A DNA stretch of 32,822 nt from Cryobacterium sp. (GTDB lineage Bacteria; Actinomycetota; Actinomycetes; Actinomycetales; Microbacteriaceae): contig JAHBSW010000027.1 in NCBI GenBank assembly GCA_019638935.1, positions 1 to 32,822 on the forward strand. The letters are read 5' to 3'. The notes beneath the pieces were generated by a model that was not told the DNA's origin, made no database searches, and saw only the letters and a list, made by a program, of their open reading frames with translations. Numbering within the stretch: position 1 is the stretch's first letter; every line of letters starts with the position of its first letter. This document shows positions 1-32,822 of the stretch, in pieces. A program made the position numbers and the translations under genes.

Positions 1-68
1 TCACCGGGCAGACGATCCTCGTCGACGGCGGCGCCTCCGTCAAATATCCTTTGGCGCTGATGGCCTGA
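1..68 (+). CDS. C-terminal tail of a short-chain dehydrogenase/reductase (partial)
   Basis: The window opens inside a gene. The frame starting at base 3 reads TGQTILVDGGASVKYPLALM plus Ala and ends in TGA at 66-68. The stretch TGQTILVDGG is the typical C-terminal signature of classical SDR oxidoreductases, where the strand after the substrate loop packs on the Rossmann fold. Only about 21 residues are visible, so substrate and cofactor preference cannot be judged. It runs in the same direction as the P450 gene 93 bases downstream. It could supply the alcohol-to-ketone step after hydroxylation, but that is inference from position only. Confidence 0.75.
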   Translation, partial: TGQTILVDGGASVKYPLALMA

Positions 69-161
69 CGGCGAGTCCACCCAGCCCTCAATATCGATAA
101 CCTAGTTTGCTAACATGACGATGAAGTCCATGATGAATCGCTCGAAGAGGAGTTGACGACG

Positions 162-1370
162 GTGAAAAACCTAACTCAGACCGACGAAGTATGGCCGTTT
201 CCTCGAGAGGCGAAATGCCCCGTGCTCCCGCCTCCGAGGATTGCCGAACTGCGAGAGAAGCAGCCCGCCCTCGTGCGCATGTACGACGGGACGCCCGCCG
301 CCCTCGTGCTCGACTACGACGACGTCACGACCATCATGATGAGCCCCGACGTCTCCGACGACGGGCGCGCAGCAGGCTTTCCATATGTCTCGGAAGCCGC
401 CCGGCACAATCGCGGAAAACGACCCACCATCGATCGGCTCGACCCGCCCGAGCACGACATCCAACGCGCGATGCTCGCGCCGTTCTTCACCGTCAAGCGC
501 ATCAAGCAGATGCGTCCGTTCTTCGAAGAGCTCGTCGACTCGCTGCTCGACGAGCTGGAGGAGGCCGGGCCGACGGTTGACCTCGTCACACAGTTCGCGC
601 GGCACATTCCCGCCGCCGGCACGGCCGAGCTGATGGGACTTCCGTCGGAGGATATTCCCCGGTTTCTCGAACTGAGTGAGACCTACCAGAGCTTCGGCAG
701 CGCCGAGGAGATCGCGGCGGCGGGTGCGGAGATCGCCGAGTACTTCGAGCGTCGGCTCGCTGAGCCGGCGGACGGTGATGACTTCATCTCGATGCTCATC
801 CGTGAGCAGGTGCGCCCCGGTCACCTCGCTCCGGACCAGTTCGTGCGCACGATGATTCTCATCCTCACCGGCGGGTTCGACACCACGGCCAACACGATCG
901 CGCTCGGAGTGGTCGCGATGATGGACCACCGGGAGGCGTGGGAGGCGCTGGCGAATGACGCAGACGATGAGCTGATCGCCGCAGCCGTGGAGGAGATCGT
1001 CCGCTACACCAGCACGGCGCACCACGCCGTGTTCCGTCTCACCACGGCGCCTGTTCAGCTGTCCACCGCCGAGCTTCCGGCCGACCACGCGGTCATCGCC
1101 TCGCAGATGGCAGCCAACCATGACCCCAAGAAGTTCGAGTGCCCGCACCTGCTGGACATCGAGAGGGATGCTCGCACCCACGTCGGATTCGGCATGGGAA
1201 TACATCAGTGTCTCGGTCAGCACATGGCCAGGCTCGCCCTGCAGGTCACCTTCTCCAAGCTGACCAAGCGGTTTCCCCGGCTGGAACTCGCGGTGAAGCC
1301 CGAAGAACTGACCCCACGGATCGGGCTGGTTCACGGACTCATGGGCCTTCCCGTGCGACTGACACCGTGA
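162..1370 (+). CDS. Cytochrome P450 (bacterial class I)
   Basis: This is a soluble P450 monooxygenase of normal bacterial length (about 402 aa). The heme-ligand loop FGMGIHQCLGQHMAR is present, with the thiolate Cys about 50 residues from the C-terminus. The I-helix oxygen-activation motif GGFDTTAN and the K-helix ExxR (EEIVR) are also visible. It should hydroxylate a hydrophobic substrate using electrons from the ferredoxin and reductase encoded directly downstream. Start choice: the GAAGAGGAG ribosome site at 144-152 directly abuts a TTG at 153 but sits 9 bases before the GTG at 162, so GTG 162 is preferred. The family is certain from motifs. The substrate is unknown; the neighbouring BVMO and CoA ligases suggest an alicyclic or terpenoid compound, which is inference. 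Confidence 0.95.
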   Translation: MKNLTQTDEVWPFPREAKCPVLPPPRIAELREKQPALVRMYDGTPAALVLDYDDVTTIMMSPDVSDDGRAAGFPYVSEAARHNRGKRPTIDRLDPPEHDIQRAMLAPFFTVKRIKQMRPFFEELVDSLLDELEEAGPTVDLVTQFARHIPAAGTAELMGLPSEDIPRFLELSETYQSFGSAEEIAAAGAEIAEYFERRLAEPADGDDFISMLIREQVRPGHLAPDQFVRTMILILTGGFDTTANTIALGVVAMMDHREAWEALANDADDELIAAAVEEIVRYTSTAHHAVFRLTTAPVQLSTAELPADHAVIASQMAANHDPKKFECPHLLDIERDARTHVGFGMGIHQCLGQHMARLALQVTFSKLTKRFPRLELAVKPEELTPRIGLVHGLMGLPVRLTP

Positions 1371-1388
1371 CAGAGAGAGGTCTGTGAG

Positions 1389-1586
1389 ATGCACAGGATT
1401 GAAGTCGTCGAGGGCAAGTGCATCGGCGCCGGCAACTGCGTCGACGTGGCGGAAGACTATTTCGACCAGGGGGACGACGCATTGGTCATCGTGCTCAAGG
1501 AGCAGGTGCCCGAGGGCGATGTCGCCGAAGTCGAACGCGCCGTGAAGGCGTGCCCGGTGGCGGCGCTGCGGCTACTCGGGGCCTGA
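1389..1586 (+). CDS. Single-cluster ferredoxin, P450 redox partner
   Basis: A 65-residue acidic ferredoxin. The cluster ligands visible are Cys11 and Cys17 in CIGAGNC and Cys55 in a CP motif. The middle ligand position of the usual CxxCxxC is Ala14, so three cysteines remain. This is the pattern of actinobacterial P450-associated ferredoxins carrying a [3Fe-4S] or a three-Cys [4Fe-4S] cluster. It lies 18 bases after the P450 stop and one base before the reductase start, so the three genes are almost certainly one transcript. Its role is to shuttle single electrons from the FAD reductase to the P450 in the cytoplasm. Confidence 0.95.
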   Translation: MHRIEVVEGKCIGAGNCVDVAEDYFDQGDDALVIVLKEQVPEGDVAEVERAVKACPVAALRLLGA

Positions 1587-1587
1587 C

Positions 1588-2880
1588 ATGACTGAGCGAG
1601 CCGCCGATTCGACTCCCGGCCCCGTCGTTGTCATCGGCGCTGGGAAAGCCGGTTTCGAGACGGCGATCGCTCTGCGAGCGAGCGGTTGGAACGACCGGAT
1701 AGTCCTTGTGGGCGATGAAGACGCACTGCCATATGAGCGCCCGCCGCTGTCGAAGGACTTTCTCGCCGGCAAGATGGAGCGGGACGACGTGCTCATCGAC
1801 GGCGCGGTGAGACTGCCCCAGCTCGAGATCGAGTTCCACCGGGCAACCAGCGTCGAACGACTTGACCTCGAGTCCAAGGAGGTCGTGCTCTCGACGGGTG
1901 AGAGCATTCGCTACAGCCACGTGGTTCTTGCCACCGGTGCACGGCCCCGACGGTTGACGGTGCCCGGGGCCGACCTGGAAGGAGTCGTCCACCTGCGGAC
2001 GCTTGCCGACGCAGAGGTGCTGAAGACGACCGCTGAGACCACAGAATCACTCGTCGTCATCGGGGGCGGATACGTCGGACTGGAGGTCGCCGCGCATGCG
2101 GCATCACTGGGCGTGAGGGTTCGAGTGCTGGAGGGGATGTCGCGACTGCTGAATCGGAGCGCACTTCCGGAGACTTCGGAACACGCACTCCGACACCATC
2201 GAGCGGTGGGCATCGAGGTGAACCTCGATGTGAGGATATCCGAGCTCGTGTCCGATCACGACGGCAGGGTTCGCGGCGTGCTGACCGAAGACGGCACGCT
2301 CTTCGAGGCCGAGACTGTGCTGTGCGCGATCGGCATCGAACCGTGCGCAGAGCTGGCGGAGAGGGCAGGACTCGCGGTGGCCAATGGCATCCAGGTCGAT
2401 GAATCCCTGCGCACGTCGGCTCCCCACGTGTGGGCCATCGGTGACTGCGCATCGTTTCCCGTTCCGTATCTTCGGCAGCACGCCCGGCTGGAGTCGGTGC
2501 AGAACGCCGTCGAGCAGGCGCGCTTCGTGGCGTCCGCCATCGTCTCCGGACAACCCGGTGTCTACCGTGCAGTCCCGTGGGTGGCCAGCAAGCAGGGCGC
2601 TCTCACTGTGCAGGCGGCGGGGTTGACGGGCAATCACGACAGTCGGGTCGTCTATGGAGATCCGGACTCCGGCGGGTTCTCCACGCTCGCCTTCGACGGG
2701 GAGACCCTCGTCGGGATCGATGCGATCAACAGCCCACGTCACTTTCTGGCGGCACGTCGTGTGCTCACTCAAGAGCTGAACGGCACCCCATCCGGGCTGA
2801 CACTGGAACGTGCGAGGAGTTCGGACTTCCGACTCGAGGACTTCGGCAGGCGCCGTGACCCGGAAGTCGTGTCCGGGTGA
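1588..2880 (+). CDS. FAD/NAD(P)H-dependent ferredoxin reductase
   Basis: 430 residues with the two-dinucleotide-fold layout of the putidaredoxin/rubredoxin reductase group. The FAD-binding VVIGAGKAGFE is near residue 14, the central NAD(P)H-binding VVIGGGYVGLEVA near residue 155, and the second FAD contact AIGDCAS near residue 285. The C-terminal part resembles the reductase interface domain of this group. It should pass electrons from NAD(P)H to the ferredoxin just upstream, which completes a three-component P450 system. The start ATG at 1588 follows the ferredoxin stop by one base, so translation is probably coupled. Nothing in the gene looks damaged. Confidence 0.94.
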   Translation: MTERAADSTPGPVVVIGAGKAGFETAIALRASGWNDRIVLVGDEDALPYERPPLSKDFLAGKMERDDVLIDGAVRLPQLEIEFHRATSVERLDLESKEVVLSTGESIRYSHVVLATGARPRRLTVPGADLEGVVHLRTLADAEVLKTTAETTESLVVIGGGYVGLEVAAHAASLGVRVRVLEGMSRLLNRSALPETSEHALRHHRAVGIEVNLDVRISELVSDHDGRVRGVLTEDGTLFEAETVLCAIGIEPCAELAERAGLAVANGIQVDESLRTSAPHVWAIGDCASFPVPYLRQHARLESVQNAVEQARFVASAIVSGQPGVYRAVPWVASKQGALTVQAAGLTGNHDSRVVYGDPDSGGFSTLAFDGETLVGIDAINSPRHFLAARRVLTQELNGTPSGLTLERARSSDFRLEDFGRRRDPEVVSG

Positions 2881-2940
2881 CATGCGCGCGAGCGGGGTCG
2901 ACCTCGTTGACGAGAGAATGTATGAAGTGAGGGGCAGTCT

Positions 2941-5070
2941 TTGAAAACCGTCGTAGAACCTGCGTCTGAGATGAAGTGGATGCCTGAGGCAGACGCCAAG
3001 GCCCTCCTGGCGGCTCACGGCGTGCCCGTCCCGATCGGGAGGCTGGCATCCGATGCAGAGGGAGCGGCGCGAGTCTCGCGCGAGCTGCGCGCTCCGTATG
3101 TGGTGAAGATCGTGGCGCCCGATGTCATCCACAAGAGCGAGCTCGGCGGAGTCATGGTCGGGCTGCGCGACGAGGCCGCGGTGCGAGAGGCAGCGGCAGA
3201 GATACTCGACCGTGCGCGACGCGTGCTGCCCGCAGAATCCGAGCTTGCGGTTCTCGTCGAAGAGCAGGCGGCGGGTTCCGTCGAGCTCGCGGTGGGCGCC
3301 CGTTCGACCAACGGGTTCGGCCCCGCGGTGATGGTGGCGATGGGCGGCATCTGGGTTGAGGTGCTCGACGATGTGGCCTTCGGGTTCGCCCCGCTGACCC
3401 GGGAGCAGGCGGCTGCGCTCGTGCGGGGACTTAGAGCATGGCCGATGCTCTCCGGGGGGCGCGGGTCGACGCCGTGTGACACCGAGGCGCTCGCCGACAT
3501 CATCGTGCGCGTGAGCGAGCTCGTGGCTCAGTTCGGGGACGACCACTTCGAGATCGATCTGAACCCGGTTCTCGTCGGTCCCGACGGTGCTGTCGTCGTC
3601 GACGCGGTGATCGGCAGAGCACCAGTGGCGGCATCCGTCGTCGCGGTCCCGCCCACGGTCGATCTCTCGAAGCTCTACCGACCTCGACGCGCCGGCGTCT
3701 TCGGCGCCGATGCGGTGCAGCCGAAGACCCCCAACACCTTCATCCGCGAGATGCATCGACTCGGAAAGATCGAGGTGGTGGCGTTCCCGCTTCCCGGGCA
3801 GGAGGGCGTGGGGTCGATCGACGGCGTCACGACAGTGCCCGACCTTGCGACCGCGGGGGAACTCGACCTCATCTCGGTCAACGGTCCCGATGTCGACGCG
3901 ATCGAGATCGCGTCGTCGGCGCCTCGCGGCTCGGTGCTGCAGGTCTTGTCGAACACTTTCGGTTCCACCGTCGAAGAACGCCGTGAATGGACGGATGCGC
4001 TGGTCAGCGCGGCTCACTCCGCGGGTGCGCGCGTGCTCGGGCCCAACTCACTGGGAGCTCACTCTCCGGCGCATGGGATCTCGCTGCTGCCCGGGACGCA
4101 GCTGCTGGATGAGGGATCGATCGGCGCGATCTTCCAGAGCGGTGGGCTCACCTCCGACTTCGTCTCGATGGCAGAAGACCGCGGTGTCGCCGTCAGTGTC
4201 GCGCTCTCCGTGGCGGATGCCGCCGACATCGGAGTCGAGGAGCTGTTGTCGCTGCTGCTCGACGATGAGTCGACGAAGGTGATCGTGCTCTACCTCGAGT
4301 CGACCAGGTCAGCACGCGGCATCCTCGACGCCGTTCGAGGAGCGCAGAACCGCAAGCCGATCGTGCTGCTCGTGGGCGGACGGTCTGCGGCGGGGGCGGA
4401 CGCAGCAGCTTCCCACACCGGCGCGATCGCCGACGATCGTCGACTGTGGGGTGCCCTGGCCCGCGAGATCGATGCGGTTGAGGTGGTCTCGCTCGAGGGG
4501 CTGCTGACCGCCGCCGAATACCTGAGTCGTTTTGGGCGACAGACACCGGCGGTCGAGCCCAGTGCGCTGCTGATCGCGACCGGGGGAGACGGCGTGATAG
4601 CGTCAGACCTTCTCGACGACGCGGGGGTCAGCGTCTCCGCGCTGAAGCCGGCGGCCCTTGATGCCTTCGTCGACCTGAGGCTGCACCGAATCTCAGTGGC
4701 GAACCCGGTCGATCTGGCCAGCCCCGCTGCGCTGCTGCCGCCCGAAGCGAAGATCTTCGAGTCGATGGTCGATGCGATTCTCTCCCATCAGCACTTCACC
4801 GATGTGGTGCTCAACCTCGGTGCCGCGAGTGTGTACTCATTCGTTCATGGGGCAGAAGAGTCCCTGCTTCGAATCTGCGAGGCGGTCGCGTCGGCCCCGC
4901 GCAAGCACCCCGGCGTGCGTTTCACCGCCGTCGTGTCGGCGACCGGGAAGAGTCAGGCTGGCAGAGCCTCGGCGGAAAGGGCGCTGGCGGATGCCGGCTA
5001 CCAGATCGCGTCATCCATCGCTGATGCGGGCTTGGGAATCCGCGCCGCGAGCGGCTTCGATGGATCGTAG
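2941..5070 (+). CDS. ADP-forming acyl-CoA synthetase (acetate--CoA ligase family)
   Basis: 709 residues. The N-terminal ~230 residues look like the ATP-grasp (beta-subunit) domain, with YVVKIVAPDVIHKSELGG near residue 53. Then come a CoA-binding Rossmann domain (~245-370) and succinyl-CoA-ligase-like domains. His492 in AASHTGAI is in the position of the phosphohistidine of ADP-forming acyl-CoA synthetases. The enzyme would make an acyl-CoA from acid, CoA and ATP with ADP release, or run in reverse. The domain order (ATP-grasp first) is swapped relative to the common alpha-beta fusion. TTG 2941 is chosen as start because GTGAGGGG at 2927-2934 sits 6 bases upstream; ATG 2971 is the alternative. 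The acyl substrate is not predictable. Confidence 0.88.
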   Translation: MKTVVEPASEMKWMPEADAKALLAAHGVPVPIGRLASDAEGAARVSRELRAPYVVKIVAPDVIHKSELGGVMVGLRDEAAVREAAAEILDRARRVLPAESELAVLVEEQAAGSVELAVGARSTNGFGPAVMVAMGGIWVEVLDDVAFGFAPLTREQAAALVRGLRAWPMLSGGRGSTPCDTEALADIIVRVSELVAQFGDDHFEIDLNPVLVGPDGAVVVDAVIGRAPVAASVVAVPPTVDLSKLYRPRRAGVFGADAVQPKTPNTFIREMHRLGKIEVVAFPLPGQEGVGSIDGVTTVPDLATAGELDLISVNGPDVDAIEIASSAPRGSVLQVLSNTFGSTVEERREWTDALVSAAHSAGARVLGPNSLGAHSPAHGISLLPGTQLLDEGSIGAIFQSGGLTSDFVSMAEDRGVAVSVALSVADAADIGVEELLSLLLDDESTKVIVLYLESTRSARGILDAVRGAQNRKPIVLLVGGRSAAGADAAASHTGAIADDRRLWGALAREIDAVEVVSLEGLLTAAEYLSRFGRQTPAVEPSALLIATGGDGVIASDLLDDAGVSVSALKPAALDAFVDLRLHRISVANPVDLASPAALLPPEAKIFESMVDAILSHQHFTDVVLNLGAASVYSFVHGAEESLLRICEAVASAPRKHPGVRFTAVVSATGKSQAGRASAERALADAGYQIASSIADAGLGIRAASGFDGS

Positions 5071-5139
5071 TTCGGATCGTGAGGCAGACGGCGGGATGGC
5101 GCTTTTCAACACGGCAGGAGCAATTGCAGGAGTGATCGA

Positions 5140-6696
5140 ATGAATGCGACCCCGGGAATGCCGGAGCTCATCGCGCTGATCGAGCACACCGCTGCAGACC
5201 ACGCGGGCTCCGTCATCCACTTCGTCGACGATGCCGGATCGACCGAGACCGTGACGGTTTCGGCGCTCGTCGACAGGGCGAAGGAGATAGCCGCGTCTCT
5301 CAGGCAGCTCGGCCTTCAGAGGCGTGATGTCGTCGCGATCCGCGCCTCCGGCGGCTCGAGAGGAGCAGCTGAGGCCATCGTCGCCTGCCTCGTGGGCGGG
5401 TTCGTCGCCGTTCCGCTCGTCTCGCTGCTCGGAGACGGGGATGTCGACCTCATCATCGAGATCATCGACGCTCGCGCACTGTTGGCCGAGCGGAGCATTC
5501 GCGGTCGTGATCTCACGGAGCACCTGGCGGGAGTGAGGGACGCCTCGACTGAGCGAGTGGTGGGCGGCATCGGCACCCTCGAGGGCGACGAGGAGTTCGC
5601 GCTTCCCCGCGGCGATTGGGCTCCCCCGAGCTGGGCGGGGATCGATGCCGATGACGTGGCGACGATCCTGTTCTCGTCCGGCACGACCGGCCAGCCGAAG
5701 GGTGTGATGCACAGCTACAGCTCGGTTCTTCACGAGGTGCGGGACTTCGCGGATCAGCTCGAGCTCACGCACGGTGGCTGCTTCATGCAGACTTTCCCGA
5801 TCGGGCACATCGGTGGGGTCGCCGGGCTGCTCATCGGGGTGGCTCTCGGACGCGAGACGGTGATGCTCTCGTCATGGAACGCGCCGGTGGCGTTCGACGC
5901 GATCGACCGCCACCGGGTCACGGGCATGGGGTCCACACCCTACTTCGCCCAGACACTGCTCGACGAGCGGGAGTCGCGCGGCAGTGGGCTGACCAGTCTT
6001 CGGGCGGTGCAGTCCGGGGGCGGGGCGGTCGGTGAAGAACTGGTCAAGCGCGCGCACGACCTCGGAATTCCGATCTCACGCGGCTATGGCTCGACCGAGC
6101 ATCCGAGTGCGACGACGCATCGTCCCGACGACCCGCTCGAGATCCGCGCGACCACGGACGGCCGCCCATTCAACGGCACCGAGGTGCGGATCGTGGATGC
6201 CTCGGGAATCGACTGTCCCACGGGGGCGGTGGGAGAGGTCTGGTTGAGAGGCCCCGAGCAGTTCATCGGATACGTGTCCGACGCGGTCGAAGGGCTGCGT
6301 GACGACGGATGGTTCACCACCGGGGACCTGGGCCGGATGACCGAGAGCGGCCATCTGGTCATCACCGGGAGGCTCAAGGAGATCATCATCCGGGGTGGGG
6401 AGAACATCTCGGTTCCCGAGGTCGAGGGCTTGCTGCTGAAGCACCCTGCCATCAGGGACGCCGCCGTCGTGGGTGTCGCCGACGTCAAGTTCGGTGAGCG
6501 TGCGCACGCGTATCTGGTGGTGGAGCCTGGGACGGCCGTCGACCTGGAGACGGTGCGGGCGCACTTCGCCGAGCTCGGTGTGGCGCGCTACAAGACGCCG
6601 GAGTTCGTCACGGTGATCGACGGGATGCCGCGCAACTCCCTGGGGAAGATACAGAAGCACTTGCTCCCGAGGCGCAGGGAGGGTCTGACGTCATGA
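5140..6696 (+). CDS. AMP-forming acyl-CoA synthetase (class I adenylate-forming)
   Basis: 518 residues, normal for the ANL superfamily. The P-loop-like A3 motif SSGTTGQPKGVMHS begins at residue 179. YGSTEHP, GWFTTGDLG, the hinge GRLKEIIIRGGENIS and the C-terminal catalytic Lys503 in NSLGKIQK are all present. It should activate a carboxylic acid through an acyl-adenylate to its CoA thioester. AGGAG at 5128-5132 supports the ATG at 5140. The stop overlaps the next gene start (ATGA, 6693-6696), which implies coupled translation. It resembles the medium-chain or cyclohexanecarboxylate-CoA ligase branch more than acetyl-CoA synthetases, but substrate choice is inference. Two CoA ligases of different mechanism in one operon suggests two acid intermediates. 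Confidence 0.92.
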   Translation: MNATPGMPELIALIEHTAADHAGSVIHFVDDAGSTETVTVSALVDRAKEIAASLRQLGLQRRDVVAIRASGGSRGAAEAIVACLVGGFVAVPLVSLLGDGDVDLIIEIIDARALLAERSIRGRDLTEHLAGVRDASTERVVGGIGTLEGDEEFALPRGDWAPPSWAGIDADDVATILFSSGTTGQPKGVMHSYSSVLHEVRDFADQLELTHGGCFMQTFPIGHIGGVAGLLIGVALGRETVMLSSWNAPVAFDAIDRHRVTGMGSTPYFAQTLLDERESRGSGLTSLRAVQSGGGAVGEELVKRAHDLGIPISRGYGSTEHPSATTHRPDDPLEIRATTDGRPFNGTEVRIVDASGIDCPTGAVGEVWLRGPEQFIGYVSDAVEGLRDDGWFTTGDLGRMTESGHLVITGRLKEIIIRGGENISVPEVEGLLLKHPAIRDAAVVGVADVKFGERAHAYLVVEPGTAVDLETVRAHFAELGVARYKTPEFVTVIDGMPRNSLGKIQKHLLPRRREGLTS

Positions 6697-7562
6697 GCAC
6701 CGGGATCGAGGCGCCGTCGACCACGGCCGGTTTCATCGGTTTTGGCGACATCGGCGGGCCCATGGCTGAACGTCTGGTGCGCTCGAGACGCGACACGGTG
6801 CTGTGGAGCCGAAGGCCGGAGAGCCTGCAGCAGTTCGATGGGCTCGACTTCAGGCGCGCGGCGAGCATAAGCGAATTGGCAGCATCCGTGGATGCGGTCG
6901 GGGTGTGCGTCAGCCGCGACGATGACGTCAGGGAAGTCGTGGCGGGGGATGGCGGCCTCGTGACGGGGCTGCGGGCCGGAAGCGTCATCGCCATCCACTC
7001 CACCGTGGCGGCGGCGACGGTTATCGACCTTTCCCGCCAGGCGGCCGAAAGAGGGATCCTGCTGCTGGATGCGCCCATATCCGGGGCGCGACAGGGAGCA
7101 GTCGACGGAACCCTCACCATCATGGCCGGTGGCAGCTCCGAAGCCATTGATCGCGCGCGCCCCATGCTGGAGGCCTACGCGACCACGATTTGTCAGGTAG
7201 GAGACGTCGGGGCCGGTCAGCGGGCCAAGCTGCTCAACAACACTCTGCTGGCCGCCAACCTCTATCTGGCCGATGCCGCGCTCACGCTCGGTGAACAGCT
7301 GGGGCTGGATCGCGACGCCTGCGCCCAGGTGCTGCGGAGCTCCAGCGCGGACAGCTTCGCGCTCCGGATCCTGATCGACCGCTTCTCGGTCGATCAGGAG
7401 TTCGCGCGCCACGCGGCGGCGATCAGAAAAGACAATGTCCGCCTGTTCCGTGAAATGTGCGCCGAGCTCGGCATCGCCGCGACCGACCTCGAACGCGCCG
7501 CGGCGGAGGCCCACCAGGTCGCGGAGAAGTATGGTCGCGGCCGGTCGGCCCCGCCTGGCTAA
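6693..7562 (+). CDS. NAD(P)-dependent 3-hydroxyisobutyrate dehydrogenase family protein
   Basis: 289 residues of the beta-hydroxyacid dehydrogenase family. The N-terminal Rossmann motif is GFIGFGDIGGPMAERL. The substrate-binding segment is DAPISGARQGAVDGTLTIMA, and the catalytic Lys179 lies in KLLNNTLL. Members oxidise 3-hydroxy acids or reduce the matching semialdehydes (3-hydroxyisobutyrate, tartronate semialdehyde, glyoxylate or succinic semialdehyde). It is translationally coupled to the upstream CoA ligase by a 4-base overlap. Its stop overlaps the stop of the convergent amidohydrolase gene (7559-7562). In this operon it may handle a branched hydroxy acid produced late in degradation; that is inference. 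Confidence 0.9.
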   Translation: MSTGIEAPSTTAGFIGFGDIGGPMAERLVRSRRDTVLWSRRPESLQQFDGLDFRRAASISELAASVDAVGVCVSRDDDVREVVAGDGGLVTGLRAGSVIAIHSTVAAATVIDLSRQAAERGILLLDAPISGARQGAVDGTLTIMAGGSSEAIDRARPMLEAYATTICQVGDVGAGQRAKLLNNTLLAANLYLADAALTLGEQLGLDRDACAQVLRSSSADSFALRILIDRFSVDQEFARHAAAIRKDNVRLFREMCAELGIAATDLERAAAEAHQVAEKYGRGRSAPPG

Positions 7563-8770
7563 GCGATGCGGCGGGGTTCCCAACCCCACGGCCGAGGACC
7601 CCAGCCGGGAGTGAAGATCTCACCCCGCTTGACCGTCAGCACCGGAACGAACGCCTGCTCCGCTCTCAACAGGGCTCCGGTCGCGTCCTCGAGCTCGAAA
7701 TCACCGTGGCGGAGATCGAGGATCGAGATGTCGGCTTGGCGTCCGATTCCGAGAGTTCCCAGGCGGTGCTCCACACCGGCAGCGGTCGCGGGCTTGATGG
7801 TGGTCATCGCGATCACTTCGGAGACGGAGAAGCCGAGGCGCAGAAAGCGCGTCATCACGTCGGTCAGGCTGAAGACGACCTCTTGGAGGCCTGCAGCCGC
7901 CAGGTCCGTGCTGATGCAGTCCGGGCGGATGCCCTGGTCGAGGATCCGACGCGCCACCTCGAACGAGAAGTTTCCCTTGCCGTGAGCGGTGTCGAGCATG
8001 ACGCCGCGATCGACCGCGTCGCGAAGCTGGGGCCACACCGTGCCGTCCTCGTCGAGAGCCCCACCCGCGTGATGGGTGAACAGGTGAGTGACGATATCCC
8101 CTCGATCGAGGAGTTCCAGCGCATCTCGTCCTGCCGATGACTGAAGCCTGCCCGCGGTGTCGCCGATGTGGACCATCAGAGGGAGCCCCGCCTCACGAGC
8201 GATGTCTCGCGAGATGCGCGGCAGGTCCATGCCCAGTGCCTCGAATGACGGCCAGACTATCCGAACCTTCACCCCGTAGATGTGCTGCCGATGGCGCTCG
8301 ATCACCGCCAGAGATGCCTCTCGATCGATGTCGGACTCCGACTCGACCTCCGGGATCGTCGCGAGGCCGGTGCGCCCGACGTGCAGGAACGGCAGAATCT
8401 CCGTCTTTGCGTTCGGCATGATGTAGCGCGGAAAAGCCGCGAACGTCGACGCCCCGGCGCTTCCCGCGTCCACGATCGTCGTCACACCGGCTTCAACCCC
8501 GATGAGGTCGGGGCGAAGCCCCACCGGGGTCACACCATCCATGACGTGAGCGTGGCCATCGATCAGGCCCGGCACCACCAGTCTGTCCTCGGCGTCGATG
8601 ATCCTCGAGGCCGAGGCCGGGTCGATCCTGGTGTCGATTCTCGCGATGACACCGTCGCGAACCCCGACATCGCGAACAGCATCCAGCCCAGCGGCGGGGT
8701 CGACGACGGTTCCACCGCGGATGAGGAGATCGTAGCTTTCGCTCGAGGAGTCATTCACCGTGTTCTCCAT
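7559..8770 (-). CDS. Amidohydrolase/deacetylase-family metallohydrolase
   Basis: 403 residues with the amidohydrolase superfamily layout. An N-terminal beta-sandwich strand (LLIRGGTVVDPAAGLD) leads into a TIM barrel with metal ligands His73 and His75 (DGHAHV), a candidate carboxylated Lys168 (GVKVRIV), His201 (MVHIGD), a His in the THLFTHH segment and Asp289 (STDLAA). The C-terminal strand ADISILDL completes the sandwich. It resembles the dihydroorotase-like 'amidohydrolase/deacetylase' group, whose members cleave amides, esters or N-acyl groups. It is probably co-transcribed with the GntR regulator 47 bases upstream. A lactone or amide ring-opening role beside a BVMO is tempting but unproven. 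No strong ribosome site is seen before the ATG at 8770. Confidence 0.88.
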   Translation of the reverse strand: MENTVNDSSSESYDLLIRGGTVVDPAAGLDAVRDVGVRDGVIARIDTRIDPASASRIIDAEDRLVVPGLIDGHAHVMDGVTPVGLRPDLIGVEAGVTTIVDAGSAGASTFAAFPRYIMPNAKTEILPFLHVGRTGLATIPEVESESDIDREASLAVIERHRQHIYGVKVRIVWPSFEALGMDLPRISRDIAREAGLPLMVHIGDTAGRLQSSAGRDALELLDRGDIVTHLFTHHAGGALDEDGTVWPQLRDAVDRGVMLDTAHGKGNFSFEVARRILDQGIRPDCISTDLAAAGLQEVVFSLTDVMTRFLRLGFSVSEVIAMTTIKPATAAGVEHRLGTLGIGRQADISILDLRHGDFELEDATGALLRAEQAFVPVLTVKRGEIFTPGWGPRPWGWEPRRIA

Positions 8771-8817
8771 CGAGGCGTCGACCGACGTCTGGCTCGGGGC
8801 GTTCTTCCCACGGCCAT

Positions 8818-9576
8818 TCAGTCTGCGAGCTCGGTGATCGCCAGGTTGTCGATATCGCTTGCGCCGATCTCGCCCACGGCCGCCATGTGCTTGGTCCAGT
8901 ACGACTCGACCTCTTGTATGCGCCCCTGCTCGATGAGTTCCACCAAGTGCTCATGAGCCCTCAGATTGCGTTCGTGCTGGAGAACCAGGTCGCTCACGTC
9001 GGTCATCTTTCGAGCGGAGTGACGCTCACTGATCCGTTCCAGGGCTTCGATGACGACGGCAGCCACAGCATTTCCACTCATCTGGATCAGCTTGAGGTGG
9101 AAGTTCCATCCCTGGTACGCAAACGCATCTACGTTGCCGATCGCCGACTCCGCATCGGTGAGGAGCTTTCTGAGCTCGTCGATGTCCGACGATGTGGCGC
9201 GCTCGGCGGCGAGGCGCACCGCGGTCGGCTCCACCAGCATCCTGAATGCGTGAACATCGCCCAATGACGCGTCGCGCAACTGCAACTGGATGGCGAGACT
9301 CCGTGCGGTCACCTGAATGTCGGGCAGGTTCACGATCGGCCCATGGTGAGAGCCGCGCCGCACGGTGATGAGGCCTTGTGATTCGAGAAGTCGCAGGGCC
9401 TCTCGAAGGGTCGGTCGGGAGACCTGATACTGCTCCATGAGCGCCCCCTCGGAGTAGAGGTAGTCTCCGGGCCGCAGCTCACCGGCAAGAATACGACCAC
9501 GCAGCTCAGCGGCGATCACCTCGGCCATCTTCGGGATTCGAGGGCCACCATTGCGCTTGTGCTCGCTCATGGTCAT
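8818..9576 (-). CDS. GntR-family transcriptional regulator with FCD domain
   Basis: About 252 residues. The N-terminal winged helix includes AEVIAAELRGRILAGELRPGDYLYSEGALMEQ and the recognition helix VSRPTLREALRLLESQGLI. An all-helical FCD ligand domain follows, with FRMLVEPTAVRLAAERA and the histidines HLKLIQ and HEHLVELI that usually bind metal and a carboxylate effector. ATG 9576 is chosen because GAGG lies about 8 bases upstream; a TTG at 9633 in the same frame lacks such support. It is divergent from the BVMO operon. It is the natural candidate to bind the repeated palindromic promoter sequence at 9745-9773 and 12151-12179, probably released by an organic acid or acyl-CoA; this is inference. 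The 9577-9744 gap holds no gene. Confidence 0.93.
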   Translation of the reverse strand: MTMSEHKRNGGPRIPKMAEVIAAELRGRILAGELRPGDYLYSEGALMEQYQVSRPTLREALRLLESQGLITVRRGSHHGPIVNLPDIQVTARSLAIQLQLRDASLGDVHAFRMLVEPTAVRLAAERATSSDIDELRKLLTDAESAIGNVDAFAYQGWNFHLKLIQMSGNAVAAVVIEALERISERHSARKMTDVSDLVLQHERNLRAHEHLVELIEQGRIQEVESYWTKHMAAVGEIGASDIDNLAITELAD

Positions 9577-9744
9577 TCCACTTACCTCAGGCTTTCTCGA
9601 GTCACGTCGGTGTGCTGGGCCAAAGCTAAACAATACTAACAGGACATCGTTAACGTAGCTGGCGGCCGAGCAATACTCGCGGTCAGAAGCCCGTGATGCA
9701 GATTCGCGCCGCCGCCGGCATTCTCGGCGCTCATCCAGAGCTTC

Positions 9745-9773
9745 TTGACCTAGTCAGCTTAGTCATCTATGCT
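9745..9773 (+). promoter_or_regulatory. Sigma70-type promoter with embedded palindromic operator (BVMO operon)
   Basis: A -35 hexamer TTGACC (9745-9750) and a -10 hexamer TATGCT (9768-9773) are 17 bases apart. The promoter body contains two palindromes. TGAC-CTA-GTCA (9746-9756) overlaps the -35. AGCTTAG-TCAT-CTATGCT (9756-9773) has one mismatch and covers the spacer and -10. The block matches 25 of 29 bases of the promoter at 12151-12179. It lies 62 bases upstream of the BVMO start. A repressor bound here would block RNA polymerase; the divergent GntR protein is the likely binder (inference). Confidence 0.8.
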
Positions 9774-9835
9774 GAGGCCACGGATCGTCAGAGTCGACGA
9801 CGCTCCACTATCGAGTAGGCAAGGATTCGCAAGGG

Positions 9836-11623
9836 ATGAGCTCGACCGCCACCACGCACGAAGAAATCGACCTCGACGCCATTCGCGACCTGTACCGGGT
9901 CGAACGCGACAAGCGGGTGCGTTCTGACGGCCTGGGGCAGTATGCGGATGCGGAAGAGGGGGACTTCGCCTACTACGCAGAAGACCCGTACACCCCCCGC
10001 GAGGAGCGGGAGAGCCTCACCGAAACGGTCGACGTTCTCGTCGTCGGCGGCGGATTCGGCGGACTCCTGACCGGTGCTCGCCTGCGGCAGGCGGGGGTTC
10101 AGAGCCTGCGCATCCTCGACCGCGCCGGAGACTTCGGCGGCACGTGGTACTGGAACCGATACCCCGGCGCGCAGTGCGATATCGAGTCGTATCTCTATCT
10201 GCCACTTCTCGAGCAGATGGGATTCATGCCCTCGGAGAAGTACGTTCGTCAGCCCGAGATCCACGAGTACACCCAGAAGCTCGCTCGGCACTTCAGGCTT
10301 TACGAGGCGGCCCTGTTCCAGACGGTCGTGACCGACGCGACCTGGCTCGAGTCCGAGAACCGCTGGCGAATCGAAACCGACCGTGGCGACGTCATCGACG
10401 CTCGATTCGTCGTGATGGCGAACGGATTGCTGTCACGACCAAGGCTGCCCGGCATCCCTGGCATAACGGACTTCAAGGGGCACACATTCCACTCCAGTCG
10501 GTGGGACTACGGATACACCGGCGGAACGACGCTGGGAGGTCTGGACAAGCTCGGTGACAAGAAGGTCGGAATCATCGGCACGGGTGCGACCGCCGTTCAG
10601 ATCGTGCCGCACCTCGCTCAGGGCGCCGAGCACCTCTACGTCTTTCAGCGCACTCCCTCGGTGATCTCTTTCCGTGGAAACAGGCCAACAGACCCGAGCT
10701 GGGCTGAGTCGCTCAAACCGGGGTGGCAGGAAGAGCGTCTCGACAACTTCATGTCGATCGCGAGCGGGGGTGCTCCCGAAGAGGACCTCGTCGACGACGG
10801 CTGGACGACCGCCTTCAAGGCACTGCCCAGTCTCATCAGTGACAGCAAGATCTCCCCCGAAGAAGCGGAGAAGCGGGACTACTTCGAGATGGAGCGGATG
10901 CGGGAGCGAATCGCCTCCGTCGTCAGCGACTCCGAGACCGCGGCGAAGCTGAAGCCCTACTACCGTTTCTTCTGCAAGCGGCCGTGCTTCCACGACGAGT
11001 ACCTCCCCACTTTCAACCGGGACAACGTGAGTCTGATCGACACGGATGGCCGCGGCGTCGAGCGCATCACTGAGACGGGAGTGGTGGTCGGAGGCGTCGA
11101 GTACGAGCTCGACTGCCTCGTCTTCGCAACGGGGTTCGAGTCTGCTGAGGTCTCGCCCCGTCAGGCAGGATTCGATCCCATCGGCCGAGGTGGGCTGGCC
11201 CTTTCTCAGAAGTGGAACACCGAGGTGCGCACTCTGTTCGGCCTGCAGACGAACGGATTCCCCAACCTGTTCTTCCTGGGCATCACCCAGGGCACGCTGT
11301 GCCCCAACTTCAGCAATATGCTCAACGAGCAGTCGAAGCAGGTCGCCTTCGTCATCGAGCAGTGCATCAGTGGCGAGCATGTCGTCGTTGAGCCGACACT
11401 CGAGGGTGAGGCGGATTGGGTGGCGACGATGGAGGCGGCAAATGCCGAGGACTCGGAGTTCTGGGATACCTGCACACCGAGCCGCTACAACGACGACGGC
11501 GATTCGACGAGGAAGCTTCCCAATCGCTACCAGACCCAGTACGGGGGCGGGCCGAAGGAGTTCTACGAGATCCTGGCAGCATGGCGCGCCGAAGGGACAG
11601 GCAAGGGACTGACGTTCCGCTAG
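9836..11623 (+). CDS. Type I Baeyer-Villiger flavin monooxygenase
   Basis: 595 residues, close to cyclic-ketone and steroid monooxygenases. The FAD-binding motif VLVVGGGFGGLLTGARL starts near residue 63 and is followed by the conserved GTWYWNRYPGAQCD. The BVMO fingerprint FxGxxxHxxxW[P/D] appears as FKGHTFHSSRWD at residues 213-224. The NADPH-binding IIGTGATAVQIVPHLA comes next. It should insert oxygen next to a ketone to give an ester or lactone, using FAD, NADPH and O2. AAGGA at 9821-9825 supports the ATG at 9836. It is the first gene after the palindromic promoter at 9745 and is probably co-transcribed with the deazaflavin-type gene downstream. The ~60-residue N-terminal extension is common in larger BVMOs. 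The substrate is unknown. Confidence 0.94.
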   Translation: MSSTATTHEEIDLDAIRDLYRVERDKRVRSDGLGQYADAEEGDFAYYAEDPYTPREERESLTETVDVLVVGGGFGGLLTGARLRQAGVQSLRILDRAGDFGGTWYWNRYPGAQCDIESYLYLPLLEQMGFMPSEKYVRQPEIHEYTQKLARHFRLYEAALFQTVVTDATWLESENRWRIETDRGDVIDARFVVMANGLLSRPRLPGIPGITDFKGHTFHSSRWDYGYTGGTTLGGLDKLGDKKVGIIGTGATAVQIVPHLAQGAEHLYVFQRTPSVISFRGNRPTDPSWAESLKPGWQEERLDNFMSIASGGAPEEDLVDDGWTTAFKALPSLISDSKISPEEAEKRDYFEMERMRERIASVVSDSETAAKLKPYYRFFCKRPCFHDEYLPTFNRDNVSLIDTDGRGVERITETGVVVGGVEYELDCLVFATGFESAEVSPRQAGFDPIGRGGLALSQKWNTEVRTLFGLQTNGFPNLFFLGITQGTLCPNFSNMLNEQSKQVAFVIEQCISGEHVVVEPTLEGEADWVATMEAANAEDSEFWDTCTPSRYNDDGDSTRKLPNRYQTQYGGGPKEFYEILAAWRAEGTGKGLTFR

Positions 11624-11644
11624 GTCTCGCCTGGTTGCGGGAAG

Positions 11645-12154
11645 GTGAATCGGGTGCGGTTCGACGAGAATTATCTGCCCTCTCCACGAGAGTTCGTTCG
11701 GCGTCAGGTGGAGCTCTACGAACGCAGCGACGGCACGGAGGGGAACACGGGTGACGGTGGTTACCCCGTGGTGATCATCTCGTGTCGCGGAGCGAAGACG
11801 GGTGCGGTTCGAAAGTTTCCCGTCATCCGTGTGGAGCACGATGGCGACTATGTGGCAGTCGCCTCGTTCGCCGGTCGGGACAGCAACCCCGTCTGGTACC
11901 AGAACCTGATCGCCACACCGCTGGTGGACGTGCAAGATGGCGCCGTCAAGACGCGCTGCTCCGTGCGCGAGCTGTCAGGAAGGGAGCGGGACTCCTGGTG
12001 GAGCAGGGCGGTGGAAGCGTACCCGCCGTATGCCGAGTTCCAGTCCGCGACCGAGCGCGTGATTCCCGTGCTCCTGCTGACCCCGGTCCAGCGTGAGCGC
12101 CATGACCCCATTGGCACACCAGGGGTCCCAGCCCGTGGAATCGCTCATCCTTGA
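11645..12154 (+). CDS. Deazaflavin (F420)-type nitroreductase-family protein
   Basis: 169 residues of the DUF385/Ddn family, split beta-barrel proteins that bind F420 or related flavins. Visible signatures are RGAKTGAVRKFPVIRVEHDG, the glycine-poor loop VASFAGRDSNPVWYQNL, and IATPLVDVQDG. Members use reduced F420 to reduce activated double bonds, quinones or nitro groups. The GTG at 11645 lies 21 bases after the BVMO stop. GGGAAGG at 11639-11645 is better spaced for the GTG at 11654, so the protein may be three residues shorter. Its last codon and stop overlap the -35 box of the next promoter. In this setting it may reduce an enone intermediate; that is inference, and F420 synthesis genes are not in the window. 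Confidence 0.85.
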   Translation: MNRVRFDENYLPSPREFVRRQVELYERSDGTEGNTGDGGYPVVIISCRGAKTGAVRKFPVIRVEHDGDYVAVASFAGRDSNPVWYQNLIATPLVDVQDGAVKTRCSVRELSGRERDSWWSRAVEAYPPYAEFQSATERVIPVLLLTPVQRERHDPIGTPGVPARGIAHP

Positions 12155-12179
12155 CTTGGTCAGCATAGTAATCTATGCT
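12151..12179 (+). promoter_or_regulatory. Sigma70-type promoter with embedded palindromic operator (TRAP operon)
   Basis: TTGACT (12151-12156) and TATGCT (12174-12179) are spaced by 17 bases. The palindrome TGAC-TTG-GTCA is perfect (12152-12162). The palindrome AGCATAG-TAAT-CTATGCT is also perfect (12162-12179) and covers the -10. The -35 overlaps the stop codon of the upstream gene (TGA, 12152-12154), so the promoter is built into the gene end. It is the second copy of the element at 9745-9773, with the same orientation and geometry, and stands 53 bases before dctP. This marks the BVMO and TRAP units as one regulon. Confidence 0.82.
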
Positions 12180-12232
12180 AGAGGGGATCTAATCGGTCGT
12201 CCTGCGTTACGTATCTACAAGGAAGTAGCCAA

Positions 12233-13342
12233 ATGAAGCTGAAGTCAGTTGCGGCGTTCGCGATCAGCGGCGCACTCGCAGTAAGTCTCGTTGCCTGCTC
12301 GGCAGAGCCAGGCGAAACCCCTGATGAAGTCCAGTCCGTCAAGATTCGGTGGGCCAGCGCACTCAGCGGTGGGCAGAATCATCTCGTGACCGACTGGTTC
12401 GCGACCGAAGTCGAAGAGAAGTCCGACGGAGTCGCTTCCTTCGATCGCCTCTACGGGGGAGCTCTGCTCACATCACCCGACATCCTGCCCGGCATTCGCG
12501 ACGGACGAGCAGACGGCGGTGGTATCCCGCTGGCGTACTACGCGGGGATCATGCCGCTCGTCGCGATCACCTCGGTCCCCTTCATCACGTCAAATGGGCG
12601 CGCCATCATGGAGACGCTCAATGAACTGTACGAGACGAATGAAGCGTTCCGTGCCGAGTTCGAGGCGCAGAACCTTCATCCGGTCGGCTTCACACCCGCG
12701 ATCATGGCGGGAGGTTCGAAAGAGCCCATCACCAGCCTCAGCGACTTCGAGGGGCTCAACATCCGAGCCGGTGGCTTCGCCGCCAATGTGCTTGCCCACC
12801 TCGGTGCTCGCCCGGTGGCGCTGCCCGCTGAAGAAGTGTACGAAGCCCTCGAGCGCGGCACCGTCAATGCCTATGCCAGCTTCGCACTCGACACCGCACC
12901 GAGCCTCTCGGTACAAGAAGTTGCTCCTCACCTGTTCAACCTCGGAATCGGCAACTTCTCGGTTCAGGTCGACGCGATCAACCTGAAGACCTGGAACGCA
13001 CTTCCGGAGAGCGTTCAGAAACTCATGACGGAGGTCGCCGCTGCCAAGCCGCAGTACACGATGGAGCTCATCGCCAACGGCACCGATGCGGCCTGCACGG
13101 CCTACGCGGACGCCGGGGGAGAGGTCTTCACCGTCTCGAGTGGTGACCTTCAGCGGCTCACCAACGAGCTTCGCCCATCGCTCCTCGACGCGTGGCTCGA
13201 CGGGGCCGTCAACGCCGGTGTCGACCGTGCCGTCGCAGAAGACTTCCGCGACGAGTACCTAGCGGCCATCGAGAGAAACGAGGCCGCGTTCCCCGACGAG
13301 GACCCGCTCAAGCGCTGCTCGGAGCTGGCTGGCGCGCGCTAG
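12233..13342 (+). CDS. dctP: TRAP transporter substrate-binding lipoprotein DctP
   Basis: 369 residues. The N-terminus MKLKSVAAFAISGALAVSLV is a lipoprotein signal peptide ending in the lipobox LVAC, so Cys22 should be lipidated and anchor the protein outside the membrane. The mature part is a DctP-type periplasmic fold: WASALSGGQNHLVTDWFATEVEEKSDG near the start, and the hinge region SLSDFEGLNIRAGGFAANVLAHLGARPVA with the Arg that usually clamps a carboxylate. It should capture an organic acid for the DctQM permease. The gene follows the palindromic promoter and is separated from dctQ by a strong hairpin, which would allow extra binding protein to be made. Confidence 0.92.
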   Translation: MKLKSVAAFAISGALAVSLVACSAEPGETPDEVQSVKIRWASALSGGQNHLVTDWFATEVEEKSDGVASFDRLYGGALLTSPDILPGIRDGRADGGGIPLAYYAGIMPLVAITSVPFITSNGRAIMETLNELYETNEAFRAEFEAQNLHPVGFTPAIMAGGSKEPITSLSDFEGLNIRAGGFAANVLAHLGARPVALPAEEVYEALERGTVNAYASFALDTAPSLSVQEVAPHLFNLGIGNFSVQVDAINLKTWNALPESVQKLMTEVAAAKPQYTMELIANGTDAACTAYADAGGEVFTVSSGDLQRLTNELRPSLLDAWLDGAVNAGVDRAVAEDFRDEYLAAIERNEAAFPDEDPLKRCSELAGAR

Positions 13343-13349
13343 AAGCGCA

Positions 13350-13389
13350 ATTGCTGGTGCAGTCGGCGGCGTCCGACTGCACCAGCAAT
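13350..13389 (+). terminator. Long perfect stem-loop between dctP and dctQ
   Basis: A perfect 17-bp inverted repeat. The arms are 13350-13366 (ATTGCTGGTGCAGTCGG) and 13373-13389, with a 6-base loop CGGCGT. It starts eight bases after the dctP stop and 62 bases before dctQ. No run of T follows, so it is more likely a partial terminator or an RNA-stabilising hairpin than a full terminator. Such a structure would raise binding-protein output over the membrane subunits. A possible -10 (TACACT, 13400-13405) without a good -35 lies just downstream. Confidence 0.8.
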
Positions 13390-13451
13390 ACCTCTCGGCT
13401 ACACTCGCGCTGGACTACGGCGCACACAACAACTCGCAAGGAGGCGGGGAC

Positions 13452-14009
13452 GTGACACTTCTCGACGAACCCACTACGGAAGAGACACCCTCGACAGGCA
13501 TATTCCGACTTGAGCGTCGCATCACGACTGTCCTGACCGTCATCGTCTCCGCGGGAGTCATCGCGCTGATGCTGCTCTGCATCGCCGACATCGTCCTGCG
13601 GAACATCGGCTCGCCTATCAATCTCAACAGTGTCGAGATCATCGACGTGGCCATCGTTCCCCTGGCTCTCCTCGGACTGCTCCCCGCGCTCGTCTCACGG
13701 GTTCACGTCGAGACGGGCCTACTCGTAGATCGGCTTTCGCCCAAGACGCGGTCGCTCATCGTTGCGATCGCGCTTGCGATCTGCGTTCCTTTTCTCGTCT
13801 GGGCAGTGATCCAGACCACCGGCGCCGCAATTCAGTCGACGGGCATCCGCGAAGCGCGCTACGGACTCGCGCAGGTACCGATCTGGCCGTCGAAGATCTC
13901 GATACCGATCGGCCTCGGACTGTTCACCATCGGCCTCGCGCTGCGTGCCGGATTCGACTTCAAGCGATTCTTCGAGCTCTCGAAGGCAGAAAAGAGCGGT
14001 GAAAAGTGA
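13452..14009 (+). CDS. dctQ: TRAP transporter small membrane subunit DctQ
   Basis: 185 residues with four hydrophobic segments, roughly residues 27-53, 61-80, 98-122 and 145-165, as expected for the DctQ subunit. Features include RRITTVLTVIVSAGVIALMLL, the loop LRNIGSPINLNSVEIIDV and the later HVETGLLVDRLSP, typical of this family. The GTG start at 13452 has a full AAGGAGG ribosome site at 13438-13444. Its stop overlaps the dctM start (GTGA, 14006-14009), so the two membrane subunits are translationally coupled. It pairs with DctM in the cytoplasmic membrane to drive sodium- or proton-coupled uptake. Confidence 0.88.
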   Translation: MTLLDEPTTEETPSTGIFRLERRITTVLTVIVSAGVIALMLLCIADIVLRNIGSPINLNSVEIIDVAIVPLALLGLLPALVSRVHVETGLLVDRLSPKTRSLIVAIALAICVPFLVWAVIQTTGAAIQSTGIREARYGLAQVPIWPSKISIPIGLGLFTIGLALRAGFDFKRFFELSKAEKSGEK

Positions 14010-15404
14010 CCATCGAAGTCGCCCTTATCGTTGCGACCGTCGTATTGCTCGCGCTCATCGTCATGCGCGCGCCCGTCGCCCTGGGCATTCTCGTCGGCGC
14101 ATCCGTCGGAATCATCCTGTACGACGGGTTCGACCACTGGACCTCGCTGCTGCAATCCGTCTTCTACAGCAGCTCTGCCAAGTACCTCCTGTTCGTCATA
14201 CCCATGTACGTGCTGCTGGGAAGCATCGTGTCGAACACGGACATAGGAGTGCAGGTCTACCGCGTCGTCAATAAGGCGGTGGGCCGACTGCCCGGCGGGC
14301 TCGGAGCGACGGCGGTGGTCGCAACCGCCATGTTCAGCGGGATCTCCGGCTCGAGCGCAGCCGACATCACCGCATTCGGCCGCGTATCGATCCGAGAGAT
14401 GACCCGACTGGGCTATCCCAGGGACTACGCCACCGCCATTGTCGCCGCGGCCGGAACCTTCGCGGTGCTCATCCCGCCCAATCTCGCCTTGGTCATCTAT
14501 GCCGTGCTCGCCGAGGTCAGTGTCGGTGCGATGATCGTCGCCGGACTCGTCCCGGGCATCATCTCCGTCGTGGTTCTCGGCATCTTCGTACTGCTGCGGG
14601 CTCCGCACCACATTCGCAAGCCCGAACAGCTTGGAGCCCAACTGGCTCAGGCGGCCGAGAATCGAAGGAACGCCACCGAGCCGCTTCCCACTCTGAAGGA
14701 AGTCACTCAGGCGATCGACTACCAGAAGGGCGACTGGCTCTCCGTCGTATATGTCGTCATCCTCGGAGGCGTCGTCGTCGGTGGTCTCTACGGTGGGTTC
14801 TTCACTCCGACCGAGGCGGGTGCCGTAGCCGCCCTGGTCGCGTGTTTCCTCATGTTCACCGCGTTGCGCAAAGGGACGAGCACCCGGCTTCGCACCGTAT
14901 TCGGACGCTCGCTTCGAGACACCGTGGACATCACGAGCATGATCTTCCTGCTGTTCATCGGCGGATCGGTCTTCGCCTACTTCCTCGCCTCGGGGATGAT
15001 TCCTCCGCAACTGACCGCCTGGGCAGCGGGACTGGACATTCCGCCGCTGCTGCTCGTCGCCTTCCTGCTCATCATCCTGCTTCCACTAGGTGCGGTGCTC
15101 GATGGAATGTCGATCATGCTGCTGACCGTGCCGTCGCCTGGCGCCGATGGTCGTGGGCCTCGGCTTCGACGGGATCTGGTTTGGCGGCATCCCTGGTCGT
15201 CAAACTCGTGGAGATCGGATACTCATCACCCCACCCGTTGGGATGAACGTGTTCATCGCCGCAGGGTTGGGACGCGTCGACGCCGAGAAGGTTTACCGAA
15301 AGATCTGGCCCTTCATCGTGCTGGATCTCGCCGTGACTGCGCTGTTCTTCCTCGTTCCCGAAACCATCCTGTGGTTCCCGAGGCTGTTCGGGTTCGGCGT
15401 CTGA
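14006..15404 (+). pseudogene. dctM: TRAP transporter large permease DctM, three frame changes near the 3' end
   Basis: The frame from the GTG at 14006 encodes a normal polytopic DctM up to MSIMLLTVP. Family-like sequence then continues through two other frames. Removing one C at 15137-15138 restores SLAPMVVGLGFDGIWFGG. Removing one C at 15191-15193 restores ILVVKLVEIG. Adding one base, probably C, at 15222-15223 restores YLITPPVGMNVFIAAGL and the frame that stops at 15402-15404. The repaired protein would be about 465 aa, the family norm. As written, translation leaves the family sequence near residue 376 and stops at 15428-15430. The conserved sequence between the shifts suggests a very recent lesion or base-calling errors in short C runs. 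If real, the transporter is non-functional. Confidence 0.85.
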
Positions 15405-15506
15405 GCAACCCAAGCAGGGACAAGGAATAGGGTCTCGCGTGGGACTGCGAGGCACCCGAGCACGAGCGGCAAGGACGTTCCCGTTGGCGAAGATTCGGAC
15501 ACAACC

Positions 15507-16463
15507 ATGAGCAAGGTATTCGGGCCGTCGAGCGTCACCCTGGGTCTGCATCCCATCGCGGTAGCGGTTCCCTCGACCGCCTCCGCTCTTGTCGAAGGAG
15601 TGATCGAACAGGCTGTAGCTGCGGAGCGGTCAGGATTCGATGGCGCCACGGTCAGCGAGCACCATCGAGGGCTACCCGGCTATCTGCCACAGCCGCTGCT
15701 GGTCAGCAACTGGGTTCTCGCCGAGACTTCGCGGATCTGGTCCGGGCCCAACCCGACGCTGTTGACGTTGCGGAATGCGGCGCATCTGGCCGAGGAACTC
15801 GCATGGACTGCCGCAAGGTTTCCGGGACGCGTGGGGGCGACGGTTGCCGCGGGATACAACCCCGACGATTTTGCCGCTGTTGGGCTTGGCACCGATGACA
15901 TCGCCCGACGTTTTGCCGAGGAGGTGACGCATCTTGCGCACTCCTTGACCGCAGGTGGGCCACTGCAGGGAGACGAGGCGGTCGAAGAGTGGATTCGCAC
16001 GCCCGGTCCGCTCGCCAGCGCAGCCAACAGCACTACAGCCGCGGTTCGCGCCGCAAATGCGGGTATGGGCATCAGCCTCATCGGTGCTGACAATGTCTCT
16101 GAGCGAACACAGCGAGTTCTCAACGCCTACCGGGGCGCGGGTGGCACAGGCCCGGTGATGTTGACGAGGCGGGCCTTCATCGGCACTCCGCCCGCGAAGG
16201 CGGTTGAAGCGCTTCTGGATACCTATCGCACGTCGCCGAGATCCAACGGCGCCCTCGGGGACTTCGTGTCGGGGGAGCCCGAAGCCGTCGCTGAAGCTCT
16301 TGTCGTAGAGCTGGACTCGCTCGGTCCCGACGGCAGTCTGGTTCCGCACCTGAATCTTCCGGGAGTCGAACTGTCGCAAGCGCTCGAGCAGATCGTGCGT
16401 TTCGGAGAGGAAGTCATCCCTCTCATAAAGAGAGAGCGTGGAGTCGCAGGGGCCTCTAGCTGA
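15507..16463 (+). CDS. Luciferase-like (LLM class) flavin-dependent oxidoreductase
   Basis: 318 residues of the bacterial-luciferase TIM-barrel superfamily. Signatures are VIEQAVAAERSGFDGATVSEHHRG near the start, with the flavin-pocket SEHH, then LAEELAWTAARFPGRVGATVAAGYNPDDF and late VAEALVVELDSLGPDGSLV. Members use FMNH2 or F420 and include type II Baeyer-Villiger and other monooxygenases. The gene follows dctM by 102 bases with only a weak ribosome site before the ATG at 15507. It ends one base before the convergent thiolase gene. Beside a type I BVMO, a second oxygenating flavoenzyme could act on a later ketone; this is inference. The exact subclass cannot be set from motifs alone. Confidence 0.85.
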   Translation: MSKVFGPSSVTLGLHPIAVAVPSTASALVEGVIEQAVAAERSGFDGATVSEHHRGLPGYLPQPLLVSNWVLAETSRIWSGPNPTLLTLRNAAHLAEELAWTAARFPGRVGATVAAGYNPDDFAAVGLGTDDIARRFAEEVTHLAHSLTAGGPLQGDEAVEEWIRTPGPLASAANSTTAAVRAANAGMGISLIGADNVSERTQRVLNAYRGAGGTGPVMLTRRAFIGTPPAKAVEALLDTYRTSPRSNGALGDFVSGEPEAVAEALVVELDSLGPDGSLVPHLNLPGVELSQALEQIVRFGEEVIPLIKRERGVAGASS

Positions 16464-16464
16464 C

Positions 16465-17658
16465 CTACAGCCGCTCGATGATCGTGGCGTTGGCCATGCC
16501 GCCGCCCTCGCACATGGTCTGCAAGCCGTAGCGGCCGCCCGTTGCCTCGAGATAGCTGAGCAGCGTGCCGAGCAGGCGTGTGCCGGATGAGCCGAGCGCG
16601 TGTCCCAGCGCGATCGCGCCGCCGGAGGGGTTGAGCTTGGCGGGGTCGGCATCGAGCTCGTGCGCCCACGCGAGCGGCACCGACGCGAATGCCTCGTTGA
16701 CCTCGTAGGCGTCGAGGTCGCCGAACGTGAGGCCTGAGCGCTCGAGAATCTTGTGGGTTGCGGGAATCGGCCCCGTCAGCATCATCAGCGGATCGTCGCC
16801 GACGACCGAGAAGCTGTGGAACCGGGCTCGCGGGGTGAGCCCCAGTTCGACGGCCTTCGCCTCGCTCATGATGAGAGCGGCGGATGCGCCATCCGTCAGC
16901 GGCGAGGAGCTGCCGGGGGTGATGTGCCACTCGAGCTCGGGAAAGCGAGCGCGCATCTCATCGTTGGCGAACGCGGGGCTCAGACCGGCGAGACCCTCTG
17001 CCGTGGTGCTTGCGCGCACCGTCTCGTCGCGGTCGACGATCACCTCGTTGCCGTCGGCACCGGGAACGCGCACGGGTATCAGCTCGCGGGCGAACGCCCC
17101 CGATTCGGCCGCGGCCGCCGCGCGACGGTGCGACTCGGAGGAGAACTCGTCGAGCTGCGCGCGGGTCAAGCCCCACTTGTGAGCGATCAGCTCGGCCGAG
17201 ACGCCTTGGTTGACGAGATCCTCGGGAAAGTGCCTGCGCAGCTCCGAGCCGAACGGCGACTGTCCGGCCAAAGCGCTGCCGAGGGGAACCCGGCTCATCG
17301 ACTCGACGCCACCGGCGATGACAATGTCGTACTGGCCCGCGATGACGCCCTGCGCGGCGAAGGTCGCCGCCTGCTGACTCGACCCGCACTGGCGGTCGAT
17401 CGTCGCCGCGGGAACCGAGGCGTCGAACCCGGCCGAGAGCACCGCGTTGCGTGCGATGTTGGTGCTCTGCTCGCCCACCTGACTCACGCATCCGATGAGA
17501 ACATCGTCGACCTGCTTCGAGTCGAGGCCGTTGCGCTCGAGCACCGAGGAGAGCACGCCCGCGAGCAGGTCGACGGGGTGGATGCCCGAGAGCGCCCCCC
17601 CGGGTTTGCCGCGACCGGATGCGGTGCGAACGACGTCGACGATCACTGCGGTGGTCAT
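16465..17658 (-). CDS. Acetyl-CoA acetyltransferase / 3-ketoacyl-CoA thiolase
   Basis: 397 residues. The nucleophile Cys91 lies in DRQCGSSQQAA, the catalytic His353 in GHALGSSGTRLL and the second Cys383 in TMCEGGGMANA. NEAFASVPLAWA and GIHPVDLLAGVL are further thiolase landmarks. It cleaves 3-ketoacyl-CoA with CoA, releasing acetyl- or propionyl-CoA. The start at 17658 is set by AAGGAG eight bases upstream and by the thiolase opening TTAVIVDVVRTASG; an upstream in-frame extension lacks family sequence. It is the last gene of the minus-strand beta-oxidation operon. The sequence resembles steroid and side-chain thiolases of actinobacteria (FadA5-like) by memory, not by search. Confidence 0.93.
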   Translation of the reverse strand: MTTAVIVDVVRTASGRGKPGGALSGIHPVDLLAGVLSSVLERNGLDSKQVDDVLIGCVSQVGEQSTNIARNAVLSAGFDASVPAATIDRQCGSSQQAATFAAQGVIAGQYDIVIAGGVESMSRVPLGSALAGQSPFGSELRRHFPEDLVNQGVSAELIAHKWGLTRAQLDEFSSESHRRAAAAAESGAFARELIPVRVPGADGNEVIVDRDETVRASTTAEGLAGLSPAFANDEMRARFPELEWHITPGSSSPLTDGASAALIMSEAKAVELGLTPRARFHSFSVVGDDPLMMLTGPIPATHKILERSGLTFGDLDAYEVNEAFASVPLAWAHELDADPAKLNPSGGAIALGHALGSSGTRLLGTLLSYLEATGGRYGLQTMCEGGGMANATIIERL

Positions 17659-17710
17659 GATGTGTCTCCTTGCGATGGTGGATCTGTGTGGATGCTCTGT
17701 CGTGCTCTGT

Positions 17711-18562
17711 TCAGTCGAGGAAGAAGTCACCCTCTAGATTCTCATCACTGCCCGATACCGCGTAGGGGGCGAAGTCGGTGACCCCGGCCTCTCGGAGAAC
17801 ATCGTCATCGATGAGCAGTTGGCCGGTGCGTTGGACGCTCGGGGCGCTGATGAGCTCATAGGCCGCATCCGCGACGATTGCAGGGAATCGTGACCGCATG
17901 ACGGTTTCCTCACCGCCGAGCAGGTTCGCGACGGCGTCGGTGGCGATCGTCGTGCGCGGCCAGAGCGAGTTGATTGCGATGCCCTTGTCCCTGAACTCAG
18001 CGGCGAGGCTCAGGGTCACCAGGCTCATGCCGTACTTCGACAGCAGGTAGCCCGGGAACTTCGCGAGCCAGTACTGACTGTCGAGATTCAGCGGGGGACT
18101 CAGCGTGACGACGTGGGGGTTCTCGGCCTGAAGCAGGTGGGGCAGGCATTCTCGCGTGAGCATGAAGGTTCCGCGCACGTTGATGTCCTGCATCAGGTCG
18201 TAGCGCGATGGTGCGAGTTCGAGCGTGCCGAGCGGCTGCAGCGCGCTGGCGTTGTTGACGCAGACATCGATGCCGCCGAAGGTCTCCACGGCCTTCGCGA
18301 CGACCTCGGCGATGCTCTCGTCACTGCGCACATCGCCGACGACGGGGAGCGCCCGACCTCCCGCAGCCTCGATCTGCTCGGCGGCGTCGAAGATCGTGCC
18401 TGACAGCTTTGCGTTCGGCTCGGCAGTCTTGGCGAGCAGCACGATGTTCGCACCCTCCCTCGCCGCACGCAGCGCGATCGCGAGGCCGATGCCGCGGCTG
18501 CCGCCCGACATGACGATCGTCTTACCGCGCAGTGGCACTCGGTCTTTACCGACTGTGTTCAT
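17711..18562 (-). CDS. Short-chain dehydrogenase (HSDL2/hydroxysteroid-like)
   Basis: 283 residues. The cofactor motif is IVMSGGSRGIGLAIALRAA, followed by the NNAS segment VCVNNASALQPLG and a YxxxK catalytic pair in GYLLSKYGMSLV. The usual SDR serine region reads VTLSPPLNL, a form seen in hydroxysteroid-dehydrogenase-like-2 proteins and fatty-acid SDRs. The C-terminal tail after the Rossmann domain (LLIDDDVLREAGVTDFAPY) also fits that group. It probably oxidises a hydroxyacyl-CoA or an alcohol. The start at 18562 is chosen because sequence upstream of it is not SDR-like and overlaps the preceding gene; AAGGA overlaps the upstream stop. It sits 14 bases after the enoyl-CoA hydratase gene. Confidence 0.88.
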   Translation of the reverse strand: MNTVGKDRVPLRGKTIVMSGGSRGIGLAIALRAAREGANIVLLAKTAEPNAKLSGTIFDAAEQIEAAGGRALPVVGDVRSDESIAEVVAKAVETFGGIDVCVNNASALQPLGTLELAPSRYDLMQDINVRGTFMLTRECLPHLLQAENPHVVTLSPPLNLDSQYWLAKFPGYLLSKYGMSLVTLSLAAEFRDKGIAINSLWPRTTIATDAVANLLGGEETVMRSRFPAIVADAAYELISAPSVQRTGQLLIDDDVLREAGVTDFAPYAVSGSDENLEGDFFLD

Positions 18563-18576
18563 GGGTCTGACTGTCC

Positions 18577-19341
18577 TTACTGTTTCTGACGAGAGCGAGC
18601 GGCGAACTCGTTGATCACGGCCAATACGTCGGGATGCTGCGCCCCGGCTGCGAGCGTCCGCGCTTCGTCGGCGAGGTGCTCGGTGAAATCGCTCGAGCCG
18701 GCGCGGAGCAGTCGCTTCGTCTGCGCAAGCGCGCCCCCGGGAACCATCGCCAGTCGCGCCGCCAGCGCATCCGTCGCGGATTCGAGTTCGTCGTCGGTGA
18801 CGACCTCGCTTACGATGCCCCAGTCCTGGGCGGTTCGGGCGTCGAGCACGCGACCGGTGAGACACAGATCAAGCGCACGCTGCAGTCCGACGACACGGGG
18901 CAGGTGATACGAGACTCCGCTGTCGGTGCTCAGGCCGACACTGGCGAAAGCGGACAGGAAGCGAGAGCGATCAGTCGCCACAACGATGTCAGACGCAAGG
19001 CACAGACCGAGCCCGGCGCCGGCTGCAGCACCCCGTACGCTGGCGATGACGGGTGCTCCGAGGGACCGCAGTGCTCCGAGGAACTCATGGAACACTCCGG
19101 CGAGATCGCTCAGATACTGAGACGCACTCTCTGCCGCCGCCATCGCGTTGACGTCACCACCACCACAGAACACCGTGCCCTCGGCCCTGATCACGACGAC
19201 ACGAGCAGCCGATGTCTCAGGAGCGGTGATGGCCGCGAACAGTGCCTGGGCCAGTTCGAGGTCGAGAGTGTTCGCCGCCTCCGGTCGGTTGAGTGAGAGC
19301 GTCAGTCTGTGCTCGTCCCTTCGGACAATCAGTGATGCCAT
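18577..19341 (-). CDS. Enoyl-CoA hydratase/isomerase family protein lacking hydratase glutamates
   Basis: 254 residues of the crotonase fold. The oxyanion-hole segments are visible: FCGGGDVNAM and VRGAAAGAGLGLCLASDIVVA. The first catalytic Glu of hydratases (GGGxELA) is Gly here (GAGLGLC). The second (PE before the GxxPGxGG loop) is replaced in SAFASVGLSTDSGVSYHL. The Asp in TDSG matches the catalytic Asp of PaaG-type isomerases. It is therefore more likely a double-bond isomerase or a ring-processing crotonase than a hydratase. It lies three bases after the next crotonase gene in the operon. Confidence 0.88.
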   Translation of the reverse strand: MASLIVRRDEHRLTLSLNRPEAANTLDLELAQALFAAITAPETSAARVVVIRAEGTVFCGGGDVNAMAAAESASQYLSDLAGVFHEFLGALRSLGAPVIASVRGAAAGAGLGLCLASDIVVATDRSRFLSAFASVGLSTDSGVSYHLPRVVGLQRALDLCLTGRVLDARTAQDWGIVSEVVTDDELESATDALAARLAMVPGGALAQTKRLLRAGSSDFTEHLADEARTLAAGAQHPDVLAVINEFAARSRQKQ

Positions 19342-19344
19342 GGT

Positions 19345-20145
19345 CTATCGCCCCTTCCACTGCGGCGCGCGCTTCTCGACGAACGCCTGGGCGCCCTCTG
19401 CGGCGTCCTGCGATCCGAAGACCGTGTCGAACTCCTTCATCACGAGTTCCCACGCATCGGGGGTCCAGGTCGTGGAGTGTCCCTCGGCAGCGAGCACCTT
19501 CTTGCTCGCCTGAACGGCGACAGGCGCGTTCGCAGCGATCGTGTGCGCGAGCTCGAGAGCGGTCTGTTCGAGCAGCTCAGGAGCAACCACCTCGTTGACA
19601 AGCCCCCAGCGCAGGGCATCGGCTGCGCTCATGGGCTCGCCGGTGAAGATCATGCGGGCGCCGACCTTGGGCGGCAGTTGCTGCACGATTCGCGGAGCGC
19701 CGCCACCCGCGGCGAAGAGCCCCACCGTGACCTCGGGGAGCGCGAAGGATGCAGTGTCACTCGCCACGATGAGATCGCAGGCGAGAGCCAGCTCGAAGCC
19801 GCCGCCGAATGCGAAGCCGTTCACGGCCGCGATGAGGGGCTTGGGCGTGAAGTGACTCACGAAGCCGCCGAACCCCCACTCCGGGTTCTGGGCCGGAATC
19901 ACGGGCTCTCCCGCGGCAAAGGCCTTGAGGTCCTGGCCCGCGCAGAACGCGGGGCCTGTGCCCGTGAGCACCCCGACGCGAAGCTCACTGTCCCGGGTGA
20001 GCAGCTCGAGCGCGCGACCCAGGATGCTCGTGACCTCACTGTTGACCGCGTTGCGAGCGTCCGGACGATTGAGCGTCATCACGAGCACGTGGCCCGCTCG
20101 TTCGAGGCGCACCACGCCGTCTTCGATGAGAGTGCGGTCGGTCAC
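19345..20145 (-). CDS. Enoyl-CoA hydratase (crotonase family)
   Basis: 266 residues. The motifs are complete: MTLNRPDARNAVN, FCAGQDLKAF, the first catalytic Glu in GFAFGGGFELALACDLIVAS and the second in ALPEVTVGLFAAGGG. It should hydrate trans-2-enoyl-CoA to 3-hydroxyacyl-CoA. The start is the GTG at 20145, whose GTGA overlaps the stop of the upstream SDR (20142-20145), so the two are coupled. A much longer open frame upstream is a shadow of the SDR and etfA genes. The C-terminal FVEKRAPQWKGR is typical of the family. Confidence 0.92.
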   Translation of the reverse strand: MTDRTLIEDGVVRLERAGHVLVMTLNRPDARNAVNSEVTSILGRALELLTRDSELRVGVLTGTGPAFCAGQDLKAFAAGEPVIPAQNPEWGFGGFVSHFTPKPLIAAVNGFAFGGGFELALACDLIVASDTASFALPEVTVGLFAAGGGAPRIVQQLPPKVGARMIFTGEPMSAADALRWGLVNEVVAPELLEQTALELAHTIAANAPVAVQASKKVLAAEGHSTTWTPDAWELVMKEFDTVFGSQDAAEGAQAFVEKRAPQWKGR

Positions 20146-20900
20146 TGCGGCGCCATGCGGAGCGCGCCATCCATGCGGATGGTCTCGCCGTTGAGGTAGT
20201 CGTGCTCGGCGAGCATGACGACGAGCTGAGCGTACTCGTCGGGCCGAGCGAGGCGCTGGGGGAACGGAATGCCTGCAGCCAGGCTTGCGCCGACCTCGGG
20301 ACCGAGTGACGCGAGCATGGGAGTGTCCACGATGCCCGGGGCGATCGTGTTGACGCGGATGCCGTAGCGGGCGAGGTCGCGCGCGGCCGGCACGGTCATG
20401 CCCACCACGCCGCCCTTCGACGCCGAGTAGGCGATCTGGCCGATCTGGCCCTCGAACGCGGCGACCGAGGCGGTGTTGACGATGAGTCCGCGCTGACCGT
20501 TCTCGTCGGCCGACTGCTCGGCGATCACCGCTGCGGCGAGGTTGAGCACATTGAAGGTTCCGAGAAGGTTGACCTCGATCGTGCGACGGAACAGGTCGAG
20601 CTCGTGGCTTCCCTTCGACGAGAGGATGCGCCGAGCGGGAGCGATTCCCGCGCAGTTGACGACGAGTCGCAGCGGTGCGGCGGCACTGTCGATCGTGGCG
20701 AGGGCCGCAGAGATCTCGGCCTCGTTCGTGACGTCGGCAGCGACGAACCGGATGCGATCGGTCGCCGTCGCGGCGTCGACCGCCTTGGGCAGGTCGATGC
20801 CGAGAACGTGAGCACCAGCATCCGCGAGCCGTGTCGCGGTAGCGGCCCCGAGCCCCGAGGCGGCCCCGGTGACGAGGGCGGTGATTCCGGCAAGCTGCAT
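20142..20900 (-). CDS. SDR 3-hydroxyacyl-CoA dehydrogenase (HSD10-like)
   Basis: 252 residues. The cofactor motif ALVTGAASGLGAATATRLA is near residue 8, then NCAGIAPA, the Ser in VNTASVAAFEG, and YSASKGGVVGMTV with the catalytic Tyr and Lys. IRVNTIAPGIVDTPML follows. The sequence is close to type II 3-hydroxyacyl-CoA dehydrogenases (17-beta-HSD10), which oxidise 3-hydroxy-2-methylacyl-CoA and similar branched substrates with NAD. AAGGAG lies just before the ATG at 20900. The position between etfA and the hydratase gene fits the third step of beta-oxidation. Confidence 0.92.
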   Translation of the reverse strand: MQLAGITALVTGAASGLGAATATRLADAGAHVLGIDLPKAVDAATATDRIRFVAADVTNEAEISAALATIDSAAAPLRLVVNCAGIAPARRILSSKGSHELDLFRRTIEVNLLGTFNVLNLAAAVIAEQSADENGQRGLIVNTASVAAFEGQIGQIAYSASKGGVVGMTVPAARDLARYGIRVNTIAPGIVDTPMLASLGPEVGASLAAGIPFPQRLARPDEYAQLVVMLAEHDYLNGETIRMDGALRMAPQ

Positions 20901-20939
20901 GATTCTCCTTGACTGTGTGGTCTAAGCCCGGCGGGCGGT

Positions 20940-21908
20940 CTAATTCTTGCTTGCGACGGCGTCGATGAGCTGGGGGACGACGCTGAAGACGTCGCCCACG
21001 ATGCCGAAGTCGGCGACGTCGAAGATGGGGGCGTCGGCATCCTTGTTGATGGCGACGATCGTCTTCGCCGTCTGCATTCCGGCGCGGTGCTGGATCGCCC
21101 CCGAGATGCCGAGCGCGATGTAGAGGTCGGGCGAGACGGTGGTTCCGGTCTGGCCGACCTGATGGTTCGACGGGATCCATCCCGCGTCGACCGCGGCTCG
21201 GGATGCTCCCACCGCGGCCCCGAGCGCGTCGGCGAGCTGCTCGACGAGAACGAACTTGTCGGCGGCGCCGAGGCCGCGTCCCCCCGAGACCACCGTCTTG
21301 GCCTCGCGAAGCTCGGGACGCGATGACACCGCCTTCTCCTCGACGACCGAGTCGATGACGGCCGAGGCCGAACCATCGGCATCGAGCGCGACCGTCTTGA
21401 TCGCTGGGGTCGCGGTCGCAGAGGTGGCTTCGAATGCTCCCGGGCGAACGGTGACGACGACCGGACCGTCTTCCACCGTCGACTCCACCGTGTAGGCGCC
21501 GCCGAACACCGAGTGCGTCGCGACAAGACGGTCGCCGTCGCGCTTCAGGGCGACCGCATCAGCGAGGAGCGCAGCGCCCAGCCGAGCGACGAGCCGGCCC
21601 GCGATGTCTCGGCCATCCGTCGTTCCTTCGATGAGAACCGCGGAGGCGTCGTACTCCGCAGCCGCGGCGGCAAGTGCGGCAGCCTGCGGAGTCGCGAGCA
21701 GCGTTGCCGCACTCGCTGACTCAGCGATGAACACGTGCGCGGCACCGAGCTTCCCGAGCGTGTCGGCGACGGCGGCGCCCGACCCCGGAGAGACGGTGAC
21801 CACGGCGACGGGGGTGCCGATCGCTGCGGCGGCCGAGAGTGCTCCAGCGGGGTTGCTGCGAAGCTCGCCGCTGGCGGATGTTTCGACGAATACGAGAATG
21901 TTGGGCAT
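20940..21908 (-). CDS. etfA: Electron transfer flavoprotein alpha subunit
   Basis: 322 residues, full length. The C-terminal FAD-binding domain is clear: [37 protein letters not shown], and [20 protein letters not shown] followed by [10 protein letters not shown]. The N-terminal domain opens [18 protein letters not shown]. With EtfB it accepts electrons from the acyl-CoA dehydrogenase and passes them to the ETF:quinone oxidoreductase. GAGGA is six bases upstream of the ATG. It follows etfB by 20 bases. Being inside this operon suggests an ETF pair dedicated to the pathway, though a second chromosomal pair cannot be excluded. Confidence 0.96.
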
Positions 21909-21928
21909 TGTCTTCCTCAGCTTCGTGA

Positions 21929-22696
21929 TCAGATCAGGCGGTTGCTGGCGAGGAACTCGGCCAGTTGGGTAGCGGCGGTGCCGTCGTCGACGATCTTGAC
22001 CCCGGCTGTGCGTGCGGGGCGCTCGGCGACGGAGACGACAGTCGAACGTGCGCCGGAGTCGCCCACACCGAGTTCGGCCAGAGTGACTGTCGCGAGCGGC
22101 TTCTTCTTCGCGGTCATGATGCCCTTGAAGTTGGGAAAGCGACCCTCGGGTGCGCGTTCGGTGGCGGAGACCACCGCGGGCAGGTCGGCACGGGCTGTGA
22201 CGGTGCCGTACTCGGTGGCGCGGACGCCCGATACCGATGTCCCGTCGACCGTGAGCTCGCCGATCGAGGTGAGGGCGGCGACCCCGAGCGTCTCGGCGAG
22301 ACTCGACGCGAGCACTCCGCCACGTCCGTCGGTCGACTCGTTGCCGGCGACGACGAGATCGAAGCCCTCGCTCGCCACGGCCGCACCGATCACCGCGGTG
22401 GTGCGAGCCACGTCCGCTCCCGCGAGCGAGTCGTCGAGAACGTGGATCGCGCGATCCGCTCCCATTGCAAGCGCTTTTCGCAGTGCGTCGGTCGCCGAGC
22501 TCGGACCCATCGACAGTGCGACGACCTCGACCGATTTATCGGCATCCTTCTGCTGAAGCGCCGCCTCGAGCGCACGCTCGTTGATCTCATCGATGATCGG
22601 CTCCGATGCGTCGCGATCGAGCAAGCCCGTGGTGGTGTCGAGCTTGCGTTCGCCGAAGGTATCCGGCACTTGTTTGACGAGAACGACGATCTTCAC
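21929..22696 (-). CDS. etfB: Electron transfer flavoprotein beta subunit
   Basis: 255 residues. The opening MKIVVLVKQVPDTFGERKLD, EINERALEAALQQKD, ALAMGADRAIHVLDD and the AMP-site segment VVAGNESTDGRGGVLASSLAE are characteristic. The ETF beta recognition loop that docks onto dehydrogenases corresponds to PNFKGIMTAKKKPL near residue 190. The start is GTG 22696 with GGAG six bases before it. It lies 36 bases after the tetR stop and is probably on the same transcript. Confidence 0.96.
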   Translation of the reverse strand: MKIVVLVKQVPDTFGERKLDTTTGLLDRDASEPIIDEINERALEAALQQKDADKSVEVVALSMGPSSATDALRKALAMGADRAIHVLDDSLAGADVARTTAVIGAAVASEGFDLVVAGNESTDGRGGVLASSLAETLGVAALTSIGELTVDGTSVSGVRATEYGTVTARADLPAVVSATERAPEGRFPNFKGIMTAKKKPLATVTLAELGVGDSGARSTVVSVAERPARTAGVKIVDDGTAATQLAEFLASNRLI

Positions 22697-22732
22697 TGCT
22701 GACTCCTCGGATAGGGGGCTACTGGCTGCTGA

Positions 22733-23323
22733 TTACGGCTCGCGCGATGCGCTCACTCCCGCGACGATGAGATTCGCGAGGGCGAGGTAGGCGGCGGAGT
22801 CATCGAGGCTGGTGGCGTCTTCGATCTCGCCGCGGTGAATGGCCTCCATGACATGTCCGGCGACGGCACCCATGAAGACGGCTTCGGTTCTGCTCGTCTC
22901 GGGCACGGCCTCGAGCACCAGTTCGTGGAGTCTCTCGGCGGCGATCTGGGTGTTGCTCTGGTAGAGCTCGCGCGTGGGCGCGAACATGTCGAGGTCTTTG
23001 AAGAAGGTCTCGGATGCCGGTGCGAGCTCCTCCGAGATGGCGACGAGGTAGGCGCGAATGCGGTCGCTTCCCGGTGGAACGTCGGCGATGCGCTCCTCGA
23101 TGCGACGAGCTGCCCGGCGGAAGAACTTGCGTACAACGGCGACGATGATCTGCTCTTTGCTGTCGGCGACCGAGTAGAGGGTCGTCTTCGAGCACTTCAG
23201 CTCGGCGGCGAGCTCACCGATGCTCGTGTCGAAGAACCCATTGGCGAGAAAGATGTCGATGAGTCGTGCGATGAGGTCATCGCGTCGCGCTTCGCGTGCT
23301 CGGGAGATCGCCGTTACTGCCAT
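22733..23323 (-). CDS. TetR-family transcriptional regulator
   Basis: About 196 residues. The N-terminal helix-turn-helix runs RDDLIARLIDIFLANGFFDTS then IGELAAELKCSKTTLYSVADSKEQI, a classic TetR DNA-binding unit. The remaining helical domain would bind the effector, likely a pathway acyl-CoA. ATG 23323 is the chosen start; further upstream the frame has no family sequence. There is no ribosome site before this ATG. A TACTGT -10-like hexamer ends seven bases upstream of it, so the mRNA may be leaderless. The start codon touches a perfect operator palindrome, so autoregulation is expected. It heads the etf/beta-oxidation operon and is divergent from the acyl-CoA dehydrogenase gene. Confidence 0.93.
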   Translation of the reverse strand: MAVTAISRAREARRDDLIARLIDIFLANGFFDTSIGELAAELKCSKTTLYSVADSKEQIIVAVVRKFFRRAARRIEERIADVPPGSDRIRAYLVAISEELAPASETFFKDLDMFAPTRELYQSNTQIAAERLHELVLEAVPETSRTEAVFMGAVAGHVMEAIHRGEIEDATSLDDSAAYLALANLIVAGVSASREP

Positions 23324-23336
23324 ACTGTGCACAGTA
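23323..23336. promoter_or_regulatory. Perfect 14-bp palindrome, likely TetR operator 1
   Basis: TACTGTGCACAGTA is a perfect palindrome that includes the first base of the tetR start codon. On the minus strand it contains the candidate -10 TACTGT for a leaderless tetR transcript. Binding here would shut off tetR and the operon behind it. Confidence 0.75.
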
Positions 23337-23354
23337 CCACAGTCGGGTGTAGGG

Positions 23355-23368
23355 TACTGATTACGGTA
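23355..23368. promoter_or_regulatory. Imperfect palindrome, likely TetR operator 2
   Basis: TACTGATTACGGTA matches the neighbouring perfect site at 10 of 14 positions, with TACTG and AC-GTA half-sites kept. The two centres are 32 bases apart, about three helical turns, so bound dimers would lie on the same face. It is 22 bases upstream of the acyl-CoA dehydrogenase start. Confidence 0.6.
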
Positions 23369-23390
23369 TTTTTCGACGACACAGGAGACC

Positions 23391-24539
23391 ATGGTGCGGA
23401 TCACGCGGGTTCTGCCCTCAGACGAGGCAGTGGACCTCATCGCTCTCACTCGCGACCTCGCGACGAAGGAGCTTGCGCCTCGGGCGACAGCCGCCGAGCG
23501 GGATGCCGAGTTCCCCCGAGACATGTTCCTGCTGCTCGGCCGCGCGGGACTGTTGAGCCTGCCGTACTCCGAAGAGTTCGGCGGAGGGGAGCAGCCCGCG
23601 GAGACCTACCTTCAGGTGTTCGAGGAGATCGCCTACGCGTGGGCGAGCATCGGTGTCGGAACGAGCGTGCACGCGCTGACCTGCTTTCCGCTCGCGAACT
23701 ACGGCACCGAGGAGCAGAAGGCCAAGTGGCTGCCCGACATGCTCTCGGGTGAACTGCTAGGGGCTTATTGTCTCTCCGAGCCGCACGCCGGCTCCGACCC
23801 CGCCGCCATGCGCACCCGCGCCACCCGCGACGGCGACAGCTACATCATCAACGGCGCCAAGGCGTGGATCAGCCACGGCGGCCACGCCGACTTCTACACC
23901 GTCATGGCGCGCACGAGCGATGACGGCGGCAAGGGCATCTCCTGCTTTCTCGTTCCCGCCGATGCGGAGGGCCTCACTGCGGCATCCCCCGAGAACAAGA
24001 TGGGGCTGACGGGTCTCGTGACTACCACCATGAACTTCGACAGTGTGCGCGTCGACGCCGACCGCCGCATCGGCGAGGAGGGACAGGGGCTCGCGATCGC
24101 ACTCTCGGCACTCGACTCGGGTCGGCTGGGGATCGCCGCCGTTGCCACGGGGCTCGCTCAGGCAGCCCTCGACGTGGCGATCGACTATGCCAAGACACGG
24201 GAGACCTTCGGCAAGCCGATCATCCAGCACGACGGGCTCGCGTTCATGCTCGCCGACATGGCCGCCGCCGTCGAGACCTCGCGAGCGGTCTACCTCGCCG
24301 CCGCTCGGCTCAAGGACCGTGGCCAGCCCTTCGGCCGCGAGGCATCCATTGCCAAGCTCGTGTCGACCGACAACGCCATGAGGGTGGCGACGGATGCGGT
24401 GCAGGTGCTCGGTGGAGCCGGCTACACCCGCGACTTTCCCGCCGAGCGCTACATGCGCGAGGCGAAGGTCATGCAGATCTTCGAGGGCACCAACCAGATC
24501 CAGCGGCTCGTCATCGCGCGGCACCTGGCCAAGGCGTAA
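23391..24539 (+). CDS. Acyl-CoA dehydrogenase
   Basis: 382 residues of the FAD acyl-CoA dehydrogenase family. The FAD and substrate signature AYCLSEPHAGSDPAAMRTRA and the strand AKAWISHGG are present. DSGRLGIAAVATGLAQAALD and QVLGGAGYTRDFPAERYMRE follow. The catalytic base is Glu365 in QIFEGTNQIQR, the position used by short/medium-chain and glutaryl-type enzymes. It makes the 2-enoyl-CoA and hands electrons to the ETF encoded across the divergent promoter. AGGAG precedes the ATG at 23391. Two TetR-type operators lie between it and tetR. It ends just before a palindromic repeat. Confidence 0.95.
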   Translation: MVRITRVLPSDEAVDLIALTRDLATKELAPRATAAERDAEFPRDMFLLLGRAGLLSLPYSEEFGGGEQPAETYLQVFEEIAYAWASIGVGTSVHALTCFPLANYGTEEQKAKWLPDMLSGELLGAYCLSEPHAGSDPAAMRTRATRDGDSYIINGAKAWISHGGHADFYTVMARTSDDGGKGISCFLVPADAEGLTAASPENKMGLTGLVTTTMNFDSVRVDADRRIGEEGQGLAIALSALDSGRLGIAAVATGLAQAALDVAIDYAKTRETFGKPIIQHDGLAFMLADMAAAVETSRAVYLAAARLKDRGQPFGREASIAKLVSTDNAMRVATDAVQVLGGAGYTRDFPAERYMREAKVMQIFEGTNQIQRLVIARHLAKA

Positions 24540-24541
24540 TC

Positions 24542-24637
24542 CGCTGGTCGAGTAGCGCGCGAAGCGCGCGTATCGAGACCTGACCTTTGCGGACAGTGGG
24601 CCTCGGTACGCCGCCTGCGGCGGCTACTCGACCAGCG
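24542..24637. repeat. Palindromic intergenic repeat with nested hairpins
   Basis: The outer arms CGCTGGTCGAGTAGC (24542-24556) and its exact complement (24623-24637) are perfect over 15 bp. Each flank has an inner hairpin (GCGCGC-GAA-GCGCGC and GCCGCC-TGC-GGCGGC). A further inner pairing, CGTATCGAGACC with GGCCTCGGTACG, matches at 10 of 12. The element exactly fills the gap between the convergent stops of the acyl-CoA dehydrogenase and nucleoside hydrolase genes. It resembles the GGTCGAGTAGC...TATCGAGACC repeats I recall as widespread in Microbacteriaceae. It may be a REP/MITE-like element that also works as a bidirectional terminator. Confidence 0.85.
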
Positions 24638-24641
24638 AGTA

Positions 24642-25577
24642 CTAGCCGATGCGCTCGAGCGCGTCGACGACGAGGCTCCAGAACTTCTCGCGGTCGAGCT
24701 TCGTGGCGGCGTGGGTGGTGCACGAGTCGGGCGCGGGGGAGCGGAAGTCGGCGACGGTCATCCCGAGCGTCAGCGAGCCGGTGAGCTCGATGTCGAGCGG
24801 CACGCGAACCACCTCCATGACCGTGGGGTCGATGACGAGAGCGACGGCGCACGGGTCGTGCACGGGTGGATGCTCGAAGCCCTGCGCCGCGAGATAGGTG
24901 GTACCGAAGAAGTCCAGCAGCTCGACCACGAACTGCGCGGGGGCGGTGCCGATCGCCGCGATGCGCTCCACGACATCCGGCGTCGCGAGCGCCTGGTGGG
25001 TGAGGTCGAGGCCCACCATGGTGAGCTTCCACGGCTCGTTGAAGACGATGTGGGCGGCCTCGGGGTCGATGACGATGTTGAACTCGGCGGCGGCGCTCCA
25101 GTTGCCTCCGTGGTAGCCGCCGCCCATGAGCACCACCTCGCGCACGCGCTCGACGATGCGGGGCTCCTTGCGCACCGCGAGGGCGATGTTCGTGAGGGCG
25201 CCTGTCGGAACGAGCGTGATCTCGCCCGGCTCGTGGGCCATGATCGTGTCGATGATGAGGTCGACCGCGTGGCGCGGGTCGGCCTCGATGTCGGGGTCGG
25301 GCAGCACGGGGCCGTCGAGACCCGAATCTCCGTGGATCGACTCGGCGACCTCGGCGATGCGCACGAGCGGCCTGGTCGCACCCGCGGCGAAGGGCACGCC
25401 CGTGATGCCGGCAACGGTGGCGATGGCGAGGGCGTTGCGTGTGACCTTCTCCAGGGTCTGGTTGCCGTGCACCGTCGTGACCGCGAGCAGCTCGATGTCG
25501 GGGTTGCCGTGCGCGAGCAGGATCGCGATCGCGTCGTCGTGGCCGGGGTCGCAGTCGAGGATGATCTTTCGAGGCAT
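24642..25577 (-). CDS. Inosine-uridine-preferring nucleoside hydrolase
   Basis: 311 residues. The calcium-binding N-terminal signature is ILDCDPGHDDAIA, with Asp8, Asp10, Asp14 and Asp15. The ribose-contact segment is AEFNIVIDPEAAHIVF, and the catalytic His-Asp pair is in PPVHDPCAVALV. It hydrolyses the N-glycosidic bond of ribonucleosides to base plus ribose. AGGA lies about seven bases upstream of the ATG at 25577. It is divergent from the SAHH-like/IclR/adenosine deaminase operon, sharing a 39-base control region with a long palindrome. Together with adenosine deaminase it would take adenosine to inosine and then hypoxanthine plus ribose. Confidence 0.94.
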   Translation of the reverse strand: MPRKIILDCDPGHDDAIAILLAHGNPDIELLAVTTVHGNQTLEKVTRNALAIATVAGITGVPFAAGATRPLVRIAEVAESIHGDSGLDGPVLPDPDIEADPRHAVDLIIDTIMAHEPGEITLVPTGALTNIALAVRKEPRIVERVREVVLMGGGYHGGNWSAAAEFNIVIDPEAAHIVFNEPWKLTMVGLDLTHQALATPDVVERIAAIGTAPAQFVVELLDFFGTTYLAAQGFEHPPVHDPCAVALVIDPTVMEVVRVPLDIELTGSLTLGMTVADFRSPAPDSCTTHAATKLDREKFWSLVVDALERIG

Positions 25578-25585
25578 GGCAGTAT

Positions 25586-25612
25586 CCTATATGAAAGTCA
25601 GATTCATATAGG
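25586..25612. promoter_or_regulatory. Long palindrome in divergent promoter, likely IclR operator
   Basis: Perfect 10-bp arms CCTATATGAA (25586-25595) and TTCATATAGG (25603-25612) flank a 7-base spacer AGTCAGA. It fills most of the 39-base gap between the nucleoside hydrolase start (minus) and the SAHH-like start (plus). Both promoters must overlap it. The IclR protein encoded in the plus-strand operon is the likely binder. The AT-rich arms stand out from the GC-rich surroundings. Confidence 0.75.
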
Positions 25613-25616
25613 TAAC

Positions 25617-26810
25617 ATGGGCATCATGACGAACAAGACCGAACTGGCCGAACGAGGCCGCCGCCGCATCGAATGGATCCGCTCCCGGATGCCGTTGCTC
25701 GCCCACGCACGGCAGCAGTTCGCCGAGTCCACCCCCTTTTCCGGGCACCGGATCGGCATGTCGCTGCACCTCGAACCCAAGACCGCTGTGCTGCTCGAGA
25801 CGCTCGCCGCGGGCGGCGCCGAGATCGTGGCGACGGGCAACCACGGGTCGACACAGGATGACGTGGTCGCGTACCTGCGCGGCGAGGGCATGACGGTGTT
25901 CGGCTCGCGCGACGACTCGCTCGACGCGCACCACGCCAACGTGTCGGCCGTGCTCGACGCCGGCCCCGACATCCTGCTCGACAACGGCGCGGACCTTGCC
26001 GCCGGAGTCGTCGCGCGCGGCAGTGCGGCGAGCGTCATCGGGGGAACCGAGGAGACGACATCCGGTGGTCTTCGCCTGCGGGGTGAGCTCGGGGGTCGTG
26101 TGACGTTCCCCATGATCGTCATCAACGACAGCCTGCTCAAGGCGATCGGCGAGAATCGACACGCGGTGGGGCAGTCGGTCGTCGAGAGCTTCATGCGCAT
26201 CACGAACCTCATGGTGCCCGGTCGACGCTTCGTCGTCGCGGGCTACGGCTGGTGCGGCCGCGGTGTGGCCCAGTACCTTCGCGCGCTCGGCGGCAAGGTC
26301 GCCGTGGTCGAGGTCGATGAACTCAAGGCCTTCGAGGCCGCTCTCGACGGCTACCGCGTCGACCGCCTCGAGGGCCTCGCCGACTGGGGCGAGGTCTTCA
26401 TCACCGCCACCGGTCAGCCCGACGTCATCACGGCGCAGCACTTCGGGCTGCTGCGAGACGGAGCGGTGCTCGCGAACTGCGGCCACTTTCCGTGGGAGAT
26501 CGACGTGGCCGGTCTCAGGGCTGCCGCGTCGAACGTGCACGCTCTCGATGACGCGATCGACCGGATCGAGTTCGCCGATGGCCGCCACGTGATCCTGCTC
26601 GCCGACGGGCGAATGATGAACCTTGCCGGTCGCGAGCCGAAGGGCAACTCGCTCGAGTCGATGGACCTCGGGTTTCTGCTCCAATCGCTCTCGCTCGAGC
26701 GCGTCGCAACGGGGGCGAGCGAGCTGCCGCACGGCGCGCAGCCGGTTCCCGACGACATCAACCGGCTCATCGCCACGCGCATGCTCGCGGCCATGGGGGC
26801 GAATCGCTGA
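25617..26810 (+). CDS. S-adenosylhomocysteinase-like NAD-binding protein (divergent)
   Basis: 397 residues with the SAHH fold order: His51 in SLHLEPKTAVLLETL, GSTQDDVVAYL, GGTEETTSGG, NDSLLK with the catalytic-type Lys175, and the NAD motif VVAGYGWCGRGVAQYL. Several residues differ from true SAHH. The DDGGD motif is LDNGAD at 121-126. The Asp four residues after the Lys is Glu179. The Cys of the GCRES region is absent. The C-terminal Lys-Tyr motif is not visible. It may hydrolyse S-adenosyl- or S-inosylhomocysteine or another 5'-substituted nucleoside. ATG 25617 has AGG four bases upstream; ATG 25626 is also possible. It overlaps the IclR start by one base. Confidence 0.8.
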   Translation: MGIMTNKTELAERGRRRIEWIRSRMPLLAHARQQFAESTPFSGHRIGMSLHLEPKTAVLLETLAAGGAEIVATGNHGSTQDDVVAYLRGEGMTVFGSRDDSLDAHHANVSAVLDAGPDILLDNGADLAAGVVARGSAASVIGGTEETTSGGLRLRGELGGRVTFPMIVINDSLLKAIGENRHAVGQSVVESFMRITNLMVPGRRFVVAGYGWCGRGVAQYLRALGGKVAVVEVDELKAFEAALDGYRVDRLEGLADWGEVFITATGQPDVITAQHFGLLRDGAVLANCGHFPWEIDVAGLRAAASNVHALDDAIDRIEFADGRHVILLADGRMMNLAGREPKGNSLESMDLGFLLQSLSLERVATGASELPHGAQPVPDDINRLIATRMLAAMGANR

Positions 26811-27502
26811 TGGCCGCGTCCGGCCCCGACTACGCGGTACCGGCGCTCGACAAGGCCCTCGACGTGCTCGAACTGCTCGCCGAGCAGAGCGGCGGGCTCA
26901 CCCAGAGCGAGATCGCCGACGGGGTCTCGCGCACGCCCAGCCAGATCTTTCGCGTGCTGCAGCGCCTGGAGCGACGTGGCTGGATCGTGCGCGATCGTCA
27001 GTCGGGGCTGTATGTGCTGTCGACGCGAATGCTCGATCTCGCGCATCGGCATCCGCCACTCCGTGGGCTCATCGTCGTCGCGCTCGCCCCGATGCGCGAG
27101 CTCGCCGAGGAGGTCTCGCAGTCGTGCAACCTGAGCGTGCTCGATTCCGAACGGGTCCGCGTCATCGCACAGGTCGAGAGTCCCGCCGACTTCGGCTTTC
27201 GGGTGCGTGTCGGGGCCGAGTTCCCGCTGTCCACACCAGCGGGGCGGATGCTCGCGCAGGGTTCCGCGGACCGCGACGGCTTCGATGGCTTCCTGCGTCA
27301 GGACGACGCGGTGCAACCCGGGATCACCGACCTCGTCGTGCCCATCCTGTCGGCGGAGGGCGGCATTGTCGCCGCACTCACCGTGCCGTACGTGGCCACG
27401 ACCTTCAGTGAGCGCGACGTCGACTCGGTGCTGCACAGACTCCGGCAGGCGGGTGAGGACATCTCCTCGCGGCTGCAAACCTCCTCGGGTGCCGCGCGGT
27501 AG
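26810..27502 (+). CDS. IclR-family transcriptional regulator
   Basis: 230 residues. The N-terminal winged helix is ALDVLELLAEQSGGLTQSEIADGV then RTPSQIFRVLQRLERRGWI. The C-terminal effector domain has the family phrases PLRGLIVVALAPMRELAEEVSQ, FRVRVGAEFPLSTPAGRMLA, and late IVAALTVPYV. Its ATG shares one base with the upstream stop (TGATG). It sits between the SAHH-like and adenosine deaminase genes, so a nucleoside or its breakdown product is the probable effector. It likely binds the 25586-25612 palindrome and controls both directions; this is inference. Confidence 0.93.
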   Translation: MAASGPDYAVPALDKALDVLELLAEQSGGLTQSEIADGVSRTPSQIFRVLQRLERRGWIVRDRQSGLYVLSTRMLDLAHRHPPLRGLIVVALAPMRELAEEVSQSCNLSVLDSERVRVIAQVESPADFGFRVRVGAEFPLSTPAGRMLAQGSADRDGFDGFLRQDDAVQPGITDLVVPILSAEGGIVAALTVPYVATTFSERDVDSVLHRLRQAGEDISSRLQTSSGAAR

Positions 27503-27511
27503 ATTCGACGC

Positions 27512-28633
27512 ATGAACACGGCGCAGCACGACTACCTCATTCCCGGCGGCGGCGCGAGCATCACAGCTCTGCCGAAAGTGTCTCTGCACGACCACCTCGA
27601 CGGTGGCCTGCGCCCTCAGACGATCATCGAGCTCGCCGACGAGATCGCGCTCGATCTGCCGGCGACGAGTGCGAACGCGCTGGGTGACTGGTTCGCCGAG
27701 AGCTCCAACTCGGGATCGCTCGTCGAGTATCTCAAGACCTTCGACGTGACCACGGGCGTCATGCAGACCCGCGGGGGACTCGAGCGCGTGGCCCGGGAGT
27801 TCGTTCAGGACCTGCACGCCGACGGAGTGGTCTACGGCGAGATCCGCTGGGCACCCGAGCAGCACCTCACCCGGGGCCTCTCACTCGACGAGGCGGTCGA
27901 GGCCGTTCAAGACGGCATCGACGCCGGCATCGACGATGTCACCGACGCGGGCGGACGCATCCAGGTCGGGCAGCTCGTGAGCGCCATGCGCCACACCGAC
28001 CGCGCTCTCGAGATCGCCGAACTCGCCGTGCGTCACCGCCACAACGGCGTCGTGGGCTTCGACATCGCAGGCCCCGAAGACGGTTTTCCACCGAGCCGCA
28101 TCCGCGCTGCGTTCGACTACCTCGCCGAGCACTGCTTTCCGGCGACGGTGCACGCCGGCGAAGCGGCGGGCCTCGACAGCATCCGCAGCGCGCTCATCGA
28201 CGGTCGTGCGCTGCGCCTCGGGCACGGTGTTCGACTGGCGGAGGACCTCTCACTCGATGACGGCGACGGCGACAACCGCTTCGTCGAACTCGGCGAGCTC
28301 GCGCAGTGGGTGCGCGACCGCGAGATCGCACTCGAGACGAGTCCCTCGTCGAACCTGCAGACCGGGGCGATCGCACAGTGGGGCGACCAGCTCGGCGATC
28401 ACCCCTTCGACGTCTTCTACCAGCTGGGCTTTCGAGTGACGGTCAACCCCGACAACCGCCTCATGAGCGGCACCACCCTGAGTCGCGAACTGAGTCTGCT
28501 CTGCGACACCTTCGGCTACTCGCTCGGCGACCTCGAGGTGTTCCAGCTCAACGCCGCCGATGCGAGCTTCCTCTCGCTCGACGAGCGTGCCGATCTCGCC
28601 GAGTACATCAGCGCCGAGTTCGCACGAGCCTAG
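27512..28633 (+). CDS. add: Adenosine deaminase
   Basis: 373 residues, full length. The zinc ligands His26 and His28 are in LHDHLDGG. His and the catalytic Glu are in VHAGEAAG, and a further His is in LGHGVRL. The zinc-binding Asp is in VTVNPDNRLMSGTTLSRE. The second Asp of the mammalian DDP motif is Asn here, as is usual in the actinobacterial enzymes I recall. It converts adenosine (or deoxyadenosine) to inosine in the cytoplasm. It starts nine bases after the IclR stop with no clear ribosome site. Some family members act on other amino-nucleosides, so the exact substrate should follow its SAHH-like and nucleoside hydrolase neighbours. Confidence 0.93.
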   Translation: MNTAQHDYLIPGGGASITALPKVSLHDHLDGGLRPQTIIELADEIALDLPATSANALGDWFAESSNSGSLVEYLKTFDVTTGVMQTRGGLERVAREFVQDLHADGVVYGEIRWAPEQHLTRGLSLDEAVEAVQDGIDAGIDDVTDAGGRIQVGQLVSAMRHTDRALEIAELAVRHRHNGVVGFDIAGPEDGFPPSRIRAAFDYLAEHCFPATVHAGEAAGLDSIRSALIDGRALRLGHGVRLAEDLSLDDGDGDNRFVELGELAQWVRDREIALETSPSSNLQTGAIAQWGDQLGDHPFDVFYQLGFRVTVNPDNRLMSGTTLSRELSLLCDTFGYSLGDLEVFQLNAADASFLSLDERADLAEYISAEFARA

Positions 28634-28662
28634 TCCGGCGGGTTCGCGGTTCGCCGCCTGGC

Positions 28663-29226
28663 CTAAGCGGATCGCTTCGCACGCTCGCCCTCAGCCCTCG
28701 CCGCCTCGATGGCGGACTCGCTGAGCGTGCGCTCGTCGGGGTCGGCGGCATCCGCGTCGGTGATGAGGCGGAGCTTCTCCATGTAGGGCGTCGGAAGACC
28801 TCGGCGGTAATCGAGGAACTCCTTGCCGTAGTAGTCCCGCGCCTCTTTCGAGGAGTAGGCGCCGCGCACGATGTCGTCGACGAGGTTGAGCGCGAGGTGG
28901 TTCGCCTCGACGTCGTGGCATGTCGCCGAAAGCTCGCCCGCGGTGCGATCGATCGTGACGCTCCCGTCGAACGAGATGATGTCGCTCGCGAGCTCGGGCG
29001 GAACCGCGTACGAGACGGTCGATGTCACGGAGTCGGTGTGCGGGGCGGGAAACTCGTGCGGGGAGAACTCCCGCTTCGCGGTGACGCGCTTGCTGTCGTC
29101 GACGTCGAACCAGGTCAGCTGTGAAGCGGTGGCCTCGTGCGGCTCACCGAAGGCGTCGATGACGAGCTGCGCCGCCTCGCGGGACTCGCTGGGCCAGTCG
29201 CTGATGATGTCGGATGCCGTCGCCAT
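28663..29226 (-). CDS. Conserved protein of unknown function
   Basis: 187 residues starting MATASDIISDWPSESREAAQ. It is soluble and acidic, with no signal peptide or membrane segment. The middle has alternating strands (LTWFDVDDSKRVTAKREFSP, VTSTVSYAVPPEL) and a His-Asp pair in CHDVEANHLALNLVDDIV. The tail is charged. I recall similar short proteins in other actinobacteria opening with the same DIISDWPSESREAAQ phrase, but no function. GAGGAG eight bases upstream supports the ATG at 29226. It is convergent with add and not obviously part of any operon. No function is assigned. Confidence 0.8.
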   Translation of the reverse strand: MATASDIISDWPSESREAAQLVIDAFGEPHEATASQLTWFDVDDSKRVTAKREFSPHEFPAPHTDSVTSTVSYAVPPELASDIISFDGSVTIDRTAGELSATCHDVEANHLALNLVDDIVRGAYSSKEARDYYGKEFLDYRRGLPTPYMEKLRLITDADAADPDERTLSESAIEAARAEGERAKRSA

Positions 29227-29380
29227 GTGAATCACTCCTCGTCGCCTTGGTGCACCCAGTCTTGTGCGCGTGCTTGCGCTATCGGAGATCGTGCACGTGA
29301 TTGCCAGCCACTGCGCAGGCGGCGCGCATGTTGTGTGCGTCGACGATTGCGAATACGGGCGAGCTACACCCGACGGCCGG

Positions 29381-29400
29381 GACGGCCAGAAATGGCCGTC
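29381..29400. terminator. 8-bp stem-loop downstream of the coiled-coil membrane gene
   Basis: GACGGCCA-GAAA-TGGCCGTC is a perfect hairpin with a stable GAAA-type loop. It lies 18 bases past the stop of the minus-strand gene ending at 29419, in the position of its terminator. No T run follows on either strand, so termination is plausible but not certain. The rest of 29227-29418 holds nothing recognisable. Confidence 0.55.
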
Positions 29401-29418
29401 GCTTCGTGCCGGAGCGCG

Positions 29419-30693
29419 CTACGCCCGCAGGAGGTCGTAGCGCGCGAGTGCGTCGGCATCTCGCGAATGCGTCGCCGAGCTGCGGGCCAGATCGAGGGCG
29501 GCGACGGGGTCGGACTCCGCCTCGGCGAGCATGAGCAGGCGCTGCGCCTCGGCGATGCGGGTGCGAGCGGCGGCGCCCACACCTCCGCGCCGGCCGGCGA
29601 TGTAGTCGCCCGTCGCGGCCAGCTGACTGCGCGCCTGCACGAGAGCGCCCGTGAGGGCCGTGCGCGCTCCATCGAGTCGGCGCTGCTGGTTTCGAGCGCC
29701 CGCCATGCTCGCGTCGAGCGCGGCGTTCGCCTGGCGCAGGCGTTCAAGCTCGACGAGCGGGTCGACGAGCACCGCCTTCGGCGTGAGGGCCTCTCCGCTG
29801 AGCGCTTCCTCGACCTCGTGCATGGCGGCCGCAACCGCACGGCTCGACGCGGCATCCGGGGGCGAATCGCGAAGCGCCCGCGCCTCGGCGAGATTCTCCT
29901 TCGTCGCCGCCCGCAGATCGGCCGCCGCCTTCTCGGCCTTGGCGAGCTCGGTTTTCAGCGTGTCGACGGCGTCGATGAGGTGCTCGGCGGCGGCGAGATG
30001 CTCGGTGACGCGAAGCAGCTGGTCGCCGACACTGCTGCCCGCCGCCATCGAGCGCGCAGTCTCGGTGAGCAGTTCGCCCGCGAGCTCCAGGGCATCGTCG
30101 GCTCGCCGCAGGTTGTCGGCGACGCTCGCGAGCGCCCGGGGCGAGTAGCGCTCGGCGAGGTCGTCGAGGGTGCCGGATGCAGCATCCCGAGCCGTCGCCA
30201 ACCCGTCACGTCTCTCCAGCAGAGCCTTGTGGGTTTCGGGGGCGCTGCTCTCGAGGCTGCGCAGCCCCCGAAACTCCGCGGTCTGCTGCTCGAGCGCCGA
30301 CTGGGCGGAGCGGCACAGCATGGCGATGCGGTTGCTCCAGTCGCGGCGCTGAGTGAGTGTGTCGGGAAAGGCGTCGTCGAGTCTCTGCTGAAGCTCGAAG
30401 GCCTCACGCAGCTGCTGCTGAGCCGTCGAGAGCGCCACGACGAAGGGTGCGGCCTTCTTCTCGCCGAACTGGGCGATGGCGAACGCGACCTCGTCCGCGG
30501 CCGCGTTGACGGCATCGTCGGCGCGGACCAGCAGAATGTTGGCCTCCTGCTGCGTCTTGTCGATGCGCTCGGCGGGGCCGAACCTCAGCTTGCGGCGAGA
30601 GAGCAGCCAGAACCCGGCGATCAGCGCACCGACGATGACGACGACGAGAGTGATGATCGTCGTCAGCGCCGCGCTTGCGTACTCCGCCACCAT
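29419..30693 (-). CDS. Membrane-anchored coiled-coil protein, TPM-domain protein relative without the TPM domain
   Basis: 424 residues. One membrane segment is near residues 8-31 (LTTIITLVVVIVGALIAGFW), followed by a basic SRRKLRFGP stop-transfer. The remainder is Ala/Glu/Arg-rich helix, predicted as long coiled coils in the cytoplasm. The phrases VRADDAVNAAADEVAFAIAQFG, LQQRLDDAFPDTLTQRRDW, ERYSPRALASVADN and GDYIAGRRGGVGAAARTRIA match what I recall of the C-terminal half of actinobacterial TPM-domain proteins. Those proteins carry a signal peptide and an extracytoplasmic TPM domain before the membrane helix; here neither is encoded upstream. AGGA lies before the ATG at 30693. Function is unknown; a role at the cell envelope is inferred from the relatives. 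Confidence 0.82.
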   Translation of the reverse strand: MVAEYASAALTTIITLVVVIVGALIAGFWLLSRRKLRFGPAERIDKTQQEANILLVRADDAVNAAADEVAFAIAQFGEKKAAPFVVALSTAQQQLREAFELQQRLDDAFPDTLTQRRDWSNRIAMLCRSAQSALEQQTAEFRGLRSLESSAPETHKALLERRDGLATARDAASGTLDDLAERYSPRALASVADNLRRADDALELAGELLTETARSMAAGSSVGDQLLRVTEHLAAAEHLIDAVDTLKTELAKAEKAAADLRAATKENLAEARALRDSPPDAASSRAVAAAMHEVEEALSGEALTPKAVLVDPLVELERLRQANAALDASMAGARNQQRRLDGARTALTGALVQARSQLAATGDYIAGRRGGVGAAARTRIAEAQRLLMLAEAESDPVAALDLARSSATHSRDADALARYDLLRA

Positions 30694-30786
30694 GGGGCAA
30701 TCCTAGGCGCGATGGCCGACCGAGCGGTTGCCCGAAACTCCCGGAACCTCCCGGGAATCGTGCGATTGCACGCTTAAGGTTGCATC

Positions 30787-32822
30787 GTGTGGCGTGCGGA
30801 CCGAGCAGACGACTTTCTGGACGAACCAGAGATCTTCGACGACCCCACTCACGCGCAGCGTCAGGTCACCTCCCCGCACTCTCTCAGCGTGGGCGATCCT
30901 CGTTACACGGCGGTGAACGTGGCTGAGCCGGCTTGGGCGCGCTGGCGTGACGAGATCGCCGCCCTCGGCGGGCGAAACCCCCTGCTCCACTTCGCCGACG
31001 ACCCCCTCACGCACGTCGAGTTCGGCACCACGCACCCCGGCGGTCTCGCCCGATTCGTCGCCGGCTCGGTGACCCCGCTCTCGAGTCTCATTCGCGACGA
31101 CGTGGCGCTGCGGGCGGCACGCGCTGCCGCCGACGTGCTCGCCGACAAGGGGCTTGAACTCGCCACCGTTCGCGGCATCGACGCCATCCACCTCGGCGTC
31201 GGCATCGCCGAGTGGCGGCACGACGACGTCGAGTACCGTTCGCCGATCCTGTTGCGACCCCTCGCCATCCGCCGTGCCGGTGACGACTTCGAGCTCAAGC
31301 TCAGGGGCAGCGCATTCCTCAATCCCGCTCTCGTGCGGGCGCTCGACGAGCAGTTCCAGATCGGTCTCGACGCGCACAGCTTCGTGCAGCTCAGCGAGAA
31401 CGACGGCACGTTCTCACCGAACCCGGTCATCGACCGGCTGCGCGGGCTCACCTCGCACCTCGACTGGTTCAACGTTCAGCCGCGTCTCGTCGTCTCGTCA
31501 TTCGCCGAGGTCGCGCCCCGGATGCTCGACGACGCCCTCGAGCTCGGGCATCCGGTGCTCGATGCGCTCGCCGGCAACCCCAGCGCGAAGTGGTCTGTGG
31601 AGGAATCGCATTCCCCGGTGCAACCGCAGCACCCTGACCTGCGCAACCCCGACACCGACCACCTGCTGCTCGATGCCGACGCGGAGCAGGAGCTTGTGAT
31701 CGCCCAGATCGCCGCAGGCAACTCGGTCGTGGTCAAGACGCTGCCGGGAACGGGCGGCACTCAGACGATCGTCAACGCGATCGGTAGCCTCGTCGAGCAG
31801 AGCAAGCGCGTGCTCGTCGTGAGTTCGCGCCGCGCAACGCTGCGCGGAATCGCCCAGCGCTTCACCGACATCGGTCTGCCTGGCATCGGAGTCTCGCCCG
31901 CGACCCTGCGTCGCGACCTGCTGCGGGCGATCACCCGCAACGAGAAGGCGGTGCAACCGCAACTGGGCGACGTCGACGACGCCCTCGTTCGCCTGCGCAA
32001 GGTGCTGCTCGACTACCGTGGCGCACTCGGGCGACAGGATGTCGAGCTCGGTGTCTGTGTGCTCGACTGCCTCACCGAGCTTTCGCGTCTTGCCCTCCTG
32101 CCGAACCCGCCCGCGACGACGGCGCGGCTTTCCCGCGCGACAGTCGTGCGGCTGCAGCCGGGGCGGGCCGAGGTCGCCGAGACGATGGCCAAGGCCGCCT
32201 CCCTCGGCGAGTTCCGCTATGGACCGGGCGACTCGCCCTGGTACGGGGCGTCCTTCGCCTCCGGCGACGATGCCGTTCGCGCGCACTCCGTCGCCGTGAA
32301 ACTGCACCTCACCGAGCTGCCCAACCTGCTGCAGCGCGGCAACGAGCTCATCGGCACCACCCGCATGCGGCCGTTCACGACCATCTCGGAGCTCGGCGTC
32401 TACCTGCGCCTGCTCGTCGACATCCGTGACACCCTCGACAAGTTCCAGCCCGTTGTCTTCGATCGTTCGCTCGCCGACATCATCGCCGCTACCGCACCAC
32501 GCAAGGAGTCGGCGCACCTCTCGGGAGCGCAGCGTCGACGCCTCAAGCAGCTTGCCAAGGAGTATCAGCGCCCGGGTGGGCACGTCGCCGACATCAACGG
32601 TGCGCTTCGTCACATTCAAGAGCAGCGGATGCTGTGGCAGCGCTTCTCACCCGAGGGCGTGACCCCGCAGGTGCCGGTGGGCATCGCGGACGTGCAGGTG
32701 ATGCATCAGAGCGTCATGCACGACCTCCGGGCGCTCGACGTTCCTCTGCGGGCGGCGCTGGGCGGTGTCTCGCTCGCGGACATGCCGATTCCGCAACTGC
32801 TGGGCGTGCTGAGCGGGCTCGC
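30787..32822 (+). CDS. DUF4011-type large helicase/ATPase-like protein (N-terminal 678 residues, runs off the window)
   Basis: The frame is open from GTG 30787 to the window end. AAGG at 30776-30779, seven bases upstream, supports this start. Residues 50-75 contain LGGRNPLLHFADDP, the RNPLL hallmark of DUF4011 proteins. A superfamily-1 helicase-like P-loop region follows at 319-327, reading LPGTGGTQTIVNAI, then RVLVVSSRRATLRGIAQRF as a motif Ia-like strand. The invariant Walker lysine is Gly324. The later part is helical, with a charged segment near KESAHLSGAQRRRLKQLAKE. Relatives are about 1,100 residues with helicase motifs further on, which cannot be seen here. It is divergent from the coiled-coil gene. 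A DNA or RNA translocase role is inferred. Confidence 0.85.
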   Translation, partial: MWRADRADDFLDEPEIFDDPTHAQRQVTSPHSLSVGDPRYTAVNVAEPAWARWRDEIAALGGRNPLLHFADDPLTHVEFGTTHPGGLARFVAGSVTPLSSLIRDDVALRAARAAADVLADKGLELATVRGIDAIHLGVGIAEWRHDDVEYRSPILLRPLAIRRAGDDFELKLRGSAFLNPALVRALDEQFQIGLDAHSFVQLSENDGTFSPNPVIDRLRGLTSHLDWFNVQPRLVVSSFAEVAPRMLDDALELGHPVLDALAGNPSAKWSVEESHSPVQPQHPDLRNPDTDHLLLDADAEQELVIAQIAAGNSVVVKTLPGTGGTQTIVNAIGSLVEQSKRVLVVSSRRATLRGIAQRFTDIGLPGIGVSPATLRRDLLRAITRNEKAVQPQLGDVDDALVRLRKVLLDYRGALGRQDVELGVCVLDCLTELSRLALLPNPPATTARLSRATVVRLQPGRAEVAETMAKAASLGEFRYGPGDSPWYGASFASGDDAVRAHSVAVKLHLTELPNLLQRGNELIGTTRMRPFTTISELGVYLRLLVDIRDTLDKFQPVVFDRSLADIIAATAPRKESAHLSGAQRRRLKQLAKEYQRPGGHVADINGALRHIQEQRMLWQRFSPEGVTPQVPVGIADVQVMHQSVMHDLRALDVPLRAALGGVSLADMPIPQLLGVLSGL

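Follow-up and report, generated by a model that had tools for sequence, protein, structure and literature searches.

A head-to-tail repeat shared by two core promoters as the likely operator of a GntR/FCD regulator at an oxygenase and uptake locus of Cryobacterium sp.

Two promoters in a stretch of 32,822 nucleotides of Cryobacterium sp. DNA (the window, by which the whole stretch that was analysed is meant) carry the same head-to-tail repeat of period 9, TRGTNA-N3-TRGTNA, placed mostly within the spacer between the -35 and -10 boxes. The comparison of these sequences gives good support for one regulator that links the operon of a Baeyer-Villiger-type flavin monooxygenase (BVMO) and an F420-type reductase with a TRAP uptake operon, and this regulator is probably the GntR/FCD protein that is encoded divergently from the first of them. 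It is fairly likely that this protein is a repressor of the FadR subfamily with a NanR-like direct-repeat operator within both core promoters. Such a repressor–operator system is of a known kind, and the form of the operator is uncommon.

The proposed repressor (8818..9570, minus strand, 250 residues) has the domain composition of the FadR subfamily, a GntR helix-turn-helix (PF00392, 3.9e-18) combined with an FCD domain (PF07729, 7e-18). On the plus strand it is followed by the BVMO gene (9836..11623), the F420/deazaflavin-type reductase gene (11645..12154; PF04075, TIGR00026) and the genes of the TRAP binding protein DctP (12233..13342), the small permease DctQ (13452..14009) and the large permease DctM (14006..15430), as assigned with Pfam and NCBIfam. 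A luciferase-like oxidoreductase gene (15507..16463, plus strand) probably closes the TRAP operon, as judged from the spacing. At the other end of the window a cytochrome P450 gene (153..1370, plus strand; Pfam p450, 3.2e-25) precedes a ferredoxin reductase gene (1588-2880), and two CoA-ligase-type genes, a hydroxyacid-type dehydrogenase gene and an amidohydrolase gene lie between the latter and the GntR/FCD gene. After the TRAP genes there is a minus-strand block of thiolase, SDR, enoyl-CoA hydratase and ETF genes, and then a TetR-like gene. Sialic acid genes were not seen in the window with Pfam and NCBIfam.

The BVMO sequence holds the stretch FKGHTFHSSRWD, of the FxGxxxHxxxW[PD] type, which we take to be the Baeyer-Villiger fingerprint. 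Its best NCBIfam model is that of a pentalenolactone-type enzyme (741 bits, with a cutoff of 1100) and 5mq6 is its top match in the PDB, so that its substrate may plausibly be a cyclic, terpenoid-like ketone. Relatives of the BVMO have identities of 50-56% (80 loci kept of 590 confirmed), and among the 60 rows listed of the 102 loci scanned no BVMO locus has a GntR match and one has a weak DctM match. DctP is matched at E<=1e-40 in 2 of 396 genomes of the phylum, the genome itself and one other at 35% identity.

Two other features of the window concern its distal part. The perfect palindrome TACTGTGCACAGTA (23323-23336), a candidate TetR operator of the beta-oxidation block, lies in the gap that separates the TetR-like gene (from 22733 on the minus strand) from an acyl-CoA dehydrogenase gene (plus strand, 23391). 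In the region 24711-28633 an ORF of 699 residues is predicted, in which the Pfam matches to S-adenosylhomocysteine hydrolase span residues 310-639 only; it is followed by genes of an IclR-type regulator and an adenosine deaminase.

The two promoter blocks, 9745..9773 and 12151..12179 (both plus strand), are identical at 25 of 29 bases, as originally predicted, and besides the same pair offset by one base there is no other direct pair of 29-mers in the window with at least 25 identities. Each block matches the sigma-70 consensus at 9 of 12 positions, with TTGACC-N17-TATGCT at 62 bases from the BVMO start and TTGACT-N17-TATGCT at 53 bases from the DctP start, and these are the only sigma-70-like promoters within 9400-12400 (shuffle mean 0.4). 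When up to 3 mismatches are allowed, the combined 29-base pattern matches twice in the window and never in 100 dinucleotide shuffles, and in the complete assembly (2.41 Mb, 75 contigs) its 2 matches are again only these blocks.

The likeness of the two blocks could also be explained if one promoter had arisen from the other by recent duplication, in which case the matching spacer would reflect history and not selection by a regulator. This is a very unlikely explanation, although the 9-mer CGCTCATCC occurs upstream of both blocks, at differing distances and with weak significance (39/1000 and 24/1000 shuffles for 60 and 40 bases), and GAGG is found a short way after both. The likeness ends at about 35 bases and the flanks beyond are not clearly alike, the alignment of the 60 bases upstream being little above shuffles (39/1000) and that of the 60 bases downstream being at shuffle level (320/1000); moreover, the repeat recurs at promoters of other genes in a second genome, described below.

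Within the blocks, the original prediction recognised nested palindromes, the first covering the -35 box and the second the -10 box. TGAC-N3-GTCA is indeed present with 4/4 pairing in both, one of its arms being the -35 box itself; the second, AGC(A/T)TAG-N4-CTATGCT, pairs at 7/7 positions in copy 2 and at only 6/7 in copy 1. The same bases hold the direct repeat, which had been overlooked, as TAGTCA-GCT-TAGTCA at 9751..9765 (proposed operator 1) and TGGTCA-GCA-TAGTAA at 12157..12171 (proposed operator 2), both on the plus strand, each consisting of two units, with TAGTCA, TGGTCA and TAGTAA as half-sites. The pattern TRGTNANNNTRGTNA matches at exactly these two places in the window (shuffle mean 0.00).

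That the regulator reads the palindromes is unlikely, and what speaks for it are their strong pairing in both window copies and the circumstance that 3 of the 4 differences between the copies fall in the palindrome spacers (P = 0.034, post hoc), together with the mostly palindromic operators of the FadR subfamily as described in PMC4494728. All four differences also spare the fixed bases of RGTNA-N4-RGTNA when the sequences are compared. The GT-N2/3-AC core of the subfamily is missing from both palindromes: palindromic TKGT/ACMA boxes with GT and AC 2 or 3 bases apart are not found there, the canonical palindrome TNGTNNNACNA has a single match in the window, at 22670, and none at either promoter, and none of the nine window matches of TNGTNNACNA falls at either promoter. 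The two readings are told apart only by a homologous locus.

This locus is found in genome G1064, one of 2 among 398 genomes of the family that match the regulator at E<=1e-28, the other being the genome itself. Its homologue is 58% identical and is the only close GntR/FCD homologue found; it is divergent from a P450/ferredoxin reductase operon and lies in a cluster of P450, beta-oxidation and uptake genes. The SDR of this locus is 71% identical to the SDR of the window, and the G1064 P450 is only a distant relative of the window P450 (77 identities in 299 aligned columns). Close relatives of the regulator are rare in the genomes searched, in sets of family, order, class and genus that overlap. 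In the order the regulator is matched in 1 of 327 genomes, its own (E<=1e-42), in the class in 48 of 394 including its own (E<=1e-38), the other matches listed being at 33-43% identity, and in the genus of G1064 in 2 of 13 (E<=1e-25), namely G1064 and one at 36%; its best match in seven genomes of its own genus reaches only 1.6e-12. Plasmid relatives are at most 37% identical among the ten matches listed, with one further record in the 60-80% band, and the four that were inspected have CoA-pathway genes close by. As a separate observation, the cluster 8818-15430 may have been acquired horizontally: there is no close GntR relative in the seven genomes of the same genus, and for DctP a single moderate relative turned up among the 396 genomes of the phylum.

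In the G1064 cluster the repeat recurs at promoters. TAGTTA-TCT-CAGTTA lies between the GntR and P450 genes, in the own divergent promoter of the homologue, and TAGTGC-TCT-TAGTAA lies at an uptake promoter, before the gene of an ABC-type binding protein. A three-unit array with periods 8 and 9, TAGTGT-CA-TAGTGT-TCA-TAGTCA, is found between the SDR and enoyl-CoA hydratase genes, TAGTAT-ACC-TAGTCA between the aldo-keto reductase and glyoxalase-like genes, and a degenerate site, TATTGT-TCT-TAGTAA, between the SDR and acyl-CoA dehydrogenase genes. The six G1064 sites do not keep the palindromes: in TGAC-N3-GTCA just 1-2 of 4 positions pair, where 1 is expected, and in the second palindrome 2-5 of 7 do, where 1.75 is expected; the palindromic pattern with at most 3 mismatches has 3 matches in G1064 and none on the contig of the GntR gene. 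In 2 of the 6 sites (20054, 26124) the GT core is missing from the first half-site. The shared switch sequence is hence best read as a head-to-tail repeat, and the palindromes find no support as the recognised element, although, given how strong they are in the window copies, a mixed operator of repeat and palindromes is conceivable. The proposal of one regulator for both promoters, with BVMO/reductase and TRAP genes as its regulon, gains from the similar sites at the divergent and uptake promoters of the homologue; its palindromic part gains no such support.

A matrix built solely from the two 20-mers of the window was scanned over the GntR contig of G1064 (55 kb), in its 22 intergenic stretches, for which the SDR and GntR starts had been placed manually at ATGs and the stretches extended by 10 bases. 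Six sites in 5 of the 22 stretches score at least 13, with a permuted mean of 0.25, and none of 2000 column-permuted matrices equals this. Among pairs of TAGT in the intergenic stretches (distances 3-30, three orientations), only the direct arrangement at distance 9 is seen at least twice (3 against 0.05, 0/300 shuffles), and it is again at the top for [TC]AGT (4 against 0.30, 0/300); with the core [TA][AT]GTNA no arrangement is seen twice in these stretches. For L110, the fourth-best matrix score is reached by 0/200 permuted matrices and the best score by 22/200. Single matrix hits are no higher than the shuffle maxima (the largest being 15.60), and the highest score of the GntR contig, at 44973, falls within a gene. 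With automatic gene calling the intergenic excess is not significant, either with the first caller (2 of the top 6 against 1.15, 321/1000) or with the second (4 against 1.76, 87/1000). A test of promoter location that gave 0/500 was discounted, the promoter list having been made after the hits were known. When a matrix is made from three G1064 sites, the window operators rank first and second and the P450 upstream region third; this is partly circular, the sites having been chosen with the window matrix, and one of at least 60 shuffle maxima reached 19.53.

The relaxed direct repeat TRGTNNNNHTAGTMA, the spacer form of which was fixed after two G1064 sites were known, occurs at 4 places in the whole G1064 genome, 3 of them on the 55-kb GntR contig, with site 49755 being new. 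The backward reading of the pattern matches 8 times in G1064 and not at all in the window's own genome; what is unusual in G1064 is thus not the number of matches but their concentration on one contig. In the own genome TRGTNNNNHTAGTMA also matches at 4 places, both operators, one on contig C12 where a long ORF ends, overlapping it, and one on C23, inside a minus-strand ORF according to the ORF list; neither of the two extra places is clearly a pathway promoter. The place on C23, TGGTGCTCTTAGTCA (L215 1501-1515, G000:C23:86732), is a perfect match to the relaxed pattern, lies within or close to the start of this ORF and could be due to chance or be another target. Of the other patterns, AGCNTAGNNNNCTANGCT with at most 1 mismatch finds only both operator places in the own genome (backward control 10 + 10), and TRGTNANNWTAGTNATCT with at most 2 mismatches finds four extra places, each with 2 mismatches (backward control 1 + 2). 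Across the 394 genomes of the class, the long pattern with 2 mismatches has no matches beyond those in the own genome and a single place that looks like chance. The motif does not occur before many unrelated genes, the long pattern finding only both blocks in the own genome, and this agrees with the original prediction. As a means of revealing more pathway genes, the 29-base pattern and AGCNTAGNNNNCTANGCT add nothing in the own genome, the relaxed form adds the two places named above, of which neither is clearly a pathway promoter, and the P450 upstream region is a weak candidate.

Upstream of 63 distant homologues there is an excess of direct repeats (6 against 0.93) as well as of canonical palindromes (6 against 0.45), and none of TGAC-N3-GTCA (1 against 0.32) or TAG-N4-CTA (1 against 0.71), which is a further point against the nested palindromes. 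In distance scans of these regions, the best direct distance is 9 for AGTN[AT] (4 against 0.51) and 18 for RGTNA (7 against 0.81), the latter being composed of unlike sites; with the loose core RGTN[AT], period 9 is seen 9 times against 3.77 (3/60 shuffles) and period 18 is seen 9 times against 3.30 (0/60). These scans are only suggestive. The core CTTAGTNA is present in 5 of 64 homologue upstream regions against 0.30, a count that is not independent since the core was spotted by eye in the same set. Counts of gapped palindromes and words upstream of GntR homologues (29 homologues and the window; then, counting the window, 65 non-redundant of 90) were set aside, since most of the words they returned were GC-rich and resembled coding sequence. 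One group of GntR homologues (L124, L126, L137 and L138) has its own near-palindrome upstream, CTATNATCTATNNGATAG, in 3 of the 4, degraded in L137.

The best PDB hit of the regulator is NanR (3.9e-15), and NanR is also its best NCBIfam hit, below the cutoff (119.6 against 260 bits). NanR is a GntR/FCD protein with a direct-repeat operator, (GGTATA)3 (PMC8012715, PMC4494728), and in the account of Suvorova et al. it is the direct-repeat exception to the subfamily rule of TKGT/ACMA palindromes (PMC4494728). Its dimers bind the repeats cooperatively, a single repeat being poorly bound and at least two being required, and the cooperativity is given by an N-terminal extension of 32 residues (PMC8012715). 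In the upstream region of nanA of E. coli K-12, GGTATA is found at offsets 63, 72 and 80, hence with periods 9 and 8, as compared with 8 and 9 in the G1064 array and 9 in the window pairs; the head-to-tail arrangement is common to all, as is a regulator gene that adjoins uptake and catabolism genes. Unlike in NanR, the half-site is TRGTNA and not GGTATA, each window operator has two units and not three, and the operators lie between -35 and -10, whereas that of NanR is described as located downstream of the polymerase-binding site (PMC8012715). The regulator also differs from NanR in that its residue 14 aligns with NanR residue 31, leaving no room for the extension, in that it falls under the NanR family cutoff, and in that no sialic acid genes were seen in the window. 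The gene arrangement resembles the FadR, LldR, PdhR and GlcC divergons, in which FCD regulators are divergent from catabolic operons and have separate sites near the regulated operons (PMC4494728), but their TKGT-N3-ACMA (or N2) palindromes are absent at both window promoters. No report of a TAGTNA repeat operator was found in the literature searched.

A regulator encoded elsewhere that reads both promoters, the neighbouring GntR protein controlling something else, is the least likely of the alternatives, for even with TetR-like and IclR-type regulators also encoded in the window, the repeat is present on the contig that carries the GntR homologue, also at the homologue's own divergent promoter, and fits the direct-repeat mode of NanR, the best PDB hit of the GntR protein.

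With the GntR/FCD protein as the regulator, each block would be a sigma-70-type promoter that contains one operator of this protein. We infer that the protein binds both operators and represses; as in E. coli NanR, taken as the model, its dimers would occupy neighbouring repeats. Occupied operators would keep RNA polymerase off both promoters; occupancy should have this effect because both operators are located between -35 and -10. A pathway metabolite, perhaps an acid or lactone derived from a cyclic, terpenoid-like ketone, would bind the FCD domain and release the repressor, with joint induction of the TRAP importer and of the BVMO and F420-type reductase as the outcome. The P450 promoter is a weaker candidate for a third target. 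The region 94..122 (minus strand), upstream of the P450 gene, has TCGTCA, TAGCAA and AGGTTA at period 9, the middle unit being without GT, and it ranks third in the window with the matrix from all sites, with a score reached by 12/2000 shuffles of the region.

It is an even chance that the regulator represents an actinobacterial FCD lineage outside the NanR family, which uses tandem TRGTNA repeats of 9 bases in place of the palindrome of the subfamily, does so without the N-terminal extension of NanR, and jointly switches the genes for oxygenation and uptake of cyclic substrates. The comparison also cautions against calling palindromes from two sites, as the shared bases suit both readings. 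A further direct-repeat case without the N-terminal extension of NanR would raise the question of how the dimers cooperate. For a group of catabolic regulators that has been little studied, the direct repeat provides an operator that can be tested, and it would tie uptake to the early oxidation steps.
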